Source: an uncultured Pelagibacteraceae bacterium (lineage in GTDB: Bacteria; Pseudomonadota; Alphaproteobacteria; Pelagibacterales; Pelagibacteraceae). From it: a DNA stretch of 64,000 bases. The stretch covers positions 1-64,000 of the forward strand of contig CACNTB010000004.1 in assembly GCA_902623305.1 (NCBI GenBank), read 5' to 3'. A program made the position numbers and the translations under genes. This document shows positions 1 to 64,000 of this stretch, in pieces; within the stretch, counting starts at the first letter, position 1; every line of letters begins with the position of its first letter. The notes beneath the pieces were generated by a model. It saw nothing but the letters and a program-made list of their open reading frames with translations. It ran no database searches and was not told the DNA's origin.

Positions 1-1
1 C

Positions 2-655
2 TATGGTAAAATTGCATCTGCAGCATGGTTTGCATTTCCAATGCCACTTCAATATGGAATTGATTTTGTACCGGGTGCAATAATTCTAATGTTGTTTATG
101 TCAGTTGTTACAACAATTGAAACAATTGGAGACATTAGTGCTACGACAATGGGTGGTGCTAAACGAGAGGCAACAGATAAAGAAATATCAGGTGGGATTA
201 TGGCAGATGGTGTTGGTACTGCATTTGGCGCAATATTTAATGCAATGCCAAATACATCTTATTCGCAAAATGCTGGACTAGTTGCGTTTACAGGAGTGGT
301 AAGTAGACACGTTGGAACTATAGCTGGAATAGTTTTGGTTCTTATGGGATTATTTCCAAAATTAGGTGGAATAATAGCAGCGATGCCAGAGTCCGTAATA
401 GGTGGAGCAGCAATCATTATGTTTGGTATGATTGTAGCTGCTGGTATTAAATTGATTTCAAGGGCAGAAATGGATCAAAGAAATTTATTAATCTTAGCTC
501 TTTCTCTATCTTTTGGAATTGGAATGTCACTGTTGCCAGATTTTGTAAAAAATATTCCAGATTTTGGAATAAGTTTAAAACTACTTTTAACAACCGGACT
601 TATACCTGCTGGATTATTAGCATTTGCTTTGAATGCCATAATGGCAAAGAAATAA
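2..655 (+). CDS. Uracil/xanthine permease family (NCS2) transporter, C-terminal part; 5' end lies outside the window
   Basis: Frame is open from base 2 (YGKIASAAWFAFPM...); hydrophobic protein with TIETIGDISATT and NAMPNTSYSQNAG motifs typical of NCS2 permeases. Confidence 0.85.
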   Translation, partial: YGKIASAAWFAFPMPLQYGIDFVPGAIILMLFMSVVTTIETIGDISATTMGGAKREATDKEISGGIMADGVGTAFGAIFNAMPNTSYSQNAGLVAFTGVVSRHVGTIAGIVLVLMGLFPKLGGIIAAMPESVIGGAAIIMFGMIVAAGIKLISRAEMDQRNLLILALSLSFGIGMSLLPDFVKNIPDFGISLKLLLTTGLIPAGLLAFALNAIMAKK

Positions 656-665
656 TTAATTTAAA

Positions 666-689
666 CTTGTGGGGAGAAATCCCCACAAG
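666..689. terminator. Perfect 9-bp stem hairpin between convergent genes, probable bidirectional terminator
   Basis: CTTGTGGGG-AGAAAT-CCCCACAAG; lies between the permease (+) and hsp20 (-) stops; T-rich but imperfect tracts flank it. Confidence 0.6.
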
Positions 690-701
690 CAAGGTTAAGA
701 C

Positions 702-1148
702 TTATTTAATTTCAATAAGTTTCTTTTTTTTATGTTCTGGAATTATTCTTTCACAAGATATTGTTAAAAGACCATCTTTAAGTTCAGCACCATTAACTTT
801 TACATCATCAGCTATAGTGAATGATCTTGCAAATTGTCTTTGAGAAATACCTTTATGAATAATTTCTCCATTATCATCACTGTCCTCAGATTTATTAATT
901 TGTTTAGTTCTAACAGTTAATAAATTATCCTCGAACTCAACCTCAACGTCCTTTTTACTAAAACCAGCTAATGCTACTTCGATCGCATAATTGTCCTTAC
1001 CAGTCTTTCGGATGTTGTAAGGTGGGTAATTTGACTGCATTGTCAAATTTCCATTACCTAGCATATTTTCAAATTGGTCAAACATGTCGTCAAAACCAAT
1101 TGAAAAAGGTCTAAGTGAGTTAAATATAGATAGATCCTTACTTGTCAT
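702..1148 (-). CDS. Small heat shock protein, Hsp20/alpha-crystallin family (IbpA-like)
   Basis: FDDMFDQFENML, YPPYNIRKTGKDNYAIEVALAGFSKKDVEVEFEDNLLTV alpha-crystallin domain. Confidence 0.95.
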   Translation of the reverse strand: MTSKDLSIFNSLRPFSIGFDDMFDQFENMLGNGNLTMQSNYPPYNIRKTGKDNYAIEVALAGFSKKDVEVEFEDNLLTVRTKQINKSEDSDDNGEIIHKGISQRQFARSFTIADDVKVNGAELKDGLLTISCERIIPEHKKKKLIEIK

Positions 1149-1210
1149 AATATCCTCCTTTGTTAAGCAAGTTTATTTTTGCAAGCCCCATTAGGCGACT
1201 TACTAAACTT
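1149..1210 (-). promoter_or_regulatory. ROSE-type RNA thermometer in hsp20 5' UTR
   Basis: Minus-strand leader ends CUUGCUU-AACA-AAGGAGG-AUAUU-AUG: 7-position stem sequestering the SD with a central G-G opposition, the hallmark of ROSE hairpins; a second small stem UUAG/CUAA lies upstream. Confidence 0.65.
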
Positions 1211-1238
1211 ATATGGGGATTAATTTGTTTTTTTCAAG
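1211..1238 (-). promoter_or_regulatory. Sigma32 (RpoH)-type heat shock promoter of hsp20
   Basis: Minus strand CTTGAA-N15-CCCATAT, close to the sigma32 consensus. Confidence 0.7.
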
Positions 1239-1250
1239 ATTTAAAATGTA

Positions 1251-3327
1251 CTAAATTTTTTTAGAAATTTTTAATGCAAATGCATAGTCAATAGCTATTT
1301 CTTCTATTGCGCCATCTCTTCCAGATTTTCCACCATGACCAGCATTCATTTCGGTTTTTAAAAGAAGTAAATTATTGTCCGTTTTATAGTCTCTAAGTTT
1401 TGCTGTGAACTTTGCAGGTTCATCAAATAAAACTCTATTATCACTTAAACTTGTTGTAATAAAAACATGTGGATAATCCATTTTTTTAATATTGTTATAG
1501 GGTGCATATGAAAAAATATAATCAAAATGCTCTTTATTCTCTTTAGCATTTCCAAATTCATCAAATTCTCCCACAGTTAAAGGTAAAGAATGATCAAGAT
1601 TTGTTGTTAAAGAATCTACAAAGGGAACAGCCATAATAATTCCTAAAAATAATTCAGGAGATTGATTGACTACAGCTCCCATTAATAATCCTCCAGCTGA
1701 TCCACCCATTCCAATAATATTTCCTTTTGACGTATAATTCTTTTCGATCAAATATTTTGCTGCGTAGATATAATCTTCAAAAGTATTTTTTTTGTTAGTT
1801 AATTTTCCCTCTTTCCACCACTTCATACCTTTTTCCATACCACCTCTAATGTGAGCTGTAGCCCAAATTATATCTCTATTGATAAGACTTAGTCTTGTAG
1901 AAGAAAAACTTGGGGACATAGAATTTCCATAAGACCCATATCCATATAATAAAACATTTGCAGACCCATCAATTTTAGTTTTTTTTGTGTCTAGTAATTG
2001 TTAACGGAACCATTCTTCCATCATGAGATTTAAACTCAACTCTCTCAACAATATAGTCATCTTTATTATGACCAGAAGGAATTTCTTGCTCTTTCACAAG
2101 TTCTTTAGATTTTGTTGCTAAATTATATTTAAACACTCTAGAAGGAGTTTTGGGTGATGAGTATCCTAAATAAACTTCATCAGTATTTCTATCTTTTTGA
2201 GTTAAGCTTACTCCTGGAACATAAACAGATTCATCAGAAAAAATTAATTCTTCTTCTATATTTGTAGAAATATTTTTGACAAATAATTTATCTAGTGCAT
2301 CAGATGTTTCACCACGAATAATCCAATTTTTAAGGAATGTTAATCCACCAATTAAAACTTCATCTTTTGCTGAAATATATGTTTGCCAATTTTGATTTTC
2401 TAAATTAAAACAAATATCAATTTTAAAGTCTTCAGCATTTTTATTTGTATGATTATAAAATTTACCATCCCATGAATTAACAGAATACAGAACACCTCTT
2501 TCTCTTTTAATAATAAGTTTTGGAGATGGATTTAATTCATCTGATTTAAAGTAATATTGCTCTGAAGTATTATGGTCAGAAGTATTTATAAAAAAATATT
2601 TTTCATCTGAGCTTTTTCCAATTCCTACTGTAAAAGCCTCGCTTTTCTCCTCAAATATTAATTCATCTTTGCCCTCAAAATCACCTATTCTATGCCTGTA
2701 TATTGTTCTTGCTCTATGATTTTCATCAAGTTTAGAATAAAAAATATATTTATCATCCAGACTAAATGTTATTCCCCCTGATGTTTCTGCAATTTCTTTT
2801 GAAATTATTTTGTTTGTTTTTATATCTCTTAAATAAATTGTATAATATTCAGATCCCTTAAGATCTAAAGAGTATCCTAGATATTTGTCATTGTTACTTA
2901 CTTCTAAATCTCCAACTCCAAAATATTCAGTTTTAAGTTTTTCCTTTTCTTTATCTCCGTTCCATATTTCCTCAATATTTTCTGAACCAATTTTTTTTCT
3001 AAGTTTTATGGAATAATTTCCTTTTGATGTAGTTTTTGTCCAATACTCATAGGTGTGATCTTTATAGGGCAAAGATTCATCATCTAATTTAATTCTTCCT
3101 TTAATCTCATCAAATAATTTTTTTTGGATATCTTTTGTATCTTTTAAATGATGCTCTGAGTAGGCATTTTCATCTTCTAAATATTTTTTCACTTCAGGAT
3201 CTAACTTGCTTTTATCTCTGAGAACTTCCAAAATATTATCTTGATGAATCCAGCTGTAATTGTCTTCCCAATCAATATTGTGACAAGTTTTTATCTCTAG
3301 TTTTTTTTTAAGTTGTGGTACTTTCAT
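1251..3327 (-). pseudogene. ptrB: Oligopeptidase B / prolyl oligopeptidase family, split into two frames at an A8 tract
   Basis: N-terminal beta-propeller half (ORF 1975..3327) and catalytic half (1251..1919; GMGGSAGG) are collinear; removing one A from the tract at 1979..1986 joins ...TRHKK-TKIDGSANVLLYGYGSYGNSMSPSF... Confidence 0.75.
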
Positions 3328-3342
3328 TTAATAAGGAAATAT

Positions 3343-3846
3343 ATGAATATTATTATTTATCTACTTGTAATTTTAGTCATCTTATATTTTTTATTGAGAT
3401 GGTGGTCAAATATTTCTGCAAAAAAGATGTCAAAAGGAGTGAGGCTGATAACAATTTTATTGTTGGCCTTATTAGCAGTTTTATTTGCTATTGGTGGAAA
3501 ATTTCTGCTCACATTGCCATTAACTCTTGCAAGCCTTGCTTTAGTTAAACTTAAAGGGTTATCATTGATTCAATTGCTTTCTCTTTATAGACTTATTCAA
3601 ACTTTAAGAAATTCTGGAAGATTTTCTTTTAATCAATATCAAAATAATAACTCTTCATCATTATCAATATCTGAGGCATATAAGATTTTAAATTTAGATA
3701 TTAATAAAAAACCGACCAAAGAAGCACTAAACAAAGCTTACCAAAAAATTCAAAAAAAAATTCACCCTGATATTTCTCCAGAAACTTCAAGATTATCAGC
3801 TATTGTTAATGAAGCTAAAGAGATAGTACTTAAAGATATTTCTTAA
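3343..3846 (+). CDS. Membrane-anchored J-domain (DnaJ-like) protein
   Basis: N-terminal TM segments; SISEAYKILNLDINKKPTKEALNKAYQKIQKKIHPD with HPD motif; likely start is the ATG at 3343, downstream of the track start. Confidence 0.8.
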   Translation: MNIIIYLLVILVILYFLLRWWSNISAKKMSKGVRLITILLLALLAVLFAIGGKFLLTLPLTLASLALVKLKGLSLIQLLSLYRLIQTLRNSGRFSFNQYQNNNSSSLSISEAYKILNLDINKKPTKEALNKAYQKIQKKIHPDISPETSRLSAIVNEAKEIVLKDIS

Positions 3847-4805
3847 TTAATTATTGATAATAGCTTTTCGCAGATTTTATTTGGATTAATTTTGTCTTTA
3901 CCGCGCGTATTGTGAGAAACTGTAATTTCTCCATCAGGAATAATTGGATACATATTTGTATTGTAAGAACCATAAATTAATGGAGTATCTGCCATTAGTG
4001 TAATTGTTTTAATTCCTAATGCTGATGATAAATGTGAGAAACTTGTATCATTGCATATTGCAACATTACAATTTTTAATAACAGGTAAAATTTCTCTTAT
4101 ATTAAGATTGTCTAGAGCAACACATTTTTCTTTAAATTTTGTATTATATAATTCGCTTAAAATTTTTTGTTCATCTTCACTTTTACCTGCAGCTAAAAAA
4201 AATCTACATTTTTTAAAAGCTTCTAATTTTTCCATTACATCTAGAAAAGTTTTTGATGGTATTCTTTTTGTTGGACCTGAACCACCAACACCCAACAAAA
4301 TATTAAGTTCATCATTATTAATATTAAAGTTTACTGCTGTTTTTTGAACTAGACTATTATCAATTTGAATTTCTGGGTTATCAATAGTTTCGATATCTAA
4401 ATATTTTTTTATTATAGCTTTGGCCGGCTCAGTGATGTGTTGATTTTGTTTTTCAAATAATGGGTATTGAAATATTTCTTTAACTCCTGCCAATCTAGAA
4501 ATTAAGTTATATCTCAAAGAAGAATTGAATATAAAAACTTTATCAAAATTATATTTTTTTATATCGCTTGCTAATTTGAAAAATCCTTTAAAACCATCAT
4601 GTTTCTGATTTATTTTATTGTCTCTTTCTAAGTTAATTATTTCATCAATATAATTTGTTTGACTTAAAAACTCGTTAGCTTTTGAATTTTCTTTAACCAA
4701 CAAACTAACAGGTGCTCCAAATTTTTTTGAAATGGCTTTAATAAAAGGTAGAAAAATTACCGTATCACCTATGCCCATCCTGTTTTGAATAGCTAATATT
4801 TTCAT
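3843..4805 (-). CDS. Glycosyltransferase family 9 (heptosyltransferase-like)
   Basis: MKILAIQNRMGIGDTVIFLPFIKAI... and CNDTSFSHLSSALGIKTITL; start chosen at 4805 instead of 4874. Confidence 0.8.
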   Translation of the reverse strand: MKILAIQNRMGIGDTVIFLPFIKAISKKFGAPVSLLVKENSKANEFLSQTNYIDEIINLERDNKINQKHDGFKGFFKLASDIKKYNFDKVFIFNSSLRYNLISRLAGVKEIFQYPLFEKQNQHITEPAKAIIKKYLDIETIDNPEIQIDNSLVQKTAVNFNINNDELNILLGVGGSGPTKRIPSKTFLDVMEKLEAFKKCRFFLAAGKSEDEQKILSELYNTKFKEKCVALDNLNIREILPVIKNCNVAICNDTSFSHLSSALGIKTITLMADTPLIYGSYNTNMYPIIPDGEITVSHNTRGKDKINPNKICEKLLSIIN

Positions 4806-4854
4806 AATTAATTTATAAACTTTACTAATTAATATTTTTATATAAATTTTTATT

Positions 4855-5739
4855 ATGAGTAAAATTAAAGGCATTTATGCGGCCTCAATGTCGATCTTAA
4901 ATGATGATTTGACGCTTGATATTAGAAAAACCATTCAGCACGCAGAAATGGTTATAGACAATGGTTGTCACGGAGCAGCTATATTTGGAAGTACAGGTCA
5001 GGCTCAACTTATACCTGTTTCTGAAAAAATTAATTTGTTAAATCATCTGACTTCAAGCAAATATAAAGAAAAGTATATTATTGGCACTGGTTTAAATTCT
5101 TTGGGTGAATCAATTAATTTGATGAGGGTTTCTAAATCTTTAGGTTTTAACAAATTCTTAATTATGCCGCCTGCTTACTATAAATATGGAGATAAAGAAG
5201 TAATAGAATTTTATAGCAAAATAGTAGAGGTCATTTCTGATTGTGAAATAGTACTATATAATTTTGAAAAACTCTGTGGTTATAAGTTTAGTATTGAATG
5301 TATTGAAGAGTTAGTAAAAAAATATCCAAAAAATATTATTGGAGTAAAAGATAGTTCTTACAATCTTTTTGAAAACTTAAAAATTGATAATTTTTCAGTT
5401 TTGCCTGGGTCAGAATCTAAATTATTTAAAGGACTTCAATTAGGTTGTTCTGGAATTATTACAGCTACATGCAATGCTACTTCTACACTAGCAAGAAAAG
5501 TTTATGATGATTTTAATGATGGAAATGATCAGACAGTAAATCAAAATCTTTGTGATGTAAGAGCCGAATTTGAAAAATACAATTTAATTTCGGGTTTACA
5601 CACATACTTTAGTAAAAAAGAAATATATTATAAAAATCTTTTACCACCACTTAGCATTTTAGATTCTAAAGATGAATCAGATTTAATTAATAATTTAGAG
5701 AAATTAAATTTTTCATTAAAAAATACTAAGGCGGCATAG
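4855..5739 (+). CDS. Dihydrodipicolinate synthase / N-acetylneuraminate lyase family protein
   Basis: GIYAASMSILNDDLTLD..., GAAIFGSTGQ, VLYNF, GVKDSS motifs. Confidence 0.85.
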   Translation: MSKIKGIYAASMSILNDDLTLDIRKTIQHAEMVIDNGCHGAAIFGSTGQAQLIPVSEKINLLNHLTSSKYKEKYIIGTGLNSLGESINLMRVSKSLGFNKFLIMPPAYYKYGDKEVIEFYSKIVEVISDCEIVLYNFEKLCGYKFSIECIEELVKKYPKNIIGVKDSSYNLFENLKIDNFSVLPGSESKLFKGLQLGCSGIITATCNATSTLARKVYDDFNDGNDQTVNQNLCDVRAEFEKYNLISGLHTYFSKKEIYYKNLLPPLSILDSKDESDLINNLEKLNFSLKNTKAA

Positions 5740-6930
5740 ATGCAACTAGCTAGATTTTTAAATAATGTTTTTAAAAAAGATGGATTTATATTAGTTGATG
5801 CTAATTCAAAAAGTTACATTATTGGAAATCCAAAAAGTGAAAACCCAATAAAACTTAAAATTTTAAATAAAAATCTTCATTATAAGTTGCTATTTCATCC
5901 AGATTTATATTTTGGTGAAGCATATACAGATGGTGAAATAATTATTGAAAATGGAACACTAACTGATTTTTTGGATCTTTCTTTGATGAACTTTGGAAGA
6001 GGAGACTTAAATTTTTTTAGTTATTTAATTAATCGATTAAGAGGTTCATATAGATATTTAACTAATTTTAATTTTATAAAAAAATCAAAGATGAATGTTT
6101 CTCATCACTATGATATTTCGGATAATCTTTATGACTTATTTTTAGATCCTAAAAGACAATATTCATGTGCATATTTTAAAAATGAAACAGATACATTGGA
6201 AACTGCACAAAATAATAAAATTCAACATATAATAAAAAAACTTAACATAAAACCAAATCAAAAAGTTTTAGATATTGGATGTGGTTGGGGTTCTCTAGCA
6301 ATAGATATTGCAAAAAGTGCAAACTGCGAAGTAACAGGTATTACACTTTCAGAAAATCAATTTAATTACTGCAAGAAAAGAGCAAAAGAACTTAATTTAG
6401 AAAATCAATTAGACTTTAAGTTAATGGATTATAGAGAGCTAAATGAAAAATTTGATCGAATAGTCAGTGTTGGGATGTTTGAACATGTAGGAAGAAAATT
6501 TTATAAAACATTTTTTTCACAAGTTGAAAAACTTTTAAAAGATGATGGAGTATCATTAATTCATACTATAGGATCAGTAAATCCACCAAGAGATCCACAT
6601 CCATGGATCACTAAGTATATTTTTCCAGGAGGATATACTCCAAGTTTAAGTGAGGTAACAACACCAATTGAAAAAGCAGGCTTAATTGTTGCAGATATTG
6701 AGGTTTTAAGACTTCATTACTCACATACACTAAGACACTGGAAAGAAAATTGCATTCGAAATAAAGACAAAATAATTGAAATGTTTGATGAAAGATTTTT
6801 TAGGATGTGGGAATTTTATCTTGCTGGTTGTGAGATGGCATTTAAATGGGGTGATCAAGTTGTATACCAATTTCAATTAACAAAGAATTATTCTTCTACA
6901 CCTGTTACAAGAGACTATATTTATCAATAA
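5740..6930 (+). CDS. cfa: Cyclopropane-fatty-acyl-phospholipid synthase family methyltransferase
   Basis: SHHYDISDNLYDLFLDPKRQYSCAYF, KVLDIGCGWGSLAIDIAK. Confidence 0.92.
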   Translation: MQLARFLNNVFKKDGFILVDANSKSYIIGNPKSENPIKLKILNKNLHYKLLFHPDLYFGEAYTDGEIIIENGTLTDFLDLSLMNFGRGDLNFFSYLINRLRGSYRYLTNFNFIKKSKMNVSHHYDISDNLYDLFLDPKRQYSCAYFKNETDTLETAQNNKIQHIIKKLNIKPNQKVLDIGCGWGSLAIDIAKSANCEVTGITLSENQFNYCKKRAKELNLENQLDFKLMDYRELNEKFDRIVSVGMFEHVGRKFYKTFFSQVEKLLKDDGVSLIHTIGSVNPPRDPHPWITKYIFPGGYTPSLSEVTTPIEKAGLIVADIEVLRLHYSHTLRHWKENCIRNKDKIIEMFDERFFRMWEFYLAGCEMAFKWGDQVVYQFQLTKNYSSTPVTRDYIYQ

Positions 6931-6958
6931 ATAATTGGTAGAAATTAATTTCCTTAAA

Positions 6959-8185
6959 ATGAAAAAAAAGAAAAAAAAATTAAAAAAAAGTACTTCTAAA
7001 AATCAAAGAAAAATTAAAAAAAAAGTTAAAAAAACATCTAAAAAGCCAAATAAATTTAAGATTAAAAACAAATCTGTAAAAAAAAATAATAATCGTAGAA
7101 AACAAAAAAATAAAAAACAAAAAAAATCAAAAAAACTAAAACAATCAAGAAAGATTTCAAAAAAGTTTAAATCTACTATACTAAAGAAACCAGATTTTCT
7201 TTTAAAGGTAGTTAACTTTCAAAATTCTCTAAAGCCCGAATTTAAGTTTAGATTAAATTTTGGTTTCGAAAAATATATCCAGGCATTTTTTGATAAAATA
7301 GCTGACACAATTTCACAGTATAAAATTCTAAAAAAAGATGAAGCTAGAAGGTTAAAATTAGAAAAACAAGAAAAAGAACGATTAGAAAAGATTGAAACTG
7401 CAAAAGAAAAGCAAAAAGAGGCTGAATTAAAAGTTAAATTAAAAGAACAAGCTTTAAAAGATGAAATTAGATTAGAAAAACAAAGAACAAAAGAAATAAA
7501 ATTATTCTTAAGAAAAGAACAAGCTCTTATAAGAATTGAACAAGCAGAAAAACAAAAGCAATTTTTACAACAATTAAAATTAGATAAGCAAATTGAGAAG
7601 TTTAGAGTTAGAGAGATTAAAGAATTAGAGAAATTGGAAAAAATTTCCTTAAGAGAAAAAAGAGAGGATTATGCTGGCTTACAACAAAGAATAGAAAAAT
7701 TAAAAGAAAAATATCGAATTATAAGAGATCAAAAAATTAGAGAAAGAGTAGAGGCTTTAGGAGTTAAAATTCAAGGAGATGAAGATAGAGAAACACTTTT
7801 ACAAAAAGAAAAAGAATATACTTTAGCTAGACAGAAAATTGAGTTTGCTCTTGAAAGCTTTTACAGAAGTGCTAGCAGTTTAGTATTTCAATTAAACAAA
7901 AGACACATAACAAGACATATGTCTATCTTTAGATGTATAGACAGAAGATTTGAAACAGGAGAAATATTTGTTAAATGGGATGAAGCCTTAGATGATGAAT
8001 GGCTTTTATTAATTTACATAAAAAATAATTCACCAGATGAAGGAATAGTTATTGAAGATAAAACTAATCCAGAAAAAAATATTTCTCATGAATTTAAAAA
8101 TAATGAAATATTTAAGGCTTCAGATACTATGGTTGACGCACTTACTCAACTAATTGGAAGAAAAAGAGCCAAAAATATCAATTAA
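6959..8185 (+). CDS. Hypothetical protein: Lys-rich N-terminus, long coiled coil, small C-terminal domain
   Basis: Long ORF; about 60 residues nearly all K/R/N/S/Q, then E/K/R/L heptad-like region, then a non-repetitive domain (SFYRSASSLVFQLNKRHITRHMSIFRCIDRRFE...). Confidence 0.7.
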   Translation: MKKKKKKLKKSTSKNQRKIKKKVKKTSKKPNKFKIKNKSVKKNNNRRKQKNKKQKKSKKLKQSRKISKKFKSTILKKPDFLLKVVNFQNSLKPEFKFRLNFGFEKYIQAFFDKIADTISQYKILKKDEARRLKLEKQEKERLEKIETAKEKQKEAELKVKLKEQALKDEIRLEKQRTKEIKLFLRKEQALIRIEQAEKQKQFLQQLKLDKQIEKFRVREIKELEKLEKISLREKREDYAGLQQRIEKLKEKYRIIRDQKIRERVEALGVKIQGDEDRETLLQKEKEYTLARQKIEFALESFYRSASSLVFQLNKRHITRHMSIFRCIDRRFETGEIFVKWDEALDDEWLLLIYIKNNSPDEGIVIEDKTNPEKNISHEFKNNEIFKASDTMVDALTQLIGRKRAKNIN

Positions 8186-8215
8186 ATTATCTTAAATAAT
8201 TAAGTATCATTTAAG

Positions 8216-8509
8216 ATGTTATTTTCATCTGTATTAATGATCATTTTGTATTTAATATTTAGATATGTCCTAGCTTGGATAAGATATTTTAATAGTCTTG
8301 ACTCTAGGTTAGGTCAGTCTACCTGGCGATGGAGTTATGATTATCCAGTTATAGGTGAAAGAGATATCTCAGATCTTGATGATAAAACTTTTGTTAGATT
8401 GAGGAGAAAAAGAAATAGAGTTATAACTTTGATGTACTCAATCTTATTAATAATGTTTTTGCTATCTATGTCTTTACTGAGCGAATTTTTAATATTTTTC
8501 TTAACTTAG
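8216..8509 (+). CDS. Hypothetical small membrane protein
   Basis: 97-aa ORF with two predicted TM segments, fits between neighbours. Confidence 0.55.
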   Translation: MLFSSVLMIILYLIFRYVLAWIRYFNSLDSRLGQSTWRWSYDYPVIGERDISDLDDKTFVRLRRKRNRVITLMYSILLIMFLLSMSLLSEFLIFFLT

Positions 8510-8853
8510 TTTTTGAGTTGCTTTTTATTTTTTAAATATAAAAAAAAGGCAATCATTTCATACACATATTTAAAGATTATGAAAATTATTGGTAATTTAA
8601 AAAATTTATATAAAAATTTATATTTTGGAATTTTTTTCCAAACATAAAGAAATGCTTCTGCGCCCTGAATAATTTTACCATTTTCTTTCACATGTAGTCT
8701 TCTTAACAATTCTTTATCATTTCTAGATGTTTCTTTTTCAGCATCTGAATTATTAGTTATATCTATCCAGTCAATATCTTTGATATTTTCTTTTTTATAT
8801 AAGTTAATTTCCGATCTACAGATTTTACAAGAATTATTAAAATATACCCTCAT
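8506..8853 (-). CDS. DCC (DUF393) family thiol-disulfide oxidoreductase-like protein
   Basis: VYFNNSCKICRSEINLYKK with CxxC near the N-terminus, IDITN motif. Confidence 0.75.
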   Translation of the reverse strand: MRVYFNNSCKICRSEINLYKKENIKDIDWIDITNNSDAEKETSRNDKELLRRLHVKENGKIIQGAEAFLYVWKKIPKYKFLYKFFKLPIIFIIFKYVYEMIAFFLYLKNKKQLKN

Positions 8854-8938
8854 TTAACAATAATTAACTTTTACTAAGAAATTGTACATGCGTAAAATGA
8901 TCAGTTGAAAATTATCAACAAACCACTATTTAGGGTGT

Positions 8939-10351
8939 ATGAGTAATTTCTTTAATAAATCTGATTTAACAAGACAAGATACAGATAAAATAGTATCTGA
9001 AACCCTAAAAAATTGTGATGATGGTGAGTTGTATTTAGAGGAATCTAAATCGGAGTCAATTCTACTTGATGATAACAAAATTAAGAGTTCAAATTATAGT
9101 TCTGATTTAGGATTTGGATTTAGAGCTATTTCGGACGAGGTTGTTGCTTATTCATATTCAAATGAAATATCAAAAGACTCATTAAAAAGTTCATCAGAAA
9201 ATCTTAAGTCAACTCTAAAATCAATTAAAGGTACTTATAATCATGAAATACCAAAAACAAACAAGAAATTGTACGAGGATATTAATCCAATTGAACAAAA
9301 AACTTTGAAGTCAAAATTAGAGATTTTGAATAAAGTAAATGATTTTTTAAGAAAAAAAGATGGGTCAGTAAAACAAGTTACAGCTAGTTTTGCTGGTGAG
9401 CAAAAATCGATAGAAATTATTAGATCAGGTGGAGAAGTGATCACTGATGTGCGTCCATTAATTAGATTTAATGTATCTGTAATGTTGGAAAAAAATGGCA
9501 GAAAAGAAACAGGTGTTTATGGTATTGGTGGTAGACAATCTTATGATGATTATTTAAAAAATGATAATTGGAAAAATGTTTGTGAGGAAGCTCTAAGAAT
9601 AGCGTCAGTTAATTTAGAAAGTAAACCCGCACCTGCTGGTGAAATGAAGGTGGTCTTAGGACCTGGTTGGCCAGCAATATTAATTCATGAAGCAATCGGC
9701 CATGGTCTTGAAGGAGATTTTAATAGAAAAAAAACTTCAGCATTTCATAATCTTATGGGTCAAAAAGTTGCTAGTGAAGGAGTAACAATTGTAGATGATG
9801 GAACAATAGATAATAGAAGAGGAAGTTTAACTATTGACGATGAAGGAACCCCAACTGAAAGAACAGTTTTAATTGAAAAAGGTATTCTTAAAGGTTTTAT
9901 GCAAGACAGACATAATGCTCGATTAATGAATACAAAATCAACTGGTTCTGGGAGAAGAGAAAATTATAGACATATTGTTTTACCAAGAATGAGAAACACA
10001 ATGATGTTAAGTGGTAATCAAACACAGGATGAAATGATAAAATCTGTTGATAAAGGTATCTTTGCAGTAAGTTTTGGAGGAGGGCAGGTAGACATTACTT
10101 CTGGAAAATTTGTATTTAATTGCACAGAAGCCTACGAAATAAATAATGGTAAAATTGGTTCTCCAATTAAGGGAGCAACTCTAATTGGTGATGGACCATC
10201 AATACTTAAAGAAGTTTCAATGGTTGGAAACGATATGATGATGGATCCTGGTATAGGAACTTGTGGAAAAGCAGGGCAGGGAGTTCCCGTAGGAGTAGCT
10301 CAACCTTCAATTTTAATCGATAAAATGACGGTTGGTGGAACAAAACTTTAA
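8939..10351 (+). CDS. tldD: Metalloprotease TldD
   Basis: HEAIGHGLEGDFNRKKTSAF, Zn-protease HExxxH signature; GDGPSILKEVSMVGND. Confidence 0.93.
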   Translation: MSNFFNKSDLTRQDTDKIVSETLKNCDDGELYLEESKSESILLDDNKIKSSNYSSDLGFGFRAISDEVVAYSYSNEISKDSLKSSSENLKSTLKSIKGTYNHEIPKTNKKLYEDINPIEQKTLKSKLEILNKVNDFLRKKDGSVKQVTASFAGEQKSIEIIRSGGEVITDVRPLIRFNVSVMLEKNGRKETGVYGIGGRQSYDDYLKNDNWKNVCEEALRIASVNLESKPAPAGEMKVVLGPGWPAILIHEAIGHGLEGDFNRKKTSAFHNLMGQKVASEGVTIVDDGTIDNRRGSLTIDDEGTPTERTVLIEKGILKGFMQDRHNARLMNTKSTGSGRRENYRHIVLPRMRNTMMLSGNQTQDEMIKSVDKGIFAVSFGGGQVDITSGKFVFNCTEAYEINNGKIGSPIKGATLIGDGPSILKEVSMVGNDMMMDPGIGTCGKAGQGVPVGVAQPSILIDKMTVGGTKL

Positions 10352-10357
10352 AGTATT

Positions 10358-11674
10358 ATGATTAAGGATCAAGAATTTCTAAAATCGAAAGCTTCATACT
10401 GTTTAGATTTAGCAAAAAAAATGGGAGCAACTGATGCAAGTGTTACAGTAGGTCACTCAATTTCAGAAACAGTTAATTTTAGAAATAAATCCTTAGATGC
10501 CTCAGATAGATCAGATGGATTGGCATTAAGTATAGAGACTTATTTAGGTAAAAGAAGATCTTCAATTTCATCTTCAAATTTACTAGATGAAAACATAAAA
10601 ACTTTAATAGAAAAGTGCTTTGAAACTACAAAAATTACACCAGAGGACGAATTTAATTCTTTACCTGATAAAAATTTATTAGCTAAACAAATTAGCAATC
10701 TTAATTTGTATGATGAGACAAGATTCGAAAATGAAAAAAAAATAAAATATTTAAAAGATTTAGAGGAATCTGCCTCATCAGATAATCAAATCATAAATAC
10801 AGAATCTAGTTTTACTGAAAATAAATCTAATTTTATCCTAGCTAATAGTGAGGGTTTTTGTGACGGCTATAAAACTTCATCTTTTACCGCTTCTTGCGTA
10901 ACAGTTGCAAAAGATGAAAATAGCATGGAAAGAGATTACGAATTCTCTAGTAAACGTCATTTATCTGATATTAAGCAAGCAACAGATCTTGGCAATAAGG
11001 CAGCTAATGAAACTATAAGAAAATTGAGTCCCAACAAAATTGGAAGCGAGAAGATAAGCATAATTTTTGATAAAAGAATTTCAAAAGGAATGTTAAGTGC
11101 TTTTGCAAGTGCAATATCTGCATCTGCAATTTCAAGAGGCACTTCATTTTTAAAAGATAAAATTGATCAACAGGTTTTTGCAAATTCAATAAATGTAATT
11201 GATAAACCAGACATAATTAAAGGAATGGGTTCTCAAAATTTTGACTCAGAGGGTGTAAACTCAAACACATTACAACTTATAGAAAATGGAATACTTAAAA
11301 ACTATTTTGTGGACACATACAATGGAAAAAAATTGAATTTAAAATCAAATGGAAGAAGTGGTGGAACCACCAATCTTTACTTTGAAAACGGAAATATAAG
11401 TTACAAAGATCTTCTAAAAAAAAATTCAAGATGCCTTTATATTACTGAAACTATTGGTCACGGATCTAACCTAGTAACAGGAGATTATTCAGTAGGTGCC
11501 ACTGGTTTTTTAGTTGAAAACGGAGAATTTAAATATCCAGTAAATGAAATAACAATTGCTGGTAACTTTAAGGATATGTTTAAAAATATAATTTTAGCTA
11601 ATGATTTAGAATTTGAATATTCAGTCAATTCACCTACTATGATGATAGAAGGAATGACTGTTGCAGGAAAATGA
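10358..11674 (+). CDS. pmbA: TldD partner PmbA/TldE
   Basis: ATDASVTVGHSISETVNFRNKSLDASDRSDG; GDYSVGATGFLVENGE; adjacent to tldD. Confidence 0.9.
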   Translation: MIKDQEFLKSKASYCLDLAKKMGATDASVTVGHSISETVNFRNKSLDASDRSDGLALSIETYLGKRRSSISSSNLLDENIKTLIEKCFETTKITPEDEFNSLPDKNLLAKQISNLNLYDETRFENEKKIKYLKDLEESASSDNQIINTESSFTENKSNFILANSEGFCDGYKTSSFTASCVTVAKDENSMERDYEFSSKRHLSDIKQATDLGNKAANETIRKLSPNKIGSEKISIIFDKRISKGMLSAFASAISASAISRGTSFLKDKIDQQVFANSINVIDKPDIIKGMGSQNFDSEGVNSNTLQLIENGILKNYFVDTYNGKKLNLKSNGRSGGTTNLYFENGNISYKDLLKKNSRCLYITETIGHGSNLVTGDYSVGATGFLVENGEFKYPVNEITIAGNFKDMFKNIILANDLEFEYSVNSPTMMIEGMTVAGK

Positions 11675-12642
11675 GCAGTTATTGTGTTATTGGCTCTGGA
11701 ATTTCTGGAGCAACAATAGCTAATTTATTAAGTAAAAAAAATTCTGTACACATTTATGACAAAGCTCGAGGTCCAGGTGGTAGATCTTCTTTTAAAAGAT
11801 TAAATAAGTCAAAAGGATTCGATCATGGTGCACAATATATTTCTCCAAAATCAATTCAATTTAAAAAATTTATTACAGATTTAAGTAAAAAAAAGATTCT
11901 AAAAAAATGGACTGGCAAACATATTTTTTTAAATAGATTAAAAAAAGAAAATAAAAATCATGTTAAAATAATTGGCCGCAAAGGCAACAACGATATTAGC
12001 AAACATTTAATAAAAAATATAAATTGTAATTTTCAAAGTGAGTTAGAAAAGATTAAATATATTAAAAATAAATGGAAATTAGATTTTAAAAACAACCAAA
12101 CAAAATATTATGATAAATTAATATTAACTTGTCCATTTCCACAATTAAAAAAATTATCAAAAAAATTTATAAAAGATCCGTTCATCAAACAAAAAATTAA
12201 AATGGATGCAAATATTACAGTCATGATTGAAATTAAAAAAATTAATAAAAATGTATCAAGTTATTTATTTAACGATAAAATTTTAGGATGGGCCGCTAAA
12301 GAAAATAGTAAAAAAAGATTTAAAAGTAATAATGATTTATGGACTTTACAAAGTACAAACATATGGGCAAACAAAAAAATAAATAAAAATAGAGAAAATA
12401 AAGAAAAAAACTCTAAGATATTAATTGATAAATTTTTTAAACTTACTGGAATTAAAAAAACAAAAATATTAACCTCATTAAATCATGGTTGGAAATATTC
12501 TTCAAACTCAAGACCATTAAAGGTTAAAAGTTATTGGAATAATAAATTAAATTTTGGAGTTTGTGCAGATTGGTTTGTAGGTCCAAGAGTAGAAGCTGGA
12601 TGGATAAGTGCAAACGATCTCTTTAAAAAAATAAATAAATAA
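11671..12642 (+). CDS. FAD/NAD(P)-dependent oxidoreductase (renalase-like)
   Basis: VIGSGISGATIANLL Rossmann motif, KARGPGGRSS, HGAQYI. Confidence 0.75.
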   Translation: MSSYCVIGSGISGATIANLLSKKNSVHIYDKARGPGGRSSFKRLNKSKGFDHGAQYISPKSIQFKKFITDLSKKKILKKWTGKHIFLNRLKKENKNHVKIIGRKGNNDISKHLIKNINCNFQSELEKIKYIKNKWKLDFKNNQTKYYDKLILTCPFPQLKKLSKKFIKDPFIKQKIKMDANITVMIEIKKINKNVSSYLFNDKILGWAAKENSKKRFKSNNDLWTLQSTNIWANKKINKNRENKEKNSKILIDKFFKLTGIKKTKILTSLNHGWKYSSNSRPLKVKSYWNNKLNFGVCADWFVGPRVEAGWISANDLFKKINK

Positions 12643-12644
12643 TT

Positions 12645-13325
12645 TTATTTAAGATTTTTTAAACGATATTCCCAATTTCCCATTCTCTCATATGTAACTT
12701 TGACAATAACTGAAGTTTTTTTATCAAGCCAAATATCAAAATTTAATTTTTTATCTTCAGGAAGAGACATATCTTTAGATGTAAGTTTGAAATGATCTGT
12801 TTCGTATTTTTTGTCATTAATTGAAATATTCTCCTTGCCAATAAAAGTAACTATTTGTTCTTTTATACTTCCAGAAATAGGACTTATTTGGCTTTCTGCT
12901 TGTAAAATTCTATGACTCCACCAATTTCCAATAATATTTTTTATAGAAGCTTTACCTGAATATGAAGACCCTTTGATGTCAAACTTTTTATTATTTTTAT
13001 CCAGTTTTAAGTTTACAAATTTTTCTTTTTTATTTTGAAGTGTCTTTGATTGAAAAGATATTAAGTTATCTTTTAAATAAATTTCTTCTCCATATCCCTC
13101 TACTTTAAATATTGCCACTGATAGTAATTTTACTTCAAATTTGTATTGATTTTTTACTATAGTTTTTTCACCATCTCTTTTAAAAAAATAATTGTTGTAC
13201 CCAATAACTTCATTATTTCTCAAGATCTCCATTTCTATTTTGTCAAATTTGTTATAATGACCAATATGAGCTAAAGAAATTGATGAGAAAAATACAACAA
13301 GTAAAGCAATTGCAAACTTTTTCAT
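12645..13325 (-). CDS. Exported hypothetical protein (DUF6134-like)
   Basis: Signal peptide MKKFAIALLVVFFSSISLA; beta-rich body. Confidence 0.6.
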   Translation of the reverse strand: MKKFAIALLVVFFSSISLAHIGHYNKFDKIEMEILRNNEVIGYNNYFFKRDGEKTIVKNQYKFEVKLLSVAIFKVEGYGEEIYLKDNLISFQSKTLQNKKEKFVNLKLDKNNKKFDIKGSSYSGKASIKNIIGNWWSHRILQAESQISPISGSIKEQIVTFIGKENISINDKKYETDHFKLTSKDMSLPEDKKLNFDIWLDKKTSVIVKVTYERMGNWEYRLKNLK

Positions 13326-13378
13326 TTGCTAGTTACAATATTAGAATTTTTCATTAATAGATATAGTTTATTACAATT

Positions 13379-14026
13379 ATGTTTTTAAAAATAAAAAAAA
13401 TTCCAAAAGTAAAATGGAGCTCAGAAAAACCATTTAATTTTAAACCAAAGTTTTCTACATTTTTTTTCTTATGTTTTGGTTTGTCTTTATTTGGATTAGG
13501 TGAGGGATTGTTGATTGTTTCATTCACTGGAGCATCTCCCTGGAGTGTTTTAGCCCAAGGTATTTCTTTAAATGTTAATTTAAGTATTGGAACTATCACA
13601 TTATTAATAAGTATTGGTGTTTTAATTTTATGGATCCCTCTTGGTCAAAAACCAGGAATGGGTACAATATTTAATGCTTTGATAATTGCAATGATGATTG
13701 ATCTTTGTATCAAATATGTTCCAACACCATCAAATTATATACATCAATTAATTTTAGCTATGATTTCTGTAATCATAGTTGGAATAGGTGGGGGTATTTA
13801 TTTAGTATCAAATTTAGGAGCCGGTCCTAGAGATGGGCTTATGATAGGATTACAAAAATTAACTAATTTTCCTATAGCTGTTGTAAGAGGAACATTAGAA
13901 ATTTCAGTTGTTAGTATTGGATGGTATTTAGGAGGAACAGTAGGAATTGGAACTTTATTGTTCGCATTTGGCATAGGTCCTTGCGTTGCCTTAGGACTTT
14001 ATTTAGTTGATAAAACTTTTGATTAA
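13379..14026 (+). CDS. YczE/YyaS/YitT family membrane protein
   Basis: Multi-TM; SNLGAGPRDGLMIGLQ and GASPWSVLAQG motifs. Confidence 0.75.
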   Translation: MFLKIKKIPKVKWSSEKPFNFKPKFSTFFFLCFGLSLFGLGEGLLIVSFTGASPWSVLAQGISLNVNLSIGTITLLISIGVLILWIPLGQKPGMGTIFNALIIAMMIDLCIKYVPTPSNYIHQLILAMISVIIVGIGGGIYLVSNLGAGPRDGLMIGLQKLTNFPIAVVRGTLEISVVSIGWYLGGTVGIGTLLFAFGIGPCVALGLYLVDKTFD

Positions 14027-15849
14027 GCTGCAGCTATAGCTTTTTCGCTTTTTTTTCTTTCGTGTGGATCTAGAATTGCTTTTCTCAATCTACATGAGTC
14101 TGGAGTTATCTCTAAAGCTTCATCAGTATTAAGCATGCTTAATTGTTCTGCAATTGACATTTTTCTTACAGGTGTAAGTACAACATTCTCATCAGTGCCT
14201 TGAGTTCTCATATTGGTCAATTTTTTACCCTTCATTACATTAATGATCATGTCTCCTGGTTTAGGCGAAAGACCAACAATCATTCCAGGATAAACAGAGT
14301 CATTATGTGTAACAAACATTTCTCCTCTAGCCTGTAAGTTGAAGATTGCGAAAGCAACAGCTTTTCCTTGTTCCATTGAGATTAACGCTCCATTTCTTCT
14401 ACCTTCCATTTCTCCTTCAAAAGGACCATAGCTATGGAATATTCTGTTGATCACCCCATTTCCTTTTGTAAGCGTAAGAAATCTACTTGTGTATCCCATT
14501 AGGCCTCTAGTAGGTGCGTGAAAAATTAATCTTTTTTTGTTAATTCCTGTATCTTTTAATTCTATTAGTTTCCCTTTTCTTCTGTTCATTGAATCGATTA
14601 CTTTTGATGAATGTTCTTCATCAAGGTCCATAGTAATTTCTTCAATCGGCTCAAGTTTATTTCCACTTTCATCAGTTTTGTATAAAACTTTTGGAGGGCT
14701 GACTGTCATTTCAAAACCTTCTCTTCTCATTTGAGTTAAAAGAATTTCTAACATTAGTTCACCTCTACCACTAACAACAAAAGAGTCTTTTCCCTCGTTT
14801 TCTGAAAATGTAATACCAACATTATTTTGTGACTCTTGAATTAATCTATCTCGTATCTGTGTGCTGGTTAATTTTTTACCTTCAGTTCCAGCTAAAGGTG
14901 AAGTATTTACTGTAATTGTAATTGACATTGTAGGAGGATCTATTGGTGTAGCAGGGATTGGTTCATTTACCTCTAGGTCACATATTGTATCAGCAACGTT
15001 TGCTTTTTCTAACCCAGCAACAACTACAATATCTCCAGCCTCACCAATATCTATTGGAACTTTTTTTGTTCCTTCATATCTAAAAATTTTTGTTAACTTT
15101 CCTTCATCAATTTTTTCACCATTTAAATTGATTGCTTTTATAGATTGATTAGCTTTCGCGGTACCTTGTGTAATTCTTCCAACTAAACTTCTTCCTAAAA
15201 AACTATCTGCATAAAGTAGTGTTGATAACATTGCAAAAGGTTTAGTTTTATCAAGTTCAGCAGGTTTTACATGATCAACAATCAAATCTAACAAAGGATT
15301 TAAATTTTCTCTTGGACCATCAACTTCATGATCAGCCCAACCTGATCTTCCACTTGCATAGAGAACTGGAAAATCTAATTGTTCTTCATTTGCATCTAAG
15401 CTAACAAATAAATCAAATGTTTCATCTAAAACCTCATTAGCCCTTTGATCAGCTTTATCTAATTTATTAATAACAACAATTGGCTTTAATCCTTGTTTAA
15501 GTGCTTTTGATAATACAAATTTTGTCTGAGGCATAACGCCTTCTGCAGAGTCAATTAATAACAGTGCTCCGTCTGCCATACTTAAAACTCTTTCAACTTC
15601 TGCAGCAAAATCTCTGTGGCCTGGAGTATCGATTATATTTATTCTTGATTTGTTCCAATTTATTGATGCAGGTTTAGCTAAAATTGTAATACCTCTTTCT
15701 TTTTCAAGCTCACCTGAGTCCATTAATCTTTCATCAACAACTTCATTATCTCTAAATGAACCACTTTGTTTCATTAAATTATCAATTAGAGTAGTTTTGC
15801 CATGATCAACATGAGCTATGATTGTGATGTTTCTAATATTATTGCTCAT
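14023..15849 (-). CDS. typA: GTP-binding protein TypA/BipA
   Basis: NITIIAHVDHGKTTLIDNLMKQSG, full-length 608 aa translational GTPase. Confidence 0.97.
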   Translation of the reverse strand: MSNNIRNITIIAHVDHGKTTLIDNLMKQSGSFRDNEVVDERLMDSGELEKERGITILAKPASINWNKSRINIIDTPGHRDFAAEVERVLSMADGALLLIDSAEGVMPQTKFVLSKALKQGLKPIVVINKLDKADQRANEVLDETFDLFVSLDANEEQLDFPVLYASGRSGWADHEVDGPRENLNPLLDLIVDHVKPAELDKTKPFAMLSTLLYADSFLGRSLVGRITQGTAKANQSIKAINLNGEKIDEGKLTKIFRYEGTKKVPIDIGEAGDIVVVAGLEKANVADTICDLEVNEPIPATPIDPPTMSITITVNTSPLAGTEGKKLTSTQIRDRLIQESQNNVGITFSENEGKDSFVVSGRGELMLEILLTQMRREGFEMTVSPPKVLYKTDESGNKLEPIEEITMDLDEEHSSKVIDSMNRRKGKLIELKDTGINKKRLIFHAPTRGLMGYTSRFLTLTKGNGVINRIFHSYGPFEGEMEGRRNGALISMEQGKAVAFAIFNLQARGEMFVTHNDSVYPGMIVGLSPKPGDMIINVMKGKKLTNMRTQGTDENVVLTPVRKMSIAEQLSMLNTDEALEITPDSCRLRKAILDPHERKKSEKAIAAA

Positions 15850-15934
15850 AAATTCTGGCTCTTATACATATTTAAAAGGATATTAAAACTCAAAAAAACT
15901 CACAACTGGCTTGAATAATTTTAAAAATTCAGGA

Positions 15935-16051
15935 TTAATTTGTCTTTTTTTGCTTATCTTTTTTAAGTTTTCTTTTTTCTTTAAAGCTCAATTTAGGTTT
16001 TTTTTTAATACTAGAGTCTTTAAATGATTTACCGCTATATCTTTTTGACAT
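15935..16051 (-). CDS. Putative 38-aa highly basic small protein (below the ORF track size cutoff)
   Basis: Manual translation MSKRYSGKSFKDSSIKKKPKLSFKEKRKLKKDKQKKTN*, between groL and typA. Confidence 0.35.
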   Translation of the reverse strand: MSKRYSGKSFKDSSIKKKPKLSFKEKRKLKKDKQKKTN

Positions 16052-16066
16052 GATTAAACTTGACAT

Positions 16067-16097
16067 AAAAAAAAGGCCATCTTGAGACGGCCTTTTT
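16067..16097 (-). terminator. Rho-independent terminator downstream of groL
   Basis: Minus strand AAAAAGGCC-GTCTCAAGAT-GGCCTTTTTTTT. Confidence 0.85.
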
Positions 16098-16122
16098 AGA
16101 ATTAATTTAAGTAAATGAGTGA

Positions 16123-17796
<1,674 letters not shown>

Positions 17797-17806
17797 TTAA
17801 ATTAAA

Positions 17807-18097
17807 TTACTTACCTGAAATACCCATAATGTCTGACTCTTTCATTATGCTGTATTCTTTACCATTAATTTTGACTTCAGTTCCTGACCACTTGCCAAAT
17901 AAAACTTTATCGCCAACTTTAACATCCATTGGAATTATTTTTCCATCTTCAGTTTTTGCTCCACCACCAACAGCAACAACTTTACCCTCTTGAGGTTTTT
18001 CTTGAGCTGAGTCGGGGATTATTATTCCTCCAGCAGTTTTTTCACTACCATCTAATACTTCAATTAAAACTCTGTCATGTAATGGTTTAAACTTCAT
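17807..18097 (-). CDS. groS: Co-chaperonin GroES
   Basis: [44 protein letters not shown] precedes the ATG at 18097. Confidence 0.97.
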
Positions 18098-18134
18098 AAA
18101 TTCTCCTTTATAATTCTTTATAAATATTGGCTTC

Positions 18135-18162
18135 ATATAGATATTTCACAGCCTATTTCAAG
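18135..18162 (-). promoter_or_regulatory. Candidate RpoH-type promoter of groSL
   Basis: Minus strand CTTGAA-N16-CTATAT upstream of groS; no CIRCE inverted repeat seen. Confidence 0.55.
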
Positions 18163-18228
18163 ATTAGAAAGTATTAGAATGTTAATATTGTTAGTAAATT
18201 CTAGATTTTATGGTTTATACCTTAAAAT

Positions 18229-19047
18229 ATGACCAAAAATTTAGATTTAAATGGCCTAAATTCGATAGCTGATAATTATGATCTTTTTTATATAGATTTA
18301 TGGGGAGTTATTCATAATGGGATTAATCTCCATGAAAAAGCAATAGCTGTTTTAGAGGAACTTTTAAAAAAAGAGAAAATGCTCGTACTTTTAACAAATG
18401 CACCAAGACCAAATAAAACTGTTCAAAATTTTCTAGAAAAAATGGGCATGGATAAAGTTTTAAGAGATCATGTATTTACATCAGGAGAGGCTGCATTGAA
18501 TTATTTGAAAAAATCCTTCTTATCGAAAAAGTTTTACCACATAGGACCACCTAGAGATTTTGATCTATTTTATTTAATTGAGAAGAATAAGTGTGAGGAT
18601 ATTATTGATAGTGAATATTTGTTATGCACAGGGTTGTTTGATGATCAAGATAAGGATTTAAAATTTTATAAAAATTTACTCGAAAAACATATTAATAAAA
18701 AAATGATTTGTACAAATCCAGATTTAATCGTCGATCGTGGTGAAGTTAGAGAGTTATGTGCAGGCTCTGTTGCAATGGTTTTTGAAAAAATGGGTGGAGA
18801 AGTAATATATTTTGGAAAACCACATCCTGAGGTTTATAATCAATCGATTGATAACAAAAATAAAAAAATATTAGCAATTGGCGATAATTTAAATACTGAC
18901 ATTAGGGGCGCAAATCTTTTAAATTACGATTCTTTACTAATCGGCAACGGAATACATAAAAATGAAATAAAAAAAAAAGGCATCGAACGCGTTACAAAAG
19001 AGTATGAGGCGATTGTTAATTATATTCAGTCAGATTTAAAATGGTAA
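18229..19047 (+). CDS. HAD-IIA superfamily hydrolase (TIGR01459-like)
   Basis: YDLFYIDLWGVIHNG, LLTNAPRPN, GKPHPEVY, AIGDNLNTDIRGA. Confidence 0.85.
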   Translation: MTKNLDLNGLNSIADNYDLFYIDLWGVIHNGINLHEKAIAVLEELLKKEKMLVLLTNAPRPNKTVQNFLEKMGMDKVLRDHVFTSGEAALNYLKKSFLSKKFYHIGPPRDFDLFYLIEKNKCEDIIDSEYLLCTGLFDDQDKDLKFYKNLLEKHINKKMICTNPDLIVDRGEVRELCAGSVAMVFEKMGGEVIYFGKPHPEVYNQSIDNKNKKILAIGDNLNTDIRGANLLNYDSLLIGNGIHKNEIKKKGIERVTKEYEAIVNYIQSDLKW

Positions 19048-19964
19048 AGCATTATACAAATTTTAATGTTCAAAAAACACATAGAGGATCAATTATTCTA
19101 ATAGGTAATTTTGATGGTATGCATTTAGGACATCAAAAATTATTTCAATTAGCAAAGTCCTATAAAAAAAAATATAATTTAAAGATTGGTGTTGTAAATT
19201 TTGATCCTATGCCAAAGATGTTTTTTAATAAAAAATTAAAAAATTTTCGACTTTCTAATATTGATCAAAAAATTAAGTTACTTAGTAATTTTAAAGTAGA
19301 TTTTGTTATTACAAAAAAATTTGATAAAAAATTTTCAAAAACTAAAGCACTAAACTTTATTACTCAAACTTTAAATAAAAAATTAAGTTCCAGATTTATT
19401 TTTGTTAGTAATAATTTTAGATTTGGAAATAAAAGAGAGGGAAATGTTAATTTGTTAATAAAATATGAGAAATCATTTAATTACAAGATTGTCAAACCAG
19501 AACCATTAGTTAAAAGTAATAAAATTGTATCCTCATCTTTAATAAGAAATCTCTTAGAAAAAGGTTTTTTATATAAAGCTAATAATCTTTTGAGTAGAAA
19601 TTGGACAATACAAGGAACTGTTGAAAGGGGAAGACAGCTAGGAAAAAAAATTGGTTTTCCTACATGTAATATAGATATTAAAGATTATGTCTTAGCAAAA
19701 CCAGGTGTCTATGCAGTCAAAGTTTTAAGGAAAAATAGTATAAAATACCTTAGAGGAATTGCTAATCTTGGATATAGACCAACATTTAATCAAAAAAAAT
19801 TATTATTAGAAGTTCATTTATTTAATTTTTCTGGAAATCTTTACAATAAACTTTTATCAGTAGAGTTTTTAAAGTTTATAAGAAAAGAAAAAAAATTTAA
19901 TAATGTTAATCAATTAAGAGCTCAAATAAAAAAAGATTTAAATATCGCAAAAAAGACTAAATGA
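19041..19964 (+). CDS. ribF: Bifunctional riboflavin kinase/FAD synthetase
   Basis: GNFDGMHLGHQKL; RGRQLGKKIGFPTCNI. Confidence 0.95.
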   Translation: MVKHYTNFNVQKTHRGSIILIGNFDGMHLGHQKLFQLAKSYKKKYNLKIGVVNFDPMPKMFFNKKLKNFRLSNIDQKIKLLSNFKVDFVITKKFDKKFSKTKALNFITQTLNKKLSSRFIFVSNNFRFGNKREGNVNLLIKYEKSFNYKIVKPEPLVKSNKIVSSSLIRNLLEKGFLYKANNLLSRNWTIQGTVERGRQLGKKIGFPTCNIDIKDYVLAKPGVYAVKVLRKNSIKYLRGIANLGYRPTFNQKKLLLEVHLFNFSGNLYNKLLSVEFLKFIRKEKKFNNVNQLRAQIKKDLNIAKKTK

Positions 19965-22675
19965 ATAAACAACAAATAAATCTGCCAAAAACAGCTTTTT
20001 CTATGAAAGCTAATTTACCAATAAGAGAACCTGAAATTCTAGATTATTGGAAAGAAATAAATCTTTACGAGCAAATAAGAGTCTCAAGCAAAGGAAAAGA
20101 AAAATTCGTTCTCCACGACGGTCCTCCTTATGCAAATGGCAATATTCATATGGGCACTGCACTTAATAAGATTTTAAAAGATATTATTGTAAAATTTCAT
20201 CAAATGGATGGAAAAGACAGTATTTATGTGCCTGGATGGGATTGTCATGGCTTACCCATTGAATGGAAAATTGAAGAACAATACAAAAAAAATAAAAAAA
20301 ATAAAAACGAAGTTCCTATAATTGAATTTAGAAAAGAGTGTAGATCGTTCGCAGAAAAGTGGATTGAAGTTCATAAATCTCAATTTAAACGCTTAGGAGT
20401 TGTAGGAGATTGGGAAAATTATTATTCAACAATGAGTTTTGATGCTGAGGCTCAAATAGTTAGAGAACTAGGAAAATTTTTAAAAGAAGGAAGTTTGTAC
20501 AGAGGGTTTAAACCAGTGCTATGGTCGACTGTCGAAAAAACTGCTCTTGCAGATGCTGAAGTAGAATATCAAGATCATAAATCAGATACAATTTATACAT
20601 CTTTCAAAATAAAGTCTTCAGATTTAAAGATATTAAATGATTGCGAGATTATCATTTGGACAACGACACCCTGGACAATACCAGCAAACAAAGCTTTAGC
20701 TTTTAATAAGTCTCTTGATTATGTCATATTGGAAATAAATGATGACAGTGATTTTAATAATAGAAAAATTGTTATTGCCGAAGCTTTACAAGATTCAGTG
20801 ATTAAAGAGTGTGAAATAAAAAATTATAAAAAAATTCATACATTTAAAGGTAAAGAATTTTATAACACAATTTGTAGCCATCCATTTTTAAAACTTGGTT
20901 TTGATCACAATATTCCAATGTTAGAAGCAAGATTTGTTACAACTGAACAAGGAACAGGCATTGTTCATTGTGCACCAAGTCACGGACCTGATGATTTTAA
21001 TTTATGTTTGAATAATGGAATTAAAGCAATCGAAACAGTCGATGGGGATGGAAAATATACTCGTAATGTTAAATTATTTGAAGGGATTCATATATTTAAA
21101 GCAAATCCTATTGTAATTGAAAAACTAAAAGAGCAAAAAAATTTATTATTTAATAGTAAGCTAGTTCACTCTTACCCTCATTCATGGAGATCAAAAGCTC
21201 CACTTGTGCATAGGGCTACTCCGCAATGGTTTATTTCAATGGAAAGTCATAAACTTAGGGATAAAGCACTAAAAGCTGTTGATGAAACAACTTTCTACCC
21301 AAGCAAAGGTAAAGAAAGATTAAAATCAATGATAGAAACAAGACCTGATTGGTGTGTTTCAAGACAAAGAGTTTGGGGAGTTCCTCTCCCAATTTTCATA
21401 AATAAAAATACAAAAGAAATTTTAGTTGATGATGAGGTTACTGAAAATATTGCCTCTATTTATGAAAAGGAAGGTTCAGATTGTTGGTTTTCAGATGATC
21501 CTCAAAAATTTTTAGGAAAGAAGTATAAAGCCGAGGATTTTGAAAAATTAAGTGATATCGTTGAGGTTTGGTTTGATAGTGGATCTACTCATTCATTTGT
21601 TTTAGAAAAAAGAGATGATTTAAAATGGCCAGCATCAATGTATTTAGAGGGGTCAGACCAACACAGAGGCTGGTTTCATTCATCATTATTACAATCTTGT
21701 GGAACTAGAGGAAGAGCACCATTTGAATCGATTTTATCTCACGGATTTGTTGTAGATGGCAAAGGTTTAAAAATGTCTAAATCTTTAGGAAATGTAATCG
21801 CTCCTGAGGATATTTTAAAAAAATATGGAGCTGATATTTTAAGAATATGGGTAGCATCATCAAATTATGCAGAAGATTTAAGAATAGATTATTCTATATT
21901 AGATCAACACGCGGACTCATATAGAAAAATTAGAAATACATTTAGATACTTGCTTGGAAATATCAATGATAATTTTGAAAATATAAATTTAGATAAGCTA
22001 AATTTGTCTGAACTACCTGAGTTAGAACAATTTATGTTAGATAAAATTTTTGTTATAAATGATAAATTTAAAAAATATTTTAAGAATTATGATTTTCATA
22101 ATTTATATAAGGAATTACTAAATTTCTGTACAGTTGATTTATCAGCTTTTTATTTTGATATTAGAAAAGATAATCTTTATTGCGATCCTAAAAACTCAAA
22201 AAAAAGAAAATCAACTATTATAATGCTTAATATAATTTTAAATTCACTATTAAAATGGTTTGCTCCTATTTTATCCTTCACAACTGAAGAAATTTTTAAA
22301 TTGTTATTTAAAAATCAAAAAAGTATTCATCTTGAAAAATTTTTAGAATTTCCTGAAAAATTTAGAAATGAAAAACTTAGTAATAAATGGAGTGAATTAA
22401 TAAAAATAAGAAATATATGTAATATAAGTATTGAAGAAAAAAGAGCTAGCAAAGAAATTGGATCAAGTTTGGAAGCAGATTTAAAAATACAATTAAATCA
22501 AAAATTAAAAAGTCTTACAGAAAATACAGATTTTTCTGAGCTATGTATCACTTCAAAAGCCGAAGTTAGTTTCAAGGATAATATTGAAATAATTGCAACT
22601 ACCAGTAAGGCAAAGGGAACCAAATGTCCAGTTTGTTGGAAAATAAATGAGGGTCCTTGTCCTAGGCATCCTTAA
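19961..22675 (+). CDS. ileS: Isoleucyl-tRNA synthetase
   Basis: HDGPPYANGNIHMGTALNKILKD; KMSKSLGNVI; 904 aa with C-terminal CPVCW...C Zn site. Confidence 0.98.
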   Translation: MNKQQINLPKTAFSMKANLPIREPEILDYWKEINLYEQIRVSSKGKEKFVLHDGPPYANGNIHMGTALNKILKDIIVKFHQMDGKDSIYVPGWDCHGLPIEWKIEEQYKKNKKNKNEVPIIEFRKECRSFAEKWIEVHKSQFKRLGVVGDWENYYSTMSFDAEAQIVRELGKFLKEGSLYRGFKPVLWSTVEKTALADAEVEYQDHKSDTIYTSFKIKSSDLKILNDCEIIIWTTTPWTIPANKALAFNKSLDYVILEINDDSDFNNRKIVIAEALQDSVIKECEIKNYKKIHTFKGKEFYNTICSHPFLKLGFDHNIPMLEARFVTTEQGTGIVHCAPSHGPDDFNLCLNNGIKAIETVDGDGKYTRNVKLFEGIHIFKANPIVIEKLKEQKNLLFNSKLVHSYPHSWRSKAPLVHRATPQWFISMESHKLRDKALKAVDETTFYPSKGKERLKSMIETRPDWCVSRQRVWGVPLPIFINKNTKEILVDDEVTENIASIYEKEGSDCWFSDDPQKFLGKKYKAEDFEKLSDIVEVWFDSGSTHSFVLEKRDDLKWPASMYLEGSDQHRGWFHSSLLQSCGTRGRAPFESILSHGFVVDGKGLKMSKSLGNVIAPEDILKKYGADILRIWVASSNYAEDLRIDYSILDQHADSYRKIRNTFRYLLGNINDNFENINLDKLNLSELPELEQFMLDKIFVINDKFKKYFKNYDFHNLYKELLNFCTVDLSAFYFDIRKDNLYCDPKNSKKRKSTIIMLNIILNSLLKWFAPILSFTTEEIFKLLFKNQKSIHLEKFLEFPEKFRNEKLSNKWSELIKIRNICNISIEEKRASKEIGSSLEADLKIQLNQKLKSLTENTDFSELCITSKAEVSFKDNIEIIATTSKAKGTKCPVCWKINEGPCPRHP

Positions 22676-23169
22676 TGATTTTAAAAAATTTAAATAAGAG
22701 TTTGCTAATAAATATATCATTAATTTTTTTAATTTTCTTACTTGATAGAATTTCAAAAGTTTATGTGATTAATTTAAGTTCAGATTACGATAAACTAAAT
22801 TTAAAAATTACATCCTTTTTAAATATTAACTTAATTTGGAATGAAGGTATTGCTTTTGGCTTGCTGTCCTTTGGTGAAAAAACTTATTATAATATGATAT
22901 CTATTTTAATTTTTTTAATTATTTTATATATACTATTTCATTGTTATAGAGAGCAAGGAATAAGTAAATATTTCTATATTTTAATTGCAGGTGGAGCTAT
23001 TGGAAATTTTTTTGATAGGATAGTTTACAAATCTGTGCCTGATTTTATTGATCTTCATTATAAAGAATTTAATTGGTTTATATTCAACATAGCTGATATA
23101 TTTATTTCAATTGGAATTTTTTTTCTTATTATGAACGAAATAATTCTAAATAAAAAATCAAATGGATAA
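22675..23169 (+). CDS. lspA: Lipoprotein signal peptidase
   Basis: WNEGIAFGLL, GNFFDRI, DFIDLHY...FNIADIFISIG. Confidence 0.93.
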   Translation: MILKNLNKSLLINISLIFLIFLLDRISKVYVINLSSDYDKLNLKITSFLNINLIWNEGIAFGLLSFGEKTYYNMISILIFLIILYILFHCYREQGISKYFYILIAGGAIGNFFDRIVYKSVPDFIDLHYKEFNWFIFNIADIFISIGIFFLIMNEIILNKKSNG

Positions 23170-23479
23170 ATTTAAGTTTTTTATTGTTGTTATTATCTTT
23201 TTAACAGGATGTTCCGATGCTAGAGAGGGCCTAAAAAGTAAAAAACTTGATACAGGAGAAGAATTTTTAATAAATAAAAAAAATCCTTTAGTAGTTCCAC
23301 CAGATTTTGAGGAGTTGCCAATTCCAAAAGCAAATAAAAATAATTCTGATTATGAAGAAAATTCTGAAAAAAATCTAAAGAAAATTTTAGATATCAATGA
23401 CGAAAATAATTCATCAAGCTCAGATAGTATAAAGAAAACATCTGATCTAGAAGAATCTATTTTAGAAAAAATTAATTAG
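23162..23479 (+). CDS. DUF3035-family lipoprotein
   Basis: Lipobox FLTGC; NPLVVPPDFEELPIP; downstream of lspA as in other alphaproteobacteria. Confidence 0.7.
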   Translation: MDKFKFFIVVIIFLTGCSDAREGLKSKKLDTGEEFLINKKNPLVVPPDFEELPIPKANKNNSDYEENSEKNLKKILDINDENNSSSSDSIKKTSDLEESILEKIN

Positions 23480-23489
23480 GTTTAAAAAA

Positions 23490-24647
23490 GTGAATAAAAT
23501 TAAATATCAAGGTTTTGGGATAAAAAAAAAATTTAAATTTTTATCAAGCGAGTTAAAAAAAATTTTAAGAGATGAAAATGAAATTATTAGCTCTTTAAAA
23601 AAAAATTATAAGTATAGTTATTCAAAAAGATTAATTAAAAAACTTAAAAATTATAAAATATTTCAAATAGTTGGTATGGGTGGCTCAATTCTGGGCGCGA
23701 AAGCTATTTATGATTTTTTAAGAAAAAAAATAAATAAGAAAATAATTTTTTTTGACGATTTGGAAGAAAATTTAGAAAATAAATTAAATGCTAAAAAAGT
23801 ATTAAATATAATTATTTCTAAAAGTGGAAATACTTTAGAGACTATTTCAAACACTAACTTACTTCTTAATAATAAAAGTAAAAATTTATTTATAACTGAA
23901 AAAAGTAATAACTCATTGAGAAATTTAGCTGTAAAATTAAAAGCCGATATCATAGATCATAATAACTATATAGGTGGTAGATATTCAGTCCTGTCTGAAG
24001 TAGGAATGATCCCATCAGAATTAATTGGTTTGAGTGAAAATAAATTTAAACAATATAATAATTTAATTAAAAAAAAGAGTTTTGTTAATAATTTGTTAGA
24101 TAGTGTTGCTAGCACTTTACATTTATATAAAAAAGGAAGATCTAATTCAGTTATTTTGAATTATGATTCTTATTCTGAAAATTTATTCAGATGGTATCAA
24201 CAACTTATTGCAGAAAGTTTAGGAAAAAAATCTAATGGTATATTGCCTATAATATCAAATGTTCCAAAAGATAATCATAGTACAATGCAACTTTACTTAG
24301 ATGGAAAAAAAAATAATTTTTTTACATTTTTTTTTGTGCATGAAAAAAATTCAAAAAAAATTTTAAAAAAAAATTTACCTAATACCTTTAGTTTTTTGAA
24401 TACAAAGAGAATAAATGCAATTAAATTTGCTCAAAAAAAAGCAACTAAAAAAGTTTTTCTCCAAAAAAAAATACCTTTTAGAAGTTTTGAAGTTTTTAGA
24501 CGAAATGAAGAAGTATTAGGTGAGTTATTCACCTTTTTTATTTTAGAAACAATACTTTTAGGCAAGGCATTAAATGTAAATCCATATGATCAGCCTGCAG
24601 TTGAATTAATCAAAAAACAAACAAAGTTTTATTTATTAAAAAAATAA
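23490..24647 (+). CDS. pgi: Glucose-6-phosphate isomerase
   Basis: GTG start; IVGMGGSILGAKAIYDF; SKSGNTLET; GGRYSVLSEVG; NPYDQPAVELIK. Confidence 0.9.
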   Translation: MNKIKYQGFGIKKKFKFLSSELKKILRDENEIISSLKKNYKYSYSKRLIKKLKNYKIFQIVGMGGSILGAKAIYDFLRKKINKKIIFFDDLEENLENKLNAKKVLNIIISKSGNTLETISNTNLLLNNKSKNLFITEKSNNSLRNLAVKLKADIIDHNNYIGGRYSVLSEVGMIPSELIGLSENKFKQYNNLIKKKSFVNNLLDSVASTLHLYKKGRSNSVILNYDSYSENLFRWYQQLIAESLGKKSNGILPIISNVPKDNHSTMQLYLDGKKNNFFTFFFVHEKNSKKILKKNLPNTFSFLNTKRINAIKFAQKKATKKVFLQKKIPFRSFEVFRRNEEVLGELFTFFILETILLGKALNVNPYDQPAVELIKKQTKFYLLKK

Positions 24648-25198
24648 TTACCAAAAATAATTTTGGAATTACCATAAAATCTTTCATCTATAAGATTAAA
24701 ACTCTTTGGTAAAATTTCTTTTTCATTTTTATGTCTGTGAATAATTATAAATCCGTTTTCTACTAATAAATTTTTATTTAAAATGTGATCAACTAGATCT
24801 TTAATTTTTTTTTTAAATGGTGGATCTAAGTATATTAAATTGAATTTTTTATTTTCTAAATCTTTCAAATCATATGTAAAGATATCTTTTTCAATAATTT
24901 TTGTTTTATTTTTAAAATTACAATGATCAATATTTTTTTTTAAAATTTTTAATGCTTTATTATAATTTTCTACAAACGTTACATAGGTACTTCCTCTTGA
25001 CAAACACTCTAATCCAAACGACCCTACACCTGAAAACAAATCCAAAACCCGAGTATTTTCAATATTAAATTCAAATTTATTTGAGTGTTTAATTAAATTA
25101 AATATCGACTCTTTTACAATATCTTTTAGAGGTCTAGTTAAAATATCGTTGGGTTTAAATAATTTTTTACCTTTTATAGATCCTGAGATTATTCTCAT
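24629..25198 (-). CDS. rsmD: 16S rRNA (guanine(966)-N(2))-methyltransferase
   Basis: MRIISGSIKGKKLFKPN...RPLKDIVKESIFNLI; LDLFSGVGSFGLECLSRG; YLDPPF. Confidence 0.92.
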   Translation of the reverse strand: MRIISGSIKGKKLFKPNDILTRPLKDIVKESIFNLIKHSNKFEFNIENTRVLDLFSGVGSFGLECLSRGSTYVTFVENYNKALKILKKNIDHCNFKNKTKIIEKDIFTYDLKDLENKKFNLIYLDPPFKKKIKDLVDHILNKNLLVENGFIIIHRHKNEKEILPKSFNLIDERFYGNSKIIFGNYFFNK

Positions 25199-26460
25199 AT
25201 TTCAATAACTTTGTGACCAATATCTTTTCTAAAAAATCCATTTGACCAATTAAGGTGTTGAATAATTTTAAAGATCTTGTCTCTACTAGTTTTGAAGTCT
25301 TTTGATCTTATAACAAAATTTAAAACTCTCCCCCCGTTTGAAAAAATTTTGTTTGAATTTTCTTTTGTACCAGCATGAAAAATATATTCGTTATTTTTAA
25401 GGCTTATTTTATCTAAATTTTGAATTTCAATATTATTTTCAAAGTTATCGGGATAACCTTTTGAACATAATACAACACACATCGACTTATCATCATGCCA
25501 TTCAATATTTGTTGAATTTAAATTACTTGTTACACAGGAGTAAAAAATATCCAACAAATCACTTTTAAGTTTTGGTAAAATGGTTTGACATTCTGGATCT
25601 CCCATTCTTACATTATATTCAATTAGGTACGGTTGATTATCGATTATCATTAGTCCTGCATATAAAAATCCTACAAAATTAATATTTTGTTTTCTTAAAC
25701 CATACAATGTGGGATCAATGATTTTTCTTAAAATCTCATTATTTAATTTTTCATTTTCTAATCTAGAAGGTGAGTAAGCTCCCATACCACCAGTATTTGG
25801 GCCTTTATCACCTTCATATACTCGCTTATGATCCTGAGCAGTTCCAAATTGTTTGTAATGTTTACCATCAGAAATAATAAAAAAACTCATTTCTTCACCT
25901 ATTAAATATTCTTCAATTAAAATTTGATCAGCTTTTCCAAATTTTCCATTAAAAATTTCATTAACAGCTTTTGTTGCGTTTTTAAAATCTTCACAAATAT
26001 AGACTCCTTTACCGGCAGCTAAACCATCTGCTTTAACTACAATCGGATAATTACATGTTTTAAGAAATTTTTCAGAATCAATTAAATTTTTAAAAATTCC
26101 AAAATTTGCAGTTGGTATATTATATTCTTTACATAGATTTTTTGTAAATATTTTTGAGCCTTCTAATTGAGATGCTTTTTTGTTAGGACCAAAAACCTTG
26201 ATATTATTATTTGTCAAATAATCAACAATTCCATTTACTAAAGGTTTTTCTGGTCCAACAATTATTAGATCTAAAGAATTTTTTTTAATAAAATTTTTTA
26301 ACTCCTCAAAATTATTAATATCTATATTAACATTTTCAGCAACAATACCTGTTCCTGCATTACCTGGAAAACAATAAATTTTTTCAACTTTTTTTGATTT
26401 GTTTAATGAAAGACAAATTGCATGCTCTCGCCCTCCACTTCCAACTATTCCTATTTTCAT
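25195..26460 (-). CDS. purD: Phosphoribosylamine-glycine ligase
   Basis: KIGIVGSGGREHAICLSL; GPEKPLVNGIVD; DHKRVYEGDKGPNTGGMGAYSP. Confidence 0.97.
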   Translation of the reverse strand: MKIGIVGSGGREHAICLSLNKSKKVEKIYCFPGNAGTGIVAENVNIDINNFEELKNFIKKNSLDLIIVGPEKPLVNGIVDYLTNNNIKVFGPNKKASQLEGSKIFTKNLCKEYNIPTANFGIFKNLIDSEKFLKTCNYPIVVKADGLAAGKGVYICEDFKNATKAVNEIFNGKFGKADQILIEEYLIGEEMSFFIISDGKHYKQFGTAQDHKRVYEGDKGPNTGGMGAYSPSRLENEKLNNEILRKIIDPTLYGLRKQNINFVGFLYAGLMIIDNQPYLIEYNVRMGDPECQTILPKLKSDLLDIFYSCVTSNLNSTNIEWHDDKSMCVVLCSKGYPDNFENNIEIQNLDKISLKNNEYIFHAGTKENSNKIFSNGGRVLNFVIRSKDFKTSRDKIFKIIQHLNWSNGFFRKDIGHKVIEI

Positions 26461-26481
26461 ATATTAATGTATAAACTAAAA

Positions 26482-26691
26482 ATGTATAAAAAATTAGCTA
26501 AATTAAAATTTTTTCCAAATAATTTTAAAATATTAGAGGAAGGTGATCATGTCATTTGCGCAATTTCTTCAAAAAAAATTGGTTTAGATAAATTAAATTA
26601 TTGGAGTGTTGAAGATCAGGAAGCATACTTTTCTTACAAGGAAGCATTTATAAAAAGGGATTTTAAAGAAAAAAACTCCAATAAAATATAG
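26482..26691 (+). CDS. DUF2093-family small protein
   Basis: LAKLKFFPNNFKILEEGDHVICAISSKKIGLDKLNYWSVEDQEAYFSYKEA. Confidence 0.75.
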   Translation: MYKKLAKLKFFPNNFKILEEGDHVICAISSKKIGLDKLNYWSVEDQEAYFSYKEAFIKRDFKEKNSNKI

Positions 26692-27555
26692 TTATTTCCA
26701 CCTGTTGTGTGTCCAAATCCATTGTTTAGGGTTTTTTAAAATCATTAATTCTAAAATATTATTTAATTTTTTAGTAATACTATCTATTGTTTCCTCTTTC
26801 GAGAATTCAAGTGGGCTATATATCTTTAATTTAAATATTTCATCTTTGGTTCTCTCAATATATACAGGCACTATTTTTGCTTCAAATTTTTTTACGAATT
26901 GAGCGGGTATAGTGGTTGTTAAAGCTTCATCACTAAATAAAGGACACCGGATACCTTCCGAAACTCTTTGATCAATCATTAGTGCAACTGAGTTACCAGA
27001 TTTGAATTTTTTTAGAAGTTCTTTAGTTCCAGCTATGCCTTTTTTAATTTGATCTTTACAAATATATTTTTTTCTAATTTTTTCCATTAAAGGGTTTAAA
27101 TAACTATTATTTAAAGGTCTATACACGGCTGAAAGCTTAACTCCCGATTTTTCAATTTGCATTGCCATTAATTCAAAATTATTGAAATGTCCTGAAATAA
27201 AAATTACAGGTTTGGAATTAAGTCTTATATTTTCTAACACTTCTTTATTTTCGATTATAATATTTTTTACATAATCTGAATTATTTCTAAAATCCTTTAG
27301 AAATATATATTCTGCAAATATCTTTCCATAATTTCCCCACATTGAACTTAATATTTCTTTTCTTTGGTTTTCGTTAGATTTTGGCATTGCTTTCATTAAG
27401 TTCATATTTGATACATTTAAAGACCTAAATTTTGGACCAATTAATTTAAAAATAGAACTTGATAAAATTCTTGAAAATTTTAGACCTAATAATTTAAAAA
27501 TTATAAACAAAATTATTATTACTAAAAATTGAAATAGGTATTTTAAATTAGTCAT
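26692..27555 (-). CDS. Lipid A biosynthesis acyltransferase (LpxL/HtrB family)
   Basis: SGHFNNFELMAMQIEKSG; MIDQR; in the lpxK/waaA/msbA cluster. Confidence 0.88.
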   Translation of the reverse strand: MTNLKYLFQFLVIIILFIIFKLLGLKFSRILSSSIFKLIGPKFRSLNVSNMNLMKAMPKSNENQRKEILSSMWGNYGKIFAEYIFLKDFRNNSDYVKNIIIENKEVLENIRLNSKPVIFISGHFNNFELMAMQIEKSGVKLSAVYRPLNNSYLNPLMEKIRKKYICKDQIKKGIAGTKELLKKFKSGNSVALMIDQRVSEGIRCPLFSDEALTTTIPAQFVKKFEAKIVPVYIERTKDEIFKLKIYSPLEFSKEETIDSITKKLNNILELMILKNPKQWIWTHNRWK

Positions 27556-28492
27556 TTAATTTTAATTTTATAAAATTAATTAATTTTTTTTCATTCAAAA
27601 ATTTTAATTTAACATCTAAAAACTTAATATTTTTTTGTTCAGATTTTGAAAGTTTTACATAATCTTTTTCAGTAGTAATTATTTTTAAATTCAATTTACT
27701 TGCTTGTGATTTAATATATTTAATATCTCTAGTACTATATTGATAATGATCAGGATATATTAAGTGTTTTTTAACATTAATTTTATTTTTAATTAATATT
27801 TCTTTAAAGCTTTGTGGATTTCCTACTCCCGAGAAAATTAGATACCTATTTTTCAGAGGAAATTCTTTAATATTAGCAGGAATGATTTCTGAAAAGAAAA
27901 CTTCTATATCTTTATTATACTTTTTTATTTGATTAACATACATTATGGATTTTTTTGTTTTACCTTTAATTAAAACAGCGTCATATTTTTTTAGACTCTC
28001 AAGTTTTTCTCTTAAAGGTCCAGAGGGTATTAATTTATTATTCCCTATCCATAAATTTTTATCAAAACACACAAAAGTTAGATTATAATTTATATTTTTA
28101 TCTTGAAGGCCATCATCAAAAATAATTATTTGTTTTCTTTTATTTTGTAATCTTTTAAGTATTTCAACTCTGTTATTTTCTAACACAACTTTTGATTTAT
28201 TTTTTAATAAAATTTGCTCATCTTTTTGTGACGAATAATATTTTTTTCCAATTATAACTTTATAATTTTTTTTTTTTAAAAGTTCGAAAAGTCTAATTGT
28301 TGAGGGTGTTTTTCCTGTTCCTCCCACGTATATATTTCCCACACATATAGTTTTTATTTTGTTAATTTTATTTATCTTTTTAAATCTTAACATATAGTTA
28401 TTTACTCTGATTGGGATTGTAAATATTTGTAAAAAAAAAGATAAAAGATTTGGCTTAGAATAATCCCAAAATTTTGGTTTTAAAAATTTCAT
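27548..28492 (-). CDS. lpxK: Tetraacyldisaccharide 4'-kinase
   Basis: PKFWDYSKPNLLSFFLQIFT; VGNIYVGGTGKTPSTIRL; IIFDDGLQDKNI. Confidence 0.93.
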   Translation of the reverse strand: MKFLKPKFWDYSKPNLLSFFLQIFTIPIRVNNYMLRFKKINKINKIKTICVGNIYVGGTGKTPSTIRLFELLKKKNYKVIIGKKYYSSQKDEQILLKNKSKVVLENNRVEILKRLQNKRKQIIIFDDGLQDKNINYNLTFVCFDKNLWIGNNKLIPSGPLREKLESLKKYDAVLIKGKTKKSIMYVNQIKKYNKDIEVFFSEIIPANIKEFPLKNRYLIFSGVGNPQSFKEILIKNKINVKKHLIYPDHYQYSTRDIKYIKSQASKLNLKIITTEKDYVKLSKSEQKNIKFLDVKLKFLNEKKLINFIKLKLND

Positions 28493-28495
28493 TAT

Positions 28496-29731
28496 TTAGA
28501 TAGCCATTTCTCTATAGGTTCTGCTTAAAATTATTTTTCCAATTTTTTCAAGTTTTTTTTGTTTTTTTTTCGAATAATTTTTTTTTGTTAAAAGTTTATT
28601 TAATATCTTAACAGTATTATTATGGTTGGTGACTTGATTAGATATTTTATTTTTTTTAAGTAAATAGTAAATATCTCTAAAATTGTGTACATTTGGACCA
28701 TGCAAGATATTACATCCATACCTAGTTGCTTCCAGGGGGTTTTGACCTCCATGTTTAATTAGTGATCCTCCTAAAAAAACATTTGTACAATTGTTATAAA
28801 ATGATTTTGTTTTTCCAAATGAATTTACAATATAGATATCAGTTTTTTTATTAATTTTATTTTTCGGTTCGTGCAAATGAACATTTAAATTTAATTTCTG
28901 TAATTCTTCCTTTATCTTCTTTGCTCTATCAATATGCCTCGGAATTATAATTGTAAGAATATTTTTGTATTTCCTTTTTAGTTTTTTGTGCACGACACCA
29001 CAAAATTTTTCTTCAGTATCATGAGTGCTTGAAGCACACCATGTTTTTTTAGAATTAATAAATTTTATTAGATCTTTATTTAAATCCTCAATTTTATTTT
29101 CTGATTGTGAAAACTTCAGGTTACCAATAAACTTAATATTTTTTGCTCCCAACTTTTTTAAATATTTTACAGTTTCTTTGTTTGAAGAAAGACAATTTTC
29201 TATTTTATTAAAGATATTTTCTGAAAAATTTTTAAAAATCATCCAACGTAAGAAAGATTTTTTTGTTATTCTTGCATTTAATAATGTTATAGGAATTTTT
29301 CTTTTTTTCAGATTATAAATCATATTTGGCCATATTTCTGAGTCTATAAAAAAAGCAGATGATGGCCTCCAATAACTTAAAAATTTGTTTGTTAATAAAT
29401 AATTATCAATAGGAAAAAACTGATGAATAACTTTTTTATATTTTAGTTTTTTAATTATCGTAGAGGAACTTAAAGTATTAGATGTTACTAAAATTTGTTT
29501 AATATTTTTATCTTTCTCCAATTTTTCTAAAATTGGTAAAATACTTAATAATTCCCCTACACTTGCGCCATGAAACCAAATTAATTTACCACTTTTCTTT
29601 ATTTTTGAAAAAACACAAAATTTTTCTTTGAACCTTTTTGGATCCTCTTTTTTATTTATTAATCTGTAAATTATAATTAATGGTGACAATAAAATTATAA
29701 GATTAATTAATATCCTATAAATTACAAACAT
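28496..29731 (-). CDS. waaA: 3-deoxy-D-manno-octulosonic acid transferase
   Basis: LIWFHGASVGELLSILPIL; ASSTHDTEEKF; GGHNPLEA-like KHGGQNPLEATRYG. Confidence 0.93.
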   Translation of the reverse strand: MFVIYRILINLIILLSPLIIIYRLINKKEDPKRFKEKFCVFSKIKKSGKLIWFHGASVGELLSILPILEKLEKDKNIKQILVTSNTLSSSTIIKKLKYKKVIHQFFPIDNYLLTNKFLSYWRPSSAFFIDSEIWPNMIYNLKKRKIPITLLNARITKKSFLRWMIFKNFSENIFNKIENCLSSNKETVKYLKKLGAKNIKFIGNLKFSQSENKIEDLNKDLIKFINSKKTWCASSTHDTEEKFCGVVHKKLKRKYKNILTIIIPRHIDRAKKIKEELQKLNLNVHLHEPKNKINKKTDIYIVNSFGKTKSFYNNCTNVFLGGSLIKHGGQNPLEATRYGCNILHGPNVHNFRDIYYLLKKNKISNQVTNHNNTVKILNKLLTKKNYSKKKQKKLEKIGKIILSRTYREMAI

Positions 29732-31470
29732 TATTCTTTTCTAATTTGTTTTTCGTAAAAGTTTTTGTAAATCTCAGAACTACCAAGCAACTCAAAATGA
29801 TTTCCTTCTCCAGATATTTTTCCTTCATCTATAACATATATTTTATTTGCATTTAGAATTGTTGAAAGTCTATGAGCAATAACCACAGTTGTTCTACCTT
29901 TCGTTAGAAATTTAATAGCTTTTTGGATTTTATTTTCAGTTTCAGCATCCAAAGAAGACGTTGCCTCATCTAATAAAATAATTGGGCTTTTTTTTAATAT
30001 TGCTCTAGCTATTGATAATCTTTGTTTTTCACCACCTGAAAGCCTAATTCCGTTTTCTCCAATGAATGTTTCATACCCATTTGGCAATTTTTCTATAAAT
30101 TCATTTGCAAAAGAATATTTTGCTGCCTCCTCAATTTCTTTTTTTGATGCGTTTAAATTTGCATAAGAAATATTATTTAGGACTGTATCATCAAACAATG
30201 TTGTATCTTGGGAAACTAATGAAATATTTTTTCTGAGAGAATATAGCGAAGATTTATAAATAGATTGGTCATCAATTTTTATATCACCGCTATTCGAATC
30301 ATAAAACCTTGGTATAAGATTTAATATAGTGGATTTTCCAGCTCCACTGTGTCCAACCAATGCTGTCATTTTTTCTCCTGGTATATTTAAATTAATCGAT
30401 TTCAAAATTTGATTCTCTTTATTAGAATAATTAAAATTTACCATTTCAAAACTTATTTCTCCTTTGTTAATTTTTAGCTCTTGATTGTTCTCAGCATCCT
30501 TGATCTCTGGCTCATCATCAATAATAGGCAATACTCTTTTAGCAGCTCGTAGCCCTTGCTGAATAGCAATGTTTAACGTAGCTAAAGATCTAACTGGCTG
30601 ATAAGCTAACATCATTGCTGCTAAAAATGAAAAGAAGTTACTCACTTCAATTTCATTTTTTGCAATTAATTTAGATGAAAAATAAATTAGGAATGCAATC
30701 ATTATTCCAGTTAGAAATTCCATAATTGGTGACGCTCTAAAAAATACAATATTTATTTTTCTTTGGTAATTTTTTAGATCCTCAATATATTTATTTGCTC
30801 TTTCTTTTTCATAGTTTTCTTTTTGAAAAATTTTTGTTAATTTATGATTTTTAAATATTTCTATTAAGTAAGAATTTAAAACTCCAGTCTGATCCATTTG
30901 TTGGGTCGTAACCTTGCCAATTCTTTTTCCTAACGTTTTTGCCGCAATAGAAGCTAAAGGTATCATGATTATAGCAAATAAAGATAATTTCCAATTTTGA
31001 TAAAACATAACAGTTAATAGACCAATTAAAGTTAAAGTATCTTTGAATAGATTCAAAATTACAGTACTCACAAGATTAGTAATCATACCAACATCATTTG
31101 TTAGATTGGTTATGAATTTGCCTGAGTGTTTATTGTCTACTAGCTTTGTATCTGCTTTTATTAATGATGAGAACATGTCTACCTGCATATCTTTTTGCAC
31201 ATCAACAGATACACCCACCATTATTACTTTAGCCAAATATAATGATGCACCTTTGATAGTGAATGCCAAAATAATTGCGGCAGGTATCAATAACATTAAA
31301 TTTTTTTTTTGCTCTATAAATAATTGTTTAATTGCAGGATCTAATAAGTAGGCCACTGAAGATGTACTTCCAGCTAATAAAATTGAAAAAAAAACTGATA
31401 TTAGAATTCTCCTAACATATTTTTTTGTGTAACTATTGTACAACCTCTTTAGAATCTTGATATCACTCAT
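29731..31470 (-). CDS. msbA: Lipid A export ABC transporter (MsbA family)
   Basis: ABC TM plus NBD: GHSGAGKSTI, LSGGEKQRLSIARA, LLDEATSSLD; upstream of waaA. Confidence 0.88.
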   Translation of the reverse strand: MSDIKILKRLYNSYTKKYVRRILISVFFSILLAGSTSSVAYLLDPAIKQLFIEQKKNLMLLIPAAIILAFTIKGASLYLAKVIMVGVSVDVQKDMQVDMFSSLIKADTKLVDNKHSGKFITNLTNDVGMITNLVSTVILNLFKDTLTLIGLLTVMFYQNWKLSLFAIIMIPLASIAAKTLGKRIGKVTTQQMDQTGVLNSYLIEIFKNHKLTKIFQKENYEKERANKYIEDLKNYQRKINIVFFRASPIMEFLTGIMIAFLIYFSSKLIAKNEIEVSNFFSFLAAMMLAYQPVRSLATLNIAIQQGLRAAKRVLPIIDDEPEIKDAENNQELKINKGEISFEMVNFNYSNKENQILKSINLNIPGEKMTALVGHSGAGKSTILNLIPRFYDSNSGDIKIDDQSIYKSSLYSLRKNISLVSQDTTLFDDTVLNNISYANLNASKKEIEEAAKYSFANEFIEKLPNGYETFIGENGIRLSGGEKQRLSIARAILKKSPIILLDEATSSLDAETENKIQKAIKFLTKGRTTVVIAHRLSTILNANKIYVIDEGKISGEGNHFELLGSSEIYKNFYEKQIRKE

Positions 31471-31473
31471 GAT

Positions 31474-32337
31474 TTAGATTTTACCAATTATTAAAATAAA
31501 AAATACTAATAAACCTAAAAAATTATTAGATTTGAATTTTTTTAAACAATCTTCACTGCTTTCAACATTTATTTTTTTTAGTTGATAATAAAATAATTGA
31601 AAGAAAACGAAAATTAAACCAATAAAGTAGAAAATATTATAATTCAATAAAATTCCTGTTAATATTAAAATTGTAAAAAATATTGAGTAGCATAAGGTTA
31701 AGAAATTTTTTGGATTTTTTTTAAATTTAATCGATGTTGATTTCAGTCCTATTATTTCATCATCTCTGATATCTTGATACCCGTATATGCTGTCATATCC
31801 AAGTGTCCAGAATATGGCTCCAAAATATAAAATTAGTGGGATTATTTCTATTTCTTCTTTAACAGCTGTCCATCCAAGTATTATCCCATAATTAAAAGTA
31901 ATACCTAAAAATAATTGAGGCCAGTAAGTATAACGCTTCATCAGTGGATAGCTAAAGGCAAGTGGCATTGATCCTATGGCAAGTATTATGGTTAAATTAT
32001 TAAAATTTAATAAAATTATTAAAGCTAAAAAACATAATATTAAAGAGTATATAATTGCAACTTTTATAGAAATTTTACCTGATGCAACTGGCCTATTTTT
32101 TGTTCGAAATACTTTTGAGTCAAAATCTTTGTCAAAAATATCATTAACAATGCATCCGGCAGATCTCATTAAAACAGCCCCTAAAAAAAACAAATTTAAA
32201 ATAAAAATATATTCAATTACATTCTTGTTAAAATCATAAGCTATAGTTAGACCCCATGCACATGGCCAAAATAAAAGCATATAACCAATTGGTTTCTTTA
32301 ATCTGATTAATTCAATGAATAGTTTTAATTGGATCAT
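31474..32337 (-). CDS. ubiA: 4-hydroxybenzoate polyprenyltransferase
   Basis: RLKKPIGYMLLFWPCAWGL; CIVNDIFDKDFD; YDSIYGYQDIRDD. Confidence 0.92.
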   Translation of the reverse strand: MIQLKLFIELIRLKKPIGYMLLFWPCAWGLTIAYDFNKNVIEYIFILNLFFLGAVLMRSAGCIVNDIFDKDFDSKVFRTKNRPVASGKISIKVAIIYSLILCFLALIILLNFNNLTIILAIGSMPLAFSYPLMKRYTYWPQLFLGITFNYGIILGWTAVKEEIEIIPLILYFGAIFWTLGYDSIYGYQDIRDDEIIGLKSTSIKFKKNPKNFLTLCYSIFFTILILTGILLNYNIFYFIGLIFVFFQLFYYQLKKINVESSEDCLKKFKSNNFLGLLVFFILIIGKI

Positions 32338-32380
32338 AATTATTTACTTGTAAATAACAAAGGCTAGTTTCATAATCAAA

Positions 32381-32794
32381 TTGATTCGTATGAATATAGA
32401 TTACACTGTAACAGCATTGATGTTTCCTGCTATTCCATTATTAATGGGGGTTTATAGCAATAGGTTTCATTCACTTAGTATTCTTATCCGTCAGCTTCAT
32501 GATGAGCATGTATATGAAAAACATATACCGCCTGAATGGAAAAAGCAGTTTATTAATCTTAGTGGAAGAATAACTCTATTAAGATGGACTATACTGTTTG
32601 CTGCCTTTGGTTTTCTCTTTAATATGCTGACAGTATTTGCTTTGTATTTAGATGAAGTTTTCTTGGCTAGGGTAATTTTCGGATCTTGCTGTTTGTCTAT
32701 GATTATCTCTATAATTTTTTTTATAAGAGAAATTCAGATTTCAACCAATGCATTAAAACTTCATATGTCTGATATGGATGTTGATGTTAATTAG
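32381..32794 (+). CDS. DUF2721-family membrane protein
   Basis: NRFHSLSILIRQLHDEH; TM segments. Confidence 0.7.
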   Translation: MIRMNIDYTVTALMFPAIPLLMGVYSNRFHSLSILIRQLHDEHVYEKHIPPEWKKQFINLSGRITLLRWTILFAAFGFLFNMLTVFALYLDEVFLARVIFGSCCLSMIISIIFFIREIQISTNALKLHMSDMDVDVN

Positions 32795-33761
32795 GAATTA
32801 TTACAGCTGGACCTAAAATTTTTCTTCCTTCAAGATCCTGATGAGCTTTAATAACCTCTTCTAACTTGTACTTTTTAAAAATTTTAATTTTTACTTTTCC
32901 AGAACTTATTTTTTCAAACATTATTTTTGATGCTTCATCTAATTCTTCTCTTGATGAAAGGTATTGTTGCATAGATGGCCTAACAAGATAAAGACCTTTT
33001 GGTTGAATAACTTTTGGCACATTAATCTCTGACAAGGGTCCAGATGCATTTCCAAATGAAACCATCATTCCTCTTATCGCTAAACATTCAATTGATCCAT
33101 CTAAAGTATCTTTACCAACACCATCGTAGACAACAGGAACGCCTTCACCATTGGTGATTTCCAAAACTTTTTTTGCAAAATCTTCTTTATTGTAATTTAT
33201 TACATGATCATAACCATTTTCTTTTGCTATATTTACTTTTTCATCCGATCCAACTGTTCCTATAACAGTGCAACCTAAACTTTTTGCCCATTGTCCAAAA
33301 ATCTGACCAACACCACCAGCAGCTGCGTGGAATAAAATTGTTTCCCCTGATTTAACAGGATAAGTTTTATGTAAAAGATAAAAAGTTGTTAAACCTTTTG
33401 TCATTAAGGTTGCAGCAATTTCTAGTTCTATACCATCTGGCACTTTTACAAGATTTTTTGTTGGGTAATTTCTATGTGAAGAATAAGAGCCCAATGGAAT
33501 ACCAGCGTAAGAAATTTTCTCACCAACTTTAAAGTTTTTTACATTTTGACCAACGTCAGTAATAACTCCTGCACCCTCTAAACCTATACCAATCGGTAAT
33601 TTTAAGGGGTACAAACCTGATCGATGGTAAGTATCAATATAATTTAGACCAATAGCTTTTTGCTCTATTGTTACTTGGTCAGGACCAGGCTTATCTAGTA
33701 TTATATCTTTAACTTCTAATACTTCAGGTCCACCAGTTTTATTAATTTCTACGGTCTTCAT
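32787..33761 (-). CDS. Quinone oxidoreductase (zinc-independent MDR family)
   Basis: GPEVLEVKD, YHRSGLYPLKLPIGIGLEGAGVI, HAAAGGVGQI. Confidence 0.92.
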   Translation of the reverse strand: MKTVEINKTGGPEVLEVKDIILDKPGPDQVTIEQKAIGLNYIDTYHRSGLYPLKLPIGIGLEGAGVITDVGQNVKNFKVGEKISYAGIPLGSYSSHRNYPTKNLVKVPDGIELEIAATLMTKGLTTFYLLHKTYPVKSGETILFHAAAGGVGQIFGQWAKSLGCTVIGTVGSDEKVNIAKENGYDHVINYNKEDFAKKVLEITNGEGVPVVYDGVGKDTLDGSIECLAIRGMMVSFGNASGPLSEINVPKVIQPKGLYLVRPSMQQYLSSREELDEASKIMFEKISSGKVKIKIFKKYKLEEVIKAHQDLEGRKILGPAVIIPN

Positions 33762-33764
33762 AAT

Positions 33765-34601
33765 TTATTTTACAAATGTATCATTATGATAATCTTGAAC
33801 TGCTTGCAAGATTTCTGCTTTAGTATTCATTACAAAAGGTCCACCTCTAGCAATTTCTTCATTAATTGGCTTTCCAGAAATCAGTAAAAATTTTGCATCC
33901 GATTTAGCTTTCACGGTTAAATCCTCACCTCTAGTTAACAGTATTAAAGTACTATCTTTAACATTGTCATGTTTATTTTTGCCAATTTTGATTTCACCAT
34001 TAATCAAATAAATAAAACTATTATGAGTAGATGGTAATTTAAAATTAAATTCTTTATCTTTATTCAACTCAACATCAAAATAAACTGGCTCAACATTATG
34101 ACCTTTAACAGGGCCTTCTGCATTTTCAAATTTTCCAGCTATAGCTTTTACCTGTTTATCATCATCTTTATGAACACTCATTTTATCTGCATCAATATAA
34201 ATATATTCAGGCTTACTCATCTTTAGTTTGGCAGGCATATTTACCCATAACTGAAAACCATGAAGCTTACCTTCTTTCATTGCTGGCATTTCAGAATGTA
34301 TTATTCCACTACCTGTTTTCATCCATTGAACATCTCCTGCAGTCATTCTGCCTTCACCACCAGTGCTATCTTTATGTTCAAAATCTCCAGCTAACATGTA
34401 AGTAACTGTTTCAATTCCTCGATGTGGGTGGGGTGGAAAACCTGCAATATAATCTTCGCTATTTTCTGATCCAAACTCATCTAACATTAAAAATGGATCA
34501 AAGTAATTTGGCTCAACACCAATACTTCTCTTAAGTTTTACACCAGCACCATCTGATGCCTGAATGGGTTTTATAATTTTGCTTACTTCAATAGATTTCA
34601 T
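33765..34601 (-). CDS. Pirin family protein
   Basis: FDPFLMLDEFG; GFPPHPHRGIETVTYMLAG; GSGIIHSEMP. Confidence 0.95.
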   Translation of the reverse strand: MKSIEVSKIIKPIQASDGAGVKLKRSIGVEPNYFDPFLMLDEFGSENSEDYIAGFPPHPHRGIETVTYMLAGDFEHKDSTGGEGRMTAGDVQWMKTGSGIIHSEMPAMKEGKLHGFQLWVNMPAKLKMSKPEYIYIDADKMSVHKDDDKQVKAIAGKFENAEGPVKGHNVEPVYFDVELNKDKEFNFKLPSTHNSFIYLINGEIKIGKNKHDNVKDSTLILLTRGEDLTVKAKSDAKFLLISGKPINEEIARGGPFVMNTKAEILQAVQDYHNDTFVK

Positions 34602-34639
34602 AATTCAAAGAAATAGTAATTATATTTTATAATTCAATA

Positions 34640-35008
34640 TTATTTTTTATCTAAACTATAACCTCTCGCTCCATTTGCAATTAGGAACATAAAGCCACCT
34701 GCTAATGCAATATTTTTAAGAAAAGCTGTTAATTGCATTTGATCACTAAAATCATTATGAAAAATAAAAGCAGTAGAAATACAAAATAAAAATAATAATG
34801 CGGCAGCAATTTTTGTTTTATATCCAATTACGATAAGTATAGGGGCAACTATTTCAATAATAATTGCTGGTATGATCATAATGCCGGGTAAGCCGTAGCC
34901 ATCCATCCATTCAATTGTACCCTCATAATTATTAATTTTGAAAATTCCGTTTATAAAAAATAATACTGATATAAATATTCTGCCTAATAAATCTATAATA
35001 TTTGTCAT
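34640..35008 (-). CDS. DoxX family membrane protein
   Basis: LLGRIFISVLFFINGIFKI; four TM segments. Confidence 0.8.
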   Translation of the reverse strand: MTNIIDLLGRIFISVLFFINGIFKINNYEGTIEWMDGYGLPGIMIIPAIIIEIVAPILIVIGYKTKIAAALLFLFCISTAFIFHNDFSDQMQLTAFLKNIALAGGFMFLIANGARGYSLDKK

Positions 35009-35026
35009 TAAAATTTAATTTAACTC

Positions 35027-35215
35027 CTAACCACATCTATTACAACGAATTGTTGCAAACATATCATCCCAATCGTCTTCTTTTTCCTCAACATAATCCA
35101 TTAAACATCTTAATGCCTTTGATGTATCTGGTAGATCATATTTGTCAACAATTTGTTCTAACATTTTCTCTGAGTCAGAATATATTTCAAAAGAGATTTC
35201 TTTTTTTTCACTCAT
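35027..35215 (-). CDS. Small conserved-looking protein with C-terminal CNRCG
   Basis: MSEKKEISFEIYSDSEKMLEQIVDKYDLPDTSKALRCLMDYVEEKEDDWDDMFATIRCNRCG. Confidence 0.65.
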   Translation of the reverse strand: MSEKKEISFEIYSDSEKMLEQIVDKYDLPDTSKALRCLMDYVEEKEDDWDDMFATIRCNRCG

Positions 35216-35279
35216 ATTTAATCCTTTCAATTGAACAATATATTTTTAAATAACTTATGATATAAGCCAAATGAACGCT

Positions 35280-35942
35280 TCAAATTAAGGGCAGTAGCTC
35301 TGATAAATTTTTTATTTTATAATTTGGGTCGTAATCTAAATTATCGAAAATGCTTTGATTTCTATTTACCCAAATAGAATTGTAACCATAATTACCAGCA
35401 CCTGATACATCCCAAGTATTAGAACTTAAAAAAGCAATTTCATTCTTTTGAATTTTGTATTTCTTTATCGGAATATCATAAACTTTAGAGTCTGGTTTAT
35501 AAACCTCAACTTTTTCAATTGAAAAAATATCATCAAAAATATTTTCTAAATGATTTCTCTTAACTAATTCATTAAGAAGGGAAGGAGTGCCATTTGAAAG
35601 AATAGCAAGTTTAAACTCTTTTTCTTTAAGTGATTTTAAAACTTCAGGCACTTCTTTAAATGGTAAGAGAATTTTATAAAGGTTTAACAATTCATTTCTA
35701 ATTGAGGAATCTATTTCATAGACTTTCATTGATTTATCCAAACTATCCTCTGTCACTTGCCAAAAATCCTTATGACGTTTCATTAAACTTCTTAGCCAAG
35801 TATATTCTAATTGTGTAGTTCGCCAATAATTGGCGAAACTTTCCCACTTATCACCTATTTTATCTTTACATTTTTCAGCTGCTGAGTTTACATCAAATAA
35901 AGTGCCATAAGCATCAAAAATTATTGCTTTAATATTTTTCAT
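35280..35942 (-). CDS. Haloacid dehalogenase type II / HAD hydrolase
   Basis: KAIIFDAYGTLFDVNSA; LAILSNGTPS; SSNTWDVSGAGNYGY. Confidence 0.88.
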   Translation of the reverse strand: MKNIKAIIFDAYGTLFDVNSAAEKCKDKIGDKWESFANYWRTTQLEYTWLRSLMKRHKDFWQVTEDSLDKSMKVYEIDSSIRNELLNLYKILLPFKEVPEVLKSLKEKEFKLAILSNGTPSLLNELVKRNHLENIFDDIFSIEKVEVYKPDSKVYDIPIKKYKIQKNEIAFLSSNTWDVSGAGNYGYNSIWVNRNQSIFDNLDYDPNYKIKNLSELLPLI

Positions 35943-35958
35943 AAACTAACTTATCAAT

Positions 35959-36657
35959 ATGAGTAACATTAGATTATTTTATTCAAAAAGTTTATCTCTT
36001 AATTTGACTGACAAACTTGATAAATCTCAATCTCACTATGTTTCAAAAGTTATGAGATTAAAAGAGAAAGAAGTTTTTTCTCTTTTTAACAGTAGTGGAG
36101 AATGGGAAGCAAAAATCTTAAATATCACAAAAAATATCGTTGAATTTAATGTTACAAAACATTTAAGACAGAAGGAAAATTCCAAAGATCTTTGGCTGGC
36201 TTTTTCTCCAATCAAATCAAATTACCTTAATTTCATGATCCAAAAAGCTACAGAGCTTGGTGTAACTAAGTTTTTACCAGTCATCTTTGAAAGAACGATT
36301 GTTAGAAAAATAAATAAAGACAGATTGGAAAAAGTAATTATAGAAGCTACTGAACAATCAAACAGAATAATAGTTCCAATAATTGAGGAGCCTCAGAAAT
36401 TAAAAAATTTTTTAAGCAATGAAATGGATTTAATATTTACCGATTTAAATACTACTAATACAAAAATTGATCTTAAAAAGTTAACTTCAAAACCTACGTG
36501 CGTAATTATAGGACCTGAAGGAGATTTTTCTGAGGAGGAAAGGGAAGAGATTGTTAAATTTAATGGTGTCCAGCCTATCAAAATCAATGAAAATATCTTA
36601 AGATCTGAAACAGCTGTAATTTCTGCTCTATCGATCATAAATTACGCTATTAATTGA
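35959..36657 (+). CDS. rsmE: 16S rRNA (uracil(1498)-N(3))-methyltransferase
   Basis: QSHYVSKVMRLK; QKATELGVTKFLPV; IIGPEGDFSEEE; LGxxILR-like ENILRSETA. Confidence 0.93.
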   Translation: MSNIRLFYSKSLSLNLTDKLDKSQSHYVSKVMRLKEKEVFSLFNSSGEWEAKILNITKNIVEFNVTKHLRQKENSKDLWLAFSPIKSNYLNFMIQKATELGVTKFLPVIFERTIVRKINKDRLEKVIIEATEQSNRIIVPIIEEPQKLKNFLSNEMDLIFTDLNTTNTKIDLKKLTSKPTCVIIGPEGDFSEEEREEIVKFNGVQPIKINENILRSETAVISALSIINYAIN

Positions 36658-36698
36658 TATTTTGTCGCTAAAAGTAAAAGTGTATTTTTTTAAAAGAC

Positions 36699-36712
36699 AC
36701 TCTATATAGAGT
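36699..36712. promoter_or_regulatory. Perfect 14-bp palindrome immediately upstream of coxB
   Basis: ACTCTATATAGAGT ends 8 nt before the coxB ATG. Confidence 0.4.
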
Positions 36713-36719
36713 AAAAAAA

Positions 36720-39171
<2,452 letters not shown>

Positions 39172-39203
39172 AAATTAATTTAAATTTTTTAACTTTAAAA
39201 TTA

Positions 39204-40115
39204 ATGATTAAGTCTAAATTAAAAAACAGAAATTTAAGTCAAGAAGACGCTTTTAATTTATCTGAATTGTTTAAATTAATGAAGCCAAGAGTTATGTCTT
39301 TGGTTATATTTACTTGCGCAGTTGGCTTATTAATGGCTCCAAACATTATCCCAACAAAGGATGCTATAATTGGAATTATTTTAGTTTCAATTGGAGCAGG
39401 AGCGGCTGGGGCTTTAAATATGTGGTATGAGTCTGATCTTGATGCACTAATGACAAGAACTTGTCTTAGACCAATACCCACAGGTAAGGTTAATAAAAAT
39501 CAAGCCCTAGTTTTTGGAATTTCTCTTTCAATATTTTCTGTAATTGCACTAGATTTTTACTCAAATAGAATATCAGCTGCTTTATTATTGTTTACTATTT
39601 TGTTTTATGTTTTAGTTTATACAATTTGGTTGAAGAGAAAAACTCCACAAAATATTGTTATTGGTGGTGCGGCTGGAGCATTGCCACCTGTTATTGGCTG
39701 GACTATAGCTACTAATTCTCTTTCTTTAGAGCCAATTACATTCTTTCTAATTATATTTTTTTGGACCCCTTCACACTTCTGGGCTTTAAGTTTGTATAAG
39801 TCTGATGATTATAAGAAAGCAAAAATACCAATGCTTCCACTTACTGATGGTGTTCAGAGCACAAAGTTAAATATATTTATTTATTCTTTACTGATGCTAC
39901 CAGTAGTTATTATGCCATATTCTATCGGGTTTGTTGGTTTAGCGTTTTTAATACCATCTTTAATTTTGACAATTTATTATAATTATTTATGTTTTGAACT
40001 TTATAAATTTAAGAAAAACAAATTTGATGCAAAAAAAGCTAAAACAATATTTGGATATTCAATTTTATATTTATTCTTAATATTTGTTCTTTTTTTAATA
40101 GATAAAATTTTATGA
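39204..40115 (+). CDS. ctaB: Protoheme IX farnesyltransferase (heme O synthase)
   Basis: LMKPRVMSLVIFT; NMWYESDLDALMTRT; WTPSHFWALSL. Confidence 0.96.
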   Translation: MIKSKLKNRNLSQEDAFNLSELFKLMKPRVMSLVIFTCAVGLLMAPNIIPTKDAIIGIILVSIGAGAAGALNMWYESDLDALMTRTCLRPIPTGKVNKNQALVFGISLSIFSVIALDFYSNRISAALLLFTILFYVLVYTIWLKRKTPQNIVIGGAAGALPPVIGWTIATNSLSLEPITFFLIIFFWTPSHFWALSLYKSDDYKKAKIPMLPLTDGVQSTKLNIFIYSLLMLPVVIMPYSIGFVGLAFLIPSLILTIYYNYLCFELYKFKKNKFDAKKAKTIFGYSILYLFLIFVLFLIDKIL

Positions 40116-40237
40116 TAACACCTGATAAGAAAACAAAGAAAAAAAATATAATAACAGCAATAGCAATATTAGCATTTATGGTTTTTTTATTTGTTTTTAC
40201 TCTTTATAACGTTGGAGTATTTGATAGGCAGATATGA
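40112..40237 (+). CDS. 41-aa single-TM small protein, CoxF-like (not in ORF track)
   Basis: MITPDKKTKKKNIITAIAILAFMVFLFVFTLYNVGVFDRQI*; ATGA overlaps with both ctaB stop and ctaG start. Confidence 0.7.
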   Translation: MITPDKKTKKKNIITAIAILAFMVFLFVFTLYNVGVFDRQI

Positions 40238-40767
40238 TTAAAGGCAAAACATTAACCCCAATATTATTAGCAGGAATTTTTGTTCTGATGTTAGGTTTGT
40301 CATTTGCTACAGTACCTTTGTATGATTTATTTTGTAGGGTAACAGGATTTGGTGGAACGACACAGGTTTCGAAAGAAGCTCCAAATATAGTATTAGATAA
40401 AGTAGTAAGTGTTAGGTTTGATACAAATGTAAACAATCTAGAATGGGATTTTAAAGCTAAATCAAATGTAATTGATGTTAAAGTTGGTCAGGTTAACAGA
40501 ATAGAGTTTGAGGTAGAAAACTATGGCAACGACACTACTTTTGGAGTAGCGAGCTTTAATGTTTCACCTGCTAGTTTTGGTAAATATTACAGCAAACTAG
40601 GATGTTTTTGCTTTGAAAAACAAAAGTTGAAGGCTGGTGAGAAAGCTACTTACGTAATGACTTTTTATTTAGATCCTGAATTAGTAAATGATCCGACGAC
40701 AAAAAATCTACAAGATGTAACTATGTCGTACACTTTTTTCTCGACAGATTACTATAAACAATCATAA
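40234..40767 (+). CDS. ctaG: Cytochrome c oxidase assembly protein CtaG/Cox11
   Basis: VPLYDLFCRVTGFGGTTQ; CFCFEKQKLKAGE. Confidence 0.95.
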   Translation: MIKGKTLTPILLAGIFVLMLGLSFATVPLYDLFCRVTGFGGTTQVSKEAPNIVLDKVVSVRFDTNVNNLEWDFKAKSNVIDVKVGQVNRIEFEVENYGNDTTFGVASFNVSPASFGKYYSKLGCFCFEKQKLKAGEKATYVMTFYLDPELVNDPTTKNLQDVTMSYTFFSTDYYKQS

Positions 40768-40776
40768 TCACGAAAA

Positions 40777-41565
40777 ATGTCAGCGGAAAAAAAACACGAT
40801 TATCATTTAGTTGATCCAAGTCCTTGGCCAATTTATACATCTTTTGCATGCTTAGTATTAGCAATCGGTACAATTTTTTATATGCACAATGATGTATCAT
40901 GGGGGATGTATCTAGGTTTAGCATTATTAATTTACGGGGCTTACATGTGGTTTAGAGATGTCGTAATTGAAGCAGAACATCAAGGTCATCACACTCCTGT
41001 CGTTCAAATACATCATAGATATGGAATGACATTGTTTATTGCTTCAGAGGTAATGTTTTTTGTTGCATGGTTCTGGGCATACTTTGATATAAGTTTATTT
41101 CCAAATGAATTTGTAGGAAATGTATGGCCACCAAAAGATATTGAAACTTTTGATCCATGGGACATCCCATTAATCAATACTTTAGTATTACTACTTTCTG
41201 GAACGACAGTAACTTGGGCTCATCACTCTTTATTAGAGGATGATAGAAAAGGCTTTATACAAGGATTAACTTTAACTGTTATTTTGGGTTTCTTTTTTAC
41301 TTTGTTGCAAGCATATGAGTATCATCACGCTACTTTTACTTATTCTGGTCATATTTATGGGGCAGTTTTTTATATGGCAACAGGTTTTCATGGTTTCCAT
41401 GTTATTGTTGGAACAATATTTTTAGCCGTATGCTTGTGGAGAGGTAGACTTGGTCACTTTACTAAAGACCATCATTTTGGATTCGAAGCAGCTGCTTGGT
41501 ACTGGCATTTTGTTGACGTAGTTTGGCTATTTTTATTTGCTGCAATTTATATTTGGGGAAGTTAA
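40777..41565 (+). CDS. coxC: Cytochrome c oxidase subunit III
   Basis: HDYHLVDPSPWPIYTS; SEVMFFVAWFWAYF; WYWHFVDVVWLFLF. Confidence 0.97.
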   Translation: MSAEKKHDYHLVDPSPWPIYTSFACLVLAIGTIFYMHNDVSWGMYLGLALLIYGAYMWFRDVVIEAEHQGHHTPVVQIHHRYGMTLFIASEVMFFVAWFWAYFDISLFPNEFVGNVWPPKDIETFDPWDIPLINTLVLLLSGTTVTWAHHSLLEDDRKGFIQGLTLTVILGFFFTLLQAYEYHHATFTYSGHIYGAVFYMATGFHGFHVIVGTIFLAVCLWRGRLGHFTKDHHFGFEAAAWYWHFVDVVWLFLFAAIYIWGS

Positions 41566-41574
41566 TATTTATCC

Positions 41575-42228
41575 TTGAAGAATAAAATACTATTTTCAGT
41601 TTTTGTTTATTTTATTATTTTAACCCTGCTCTCTCTTGGGTTTTGGCAAATTTATAGATTAAATTGGAAATTAGAGTTAATTGAGCAAATAGAAAATTCT
41701 TTAAAAAATGACCCTGTAGAATTATCTAACATTGAAAAAAAAAACTATCTTAGAATAAAAACAAGAGGAGTTATTGATTTTGATAAACAAATTTACTTAT
41801 ATAATTTAAATGATAATGGCAAACCTGGATTTGAAGTAATTAATCCAATTAAAATTGATGATGAAAATTACTTAATGAATAGAGGATGGATACCTTTTGA
41901 AAAAAAAGATTTACCCGAAATAAATTTAGTTGATCAAAATCAGATAGTTGGCACTCTTATGCTACAAACTAAACCAAGTACATTTAAGCCAGAAAACGAA
42001 ATTGATAAAAATTATTGGTTTACTTTGGATAGAGAAGATATTTTAAAATTCACTGGAAGAAATTTTTCACAGTATGTTATTTATTTAAACGGTGATTATA
42101 AAATTCCAAAACCAAGAGTGATTACTGCTAAAATTTCAAATAATCATAAGAAGTATGCAATTACCTGGTTTTCTATGGCGATTTCAATCCTTTTAATATA
42201 TTTATATTTTAGGAAAAAAAATTATTAA
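41575..42228 (+). CDS. SURF1 family cytochrome oxidase assembly protein (TTG start)
   Basis: LGFWQIYRLNWKLELI; LMNRGWIPF; position after coxC. Confidence 0.88.
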   Translation: MKNKILFSVFVYFIILTLLSLGFWQIYRLNWKLELIEQIENSLKNDPVELSNIEKKNYLRIKTRGVIDFDKQIYLYNLNDNGKPGFEVINPIKIDDENYLMNRGWIPFEKKDLPEINLVDQNQIVGTLMLQTKPSTFKPENEIDKNYWFTLDREDILKFTGRNFSQYVIYLNGDYKIPKPRVITAKISNNHKKYAITWFSMAISILLIYLYFRKKNY

Positions 42229-43608
42229 ATGAGATACGTTAGTACAAGAAACACATCAAAAACCTTTGAATTTAAAGATGTTTTCATTAAAGGTCTTGCT
42301 GATGATGGAGGCTTATTTATTCCCCAAACATTGATGAAATATAGTGAAAATGAAGTTAAAGATTTTAAAAAACTAAGTTACTCAGAGTTAGCTAAAAAGA
42401 TCGTTTATCCGTTTATTGGTGATTTCATGTCACAAGCTGAATTGAGTAAAATTATTGATAAATCTTACTCTGCATTTAGACGAGATAATGTTGTAGATTT
42501 CATAAAACTTGAAGACAGAACTGTGTTAGAGCTGTTTCATGGTCCGACTTTAGCCTTCAAAGATGTTGCAATGCAACTTTTAGGTAATTTTTATGAGTAC
42601 TACCTAAAAAATGAAAATCAAAAGATTAACATTATTGTTGCTACATCTGGAGATACTGGTGCTGCAGCAATTGATGCAATTAAAGGTAAAAAAAATGTTA
42701 ATATTTTTGTTCTTCATCCAGATAATCGTGTCTCACCAGTTCAAAGAAAATTAATGACGACAGGTAAAGATGAAAATGTATTTAACATAGCTATAAAGGG
42801 AAATTTCGATGATTGTCAAAATTTAGTTAAATCCATGTTTGCAGATAAGAAATTTTCAAATGACATTAAAATGTCAGGTGTAAACTCTATTAATTGGGCG
42901 AGGATTATTGCTCAAAGTGTTTATTATTTTTACAGTTATTCATCAGTTGAAGATGCAAGTGAACCAACAAATTTTTCAGTGCCAACAGGAAATTTTGGAG
43001 ATGTGTATGCAGGATATTTAGCCAAAAAAATGGGCTTGCCTATAGATAAATTGATTGTTGCAACTAATCAAAATGATATTTTACATAGAGCAATCTCAAA
43101 AGGTAGTTATGAAGCAGAAAAAGTTTCAGAAACCATCTCTCCGAGTATGGATATACAAATAGCAAGTAATTTTGAAAGACTTATATTTGATCTTAATAAT
43201 GGAGACGATCAACAGACTTCCTTAGATATGAAAAATATTAAAGAGAATGGACAGTATTCAATAAATGAGGATAAATTAAATAAAATTAGCGAAAACTTTT
43301 TATCAGCTAGAATGAGTGAGGATGAGACTTTAGAGGTAATTAAGAATATATATGAAAAATTTGACGTTGTTTTAGATCCACATACAGCTATAGGGTACGG
43401 AGCATTTGATAAACATAACTTAAAAGGAAACAATATCGTACTTGCAACCGCACATCCCTGCAAGTTCCCAGGCGCAATTCAAAGTGCAATTAATATAAAA
43501 GCAGAATTGCCAAATGAATTAACTTTTATTTTAGATCAAAAAGAAAATTATGATATTGTTGAAAATGATATTGAAAAAGTAAAACAACATATTAAAGATC
43601 GAGTATAA
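42229..43608 (+). CDS. thrC: Threonine synthase
   Basis: MRYVSTRN; LADDGGLFIP; FHGPTLAFKDVAMQLLG; ATSGDTGAAAI. Confidence 0.97.
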   Translation: MRYVSTRNTSKTFEFKDVFIKGLADDGGLFIPQTLMKYSENEVKDFKKLSYSELAKKIVYPFIGDFMSQAELSKIIDKSYSAFRRDNVVDFIKLEDRTVLELFHGPTLAFKDVAMQLLGNFYEYYLKNENQKINIIVATSGDTGAAAIDAIKGKKNVNIFVLHPDNRVSPVQRKLMTTGKDENVFNIAIKGNFDDCQNLVKSMFADKKFSNDIKMSGVNSINWARIIAQSVYYFYSYSSVEDASEPTNFSVPTGNFGDVYAGYLAKKMGLPIDKLIVATNQNDILHRAISKGSYEAEKVSETISPSMDIQIASNFERLIFDLNNGDDQQTSLDMKNIKENGQYSINEDKLNKISENFLSARMSEDETLEVIKNIYEKFDVVLDPHTAIGYGAFDKHNLKGNNIVLATAHPCKFPGAIQSAINIKAELPNELTFILDQKENYDIVENDIEKVKQHIKDRV

Positions 43609-44093
43609 TGAAATTAAACGAGAACGATTTACTGCCGAATTCAGAAATATTTGTTTTAGAAAATGGTGAGCCAACTAAAAAAAAAATTGAAGATTTTTTC
43701 AAAGATAAAAAAGTAGTTTTATTTGGATTACCAGGTGCTTACACCTCAGTATGTTCTACTAAACATTTGCCTGGCTATATTAACTTGCATGATAAGTACA
43801 AAGAAAAAGGTATTGATCATATTATTTGCATATCTGTAAATGATCCTTTTGTTATGAATGCTTGGGGAAAAGAAAATAACGTAGGTGATAAAATTGTTAT
43901 GATGGGGGACCCTTTTTTAAATTTTACTAGAGATATTGGGGCTGATGTTGATAAAAGTGGGAGAGGCTTAGGTATTAGATCAAATAGATACACAATGTAT
44001 GTTGAAGATATGAAAGTGATTAAGTTACAAGAAGAAAAAGATACCGGATCTTGCGAAATTTCAGCAGCAGAAAATTTTTTAAATTTAGTCTAA
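43608..44093 (+). CDS. Peroxiredoxin (Prx5/AhpE-like redoxin)
   Basis: VVLFGLPGAYTSVCSTKHLPGY; ISVNDPFVMNAWG. Confidence 0.92.
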   Translation: MKLNENDLLPNSEIFVLENGEPTKKKIEDFFKDKKVVLFGLPGAYTSVCSTKHLPGYINLHDKYKEKGIDHIICISVNDPFVMNAWGKENNVGDKIVMMGDPFLNFTRDIGADVDKSGRGLGIRSNRYTMYVEDMKVIKLQEEKDTGSCEISAAENFLNLV

Positions 44094-44510
44094 ATTTGCG
44101 GCTTTTTTAGCTAATAAGTCTACTTCTTCATTCATAGGATTTCCATCATGAGCCTTAACCCAATTCCATTCAACATTAAGTGATTTATTCAAATTATATA
44201 ATTCAATCCACAAATCCTTATTTTTAACATCTTCTTTTTTTGATGTTTTCCAATTATTAGCTAACCAAGTATTAATCCATTCAGTTATTCCATTTTTAAC
44301 ATATTGAGAGTCAGTATATATCTTTATTTCAATACCAGGTTTCATATTCTTCAGTGCATTAATCGGAGCTAGTAGCTCCATTCTATTATTTGTAGTGTTT
44401 TTTTCATTACCACTAATTTTTCTTATTTCTTTTTCATCATTTATAATTGCGGCCCATCCACCTTTTCCTGGATTTGTTAAACAAGAGCCATCTGTATAAA
44501 TTTTAATCAT
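44085..44510 (-). CDS. rnhA: Ribonuclease HI
   Basis: IYTDGSCLTNPGKGGWA; NRMELLA; VKAHDGNPMNEEVD. Confidence 0.96.
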   Translation of the reverse strand: MIKIYTDGSCLTNPGKGGWAAIINDEKEIRKISGNEKNTTNNRMELLAPINALKNMKPGIEIKIYTDSQYVKNGITEWINTWLANNWKTSKKEDVKNKDLWIELYNLNKSLNVEWNWVKAHDGNPMNEEVDLLAKKAANLD

Positions 44511-45475
44511 TAATTTATATAATCTTTGAATGTATTTAAATTATTGTGAGAAAGTAATTTTTGATAATATTCATTAGGATCTTTAATTTTAATCAATGCT
44601 GTCTTTGGGGTATTTGAGTAGTCGTATAATCGCGTTAATAAATATCTTAATGCTGCACCTCTACACAAAATATTTATTGATTTTTTTTCTTTAATTGAAA
44701 TTTTTTTAATGCTTTCATACCCTTTGATTAAACTTTTAATTTTTTTATGATTCATTTGAAATTTTTTCTTTTTAGGGTCAAAACAAAGAGCATTGATGCA
44801 TATAGCAATTTCATACATAAAATAATCATTAGCAGCAAAGTAGAAATCAATAATTCCAGAAAGTTTATTTTTTTTGAAGAAAATATTATCTATAAACAAG
44901 TCACCATGGATAATACCTTTGGGCAATTGTTTAGGCCAATTTTTATTTATATCTTTTAGGTTATTTTTTAAGAATATATTTAAATTTGAAAACTTTTTTG
45001 ACTTAAATTTAATACTTTCCAACAAAGGTTTTAAATTTCTAATACCCATCGAATTTTTTCTATTAAGCTTCATTTTATTTGTAACATTATGCATTCGAGC
45101 AATTATTTTACCAATTTCATAACAATCATTTATGTTTAATATTTTTTTATCCTTACCTTCTAAGAATGATACAATGCACGCAGTTTTATTTTTTAATTTA
45201 ATAAGATATTTATTATTTCTAGTTTTAAGTGGCATAGGACAATTTATTTTTGAACTATTTAAATTATCCATTAATTTCATAAAAAAAGGTATTTCTCTCT
45301 GTAAAACTCTTTTTTCAAAAATAGTTAAAATATATTTTTTCTTTTTTGATTTAAGAAGATAGTTTGTGTTTTCTATTCCTTGCTTAATACCTTTAAAACT
45401 TATTATTTTATCGATATTAAAATTTTTATTAATGATAATAATTTCTTTTTGAGTTATTTTTGTGTAAACAGCCAT
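44510..45475 (-). CDS. thrB: Homoserine kinase type II
   Basis: GIKQGIENTNYLL; GIIHGDLFIDNIFF; IDFYFAANDYFMYEIAI. Confidence 0.9.
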   Translation of the reverse strand: MAVYTKITQKEIIIINKNFNIDKIISFKGIKQGIENTNYLLKSKKKKYILTIFEKRVLQREIPFFMKLMDNLNSSKINCPMPLKTRNNKYLIKLKNKTACIVSFLEGKDKKILNINDCYEIGKIIARMHNVTNKMKLNRKNSMGIRNLKPLLESIKFKSKKFSNLNIFLKNNLKDINKNWPKQLPKGIIHGDLFIDNIFFKKNKLSGIIDFYFAANDYFMYEIAICINALCFDPKKKKFQMNHKKIKSLIKGYESIKKISIKEKKSINILCRGAALRYLLTRLYDYSNTPKTALIKIKDPNEYYQKLLSHNNLNTFKDYIN

Positions 45476-45477
45476 TT

Positions 45478-46422
45478 TTAATTTAATTTTTTAGGAACTT
45501 TAAATACCACATCTTCTTTAATTATCTCAACTACATCGATACTTATAGAAAACTTATTTTTTAAATCATTGATAAAATTTTCAACTAATATTTCTGGCGC
45601 AGAAGCCCCAGATGATATACCTATGGTATTACAATTTTCTATTTGGTCATATGGTATTGAGCTTTCAGAGTGAATAAGTTGCGAATTTTCACAGCCTGAT
45701 TTTTTTGCTACTTCAACTAACCTAACTGAATTTGAAGAGTTTCTACTTCCAATAACAAAAAACATATCACAATTCTTTGCAATATTTTTTACTGCCATCT
45801 GACGGTTAGTAGTTGCATAACAAATATCTTCTTTCATTGGCTCTTTTATATTAGGAAAATTGGTTTTTAAAATTTTGATTATCTGTTTTGTGTCATCAAC
45901 TGATAAAGTAGTCTGAGTAATATATGCTAATTTTTTGTCTAATTTACTTTGATAGTTTAAAGCATCTTCCTCATTTTGGATTAGATCTATAGAACCTTTA
46001 CTTAATTGACCCATAGTTCCAATTACTTCAGGATGATTTTCATGACCAATTAAAATTATATGATAACCAGCTTTACTTAGATTTTCTGCTTCTCTATGAA
46101 CTTTAGAAACTAGTGGACATGTAGCATCCACAAAAGTCATTTTATAATTTTGCGCATCTTCAGGTATTTTTTTCGGAACACCATGAGCTGAAAAAATTAC
46201 TGGTCTTGATTTATCTTTTATCTCCTCCAGCTCCTCAACAAATATTGCCCCTTTATTTTTTAAATCATCTACAACATACTTGTTATGCACTATTTCATGA
46301 CGCACATAAACTGGAGCTCCAAATTTTTTTATAGATTTTTCAACTATTTCAATTGCTCTTTCTACCCCAGCACAAAACCCACGAGGTGCAGACAGTAATA
46401 TTTTTAACTCTTTATTTTTCAT
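45478..46422 (-). CDS. ispH: 4-hydroxy-3-methylbut-2-enyl diphosphate reductase
   Basis: APRGFCAGVERAI; FSAHGVPK; DATCPLVSKVH. Confidence 0.97.
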   Translation of the reverse strand: MKNKELKILLSAPRGFCAGVERAIEIVEKSIKKFGAPVYVRHEIVHNKYVVDDLKNKGAIFVEELEEIKDKSRPVIFSAHGVPKKIPEDAQNYKMTFVDATCPLVSKVHREAENLSKAGYHIILIGHENHPEVIGTMGQLSKGSIDLIQNEEDALNYQSKLDKKLAYITQTTLSVDDTKQIIKILKTNFPNIKEPMKEDICYATTNRQMAVKNIAKNCDMFFVIGSRNSSNSVRLVEVAKKSGCENSQLIHSESSIPYDQIENCNTIGISSGASAPEILVENFINDLKNKFSISIDVVEIIKEDVVFKVPKKLN

Positions 46423-47347
46423 TTTTTTCTAAAAAATATTCCAGCAATATATGTGGAAAGGTTAAAGACGCCAAACCTATAAATATTATTTTTAAAATTG
46501 CACTATCCAAATTGTATGAATTATTCAGCAAATATAGAGCAATAAAAGAAAAAACAGCTGTCAAAATAGTTAAAGGTAAAGCTTTTTTGACAAATAATCC
46601 AAATCCGTTAACTATACTATTTGGATCAAGATCAATAGCGAGCGAAATTGTATGTCTAATCGAGTGTAAAAAACAGAAATAAACAGTAAAAGCTATTAGT
46701 GGAGTTAAATAATAATTTAATATTAAAATTGAAAAATAATCTAAAAAAACAACAAATTTTTTAATTTCAAAATTTTTCAAAAAAAGAAAAATACTAGATA
46801 AGGTACTACAGATTATTCCTATTTGAATTATTTTATTTGTCTCAATAAAATTTAAACTTGAATAAAATATCTCATTATCGATTAATAATAATTTGAAAAT
46901 TGCTATTGTTTCTTGAAAATGAAAATACAAAGGAGCAAGTATAATTAAAAATCCTTTAAAAAAATAGAGTATTTGAGTGAAATATGATCTATCATTAATC
47001 AAAAATTGTGTATCTTCTTTACCAAAGTGGTAGGAAGCTATTATTAAAAAAAGAATTAAAGTCATAGATGGTAATATCATCCAAGTTACAATGACTGCTG
47101 CTGATATTAAAATATATATAACATAGAAAATATAAGTTGATTTTATATTGAATAATCTTAAAAGTTTTTTTCCTTTAATATGGTCTAATGAACCATGAGA
47201 CACGCCTACAATCAAAATTAAAAGTAAACATAAAATCGATGAAATATATAAATTATTTAACTTTAACAATAAAATACAAAAAATATTTACAAAAAAGAAA
47301 AAAATAAATGAATGATTTAAATTTATTTTTTTAATCTTATTGTTCAT
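46412..47347 (-). CDS. blh: Brp/Blh family beta-carotene 15,15'-dioxygenase (retinal synthesis)
   Basis: Multi-TM; VGVSHGSLDHIKGKK, ASYHFGKEDTQF, FLHSIRHT His motifs; next to crtY/crtB/crtI. Confidence 0.88.
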   Translation of the reverse strand: MNNKIKKINLNHSFIFFFFVNIFCILLLKLNNLYISSILCLLLILIVGVSHGSLDHIKGKKLLRLFNIKSTYIFYVIYILISAAVIVTWMILPSMTLILFLIIASYHFGKEDTQFLINDRSYFTQILYFFKGFLIILAPLYFHFQETIAIFKLLLIDNEIFYSSLNFIETNKIIQIGIICSTLSSIFLFLKNFEIKKFVVFLDYFSILILNYYLTPLIAFTVYFCFLHSIRHTISLAIDLDPNSIVNGFGLFVKKALPLTILTAVFSFIALYLLNNSYNLDSAILKIIFIGLASLTFPHILLEYFLEKNEK

Positions 47348-47348
47348 A

Positions 47349-48413
47349 TCAGATTATTTCTTTTACAAATTTCCATTTAGGCATTTTAAGTATAACTTTT
47401 ATGTCCTCAGAAAGATCACTTTTATTTGATAAAAAATTTATTGCAGTTTTAGGTTTTGTATTAAATACTTTCAGAAATATATTTCCCATATCTGAAGAAT
47501 TATTTTTCAAAACTCTTAAAAGAATTTTGTCTAAAAAATCATATTTTTTATGAATTTTATATGGTTTTGCTTTTCTAATATTTTCGATGTTTTCTCTAAT
47601 ATACCTACTTTGATCTTGAATATTCAAGAAAGTGTATCCAGTGCTTAATCTCGTCATCCCTCCAGCAGAGCCAATAAATATTTCTTTAGAATTATTTATT
47701 GGTTCTTGTCTAAAAAGTGGGATAGCACCATTTTCTTTAAAATTAATTTTACAATTTCTTATGTTAAGATCGTTACCCAAGTAATTATCAATTTGATCTT
47801 CATAATCCTCAAGATTTTCATTATTTAACTCTGATATCCATGTTGTCTCTACTAGCGCATTTCTTTTTGTAAATGGAAGAGTGTAAAAAAAATGAACTCT
47901 GTTTCTCTGATCACAAGCAAAATCCATTAAATTGAAAATTTCATCATCAAAAAAGTCTTTATCAGTCTCTATCTCTACTCCATAAAAATGTTGCCACAAC
48001 TTACCTTGATTGTTCCTAAAATTAGGTACACTATTAAAAATAATTGAGTCCGATTTATCTACTTCATCAATATTTTTGAAAAACTGAATGTTTTTGTTTA
48101 ATTTAAGTTTTGAAAGTATTTTTTCGTAAAATCTACCACTATCAATTGTCTGGTATGGAGTAGACTGGCAATCTACATATTTCGTTTCATTTGGTGTATT
48201 TATTGTAAAGTTAATCCAATTTTTTTTAACACAGTCATCAAAGTTATGTGAAAAGACTTTCCAAAAAGACCAAGTCTTGTCTCTTTTATACTCTCCTCTT
48301 GGCTCAATGATTGCTAGAGTTTTATTTTTTAATTTGTCATGAATTTCTAGTTCATATGCTAATGAAAGACCAGCGCAGCCACCACCTATAATTATATAAT
48401 CAAATTCTTTCAT
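47349..48413 (-). CDS. crtY: Lycopene beta-cyclase
   Basis: DYIIIGGGCAGLSLAYEL; DKTWSFW; FFYTLPFTKRNALVE; IGSAGGMTRLSTGYTF. Confidence 0.92.
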   Translation of the reverse strand: MKEFDYIIIGGGCAGLSLAYELEIHDKLKNKTLAIIEPRGEYKRDKTWSFWKVFSHNFDDCVKKNWINFTINTPNETKYVDCQSTPYQTIDSGRFYEKILSKLKLNKNIQFFKNIDEVDKSDSIIFNSVPNFRNNQGKLWQHFYGVEIETDKDFFDDEIFNLMDFACDQRNRVHFFYTLPFTKRNALVETTWISELNNENLEDYEDQIDNYLGNDLNIRNCKINFKENGAIPLFRQEPINNSKEIFIGSAGGMTRLSTGYTFLNIQDQSRYIRENIENIRKAKPYKIHKKYDFLDKILLRVLKNNSSDMGNIFLKVFNTKPKTAINFLSNKSDLSEDIKVILKMPKWKFVKEII

Positions 48414-49251
48414 TTAAATTTATTTCTTCGTAAATTAAATTATGATCATGTTCAATATTATCATCGTTTTTACTTAAAAGTGATAACTTAATTAAGTCAA
48501 AAATAGATAATAAAGTTTCAATTATTTTCTCAATATTTGAAACATAAATTTTCCCTGAATTTTTATAATTTTCTAAGTTTTTTTTATTTAAAATTTTATA
48601 TCCTATTTTTCTATAAACTCTTCTTGCAACTAAAATAGAAAATCTGAAGCTAAGTGGTATTTCATTTATTGAGTAAAATGAGTTCTCATAAAATTTTTCT
48701 GAAAGTTTGATTGTATTTTCTATATCCTTAAAACTTTCATTAATATAGGTTCTATTATTTTTTTTATCTTCTATAACATCTCTAGAAATATTTGTTAATT
48801 GCATTGCAATTCCAAGATCAATAGCTGATTTTAAAGATTGTTCTTTGTGAACATTCAATATTTTAGCCATCATCAATCCCACCGTTCCAGCTACTCTGTA
48901 AGAATATATCAATAATTCTTTTTTTGAATTAAGTTTAACATTTTCCTTTATATCAGAATTAATACCCTCAAATAAATCGTCAACAATTTTAGTGGAAATA
49001 CTAAATTCATTAATAAGATCCCACATGTTTTTAATAATTGGATTATCATAATTTTTATTTATAAAATTATTTCTAAATTTAATAAAATTATCTTTTTTTA
49101 CCTCAATCTTGTTTTCATCGTCAGCAATATTATCTGCTTCTCTACAAAAATCGTAAAGAGCAGAGCATTTTTTATATGTTTTTTCTGGTAAGAAAAAACC
49201 TGCCCAATTGAAAGATTTTGCGTAAATAGCTAAATAATTCTTTGTTAACAT
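48400..49251 (-). CDS. crtB: Phytoene synthase
   Basis: YDFCREADNIADD; YSYRVAGTVGLMM; GIAMQLTNISRDVIED. Confidence 0.93.
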   Translation of the reverse strand: MLTKNYLAIYAKSFNWAGFFLPEKTYKKCSALYDFCREADNIADDENKIEVKKDNFIKFRNNFINKNYDNPIIKNMWDLINEFSISTKIVDDLFEGINSDIKENVKLNSKKELLIYSYRVAGTVGLMMAKILNVHKEQSLKSAIDLGIAMQLTNISRDVIEDKKNNRTYINESFKDIENTIKLSEKFYENSFYSINEIPLSFRFSILVARRVYRKIGYKILNKKNLENYKNSGKIYVSNIEKIIETLLSIFDLIKLSLLSKNDDNIEHDHNLIYEEINLNERI

Positions 49252-50711
49252 TAAAATAACTTATCTAAAACTTTTGCTGAAGAAAGAACACCTGGAACTC
49301 CAGCACCCGGATGTGTTCCTGCACCCACAAAGAATAAACCATCATATATTTCTGATTTATTATGAAATCTAAAATATGCAGATTGTGTAAATTTAGGTTG
49401 AATTGAAAACCCTGATCCAAATTTTGTATTTAATTCTTTTTCAAAGTAATCAGGTGTAAGATAAAAATCTTCAACTATATTTTTCTTAAGATCCGGCATT
49501 AAATCTTTTTCCATTTTTTCAATTACAAGATTTTTCATTTTTTCACCCTCAGTTTTCCAATTTATTTTTGATTGATTGTTAGGAACAGGCACTAACACAT
49601 AAAAACAATCATTTCCTTCTGGGGCCATAGTTTTATCAGTCGCCGTGGGTCTGTGGAGATAATAACTGATATCATTATTTAATTTTTTCTTATCAAATAT
49701 GTCATCAAGATGTTCTTTATACTTGTTTCCAAACTTTATTGTATGATGTTCAACATTCTCGTAAATTTTTTTTGTACCAAAATAGTAAACAAATAAACCC
49801 ATAGAATATTCCATTCGATTTTTTTTCCAATTAAACAACATGGAACTCCCATTGCTTTTGCTTAACATTTTCTCATAAAATGCTGGTGGATCTGCATTAC
49901 AAACAACATTATCTGCATCAATTTCGTTTTCATTATTTAATTTTACACCGCTTATTTTATTATTCTTTGTAATAATTTCTGTTACTTCACTGTTTTTTAT
50001 TATTTCAATGTCAACCTCATTCATTAAATTTTCAAAACCTTTAATAATATTTCCAGTTCCTCCTATAGAATAATGTATTCCCCATTTTTTTTCTAAATAA
50101 AGAATTAAGCCATAAATAGAAGTAGTGGTAAAAGGATTTCCCCCAACAAGTAAAGGATGCATGCTAAGCATTCTTCTTAATTTTTCATTTTTAACATAAG
50201 ATGAAACAAGTGAGTAAACTGATTTATAACTTTTAAGTTTTAATAGAGCAGGTAGTTGTTGCATCATTACAAAAGGTTTATTGAATGGTATATCCGCAAG
50301 TTCTAAAAAACCTTTCTCAAATATCTTTTTTGTAAAATTAACTAATTTTTCATATCCATTTAAATCTTCTTTGCTAAGTTTTTCAATCTGACTTTTCATT
50401 TCTGTTTCGTCCCCTGAATAGTTAAACTTAGTTTTATCCTCAAAAATAAATTGGTACCAAATTTTAAGTGGGGTTAATTCTATATAATTTTTGGGATCTT
50501 TATTGAATAACTCAAACAGTTCATTAATTAAATAAGGTGCTGTAATTACCGTTGGTCCAGCATCATATATAAATCCGTTTCTCTTAAAAACTCTAGCTCT
50601 ACCTCCTAGGTCTGGATGTTTTTCTATTAATTTTACGTTATGTCCTTTTGCCTTAAGTCTTAGCGCTGCTGCGATCCCACCGAATCCTGATCCAATGACT
50701 ATAGAGTTCAT
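49251..50711 (-). CDS. crtI: Phytoene desaturase
   Basis: VIGSGFGGIAAALRLKAKGHNVKLIEKHPDLGGRARVF; FFVGAGTHPGAGVPGVLSSAKV. Confidence 0.96.
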   Translation of the reverse strand: MNSIVIGSGFGGIAAALRLKAKGHNVKLIEKHPDLGGRARVFKRNGFIYDAGPTVITAPYLINELFELFNKDPKNYIELTPLKIWYQFIFEDKTKFNYSGDETEMKSQIEKLSKEDLNGYEKLVNFTKKIFEKGFLELADIPFNKPFVMMQQLPALLKLKSYKSVYSLVSSYVKNEKLRRMLSMHPLLVGGNPFTTTSIYGLILYLEKKWGIHYSIGGTGNIIKGFENLMNEVDIEIIKNSEVTEIITKNNKISGVKLNNENEIDADNVVCNADPPAFYEKMLSKSNGSSMLFNWKKNRMEYSMGLFVYYFGTKKIYENVEHHTIKFGNKYKEHLDDIFDKKKLNNDISYYLHRPTATDKTMAPEGNDCFYVLVPVPNNQSKINWKTEGEKMKNLVIEKMEKDLMPDLKKNIVEDFYLTPDYFEKELNTKFGSGFSIQPKFTQSAYFRFHNKSEIYDGLFFVGAGTHPGAGVPGVLSSAKVLDKLF

Positions 50712-50750
50712 ATTAATAATTTATAGCTTTTTTGAAAAATTGTAAGTGTA

Positions 50751-51248
50751 TTATGAGTTAATTTTTTTTAACTCTGCTTTAGTTTCATCTAAATCTTTTT
50801 GAAACACAGCATCTAATTTTGACTTATCTACAGATGTAGTTATTATTTTTTTAACTGAGTCTACGGCAATCTTTATTGATGCATCCTTAATTTCTTTTAA
50901 AGCCGCTTCTTTCATCTGACTTATTTTATTTTCAGCTAAATTTTTTTTAATTTCTGACGATTTATGAAATTTATCATTCATCTCAATTATTAATCTATCT
51001 GAATCTTTTTTGGCGTTCCCAAGAATTTCGTTGCTAACAGACTGAGCTGTATCTAATTTTTTTTGCGAGTTATCTAGTAACGTTTTTGCTTCAGTTCTTA
51101 ATTTTTCACTTTCATCAATTTCATTTTTAATATCAGATATCATTTTATCTAACATTTCAGAAATTTTTTGGGGAATTTTAAGGTAAATTAAAGCTCCAAA
51201 AAAAATAATAAATGATACGGCTACCCAAAATGTTGCATCAATTACCAT
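50751..51248 (-). CDS. atpF: ATP synthase F0 subunit b
   Basis: MVIDATFWVAVSFIIFFGALIYLKIPQKISEMLD; start set at 51248. Confidence 0.88.
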   Translation of the reverse strand: MVIDATFWVAVSFIIFFGALIYLKIPQKISEMLDKMISDIKNEIDESEKLRTEAKTLLDNSQKKLDTAQSVSNEILGNAKKDSDRLIIEMNDKFHKSSEIKKNLAENKISQMKEAALKEIKDASIKIAVDSVKKIITTSVDKSKLDAVFQKDLDETKAELKKINS

Positions 51249-51828
51249 AATATTTATCTCCACTTCTTTTAGATAGATCGTCAACAATTGCAGATATACT
51301 ACTATTATTTACTTCGGCTCCAATAAGTTTCTGCAATAACTCTGATGAAGTTTCAATAGCTATTTTATTTATTTTATCTGGTGCATTCTTTCTTAATGCA
51401 TCTATTTCTTTTTCAGCCTCAGCAATTTCATTATCAATTTGCTTATCAAGAACCTCCCTTTTTGCGCCAATATCTTTTAGTGCCTTTTCCCTTGCTTGAT
51501 TGAAAATACTATTAGCCTCAAGTTTACTTTTAGATATAATTTCATCGTATTCTTTTAGCTTTGCATCGCTAGCTTCTCTTTGTTTCTCAGCAGCCTCAAT
51601 ATTTTCTAATATTTGAGATTTTCTTGATTCTAAGTTGTTACTAATTTTCGGTAGTATTAGTTTAGATAAAACTAAATACATAATTCCAAAAGTAAGTACT
51701 AACCAAAAAATTTGGGAAACCCAAAATTCTGGATTCAATTGAGGCATACCTCCGCTTTCAGCTGCAAAAGCCTCTTTAATAAAAAAGAAGCTAAACAATA
51801 TTGACAGAAAATATATTTTTTTAACCAT
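51238..51828 (-). CDS. atpG: ATP synthase F0 subunit b'
   Basis: GGMPQLNPEFWVSQIFWLVLTFGIMYLVLSKLILPKIS; start set at 51828. Confidence 0.88.
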   Translation of the reverse strand: MVKKIYFLSILFSFFFIKEAFAAESGGMPQLNPEFWVSQIFWLVLTFGIMYLVLSKLILPKISNNLESRKSQILENIEAAEKQREASDAKLKEYDEIISKSKLEANSIFNQAREKALKDIGAKREVLDKQIDNEIAEAEKEIDALRKNAPDKINKIAIETSSELLQKLIGAEVNNSSISAIVDDLSKRSGDKYYGN

Positions 51829-51832
51829 CAAT

Positions 51833-52060
51833 TTAAAACGCAAAAAGAATGATCAACGCAACTACCAATCCGAATAATCCTGTAGCTTCTGCAAGCGCAA
51901 AACCTAAAAGCAAGTTAGGAAATTGTTTTTGTGCTGCAGATGGATTTCTCATTGCACCAGACAAATAATTTCCAAAAATTATTCCGATACCAACACCGGC
52001 TCCAGCTAAAGCAATTGCCGCTAAACCTGCTCCGATCATTTTTGCTGCTTCTAATTCCAT
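51833..52060 (-). CDS. atpE: ATP synthase F0 subunit c
   Basis: GAGLAAIALAGAGVGIGIIFGNYLSGAMRNPSA...ALAEATGLFGLVVALIILF. Confidence 0.97.
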   Translation of the reverse strand: MELEAAKMIGAGLAAIALAGAGVGIGIIFGNYLSGAMRNPSAAQKQFPNLLLGFALAEATGLFGLVVALIILFAF

Positions 52061-52077
52061 TATATCCTCCTCTGTTA

Positions 52078-52812
52078 TTAATGGTGTAAATTTAATGCAT
52101 CATTTAAATAGATGCAGGTTAAGATTGCAAAAACATAAGCTTGAAGAAAAGCAACTAGGATCTCCAAACCTGTTAACGCAACCGAAAAACTTAGTGGAAG
52201 CCACCCACCAACTATTCCAAGACTAATTACAAAGCCTCCGAAAACTTTCATCATTGTATGACCAGCCATCATATTAGCAAATAACCTAACTGATAAACTT
52301 ATAGGCCTACTCAAGTAAGAAATAACTTCTATAACAACAATTAAAGGTAGCAATACCGCAGGTACTCCACTTGGAACAAATAATTTTAAATACCCAAATC
52401 CATGTTTAATAAATCCAATTACAGTCACTCCAATAAATATAAATGCTGCAAGCACAAATGTTACAATAATATGACTGGTCACAGTGAAAGTATAAGGTAT
52501 CATACCGAACATGTTACAAAATAAAACAAACATGAATAGAGAAAATATAAATGCAAAGTATGGTTTAGCTTTTGATCCAGCTGTGTCACTGATCATTTTG
52601 GATACAAAGGTGTAGCTGAGTTCAGCTAATAATTGAATTTTATTTGGTAGTATTGAATTTTTTTTTGATCCAAAATTAAAGACTAACAAAATAGATACAG
52701 TACTTAAAATCATAAATAAACTTGCGTTAGTAAACGATATGTCAAATGCTCCAACTTTAATTTCAGGTCCAATTCTATAAACGTCGAATTGGGACATAGG
52801 ATTTGCTGCCAT
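52078..52812 (-). CDS. atpB: ATP synthase F0 subunit a
   Basis: RPISLSVRLFANMMAGHTMMKV; ALTGLEILVAFLQAYVFAILTCIYLNDA. Confidence 0.97.
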   Translation of the reverse strand: MAANPMSQFDVYRIGPEIKVGAFDISFTNASLFMILSTVSILLVFNFGSKKNSILPNKIQLLAELSYTFVSKMISDTAGSKAKPYFAFIFSLFMFVLFCNMFGMIPYTFTVTSHIIVTFVLAAFIFIGVTVIGFIKHGFGYLKLFVPSGVPAVLLPLIVVIEVISYLSRPISLSVRLFANMMAGHTMMKVFGGFVISLGIVGGWLPLSFSVALTGLEILVAFLQAYVFAILTCIYLNDALNLHH

Positions 52813-52821
52813 AGTACTTAT

Positions 52822-53097
52822 CTACTTTTGCATTTTTTTTGCAGATCTAATCACATTGGTTATTCCAGCGACTACACCCAGAAAAAAAAATATTAATATA
52901 AACCAGGGTTTAGTACCAAAGGTCTTGTCAAAAATAAACCCAATAATTGTCCCCACTGCCACTGCAGAGACAAGTTCTGTGCTTAATTTGAATGCAGTTC
53001 CAATAGGTGAGGGGTCGTTCTTCTTATTGAAGAGTTTTTTCTTTGAAATCTTGCTTTTTGCAATCTCTAAGCGAGTTTTAAAAGGGTCTTTTGGCAT
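52822..53097 (-). CDS. atpI: ATP synthase protein I
   Basis: AFKLSTELVSAVAVGTIIGFIFDKTFGTKPWFILIFFFLGVVAGITNVIR. Confidence 0.88.
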   Translation of the reverse strand: MPKDPFKTRLEIAKSKISKKKLFNKKNDPSPIGTAFKLSTELVSAVAVGTIIGFIFDKTFGTKPWFILIFFFLGVVAGITNVIRSAKKMQK

Positions 53098-53106
53098 TTA
53101 TATAAT

Positions 53107-55680
53107 TTAAGCAACCATACTTTCTGCTTTTTGTAAATCAACAGCCACAAGCTGACTAATTCCTTTTTGAGGCATTGTCACCCCATATAGTCTATTCATT
53201 TTTGACATGGTTAAAGCATGATGAGTTACAATTATAAATTTGGTATTGGTTATTTTTATTAATTCCTCTAGTAGACTACAAAATCTTGTTACGTTGGCAT
53301 CGTCAAGCGGTGCATCAACTTCATCTAATACACATATAGGTGAAGGATTTGTTAAAAACACTGCAAAGATTAAAGAGAGAGCAGTCAAAGCTTGTTCACC
53401 TCCAGATAACAAAGTTATAGATTGAAGTCTTTTTCCTGGAGGACTAACTAACATTTCTAAACCTGCTTCAAGTGGATCATCAGAGTCCACTAATTCTAAT
53501 TTGGCATTTCCACCATTGAAAAGTTTTGTATAAACTTCATTAAATTTTCTATTAACTTTTTCAAAAGCTTCAATTAATCTTTCCCTTCCTTTTTGATTAA
53601 GTTCATTGATGCTATCTTTCAGTTTCACGATAGCAGTAACAAGATCGGCACGATCCTGTTCCATTTTTTTTATCTCTTCTTCATATTTACTTGTTTCTTC
53701 ATCTGCTTTTAAATTAACAGATCCTAATTTTTCTCTTTCTTGTTTTTTTTTGTCCAAAGCATCTTCTTGATCAATTGGATTTGGGAGTTCTTCTATCCCA
53801 TTTAAATTTGAATTTTCTAAAATATTTTCTTCATTCAAATTTAGCTCAGAACTAATTCTATCAAGCAGATCATTTTTTCTTTTTTGAAGACCTTCTATTG
53901 TAGCTCCTGAGCTTGCTTTTCTTTCTCTGATTTGAATTGATTGTTCTTGAATTTCATTTAACTGTGTTCTTAACATTTCAATTCTTTTATCTGTTTCATC
54001 TATAATCACCTCATTCTCAATTTTTTCTTTATCTGAAATTCTTAAGTTTTCTGAAATTTGACCTTTTCTTTCCGCCTGTGCTCTTGGTTGATTTTCTAAA
54101 TTACTTAATTGTTTTGATAATTTTTCTTTTCTTTGTATAAGTTCATTAACCATTTTTTCTGAGTTAGTTAATAAATTTTTCCAACTTTCAATTTCTGTTT
54201 CAATTGTTTTAATTCTCTCATTTCTTTTTAGAGATTCATTTTTAATTGATTGATTTTTACTATAAGCATCAGCATATTTTTCTTGCAGTAATTTTATATT
54301 TTCCGATTTTTTACTAACTCCTAATAATTCATTTCTAGATTTCTCATTTTTTAAATCATTTAAAAAACTATCTAACTCCATATTACATCTATCTAGAAGT
54401 GTAACTGCTTGATTTATTTCATTGCTATCTATTAATTCTCTTACTCTTGATATTGTATTTTTTACATTTTTTATTGGACCAACACTTATATTTACAGTTT
54501 CTTCAGCTAAATTGTTTACAACTTCATCAACTGCTTTTTGTTCTTCTTTAAGTTTATTTTTTGCACTTTCCAACTCTTCATTAGATAATTTTTCTGTTTC
54601 AAAATACTTCGAGTCTGTCTCAATTAATTCAGTTTTTTCTTCCTTCAATCTTTTTTCATTTGAGTTAGCGTCTATAATAATTCCTTTTTCCCTCGTGATA
54701 TCATCATCAAGTGTTTCAATTGATTTTTTGATACTTTCTATTTCATCTTGAATTCTTGTATTTTCCTCATCTAAACTTTGAAGTTCTAGATTAAGTCTTT
54801 GTATCCTTGATAAATTTTCTATATTTTTTTCTCTCAATGGATTTACTTTATCTGTAAAAGTTTTAATTGAATCTTCTAATTCAGATATTTTGTTATTAAA
54901 TCCTTCTACTTCTCCTTCTGCCTCAGTATTAATTTCATTTTCAATTCTAATTTCTTTATCTATTTCTAATAATTTTAAATAATATAAACCTGCTTCAATT
55001 TTTTTAATTTGATCTGAAATTTGTTTGTATTTTGTTGCCTCTTCAGCTTGTTTTTGTAGATTTGCTAGTTGCTTTTCTTGTTGTCTTCTAAGTTCATCTG
55101 CTCTTTTTAAATTATTTTCAGCAGCACCCAATCTTAATTCAGCCTCATGTCTTCTAACGTGTAAACCTGAAATTCCTGCAGCTTCTTCTAATATAGCTCT
55201 TCTATCTGTTGGCTTTGCAGTTACTAAAGCACCTATTCTTCCTTGGCTAATCATAGATGGAGAGTGAGCACCAGTTGAAAGATCTGCAAAAAACATTTGA
55301 GCGTCTCTTGCTCTTACTTCTTTATCATTAATATAGAATTTAGATCCTTTATCTTTTTCAATTTTTCTTCTAATTTGTATTTGCTCCAACCCACGGTATT
55401 GGATTGGACCTTCTTTATCTTTGTTTTCAATTTCAATAGATACTTCTGCAATATTTTTTGATGCTTTATTAGATGTTCCTGAAAATATAACATCCTCCAT
55501 ACCAGACCCACGCATACTTTTTGCCGAGGTCTCTCCCATTGCCCATCTTAAAGATTCTACAATGTTAGATTTTCCACAGCCGTTAGGACCCACTATACCA
55601 GTAAGACCATCTTCAATTAAGAAGTTGGTTTTTTCAGCAAAAGATTTAAATCCATTTAGTTGGATTTTTTTAAACTCCAT
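53107..55680 (-). CDS. smc: SMC-family chromosome segregation ATPase (857 aa, hinge apparently absent)
   Basis: N-terminal IVGPNGCGKSNIVESLRWAMGE Walker A; C-terminal LLSGGEQALTALSLIFAVF...CVLDEVDAPLDDANV; long coiled coils. Confidence 0.93.
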   Translation of the reverse strand: MEFKKIQLNGFKSFAEKTNFLIEDGLTGIVGPNGCGKSNIVESLRWAMGETSAKSMRGSGMEDVIFSGTSNKASKNIAEVSIEIENKDKEGPIQYRGLEQIQIRRKIEKDKGSKFYINDKEVRARDAQMFFADLSTGAHSPSMISQGRIGALVTAKPTDRRAILEEAAGISGLHVRRHEAELRLGAAENNLKRADELRRQQEKQLANLQKQAEEATKYKQISDQIKKIEAGLYYLKLLEIDKEIRIENEINTEAEGEVEGFNNKISELEDSIKTFTDKVNPLREKNIENLSRIQRLNLELQSLDEENTRIQDEIESIKKSIETLDDDITREKGIIIDANSNEKRLKEEKTELIETDSKYFETEKLSNEELESAKNKLKEEQKAVDEVVNNLAEETVNISVGPIKNVKNTISRVRELIDSNEINQAVTLLDRCNMELDSFLNDLKNEKSRNELLGVSKKSENIKLLQEKYADAYSKNQSIKNESLKRNERIKTIETEIESWKNLLTNSEKMVNELIQRKEKLSKQLSNLENQPRAQAERKGQISENLRISDKEKIENEVIIDETDKRIEMLRTQLNEIQEQSIQIRERKASSGATIEGLQKRKNDLLDRISSELNLNEENILENSNLNGIEELPNPIDQEDALDKKKQEREKLGSVNLKADEETSKYEEEIKKMEQDRADLVTAIVKLKDSINELNQKGRERLIEAFEKVNRKFNEVYTKLFNGGNAKLELVDSDDPLEAGLEMLVSPPGKRLQSITLLSGGEQALTALSLIFAVFLTNPSPICVLDEVDAPLDDANVTRFCSLLEELIKITNTKFIIVTHHALTMSKMNRLYGVTMPQKGISQLVAVDLQKAESMVA

Positions 55681-55688
55681 GCACTAAC

Positions 55689-56267
55689 TTATATCAGTTT
55701 TTCTAGCGCTTTTTTTAAATTTTTATAATTTAAGGGTTTTTCAAATTTTTCGTTGTTAATAATTATCGTGGGAGTTGCGTTAACTTTGAAGTTCTTTGCT
55801 CCATCGATTCGATCGTTTAAGACAAAATCTTCAATTTCTTTATTTTTTACACATGAATCAAAATCAATTGTAAACCCTTCATTTTTTAGAAATTTTTTCA
55901 AATTTTTATTTGCTTCCTCTATTGAACTTCCTTTAACCCATTTTTGTTGATTAGCATATAAACTTGCAAGGATATCTGAATTTCCATCATTTTTACACTG
56001 TGAAACTTTAGATGCATTAAAAGCAGCCATGTCTAATGGAAAATGTCTAAATTCAATTTTAGCAATTCCTTTATCTAGAAATTCTTCCTTTAATTGAGGA
56101 TAAACATTTTTATGAAAATTAGCACAGTGACTGCATGTTAAAGACTCAAATGCTATAATAGTTATTTTCGCTTCTTCGTTACCAACTGTTATTCTTTTAA
56201 TTTCCTCAGCTTGTACATTTAAAACTGTAGTAAAAAACATTAATATTGAGAATATAATTTTTTTCAT
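55689..56267 (-). CDS. DsbA family thiol:disulfide interchange protein
   Basis: Signal peptide; FESLTCSHCANFHKNVYPQL; VNATPTIIINNEKF. Confidence 0.92.
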   Translation of the reverse strand: MKKIIFSILMFFTTVLNVQAEEIKRITVGNEEAKITIIAFESLTCSHCANFHKNVYPQLKEEFLDKGIAKIEFRHFPLDMAAFNASKVSQCKNDGNSDILASLYANQQKWVKGSSIEEANKNLKKFLKNEGFTIDFDSCVKNKEIEDFVLNDRIDGAKNFKVNATPTIIINNEKFEKPLNYKNLKKALEKLI

Positions 56268-56752
56268 TTTTCTTTAAAAACCTTTGTTAATTCTATTAAT
56301 GATTTTTTAATTTTTTCGTTATTAACATCTTTAATTTTATCTTGATATTTACTAATTGCCACATTTTTAACTTTTGTGTCACTCTTGTCTGTCATTTCAT
56401 GTTCATCGTCAAAACTTATAAATTTAAGCTTTTCAACAACAGAATAGCCAAAAAAATTATTCATCTTATCTAAAATATCTTTTTTCGAATATTCTACGTC
56501 AACTTCATGTCCTCGCTTGACCATAACCACCAAGGTGCTAACACCAAATTTATTTGAATTTTTAAATGTTTTTGGATAGCAAATTTTAAATAATTCACTT
56601 CCAACTAAATATTTCCAATTGCTCAGCGTTTCTGAATATACATGACCTTTTTTATTTATTATTTTTTTGACATTTTTTGGCAAAGTGTCTTTGAAAGATC
56701 TTAACCCTTGAATGCTGGCGTTTCTCTGCTTAATATTATTTTTAGATTGCAT
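56264..56752 (-). CDS. DUF721/DciA-like protein
   Basis: W..LVG..l...C.P.. motif (NWKYLVGSELFKICYPKTF), alphaproteobacterial synteny with mutY/dsbA/smc. Confidence 0.75.
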   Translation of the reverse strand: MQSKNNIKQRNASIQGLRSFKDTLPKNVKKIINKKGHVYSETLSNWKYLVGSELFKICYPKTFKNSNKFGVSTLVVMVKRGHEVDVEYSKKDILDKMNNFFGYSVVEKLKFISFDDEHEMTDKSDTKVKNVAISKYQDKIKDVNNEKIKKSLIELTKVFKEK

Positions 56753-57739
56753 ATGAAAGATCCAATAATAACAAATAATATTCTTAATTGGTATGATTTA
56801 AATAAAAGATCTTTACCTTGGAGAAAGAATGTTTCTCAAACAAAAAAGGAATACCACACTTTAGTAAGTGAATTTATGTTGCAGCAAACACAGGTTGCAA
56901 CAGTAATACCTTACTTTAACAGATTTATTAAAAATATTCCTACGATTGAAAAATTATCTAAATATGACGATAGAAAACTAATTAAACTCTGGGAGGGTCT
57001 TGGATACTATTCAAGGGTAAGAAATTTAAAAAAAACAGCTCAAATAGTTGTTAAAAATTTTAATAAAAAAATACCTAGAAATTTTGTTGATTTAAAGTCT
57101 CTTCCGGGAATTGGAGATTATACAGCAAGTGCAATTTCTGCAATTGCATTCAATAAACCAATTATTCCTTTAGATGGAAATATTGAAAGAGTACTAAAGA
57201 GATACTTATTTTTAAAAAAACAAAATCAAATAAAAAAAGAAAATTTACACGAGAAGAAAAAAATTTTTGGAACATCTATTAAAAGATCTAATGATTATGC
57301 TCAAGCTTTAATGGAATTAGGAGCATTAATTTGTAAACCTATTAGTCCTAATTGTAAGAAATGTCCATTAGTAAAAAAATGTAAATCATTCAAAAATAAA
57401 AATTTTTATTTGGTAAAATTTAAAAAAAAAGATAAGGAAACTTTCTATAAGCTAAATGTTTATAAGAGAAATAATAATTATTTACTAATCAAAAATAACA
57501 AATTTAATTTTTTAAAAAATTTTAATATCTTTCCGATGGAGGAAGTAAATAATCCTAAAAATTTTGATCAAGATTTGAATTTTAAAATGTCTAATATGAG
57601 CATGAATATTAAAATTGAATTTAAAAATAAATATAATTTAAATAAAAATAATTATTGGATTGATCCAACAAAACTTCAAAATTATACACTGCCAACATTT
57701 ACAAAAAAGATTGTAAAATTTTTAGAAAGTCATAAATGA
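56753..57739 (+). CDS. mutY: A/G-specific adenine glycosylase
   Basis: LNWYDLNKRSLPWRKN; EFMLQQTQVATVIPYF; LPGIGDYTASAI; CKPISPNCKKCPLVKKC FeS motif. Confidence 0.95.
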   Translation: MKDPIITNNILNWYDLNKRSLPWRKNVSQTKKEYHTLVSEFMLQQTQVATVIPYFNRFIKNIPTIEKLSKYDDRKLIKLWEGLGYYSRVRNLKKTAQIVVKNFNKKIPRNFVDLKSLPGIGDYTASAISAIAFNKPIIPLDGNIERVLKRYLFLKKQNQIKKENLHEKKKIFGTSIKRSNDYAQALMELGALICKPISPNCKKCPLVKKCKSFKNKNFYLVKFKKKDKETFYKLNVYKRNNNYLLIKNNKFNFLKNFNIFPMEEVNNPKNFDQDLNFKMSNMSMNIKIEFKNKYNLNKNNYWIDPTKLQNYTLPTFTKKIVKFLESHK

Positions 57740-58878
57740 AAAAAATAGCAATAATTGGTGCTGGAATTTCTGGTTTGTATATTGCCAATTTATTTAAAGA
57801 TCATAAGGATTATCAGGTTACGATTTATGAAAAAAGAAATTCAATAGAAATAGATGAAGGCTATGGAATTCAACTGTCGGTAAATAGCGTAAAGCTTCTA
57901 AACAAAATAGGCTTCACTTCTCTCATTAAAGAGGAAAAATTTAATCCAAAAAAAATTGATTTTTATGAAATTAAAAATTTAAAAAAAATTTGTGACCTAG
58001 ATATTTCAAAATTTAATTCTGAAGATTGTAAATACACAACTTTGAAAAGATTAAAATTAATTCAATTTTTAAAAAGAAAACTGGACGAAGATATAATTAA
58101 ATATAACTATAGTATTGAACAGATTGATTACGATAAAGATTCAATAAAATTAATATTTGATAAAAAAAAAATAGCTTGTGATTATTTAATTATTTCAGAC
58201 GGTGTGTTTTCTAAGGGGAAGTCATTAATTTCAACCAATAAATCAAAACCAATTTACAATGATACGATTGCTATTAGGGGCAGTATATCGATAGAAAATC
58301 TTCAAAATATAAATGAAGAAAATATTTCTTTGTTTTTAGGACCGGACTTTCATTATGTTATTTATCCAATTAATAATGATAAAAATTTAAATTTTATTGG
58401 TATTTTAAAACATAAATTAAATTCAAATGAGCAAGAGAAATATAATCTTTTTACTGAGAATTCTTTTATAAAAAATATTAAATTAAAATTATCTCAAAAA
58501 GTTTCTCAAAGTTTTTTAGAAAGTCTTCAAAATATTAAATTATTTCCAATATTTGTAAGTAAAAATTTATATAATCCTCCAAAAAATATATTCCTTGTGG
58601 GAGATGCATTTTTTGCTTTTTCACCTTCATTTGCGCAGGGAGCTTCCCAATCAATTGAGGGAGCTAACGAATTATATGAATGTTTAATAAATAATAATAA
58701 TTTTTATGATATCAGATTAAAAAGAGTAAAAATGATTAACAGCAGATCTAATTTGAATCAATTTGCCTTCCATTTATCAAATCCAATTATGATTATATTT
58801 AGAAATATTTTTTTAAAACTTTTAACTAATAATAAAAAATTTTTACAAAGTTATTTGGGTAAAATTTATAAAAGTTAA
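57736..58878 (+). CDS. FAD-dependent monooxygenase (UbiH/salicylate hydroxylase-like)
   Basis: AIIGAGISGLYIANLFKD; IYEKRNSIEIDEGYGIQL; NIFLVGDAFFAFSPSFAQGASQSIEGA. Confidence 0.88.
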   Translation: MKKIAIIGAGISGLYIANLFKDHKDYQVTIYEKRNSIEIDEGYGIQLSVNSVKLLNKIGFTSLIKEEKFNPKKIDFYEIKNLKKICDLDISKFNSEDCKYTTLKRLKLIQFLKRKLDEDIIKYNYSIEQIDYDKDSIKLIFDKKKIACDYLIISDGVFSKGKSLISTNKSKPIYNDTIAIRGSISIENLQNINEENISLFLGPDFHYVIYPINNDKNLNFIGILKHKLNSNEQEKYNLFTENSFIKNIKLKLSQKVSQSFLESLQNIKLFPIFVSKNLYNPPKNIFLVGDAFFAFSPSFAQGASQSIEGANELYECLINNNNFYDIRLKRVKMINSRSNLNQFAFHLSNPIMIIFRNIFLKLLTNNKKFLQSYLGKIYKS

Positions 58879-59945
58879 TTTTTAGAAATTAATCTTTGTC
58901 TTAGATAATCAATAGGATAAGTTCGTCCATTTATATCACAGTGCCAAAAAGTCCATCCATTGCAACTTTCAGCTCCTAAAATAGTAGCCGCAACTTTGTG
59001 TATAGAACCCTCTGCTTGATTATGTTTTATACTACCATCAGCCATAATTCTGGCTGTTATTTTTTTCTTATTATCAAAAATATTAGTTCCAGGTTTAATT
59101 ATTCCAAGCTCAACTAATGAACCAAAAGGAATTCTTGGTTTTGATCTATTGTTTTTTAGTGTATCTAATAAATCATCTTCAATAGGCTTTGTAGCTTTTA
59201 TGCGCTGCTCAGCAGCTTTAAAATAATTTTTTTCTTGTTCTATTCCAAAATAATTTCTTCCTAATTTTTTTGCTACTGTAGCCGTTGTTCCTGATCCTAA
59301 AAAAGGATCTAGTATGAGGTCATTTTTATTAGATGTGGCTAGTAAAATTCTATGTAATAGTGCTTCTGGTTTTTGTGTAGAGTGAATTTTTTTTCCATCC
59401 TTTTTAAGTCTTTCAGAACCATTGCAAATTGGAAGATCCCAATTAGATCTCATTTGCAAATCATCATTTAAACATTTTAAAGATTGATAATTAAATGTAT
59501 ATTTTGATTTCTCACTTTTAGAAGCCCATATTAAAGTTTCATGAGCGTTAGTAAAACGTGTCCCTCTAAAGTTTGGCATTGGATTATTTTTATTCCAAAT
59601 AACATCGTTTAAAATCCAGAAACCTAAATTTTGGATTGCTGTGCCAACTCTAAAAATATTATGGTAGCTTCCTATAACCCAAATAGCTCCATCTTTTTTT
59701 AAAATTCTTTTACATTCACTAAGCCATTCATAAGTGAAGTCATCATATTTTTTAAAATTTTCAAATTGATCCCATTTATCATTTACCGCACTAACCTTTG
59801 ATCTATCTGGTCTAATTAATTCTCTTTTTAATTGTAAGTTGTAAGGAGGATCAGCAAAAATTAAATCAAAAGTTTCACGTGGAATTTTTTTTAATTCTTC
59901 GAGACTATTTCCATTAATAATTCTATTTTTGAAATCAGTTTTCAT
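58875..59945 (-). CDS. ccrM: CcrM-type adenine DNA methyltransferase (predicted GANTC specificity)
   Basis: IINGNSLEELKKIPRETFDLIFADPPYNLQL; LDPFLGSGTTA; C-terminal extension ARIMADGSIKHNQAEGSIHKVAATILGAESCNGWTFWHC typical of CcrM. Confidence 0.94.
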   Translation of the reverse strand: MKTDFKNRIINGNSLEELKKIPRETFDLIFADPPYNLQLKRELIRPDRSKVSAVNDKWDQFENFKKYDDFTYEWLSECKRILKKDGAIWVIGSYHNIFRVGTAIQNLGFWILNDVIWNKNNPMPNFRGTRFTNAHETLIWASKSEKSKYTFNYQSLKCLNDDLQMRSNWDLPICNGSERLKKDGKKIHSTQKPEALLHRILLATSNKNDLILDPFLGSGTTATVAKKLGRNYFGIEQEKNYFKAAEQRIKATKPIEDDLLDTLKNNRSKPRIPFGSLVELGIIKPGTNIFDNKKKITARIMADGSIKHNQAEGSIHKVAATILGAESCNGWTFWHCDINGRTYPIDYLRQRLISKN

Positions 59946-59957
59946 TTATAAAAATTA

Positions 59958-59986
59958 ATTAGACTCCAAATGGATTTTTCGGTCAA
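59958..59986 (-). promoter_or_regulatory. Candidate ccrM promoter with GANTC overlapping -10
   Basis: Minus strand TTGACC-N17-TCTAAT; GAGTC (GANTC) at 59962..59966 overlaps the -10. Confidence 0.45.
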
Positions 59987-60049
59987 CCTGAGATTGAAAA
60001 ATTTGAATTCGATTAGTGTTTTTAAATTAGAAGGTAACTAGATGTAGTG

Positions 60050-60613
60050 TTAATTTATTTTGGATATTGGTGAAAAAGTTTTTCTGTGATGTTTAGTAAT
60101 ACCTAATTTTTTTAAAGCTTTTAAATGCTGTTTTGTTCCGTACCCAAAATTTTTATCCCAATCATAACCTTTATTTTTTTTTGATAAGGTGGTTATAAAA
60201 TTATCTCTTGATACTTTTGCAATTATAGAAGCTGCCGAAATAGAGGGGACTTTTTTATCTCCTTTAATAACTGATTTTAATTTATAATTGTCTAATTCTG
60301 GAGTTTTGTTTCCATCTATTAGAATGTGTGTTGGTTTTTTCTTAAGTTTTTTGATGGCTCTTTTCATAGCCAGCAAACTTGCTTGCAGTATATTCAGCTT
60401 TTCAATTTCTTTGACAGATGCTTTGCCTATAGACCAAGTAGAATTTTTTTTTATATATGTGCATAGATACTCTCTCTCTTTTTTACTTAATGATTTTGAA
60501 TCTTTTAATAACTTTGGATTAATTGATTTTTTTAAAATTACTGCTGAAGCATAAACAGGCCCAATTAAACTTCCTCTACCAACCTCATCAACCCCAGCAA
60601 TTATTTTCATCAA
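60050..60613 (-). CDS. rnhB: Ribonuclease HII
   Basis: IIAGVDEVGRGSLIGPVYASAVIL; HILIDGN; SIIAKVSRD. Confidence 0.96.
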   Translation of the reverse strand: MMKIIAGVDEVGRGSLIGPVYASAVILKKSINPKLLKDSKSLSKKEREYLCTYIKKNSTWSIGKASVKEIEKLNILQASLLAMKRAIKKLKKKPTHILIDGNKTPELDNYKLKSVIKGDKKVPSISAASIIAKVSRDNFITTLSKKNKGYDWDKNFGYGTKQHLKALKKLGITKHHRKTFSPISKIN

Positions 60614-61329
60614 ATTTTTAACTTCAGATCTTTAATTTTTTCTCTAATTTTCTTTAAATCTTCCCATGAGCGTTTTTTATTTTCTGGAAAACGAATTAAA
60701 TAAGATGGATTGAAAGTTATCATTAAAGGGAATGTTTTGTTTTTTAAAATCACTTCCTTCCAATATCCTCTTTCAGCAGTGATTTTTTCACTTATTCCTG
60801 TTACAGCCTCCATTGCTGAACTACCCATCAAAACAATAATCTTTGGGTTTATAATTGATATATGCTCTTTTAAAAATACTGAGTATCTTTTAATTTCGGT
60901 TGAGGTTGGTTTTCTGTCATCAGGTGGTCTAAAATTGATTGCATAACTAGTGTAAATATTCTGTCTCTTAATATTAATAGCTATAAGCATTTTGTTAAGA
61001 AGTTCGCCAACTTCACCTCTAAATGGGAGGCCCAATTTTTCTTCTTCAGCCCCAGGAGACTCCCCAATTAACATCAAAGGGCTATTTATATTTCCCTCAC
61101 CTAAAATAATTTTGTTTGAATTTTCTTTCAATTTACAATTTTCAATTGAATTTATTTGATTTTTTAAATTTTTTAGTAATTCTTCTTTATTAATTTGCAG
61201 GGTGCCATTGTTCGTTTCTAAAATATTAAATCTATTTATTGGCTTATCAGCGAATATAAATTTAGGCTCAATAGTATTAATTAGATCTTGGTTTAAATTG
61301 GTATTTTGATTTATCACTTTTTTAGTCAT
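60610..61329 (-). CDS. Uracil-DNA glycosylase, family 4-like
   Basis: LMLIGESPGAEEEKLGLPFRGEVGELLNKML; NFRPPDDRKPTSTEI; MITFNPSYLIRFPENKK. Confidence 0.85.
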   Translation of the reverse strand: MTKKVINQNTNLNQDLINTIEPKFIFADKPINRFNILETNNGTLQINKEELLKNLKNQINSIENCKLKENSNKIILGEGNINSPLMLIGESPGAEEEKLGLPFRGEVGELLNKMLIAINIKRQNIYTSYAINFRPPDDRKPTSTEIKRYSVFLKEHISIINPKIIVLMGSSAMEAVTGISEKITAERGYWKEVILKNKTFPLMITFNPSYLIRFPENKKRSWEDLKKIREKIKDLKLKI

Positions 61330-61340
61330 AGTATGGTAAC

Positions 61341-63026
61341 ATGTTTCTAAAATTTCTTAAATTAGTACTATTAATACTTACATCTTATCAGACACCTTTG
61401 TATTCTAAAAGTGCTACTTTTAATGATTTCAACTCAAAGGATTTATCAAATTATTTTTCTGGTATAGTTGCATTTGAAAATCAAGATAATTCTGAAGCTT
61501 TAAAATTTTTTAACTTAACCAAAGTATTAATTAACAAACATGACAGTTATTTAAAAAGATACGTTAACTCTTTGGTTTTAGATAATAAAATACCTCAAGC
61601 AATTAATGTATTAAATAACAACGCAAACAAATCTAACTCAGATTTTTACGATGGGTATATAATTTTGATAATTGACAGTTTAAAGAAAAATAATTTTAAA
61701 AAAGCTGATGAATATTTAACAAAAAGTTTAAAATTTCAAGATGGAGATAGGATAAACCTAGTTATATTTGAAACTCTAAAACAATATATTTATACATTTA
61801 AAAATAAAAAAATATTAGATAATAAAAAAAATTTCGGTAACTTGTCTCTTATAGCTGAGACTTTTCAAAGATGTTATATTGAGGATAAAAGAACCTCATC
61901 ATTTTTTCTTAATTTAATAAATAATCAACAAGGTGACTATTCGAGATATATTTTCTTTTATCTTAATTATTTAATTGATAACAACAAATTGGATGAAGCA
62001 AGATTAGTTGTTGAACAAATTGATTATATAAATTCAACACTTTTGCTTTCACAAAGCAAAAGTTGGGTAGACAAAGAAAAATTCGATAATTTTGGAAAAA
62101 TTTTTTCATGTAAAGATCATAATGACCTTCTAAGTGAGTTTTTATTTTTAATCTCCAATCTATATTCTTCTCAGGATAATTTTGAAAAATCAAATTTTTA
62201 TTTAAATTTATCGAGCTATTTAAATCCTAAGTTTGAATTTAATCTGTCATTGGTTGCAGAAAATTTTTATCTTAATGATGAATTTGATAAAGTACAAAGG
62301 ATCTTAAAAAACTTTAAAAAAGAAGATGAATTTTATTATTGGTTTAGATTAAAAAAAGAAGCTCAAATAATAATTCAAGAGCAGAATTATGAAGGTGGTA
62401 TAAAATACATAGATTCAAAATTTAATAAAATTGAAAATCCTAATGTAAAAATGATTTTTGATTTAGCAAATTTTTATAAAAATTCTAAAAATTATGAAAA
62501 GGCAATAGATCGTTATACAGAAATTATTTTAACACTGGATGACAATTCACTTATTAAATCAGATGTATTGTATCGTAGAGGTGGAAGCTATGAAAGAATG
62601 GGTAATTATGTAAAGTCAGATGAAGATTTACTAAATGCGCTTAAAATTGACCCTAGTGATGCATATATTTTAAATTACCTTGCTTATTCTTGGTTAGAGC
62701 GTGATTATAAAATTAATGAAGCAATGGATATGCTGAAAACAGCATATGATTTAAAAAGCAATGATCCATATATTATTGATTCAATTGGATGGGCATATTT
62801 TTTAATAGAGGATTATGTAGAAGCAGAAAAGTATTTAAGAAGAGCAGTAGAATTAATGCCAGATGACCCAATCGTGAATGATCATTATGGAGATATTTTA
62901 TGGAAATTAAATCGAAAAATTCAAGCAAGATATTTTTGGAACAATGTATTAACTTTTGATGACACTGAAGAGGATATGATAGAAAAAATCAATATTAAAG
63001 TAATTGAGGGTCTTAAAAATTCCTAA
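61341..63026 (+). CDS. Tetratricopeptide repeat protein
   Basis: Repeated TPR signatures, e.g. DPSDAYILNYLAYSWLERDYKINEAMDMLKTAYDLKSNDPYIIDSIGWAYF. Confidence 0.88.
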   Translation: MFLKFLKLVLLILTSYQTPLYSKSATFNDFNSKDLSNYFSGIVAFENQDNSEALKFFNLTKVLINKHDSYLKRYVNSLVLDNKIPQAINVLNNNANKSNSDFYDGYIILIIDSLKKNNFKKADEYLTKSLKFQDGDRINLVIFETLKQYIYTFKNKKILDNKKNFGNLSLIAETFQRCYIEDKRTSSFFLNLINNQQGDYSRYIFFYLNYLIDNNKLDEARLVVEQIDYINSTLLLSQSKSWVDKEKFDNFGKIFSCKDHNDLLSEFLFLISNLYSSQDNFEKSNFYLNLSSYLNPKFEFNLSLVAENFYLNDEFDKVQRILKNFKKEDEFYYWFRLKKEAQIIIQEQNYEGGIKYIDSKFNKIENPNVKMIFDLANFYKNSKNYEKAIDRYTEIILTLDDNSLIKSDVLYRRGGSYERMGNYVKSDEDLLNALKIDPSDAYILNYLAYSWLERDYKINEAMDMLKTAYDLKSNDPYIIDSIGWAYFLIEDYVEAEKYLRRAVELMPDDPIVNDHYGDILWKLNRKIQARYFWNNVLTFDDTEEDMIEKINIKVIEGLKNS

Positions 63027-63872
63027 ATGAAAATTAATAAAATTAAATCTAATGCGAAGCTAAATTTAGCAATTAATATCACAGGAAAAAAAAAAGTTTT
63101 ACATAAAATTGAAAGTATAATTGGTTTCATAGATCTGCATGATGTTATTTCAATAAATCAACATAATGGAAAAAAACATCATATTTCTTTTTATGGAAAG
63201 TTTTCTAAAAATATTGGAAAAAAAAATACTGTTCAAAAATTATTTCAAATACTAGATAAAGAAAATTTATTAAAAAATAAAAAATTCAAAGTCAAAATAA
63301 AAAAAAAAATTCCCCAAGAATCTGGGTTGGGTGGAGGATCGATGAATGCAGCTAGTGTGTTTAATTATATGATAAAAAAAAAAATTATTAATCCAAATCA
63401 TAAAAAAATTCGAAGCATCTGTGACTTAGTTGGTTCTGATGTTATTTTAGGTACTATTTCATCCAGCTGTGTGTTGTCATCAGGTGGTAGAATTAAAAAG
63501 ATTTATGATGCTCCAAAATATTATTCTACATTAGTAAAGCCTGATTTTGGGTGCTCAACTAAAAAAATATACTCTGCTGTTCGAAAGTATACAAAACCAA
63601 AATACAACAAACCTAAAAAAAATATGTTTGGAGCAAAATATTTGATTGATCAACAAAATGCCCTTGAAACAATAGCTCTCAAAAAATATCCGAAACTTAA
63701 AAAAATAAAGTTATTCTTAGAAAGTATTGATAATCCATTATTTGTAAGAATGACTGGTTCAGGATCAACAATTGTTGCCTATTATAATTCATTAAAGAGT
63801 TGTAAATTGGCAAAAGCTAAATTTAAAAGAAAATATAAAAATTATTGGTGTGTTACAGCAAAAACTATATGA
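63027..63872 (+). CDS. ispE: 4-diphosphocytidyl-2-C-methyl-D-erythritol kinase
   Basis: SNAKLNLAINITGKK; KKIPQESGLGGGSMNAASVFN GHMP kinase motif; MTGSGSTIVA. Confidence 0.94.
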   Translation: MKINKIKSNAKLNLAINITGKKKVLHKIESIIGFIDLHDVISINQHNGKKHHISFYGKFSKNIGKKNTVQKLFQILDKENLLKNKKFKVKIKKKIPQESGLGGGSMNAASVFNYMIKKKIINPNHKKIRSICDLVGSDVILGTISSSCVLSSGGRIKKIYDAPKYYSTLVKPDFGCSTKKIYSAVRKYTKPKYNKPKKNMFGAKYLIDQQNALETIALKKYPKLKKIKLFLESIDNPLFVRMTGSGSTIVAYYNSLKSCKLAKAKFKRKYKNYWCVTAKTI

Positions 63873-63905
63873 ATTTTATAATTTTATGTTATAGGAAGCT
63901 AGTAT

Positions 63906-63979
63906 TGGGGCGTAGCCAAGCGGTAAGGCACGGGTTTTTGGTACCTGCATCCTAGGTTCGAATCCTAGCGCCCCAGCCA
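63906..63979 (+). tRNA. tRNA-Gln (anticodon TTG), 3' CCA encoded
   Basis: Manual cloverleaf: acceptor TGGGGCG/CGCCCCA, D stem GCC/GGC, anticodon stem CGGGT/ACCTG with loop TTTTGGT, T arm CTAGG-TTCGAAT-CCTAG, G73, CCA. Confidence 0.95.
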
Positions 63980-64000
63980 TTTATGAAAAATTTTTTAGAT

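Follow-up and report, generated by a model that had tools for sequence, protein, structure and literature searches.

A conserved two-hairpin ROSE-like element, probably an RNA thermometer, in the hsp20 leader of SAR11 bacteria

Known ROSE elements are built of two to four hairpins, and a review ties them to small heat-shock genes (PMC4166951), a restriction to which rhlA is a later exception (PMC13104619). The ROSE-like leaders of Pseudomonas ibpA have two hairpins (PMC3669281) and measure 61 bp in P. aeruginosa (PMC13104619). There, temperature control of a reporter and of ribosome binding has been demonstrated and the second hairpin alone melts (PMC3669281, PMC13104619), and the short element works as a thermometer in vitro as well as when moved to a foreign host (PMC3669281). 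The leader of hsp20 in SAR11 bacteria resembles this system in its two hairpins, the second of which sets the Shine-Dalgarno sequence (SD) against U(U/C)GCU, in its predicted sigma32-dependent transcription, in the small heat-shock gene that follows and in its similar length. It differs in that its hairpin II is AU-richer and is devoid of the pair of flanking G-C clamps found in Pseudomonas, and in that SAR11 is an oligotrophic marine host from another proteobacterial class, for which we only infer thermoregulation. A two-hairpin element of this size is already proven in Pseudomonas ibpA and small size is not new; the claim of a novel, "minimised" thermometer, made in a preliminary description of this locus, has to be given up, as a second hairpin is present and the Pseudomonas element (61 bp) is of similar size.

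The window, that is, the whole 64-kb stretch of DNA analysed, comes from a member of the Pelagibacteraceae (SAR11), its nearest named records being Pelagibacteraceae single-cell genomes and Candidatus Pelagibacter ubique. All features of the locus lie on the minus strand. The hsp20 gene (702..1148) encodes an IbpA-type small heat-shock protein of 148 aa (PF00011 (HSP20), E 3.8e-17), for which IbpA is the top NCBIfam model at a score under the model cut-off, and a single copy was detected in the window's genome. A motif search identified a perfect sigma32-type promoter, CTTGAAA-N13-CCCCATAT, at 1211..1238; with none expected and none in 100 shuffles, it is the sole such site in the 64 kb and stands where the preliminary description placed its promoter. 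Related leaders carry TTGAA at -125..-75 in 144 of 151 cases, as against 13 in shuffles. With the transcription start placed about 7 nt past the -10 box, the predicted leader (1149..1204) is about 56 nt long. Its first feature, located by folding and covariation at 1181..1203, is hairpin I, GUAAGUCGCC-UAAU-GGGGCUUGC (GUAAGUC-G-CC / UAAU / GG-GGCUUGC, with a bulged G), which lies between promoter and anti-SD and is GC-richer than the SD hairpin. The anti-SD CUUGCUU, carrying the ROSE motif U(U/C)GCU and recognised by sequence and conservation, follows at 1165..1171, and AACA (1161..1164) separates it from the SD AAGGAGG (1154..1160), which by its pairing forms the 3' arm of hairpin II; the spacer AUAUU (1149..1153) then leads to the AUG (1146..1148). 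This order, CUUGCUU-AACA-AAGGAGG-AUAUU-AUG, agrees with the original reading of the sequence. Hairpin I was missed in that reading and belongs to the element. The GCAA assigned there to an alternative GCAA/UUGC fold is the 3' end of hairpin I plus linker, and we discard the fold because GCAA occurs in only 15 of 153 leaders. The arrangement CUUGCUU-N4-AAGGAGG has one exact site in the window, before hsp20, and one more weak site at up to three mismatches. Folding of the 64-nt segment is better than that of shuffled sequences, though modestly so (z -2.1, 6/200).

Two other features of the window may be recorded here. The prolyl-oligopeptidase (S9) gene at 1251..3327, on the minus strand, is present as two ORFs split at an A-run near 1980, while in relatives the frame is open throughout the piece compared; the split is either an assembly error or a recent frameshift. 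At 59942..60010, also on the minus strand, lies a bablM sRNA (RF01784; 69.6 bits, over the gathering score of 38).

The strong support for the element is comparative, not thermodynamic. Pooling hsp20 loci from the family, the genome collection and direct extraction gave 170 loci and 153 distinct leaders, and 57 diverse leaders were aligned by sequence only with MAFFT (alignment A1). The anti-SD U(U/C)GCU, in the form [ACT]CU[UC]GCU[UA], is found in 152 of the 153 distinct leaders, always ahead of GGAG, and its lone G, loss of which locks repression in known ROSE elements, is invariant in A1. Hairpin I shows compensatory changes in eight of its nine pairs, with 96.5% of cells paired across the 57 leaders; examples are GUAAG/CUUAC, GUUGG/CUAAC, UCGG/CCGA and GAAGAU/AUCUUC. 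The covariation score of the whole structure is 0.313, compared with 0.178 for shuffled alignments, and none of 500 shuffles reaches 0.313; sliding the partners by one to three columns destroys the signal. RNAalifold on A1 predicts hairpin I unaided and does not call hairpin II, which is conserved within SAR11 and yet shows almost no covariation, because the SD itself is fixed. The two-hairpin element is thus conserved across genera of the SAR11 family, and the conservation and covariation in orthologous leaders on which the preliminary description had staked its claim that a short hsp20 leader transcribed under sigma32 holds a ROSE-type element have come out in its favor. A three-hairpin variant was also seen: in the leader at one locus (L154, 243 bp), ahead of a second, diverged hsp20, an extra hairpin (GGUGAAAAUUCACC) stands between hairpin I and the SD hairpin.

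How the SD is paired in hairpin II can be written in two ways, with a 1x1 G-G opposition or with a bulged G. The former was the original proposal, of which the SD pairing and the lone G stand, whereas the bulged-G register fits more leaders. With the SD numbered A1A2G3G4A5G6G7, the bulged-G register consists of C-G6, U-A5, U-G4, the bulged G, C-G3 and U-A2. Its five core pairs are broken in 8 of 285 cells (97% paired), as against 21 of 285 (93%) for the 1x1 register, and it includes U-G to C-G changes that are exactly the degeneracy of U(U/C)GCU. Lineages that combine CUCGCUU with GGAGA fit the bulged-G register only (-3.0 versus +2.5 kcal/mol for 1x1), which excludes a 1x1 G-G opposition as the only register. 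In 41 leaders with CCUUGCU, the last G of GGAGG is always kept and pairs with the extra C. Leaders of rpoH, described below, that carry AUUGCUU replace the C-G6 pair of hsp20 with A-U6, a compensatory change that lends the bulged-G register independent support; the Rfam ROSE consensus is also written in bulged-G form. The sequences of the relatives favor the bulged-G register over the 1x1 form. For the window sequence itself, nearest-neighbour energies prefer 1x1 (-3.1 versus -0.6 for the bulged G), and therefore both registers may coexist. A G-G contact within the bulge is possible by likeness to the B. japonicum ROSE, whose NMR structure, as cited in PMC9450479, has a syn-anti G83-G94 contact at the corresponding place.

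In its architecture the element is ROSE-like throughout: it forms part of the leader ahead of a small heat-shock gene (PF00011; 170 related loci), its 3'-most hairpin pairs U(U/C)GCU with the SD, the G facing the SD is either left unpaired or engaged in a predicted G-G contact, and a 5' hairpin precedes the SD hairpin, within a range of two to four hairpins in all. With cmscan we obtained full-length matches, in register with SD and AUG, to ROSE_3 (RF02523; 22.2 bits, E 0.015 in 301 nt) and to ROSE (RF00435; 17.9 bits). Since the gathering scores are 43 and 45, respectively, the leader falls outside both families as Rfam delimits them, and the expected agreement with these models holds for extent and register but not for score. 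Several of twenty relatives score 17-28 bits with ROSE_3 (maximum 27.6) and one scores 22.8 with ROSE_2. Searching 58 genomes of the order with ROSE_3 at E<=0.001 gave no matches, a result that is not proof of absence as the controls also gave none. Such sub-threshold scores indicate that the SAR11 elements have been overlooked by the curated models. The SAR11 leaders share with ROSE_3 a hairpin I whose GCC/GGG top has the same bulged G, the GCU core of the anti-SD and an AUG in register, even though they score far under its gathering score. They share with RF00435, the type of Bradyrhizobium japonicum hspA, UU[G]CU opposite AGGA and the bulged G, but there the SD stem is longer and the hairpins are more numerous. 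The fourU element of Salmonella agsA likewise masks the SD of a small heat-shock gene with a short hairpin; we rejected membership in that class, as no four consecutive U face AGGA in the SAR11 leader, which carries the ROSE motif instead.

Taken together, we consider the SAR11 hsp20 leader probably to be a cis-acting, two-hairpin ROSE-like RNA thermometer. By analogy with the characterised elements, we infer that the SD is masked in the cell, that the masking helix melts and that heat induces translation. In the proposed mechanism, sigma32 would drive transcription of hsp20, and hairpin I would serve as a stable scaffold that stays folded on warming. The whole SD would be paired with U(U/C)GCU in hairpin II, with a single G either unpaired or in contact with another G, so that in the cool state this hairpin would keep the 30S subunit off the mRNA; warming would open its weak helix and HSP20 would be made. 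Nearest-neighbour calculations on the leader plus AUG give an unpaired fraction for AGGAGG of 0.17 at 5 C, 0.21 at 40 C and 0.27 at 50 C. This curve is shallow: the SD stays largely closed between 5 and 50 C, no threshold is predicted, and the result varies with the length of ORF included. Only four genes of the window passed the SD filter, too few to rank the masking of the hsp20 SD against that of other genes.

What the folding models set against the thermometer reading is that the predicted partner of the anti-SD shifts once the folded segment extends 20 or 36 nt into the ORF. With 20 nt of the ORF, the minimum free energy fold pairs the anti-SD CUUGCUU not with the SD but with AAGUAAG in hsp20 codons 2-4 (1137..1143, minus strand; seven complementary pairs, one of them G-U), and with 36 nt the balance of the two helices differs among lineages. 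The anti-SD might therefore have two mutually exclusive partners, the SD in hairpin II or the AAGUAAG of codons 2-4; the codon helix would loop out both SD and start codon, and the coding sequence would act as a second lock or as the partner in the open state. That the codon helix is the minimum free energy fold with 20 nt of ORF speaks for this version, as do the near-equal energies of the two helices at every temperature (e.g. -5.6 versus -5.2 kcal/mol at 20 C). So does the constraint on the codons themselves: ACA AGT AAG (1137..1145) shows no synonymous variation among 103 distinct ORFs, even though AGT accounts for 10% of Ser and AAG for 23% of Lys codons in the rest of hsp20, where the mean share of the top codon is 0.81 and a constancy of 97% is attained by only 6% of codons. 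Of 153 ORFs, 123 retain AAGTAAG. No such invariant run opens groEL, typA or coxA, these being small controls with partly unconserved N-termini. The pattern suggests that the first codons are under selection at the RNA level, and the anti-SD pairing is a candidate explanation. However, other causes can constrain early codons, many lineages (e.g. genus g4) fold without the codon helix when 36 nt of ORF are included, the N-termini differ in distant genera, and the energies of the two helices run parallel, so that temperature alone would not switch between them. On balance we regard a bistable leader of this kind as unlikely.

Less likely still, to our minds, is that the RNA is not a temperature sensor and the leader simply masks the SD to lower or buffer the translation of hsp20, or else is recognised by a protein, for example by the small heat-shock protein itself as an autogenous repressor, as with IbpA of E. 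coli. The shallow computed melting would suit such a reading, and the conserved shape of hairpin I could serve protein contact. Yet a simple mask would not need the specific ROSE core, of which U(U/C)GCU and the lone G are kept here, and the homologous short element of Pseudomonas functions as a thermometer in vitro and in a heterologous host (PMC3669281). The idea that the pairing arose by chance in an AT-rich leader could appeal to the single-sequence z of only -2.1, but has a negligible probability, being refuted by the covariation and conservation across genera of the family and by the unique exact match in the window.

In the window's genome, a covariance model built from A1 found only the hsp20 site (next match E 0.07, hence no further copy). 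Across 289 alphaproteobacterial genomes it returned 13 matches at E<=0.001, three of them in SAR11, and all 13 lie directly before hsp20 (10) or rpoH (3). Weaker matches precede rpoH in G328 and G196 (family f23), G212 (f39) and G265 (f92); f23 and f39 each contain an rpoH match at E<=0.001, and f92 is a separate family. The distribution is thinly sampled, the family and order around one rpoH-match genome comprising only three genomes. Of 66 regions upstream of rpoH, 7 carry the SD-masking ROSE pattern U[UC]GCU..AGGA..AUG, where 0.08 would be expected. The ROSE-like rpoH leaders lie on the minus strand in L180 (1501-1571), L182 (1501-1572) and L286 (2359-2434), and on the plus strand in L179 (1501-1563), L287 (1427-1500), L289 (1400-1470), L290 (1408-1491) and L291 (1401-1470). 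Those of L286, L287, L289 and L290 fold unaided into two hairpins, including an SD helix with a bulged G, their SD being AAGGAU and their anti-SD (A/G)UUGCUU. A sigma70-like TTGACT...TATAAT was seen by eye upstream of several rpoH leaders. Five rpoH loci gave no match to the Rfam ROSE models, and the A1 model had no match in the SAR11 rpoH leaders of the window's genome (cut by a contig edge) and of one relative. Our literature search, of incomplete coverage, found no ROSE element on rpoH in Alphaproteobacteria. We put forward, tentatively, a SAR11 ROSE element with two partners, its anti-SD alternating between SD and first hsp20 codons, together with ROSE-like control of rpoH in several alphaproteobacterial families. 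If true, the master regulator sigma32 would be under the same kind of RNA thermometer as SAR11 hsp20.

We report here a real, conserved ROSE-like element, missed by curated models, in a host group for which we found no prior report; judged by its likeness to characterised elements, it very probably acts as a ROSE-type RNA thermometer. A non-exhaustive literature search yielded no paper joining SAR11, heat shock and RNA thermometers, and a study of structured RNAs in Pelagibacter (PMC2704228) mentions neither ROSE elements nor heat shock nor hsp20. What goes beyond known ROSE elements are the invariant hsp20 codons 2-4 complementary to the anti-SD and the ROSE-like leaders before rpoH; a specialist would be surprised by the proposed dual-partner anti-SD and by the rpoH leaders. 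Given that curated ROSE models miss a whole family, thermometer surveys of marine Alphaproteobacteria undercount these elements. The rpoH leaders bear on how the heat-shock sigma factor is controlled outside gamma-proteobacteria. For SAR11 itself, the heat response becomes testable with a fragment of about 56 nt, and the element would extend RNA thermometers to cells that rank among the ocean's most abundant and have few regulators in their streamlined genomes.
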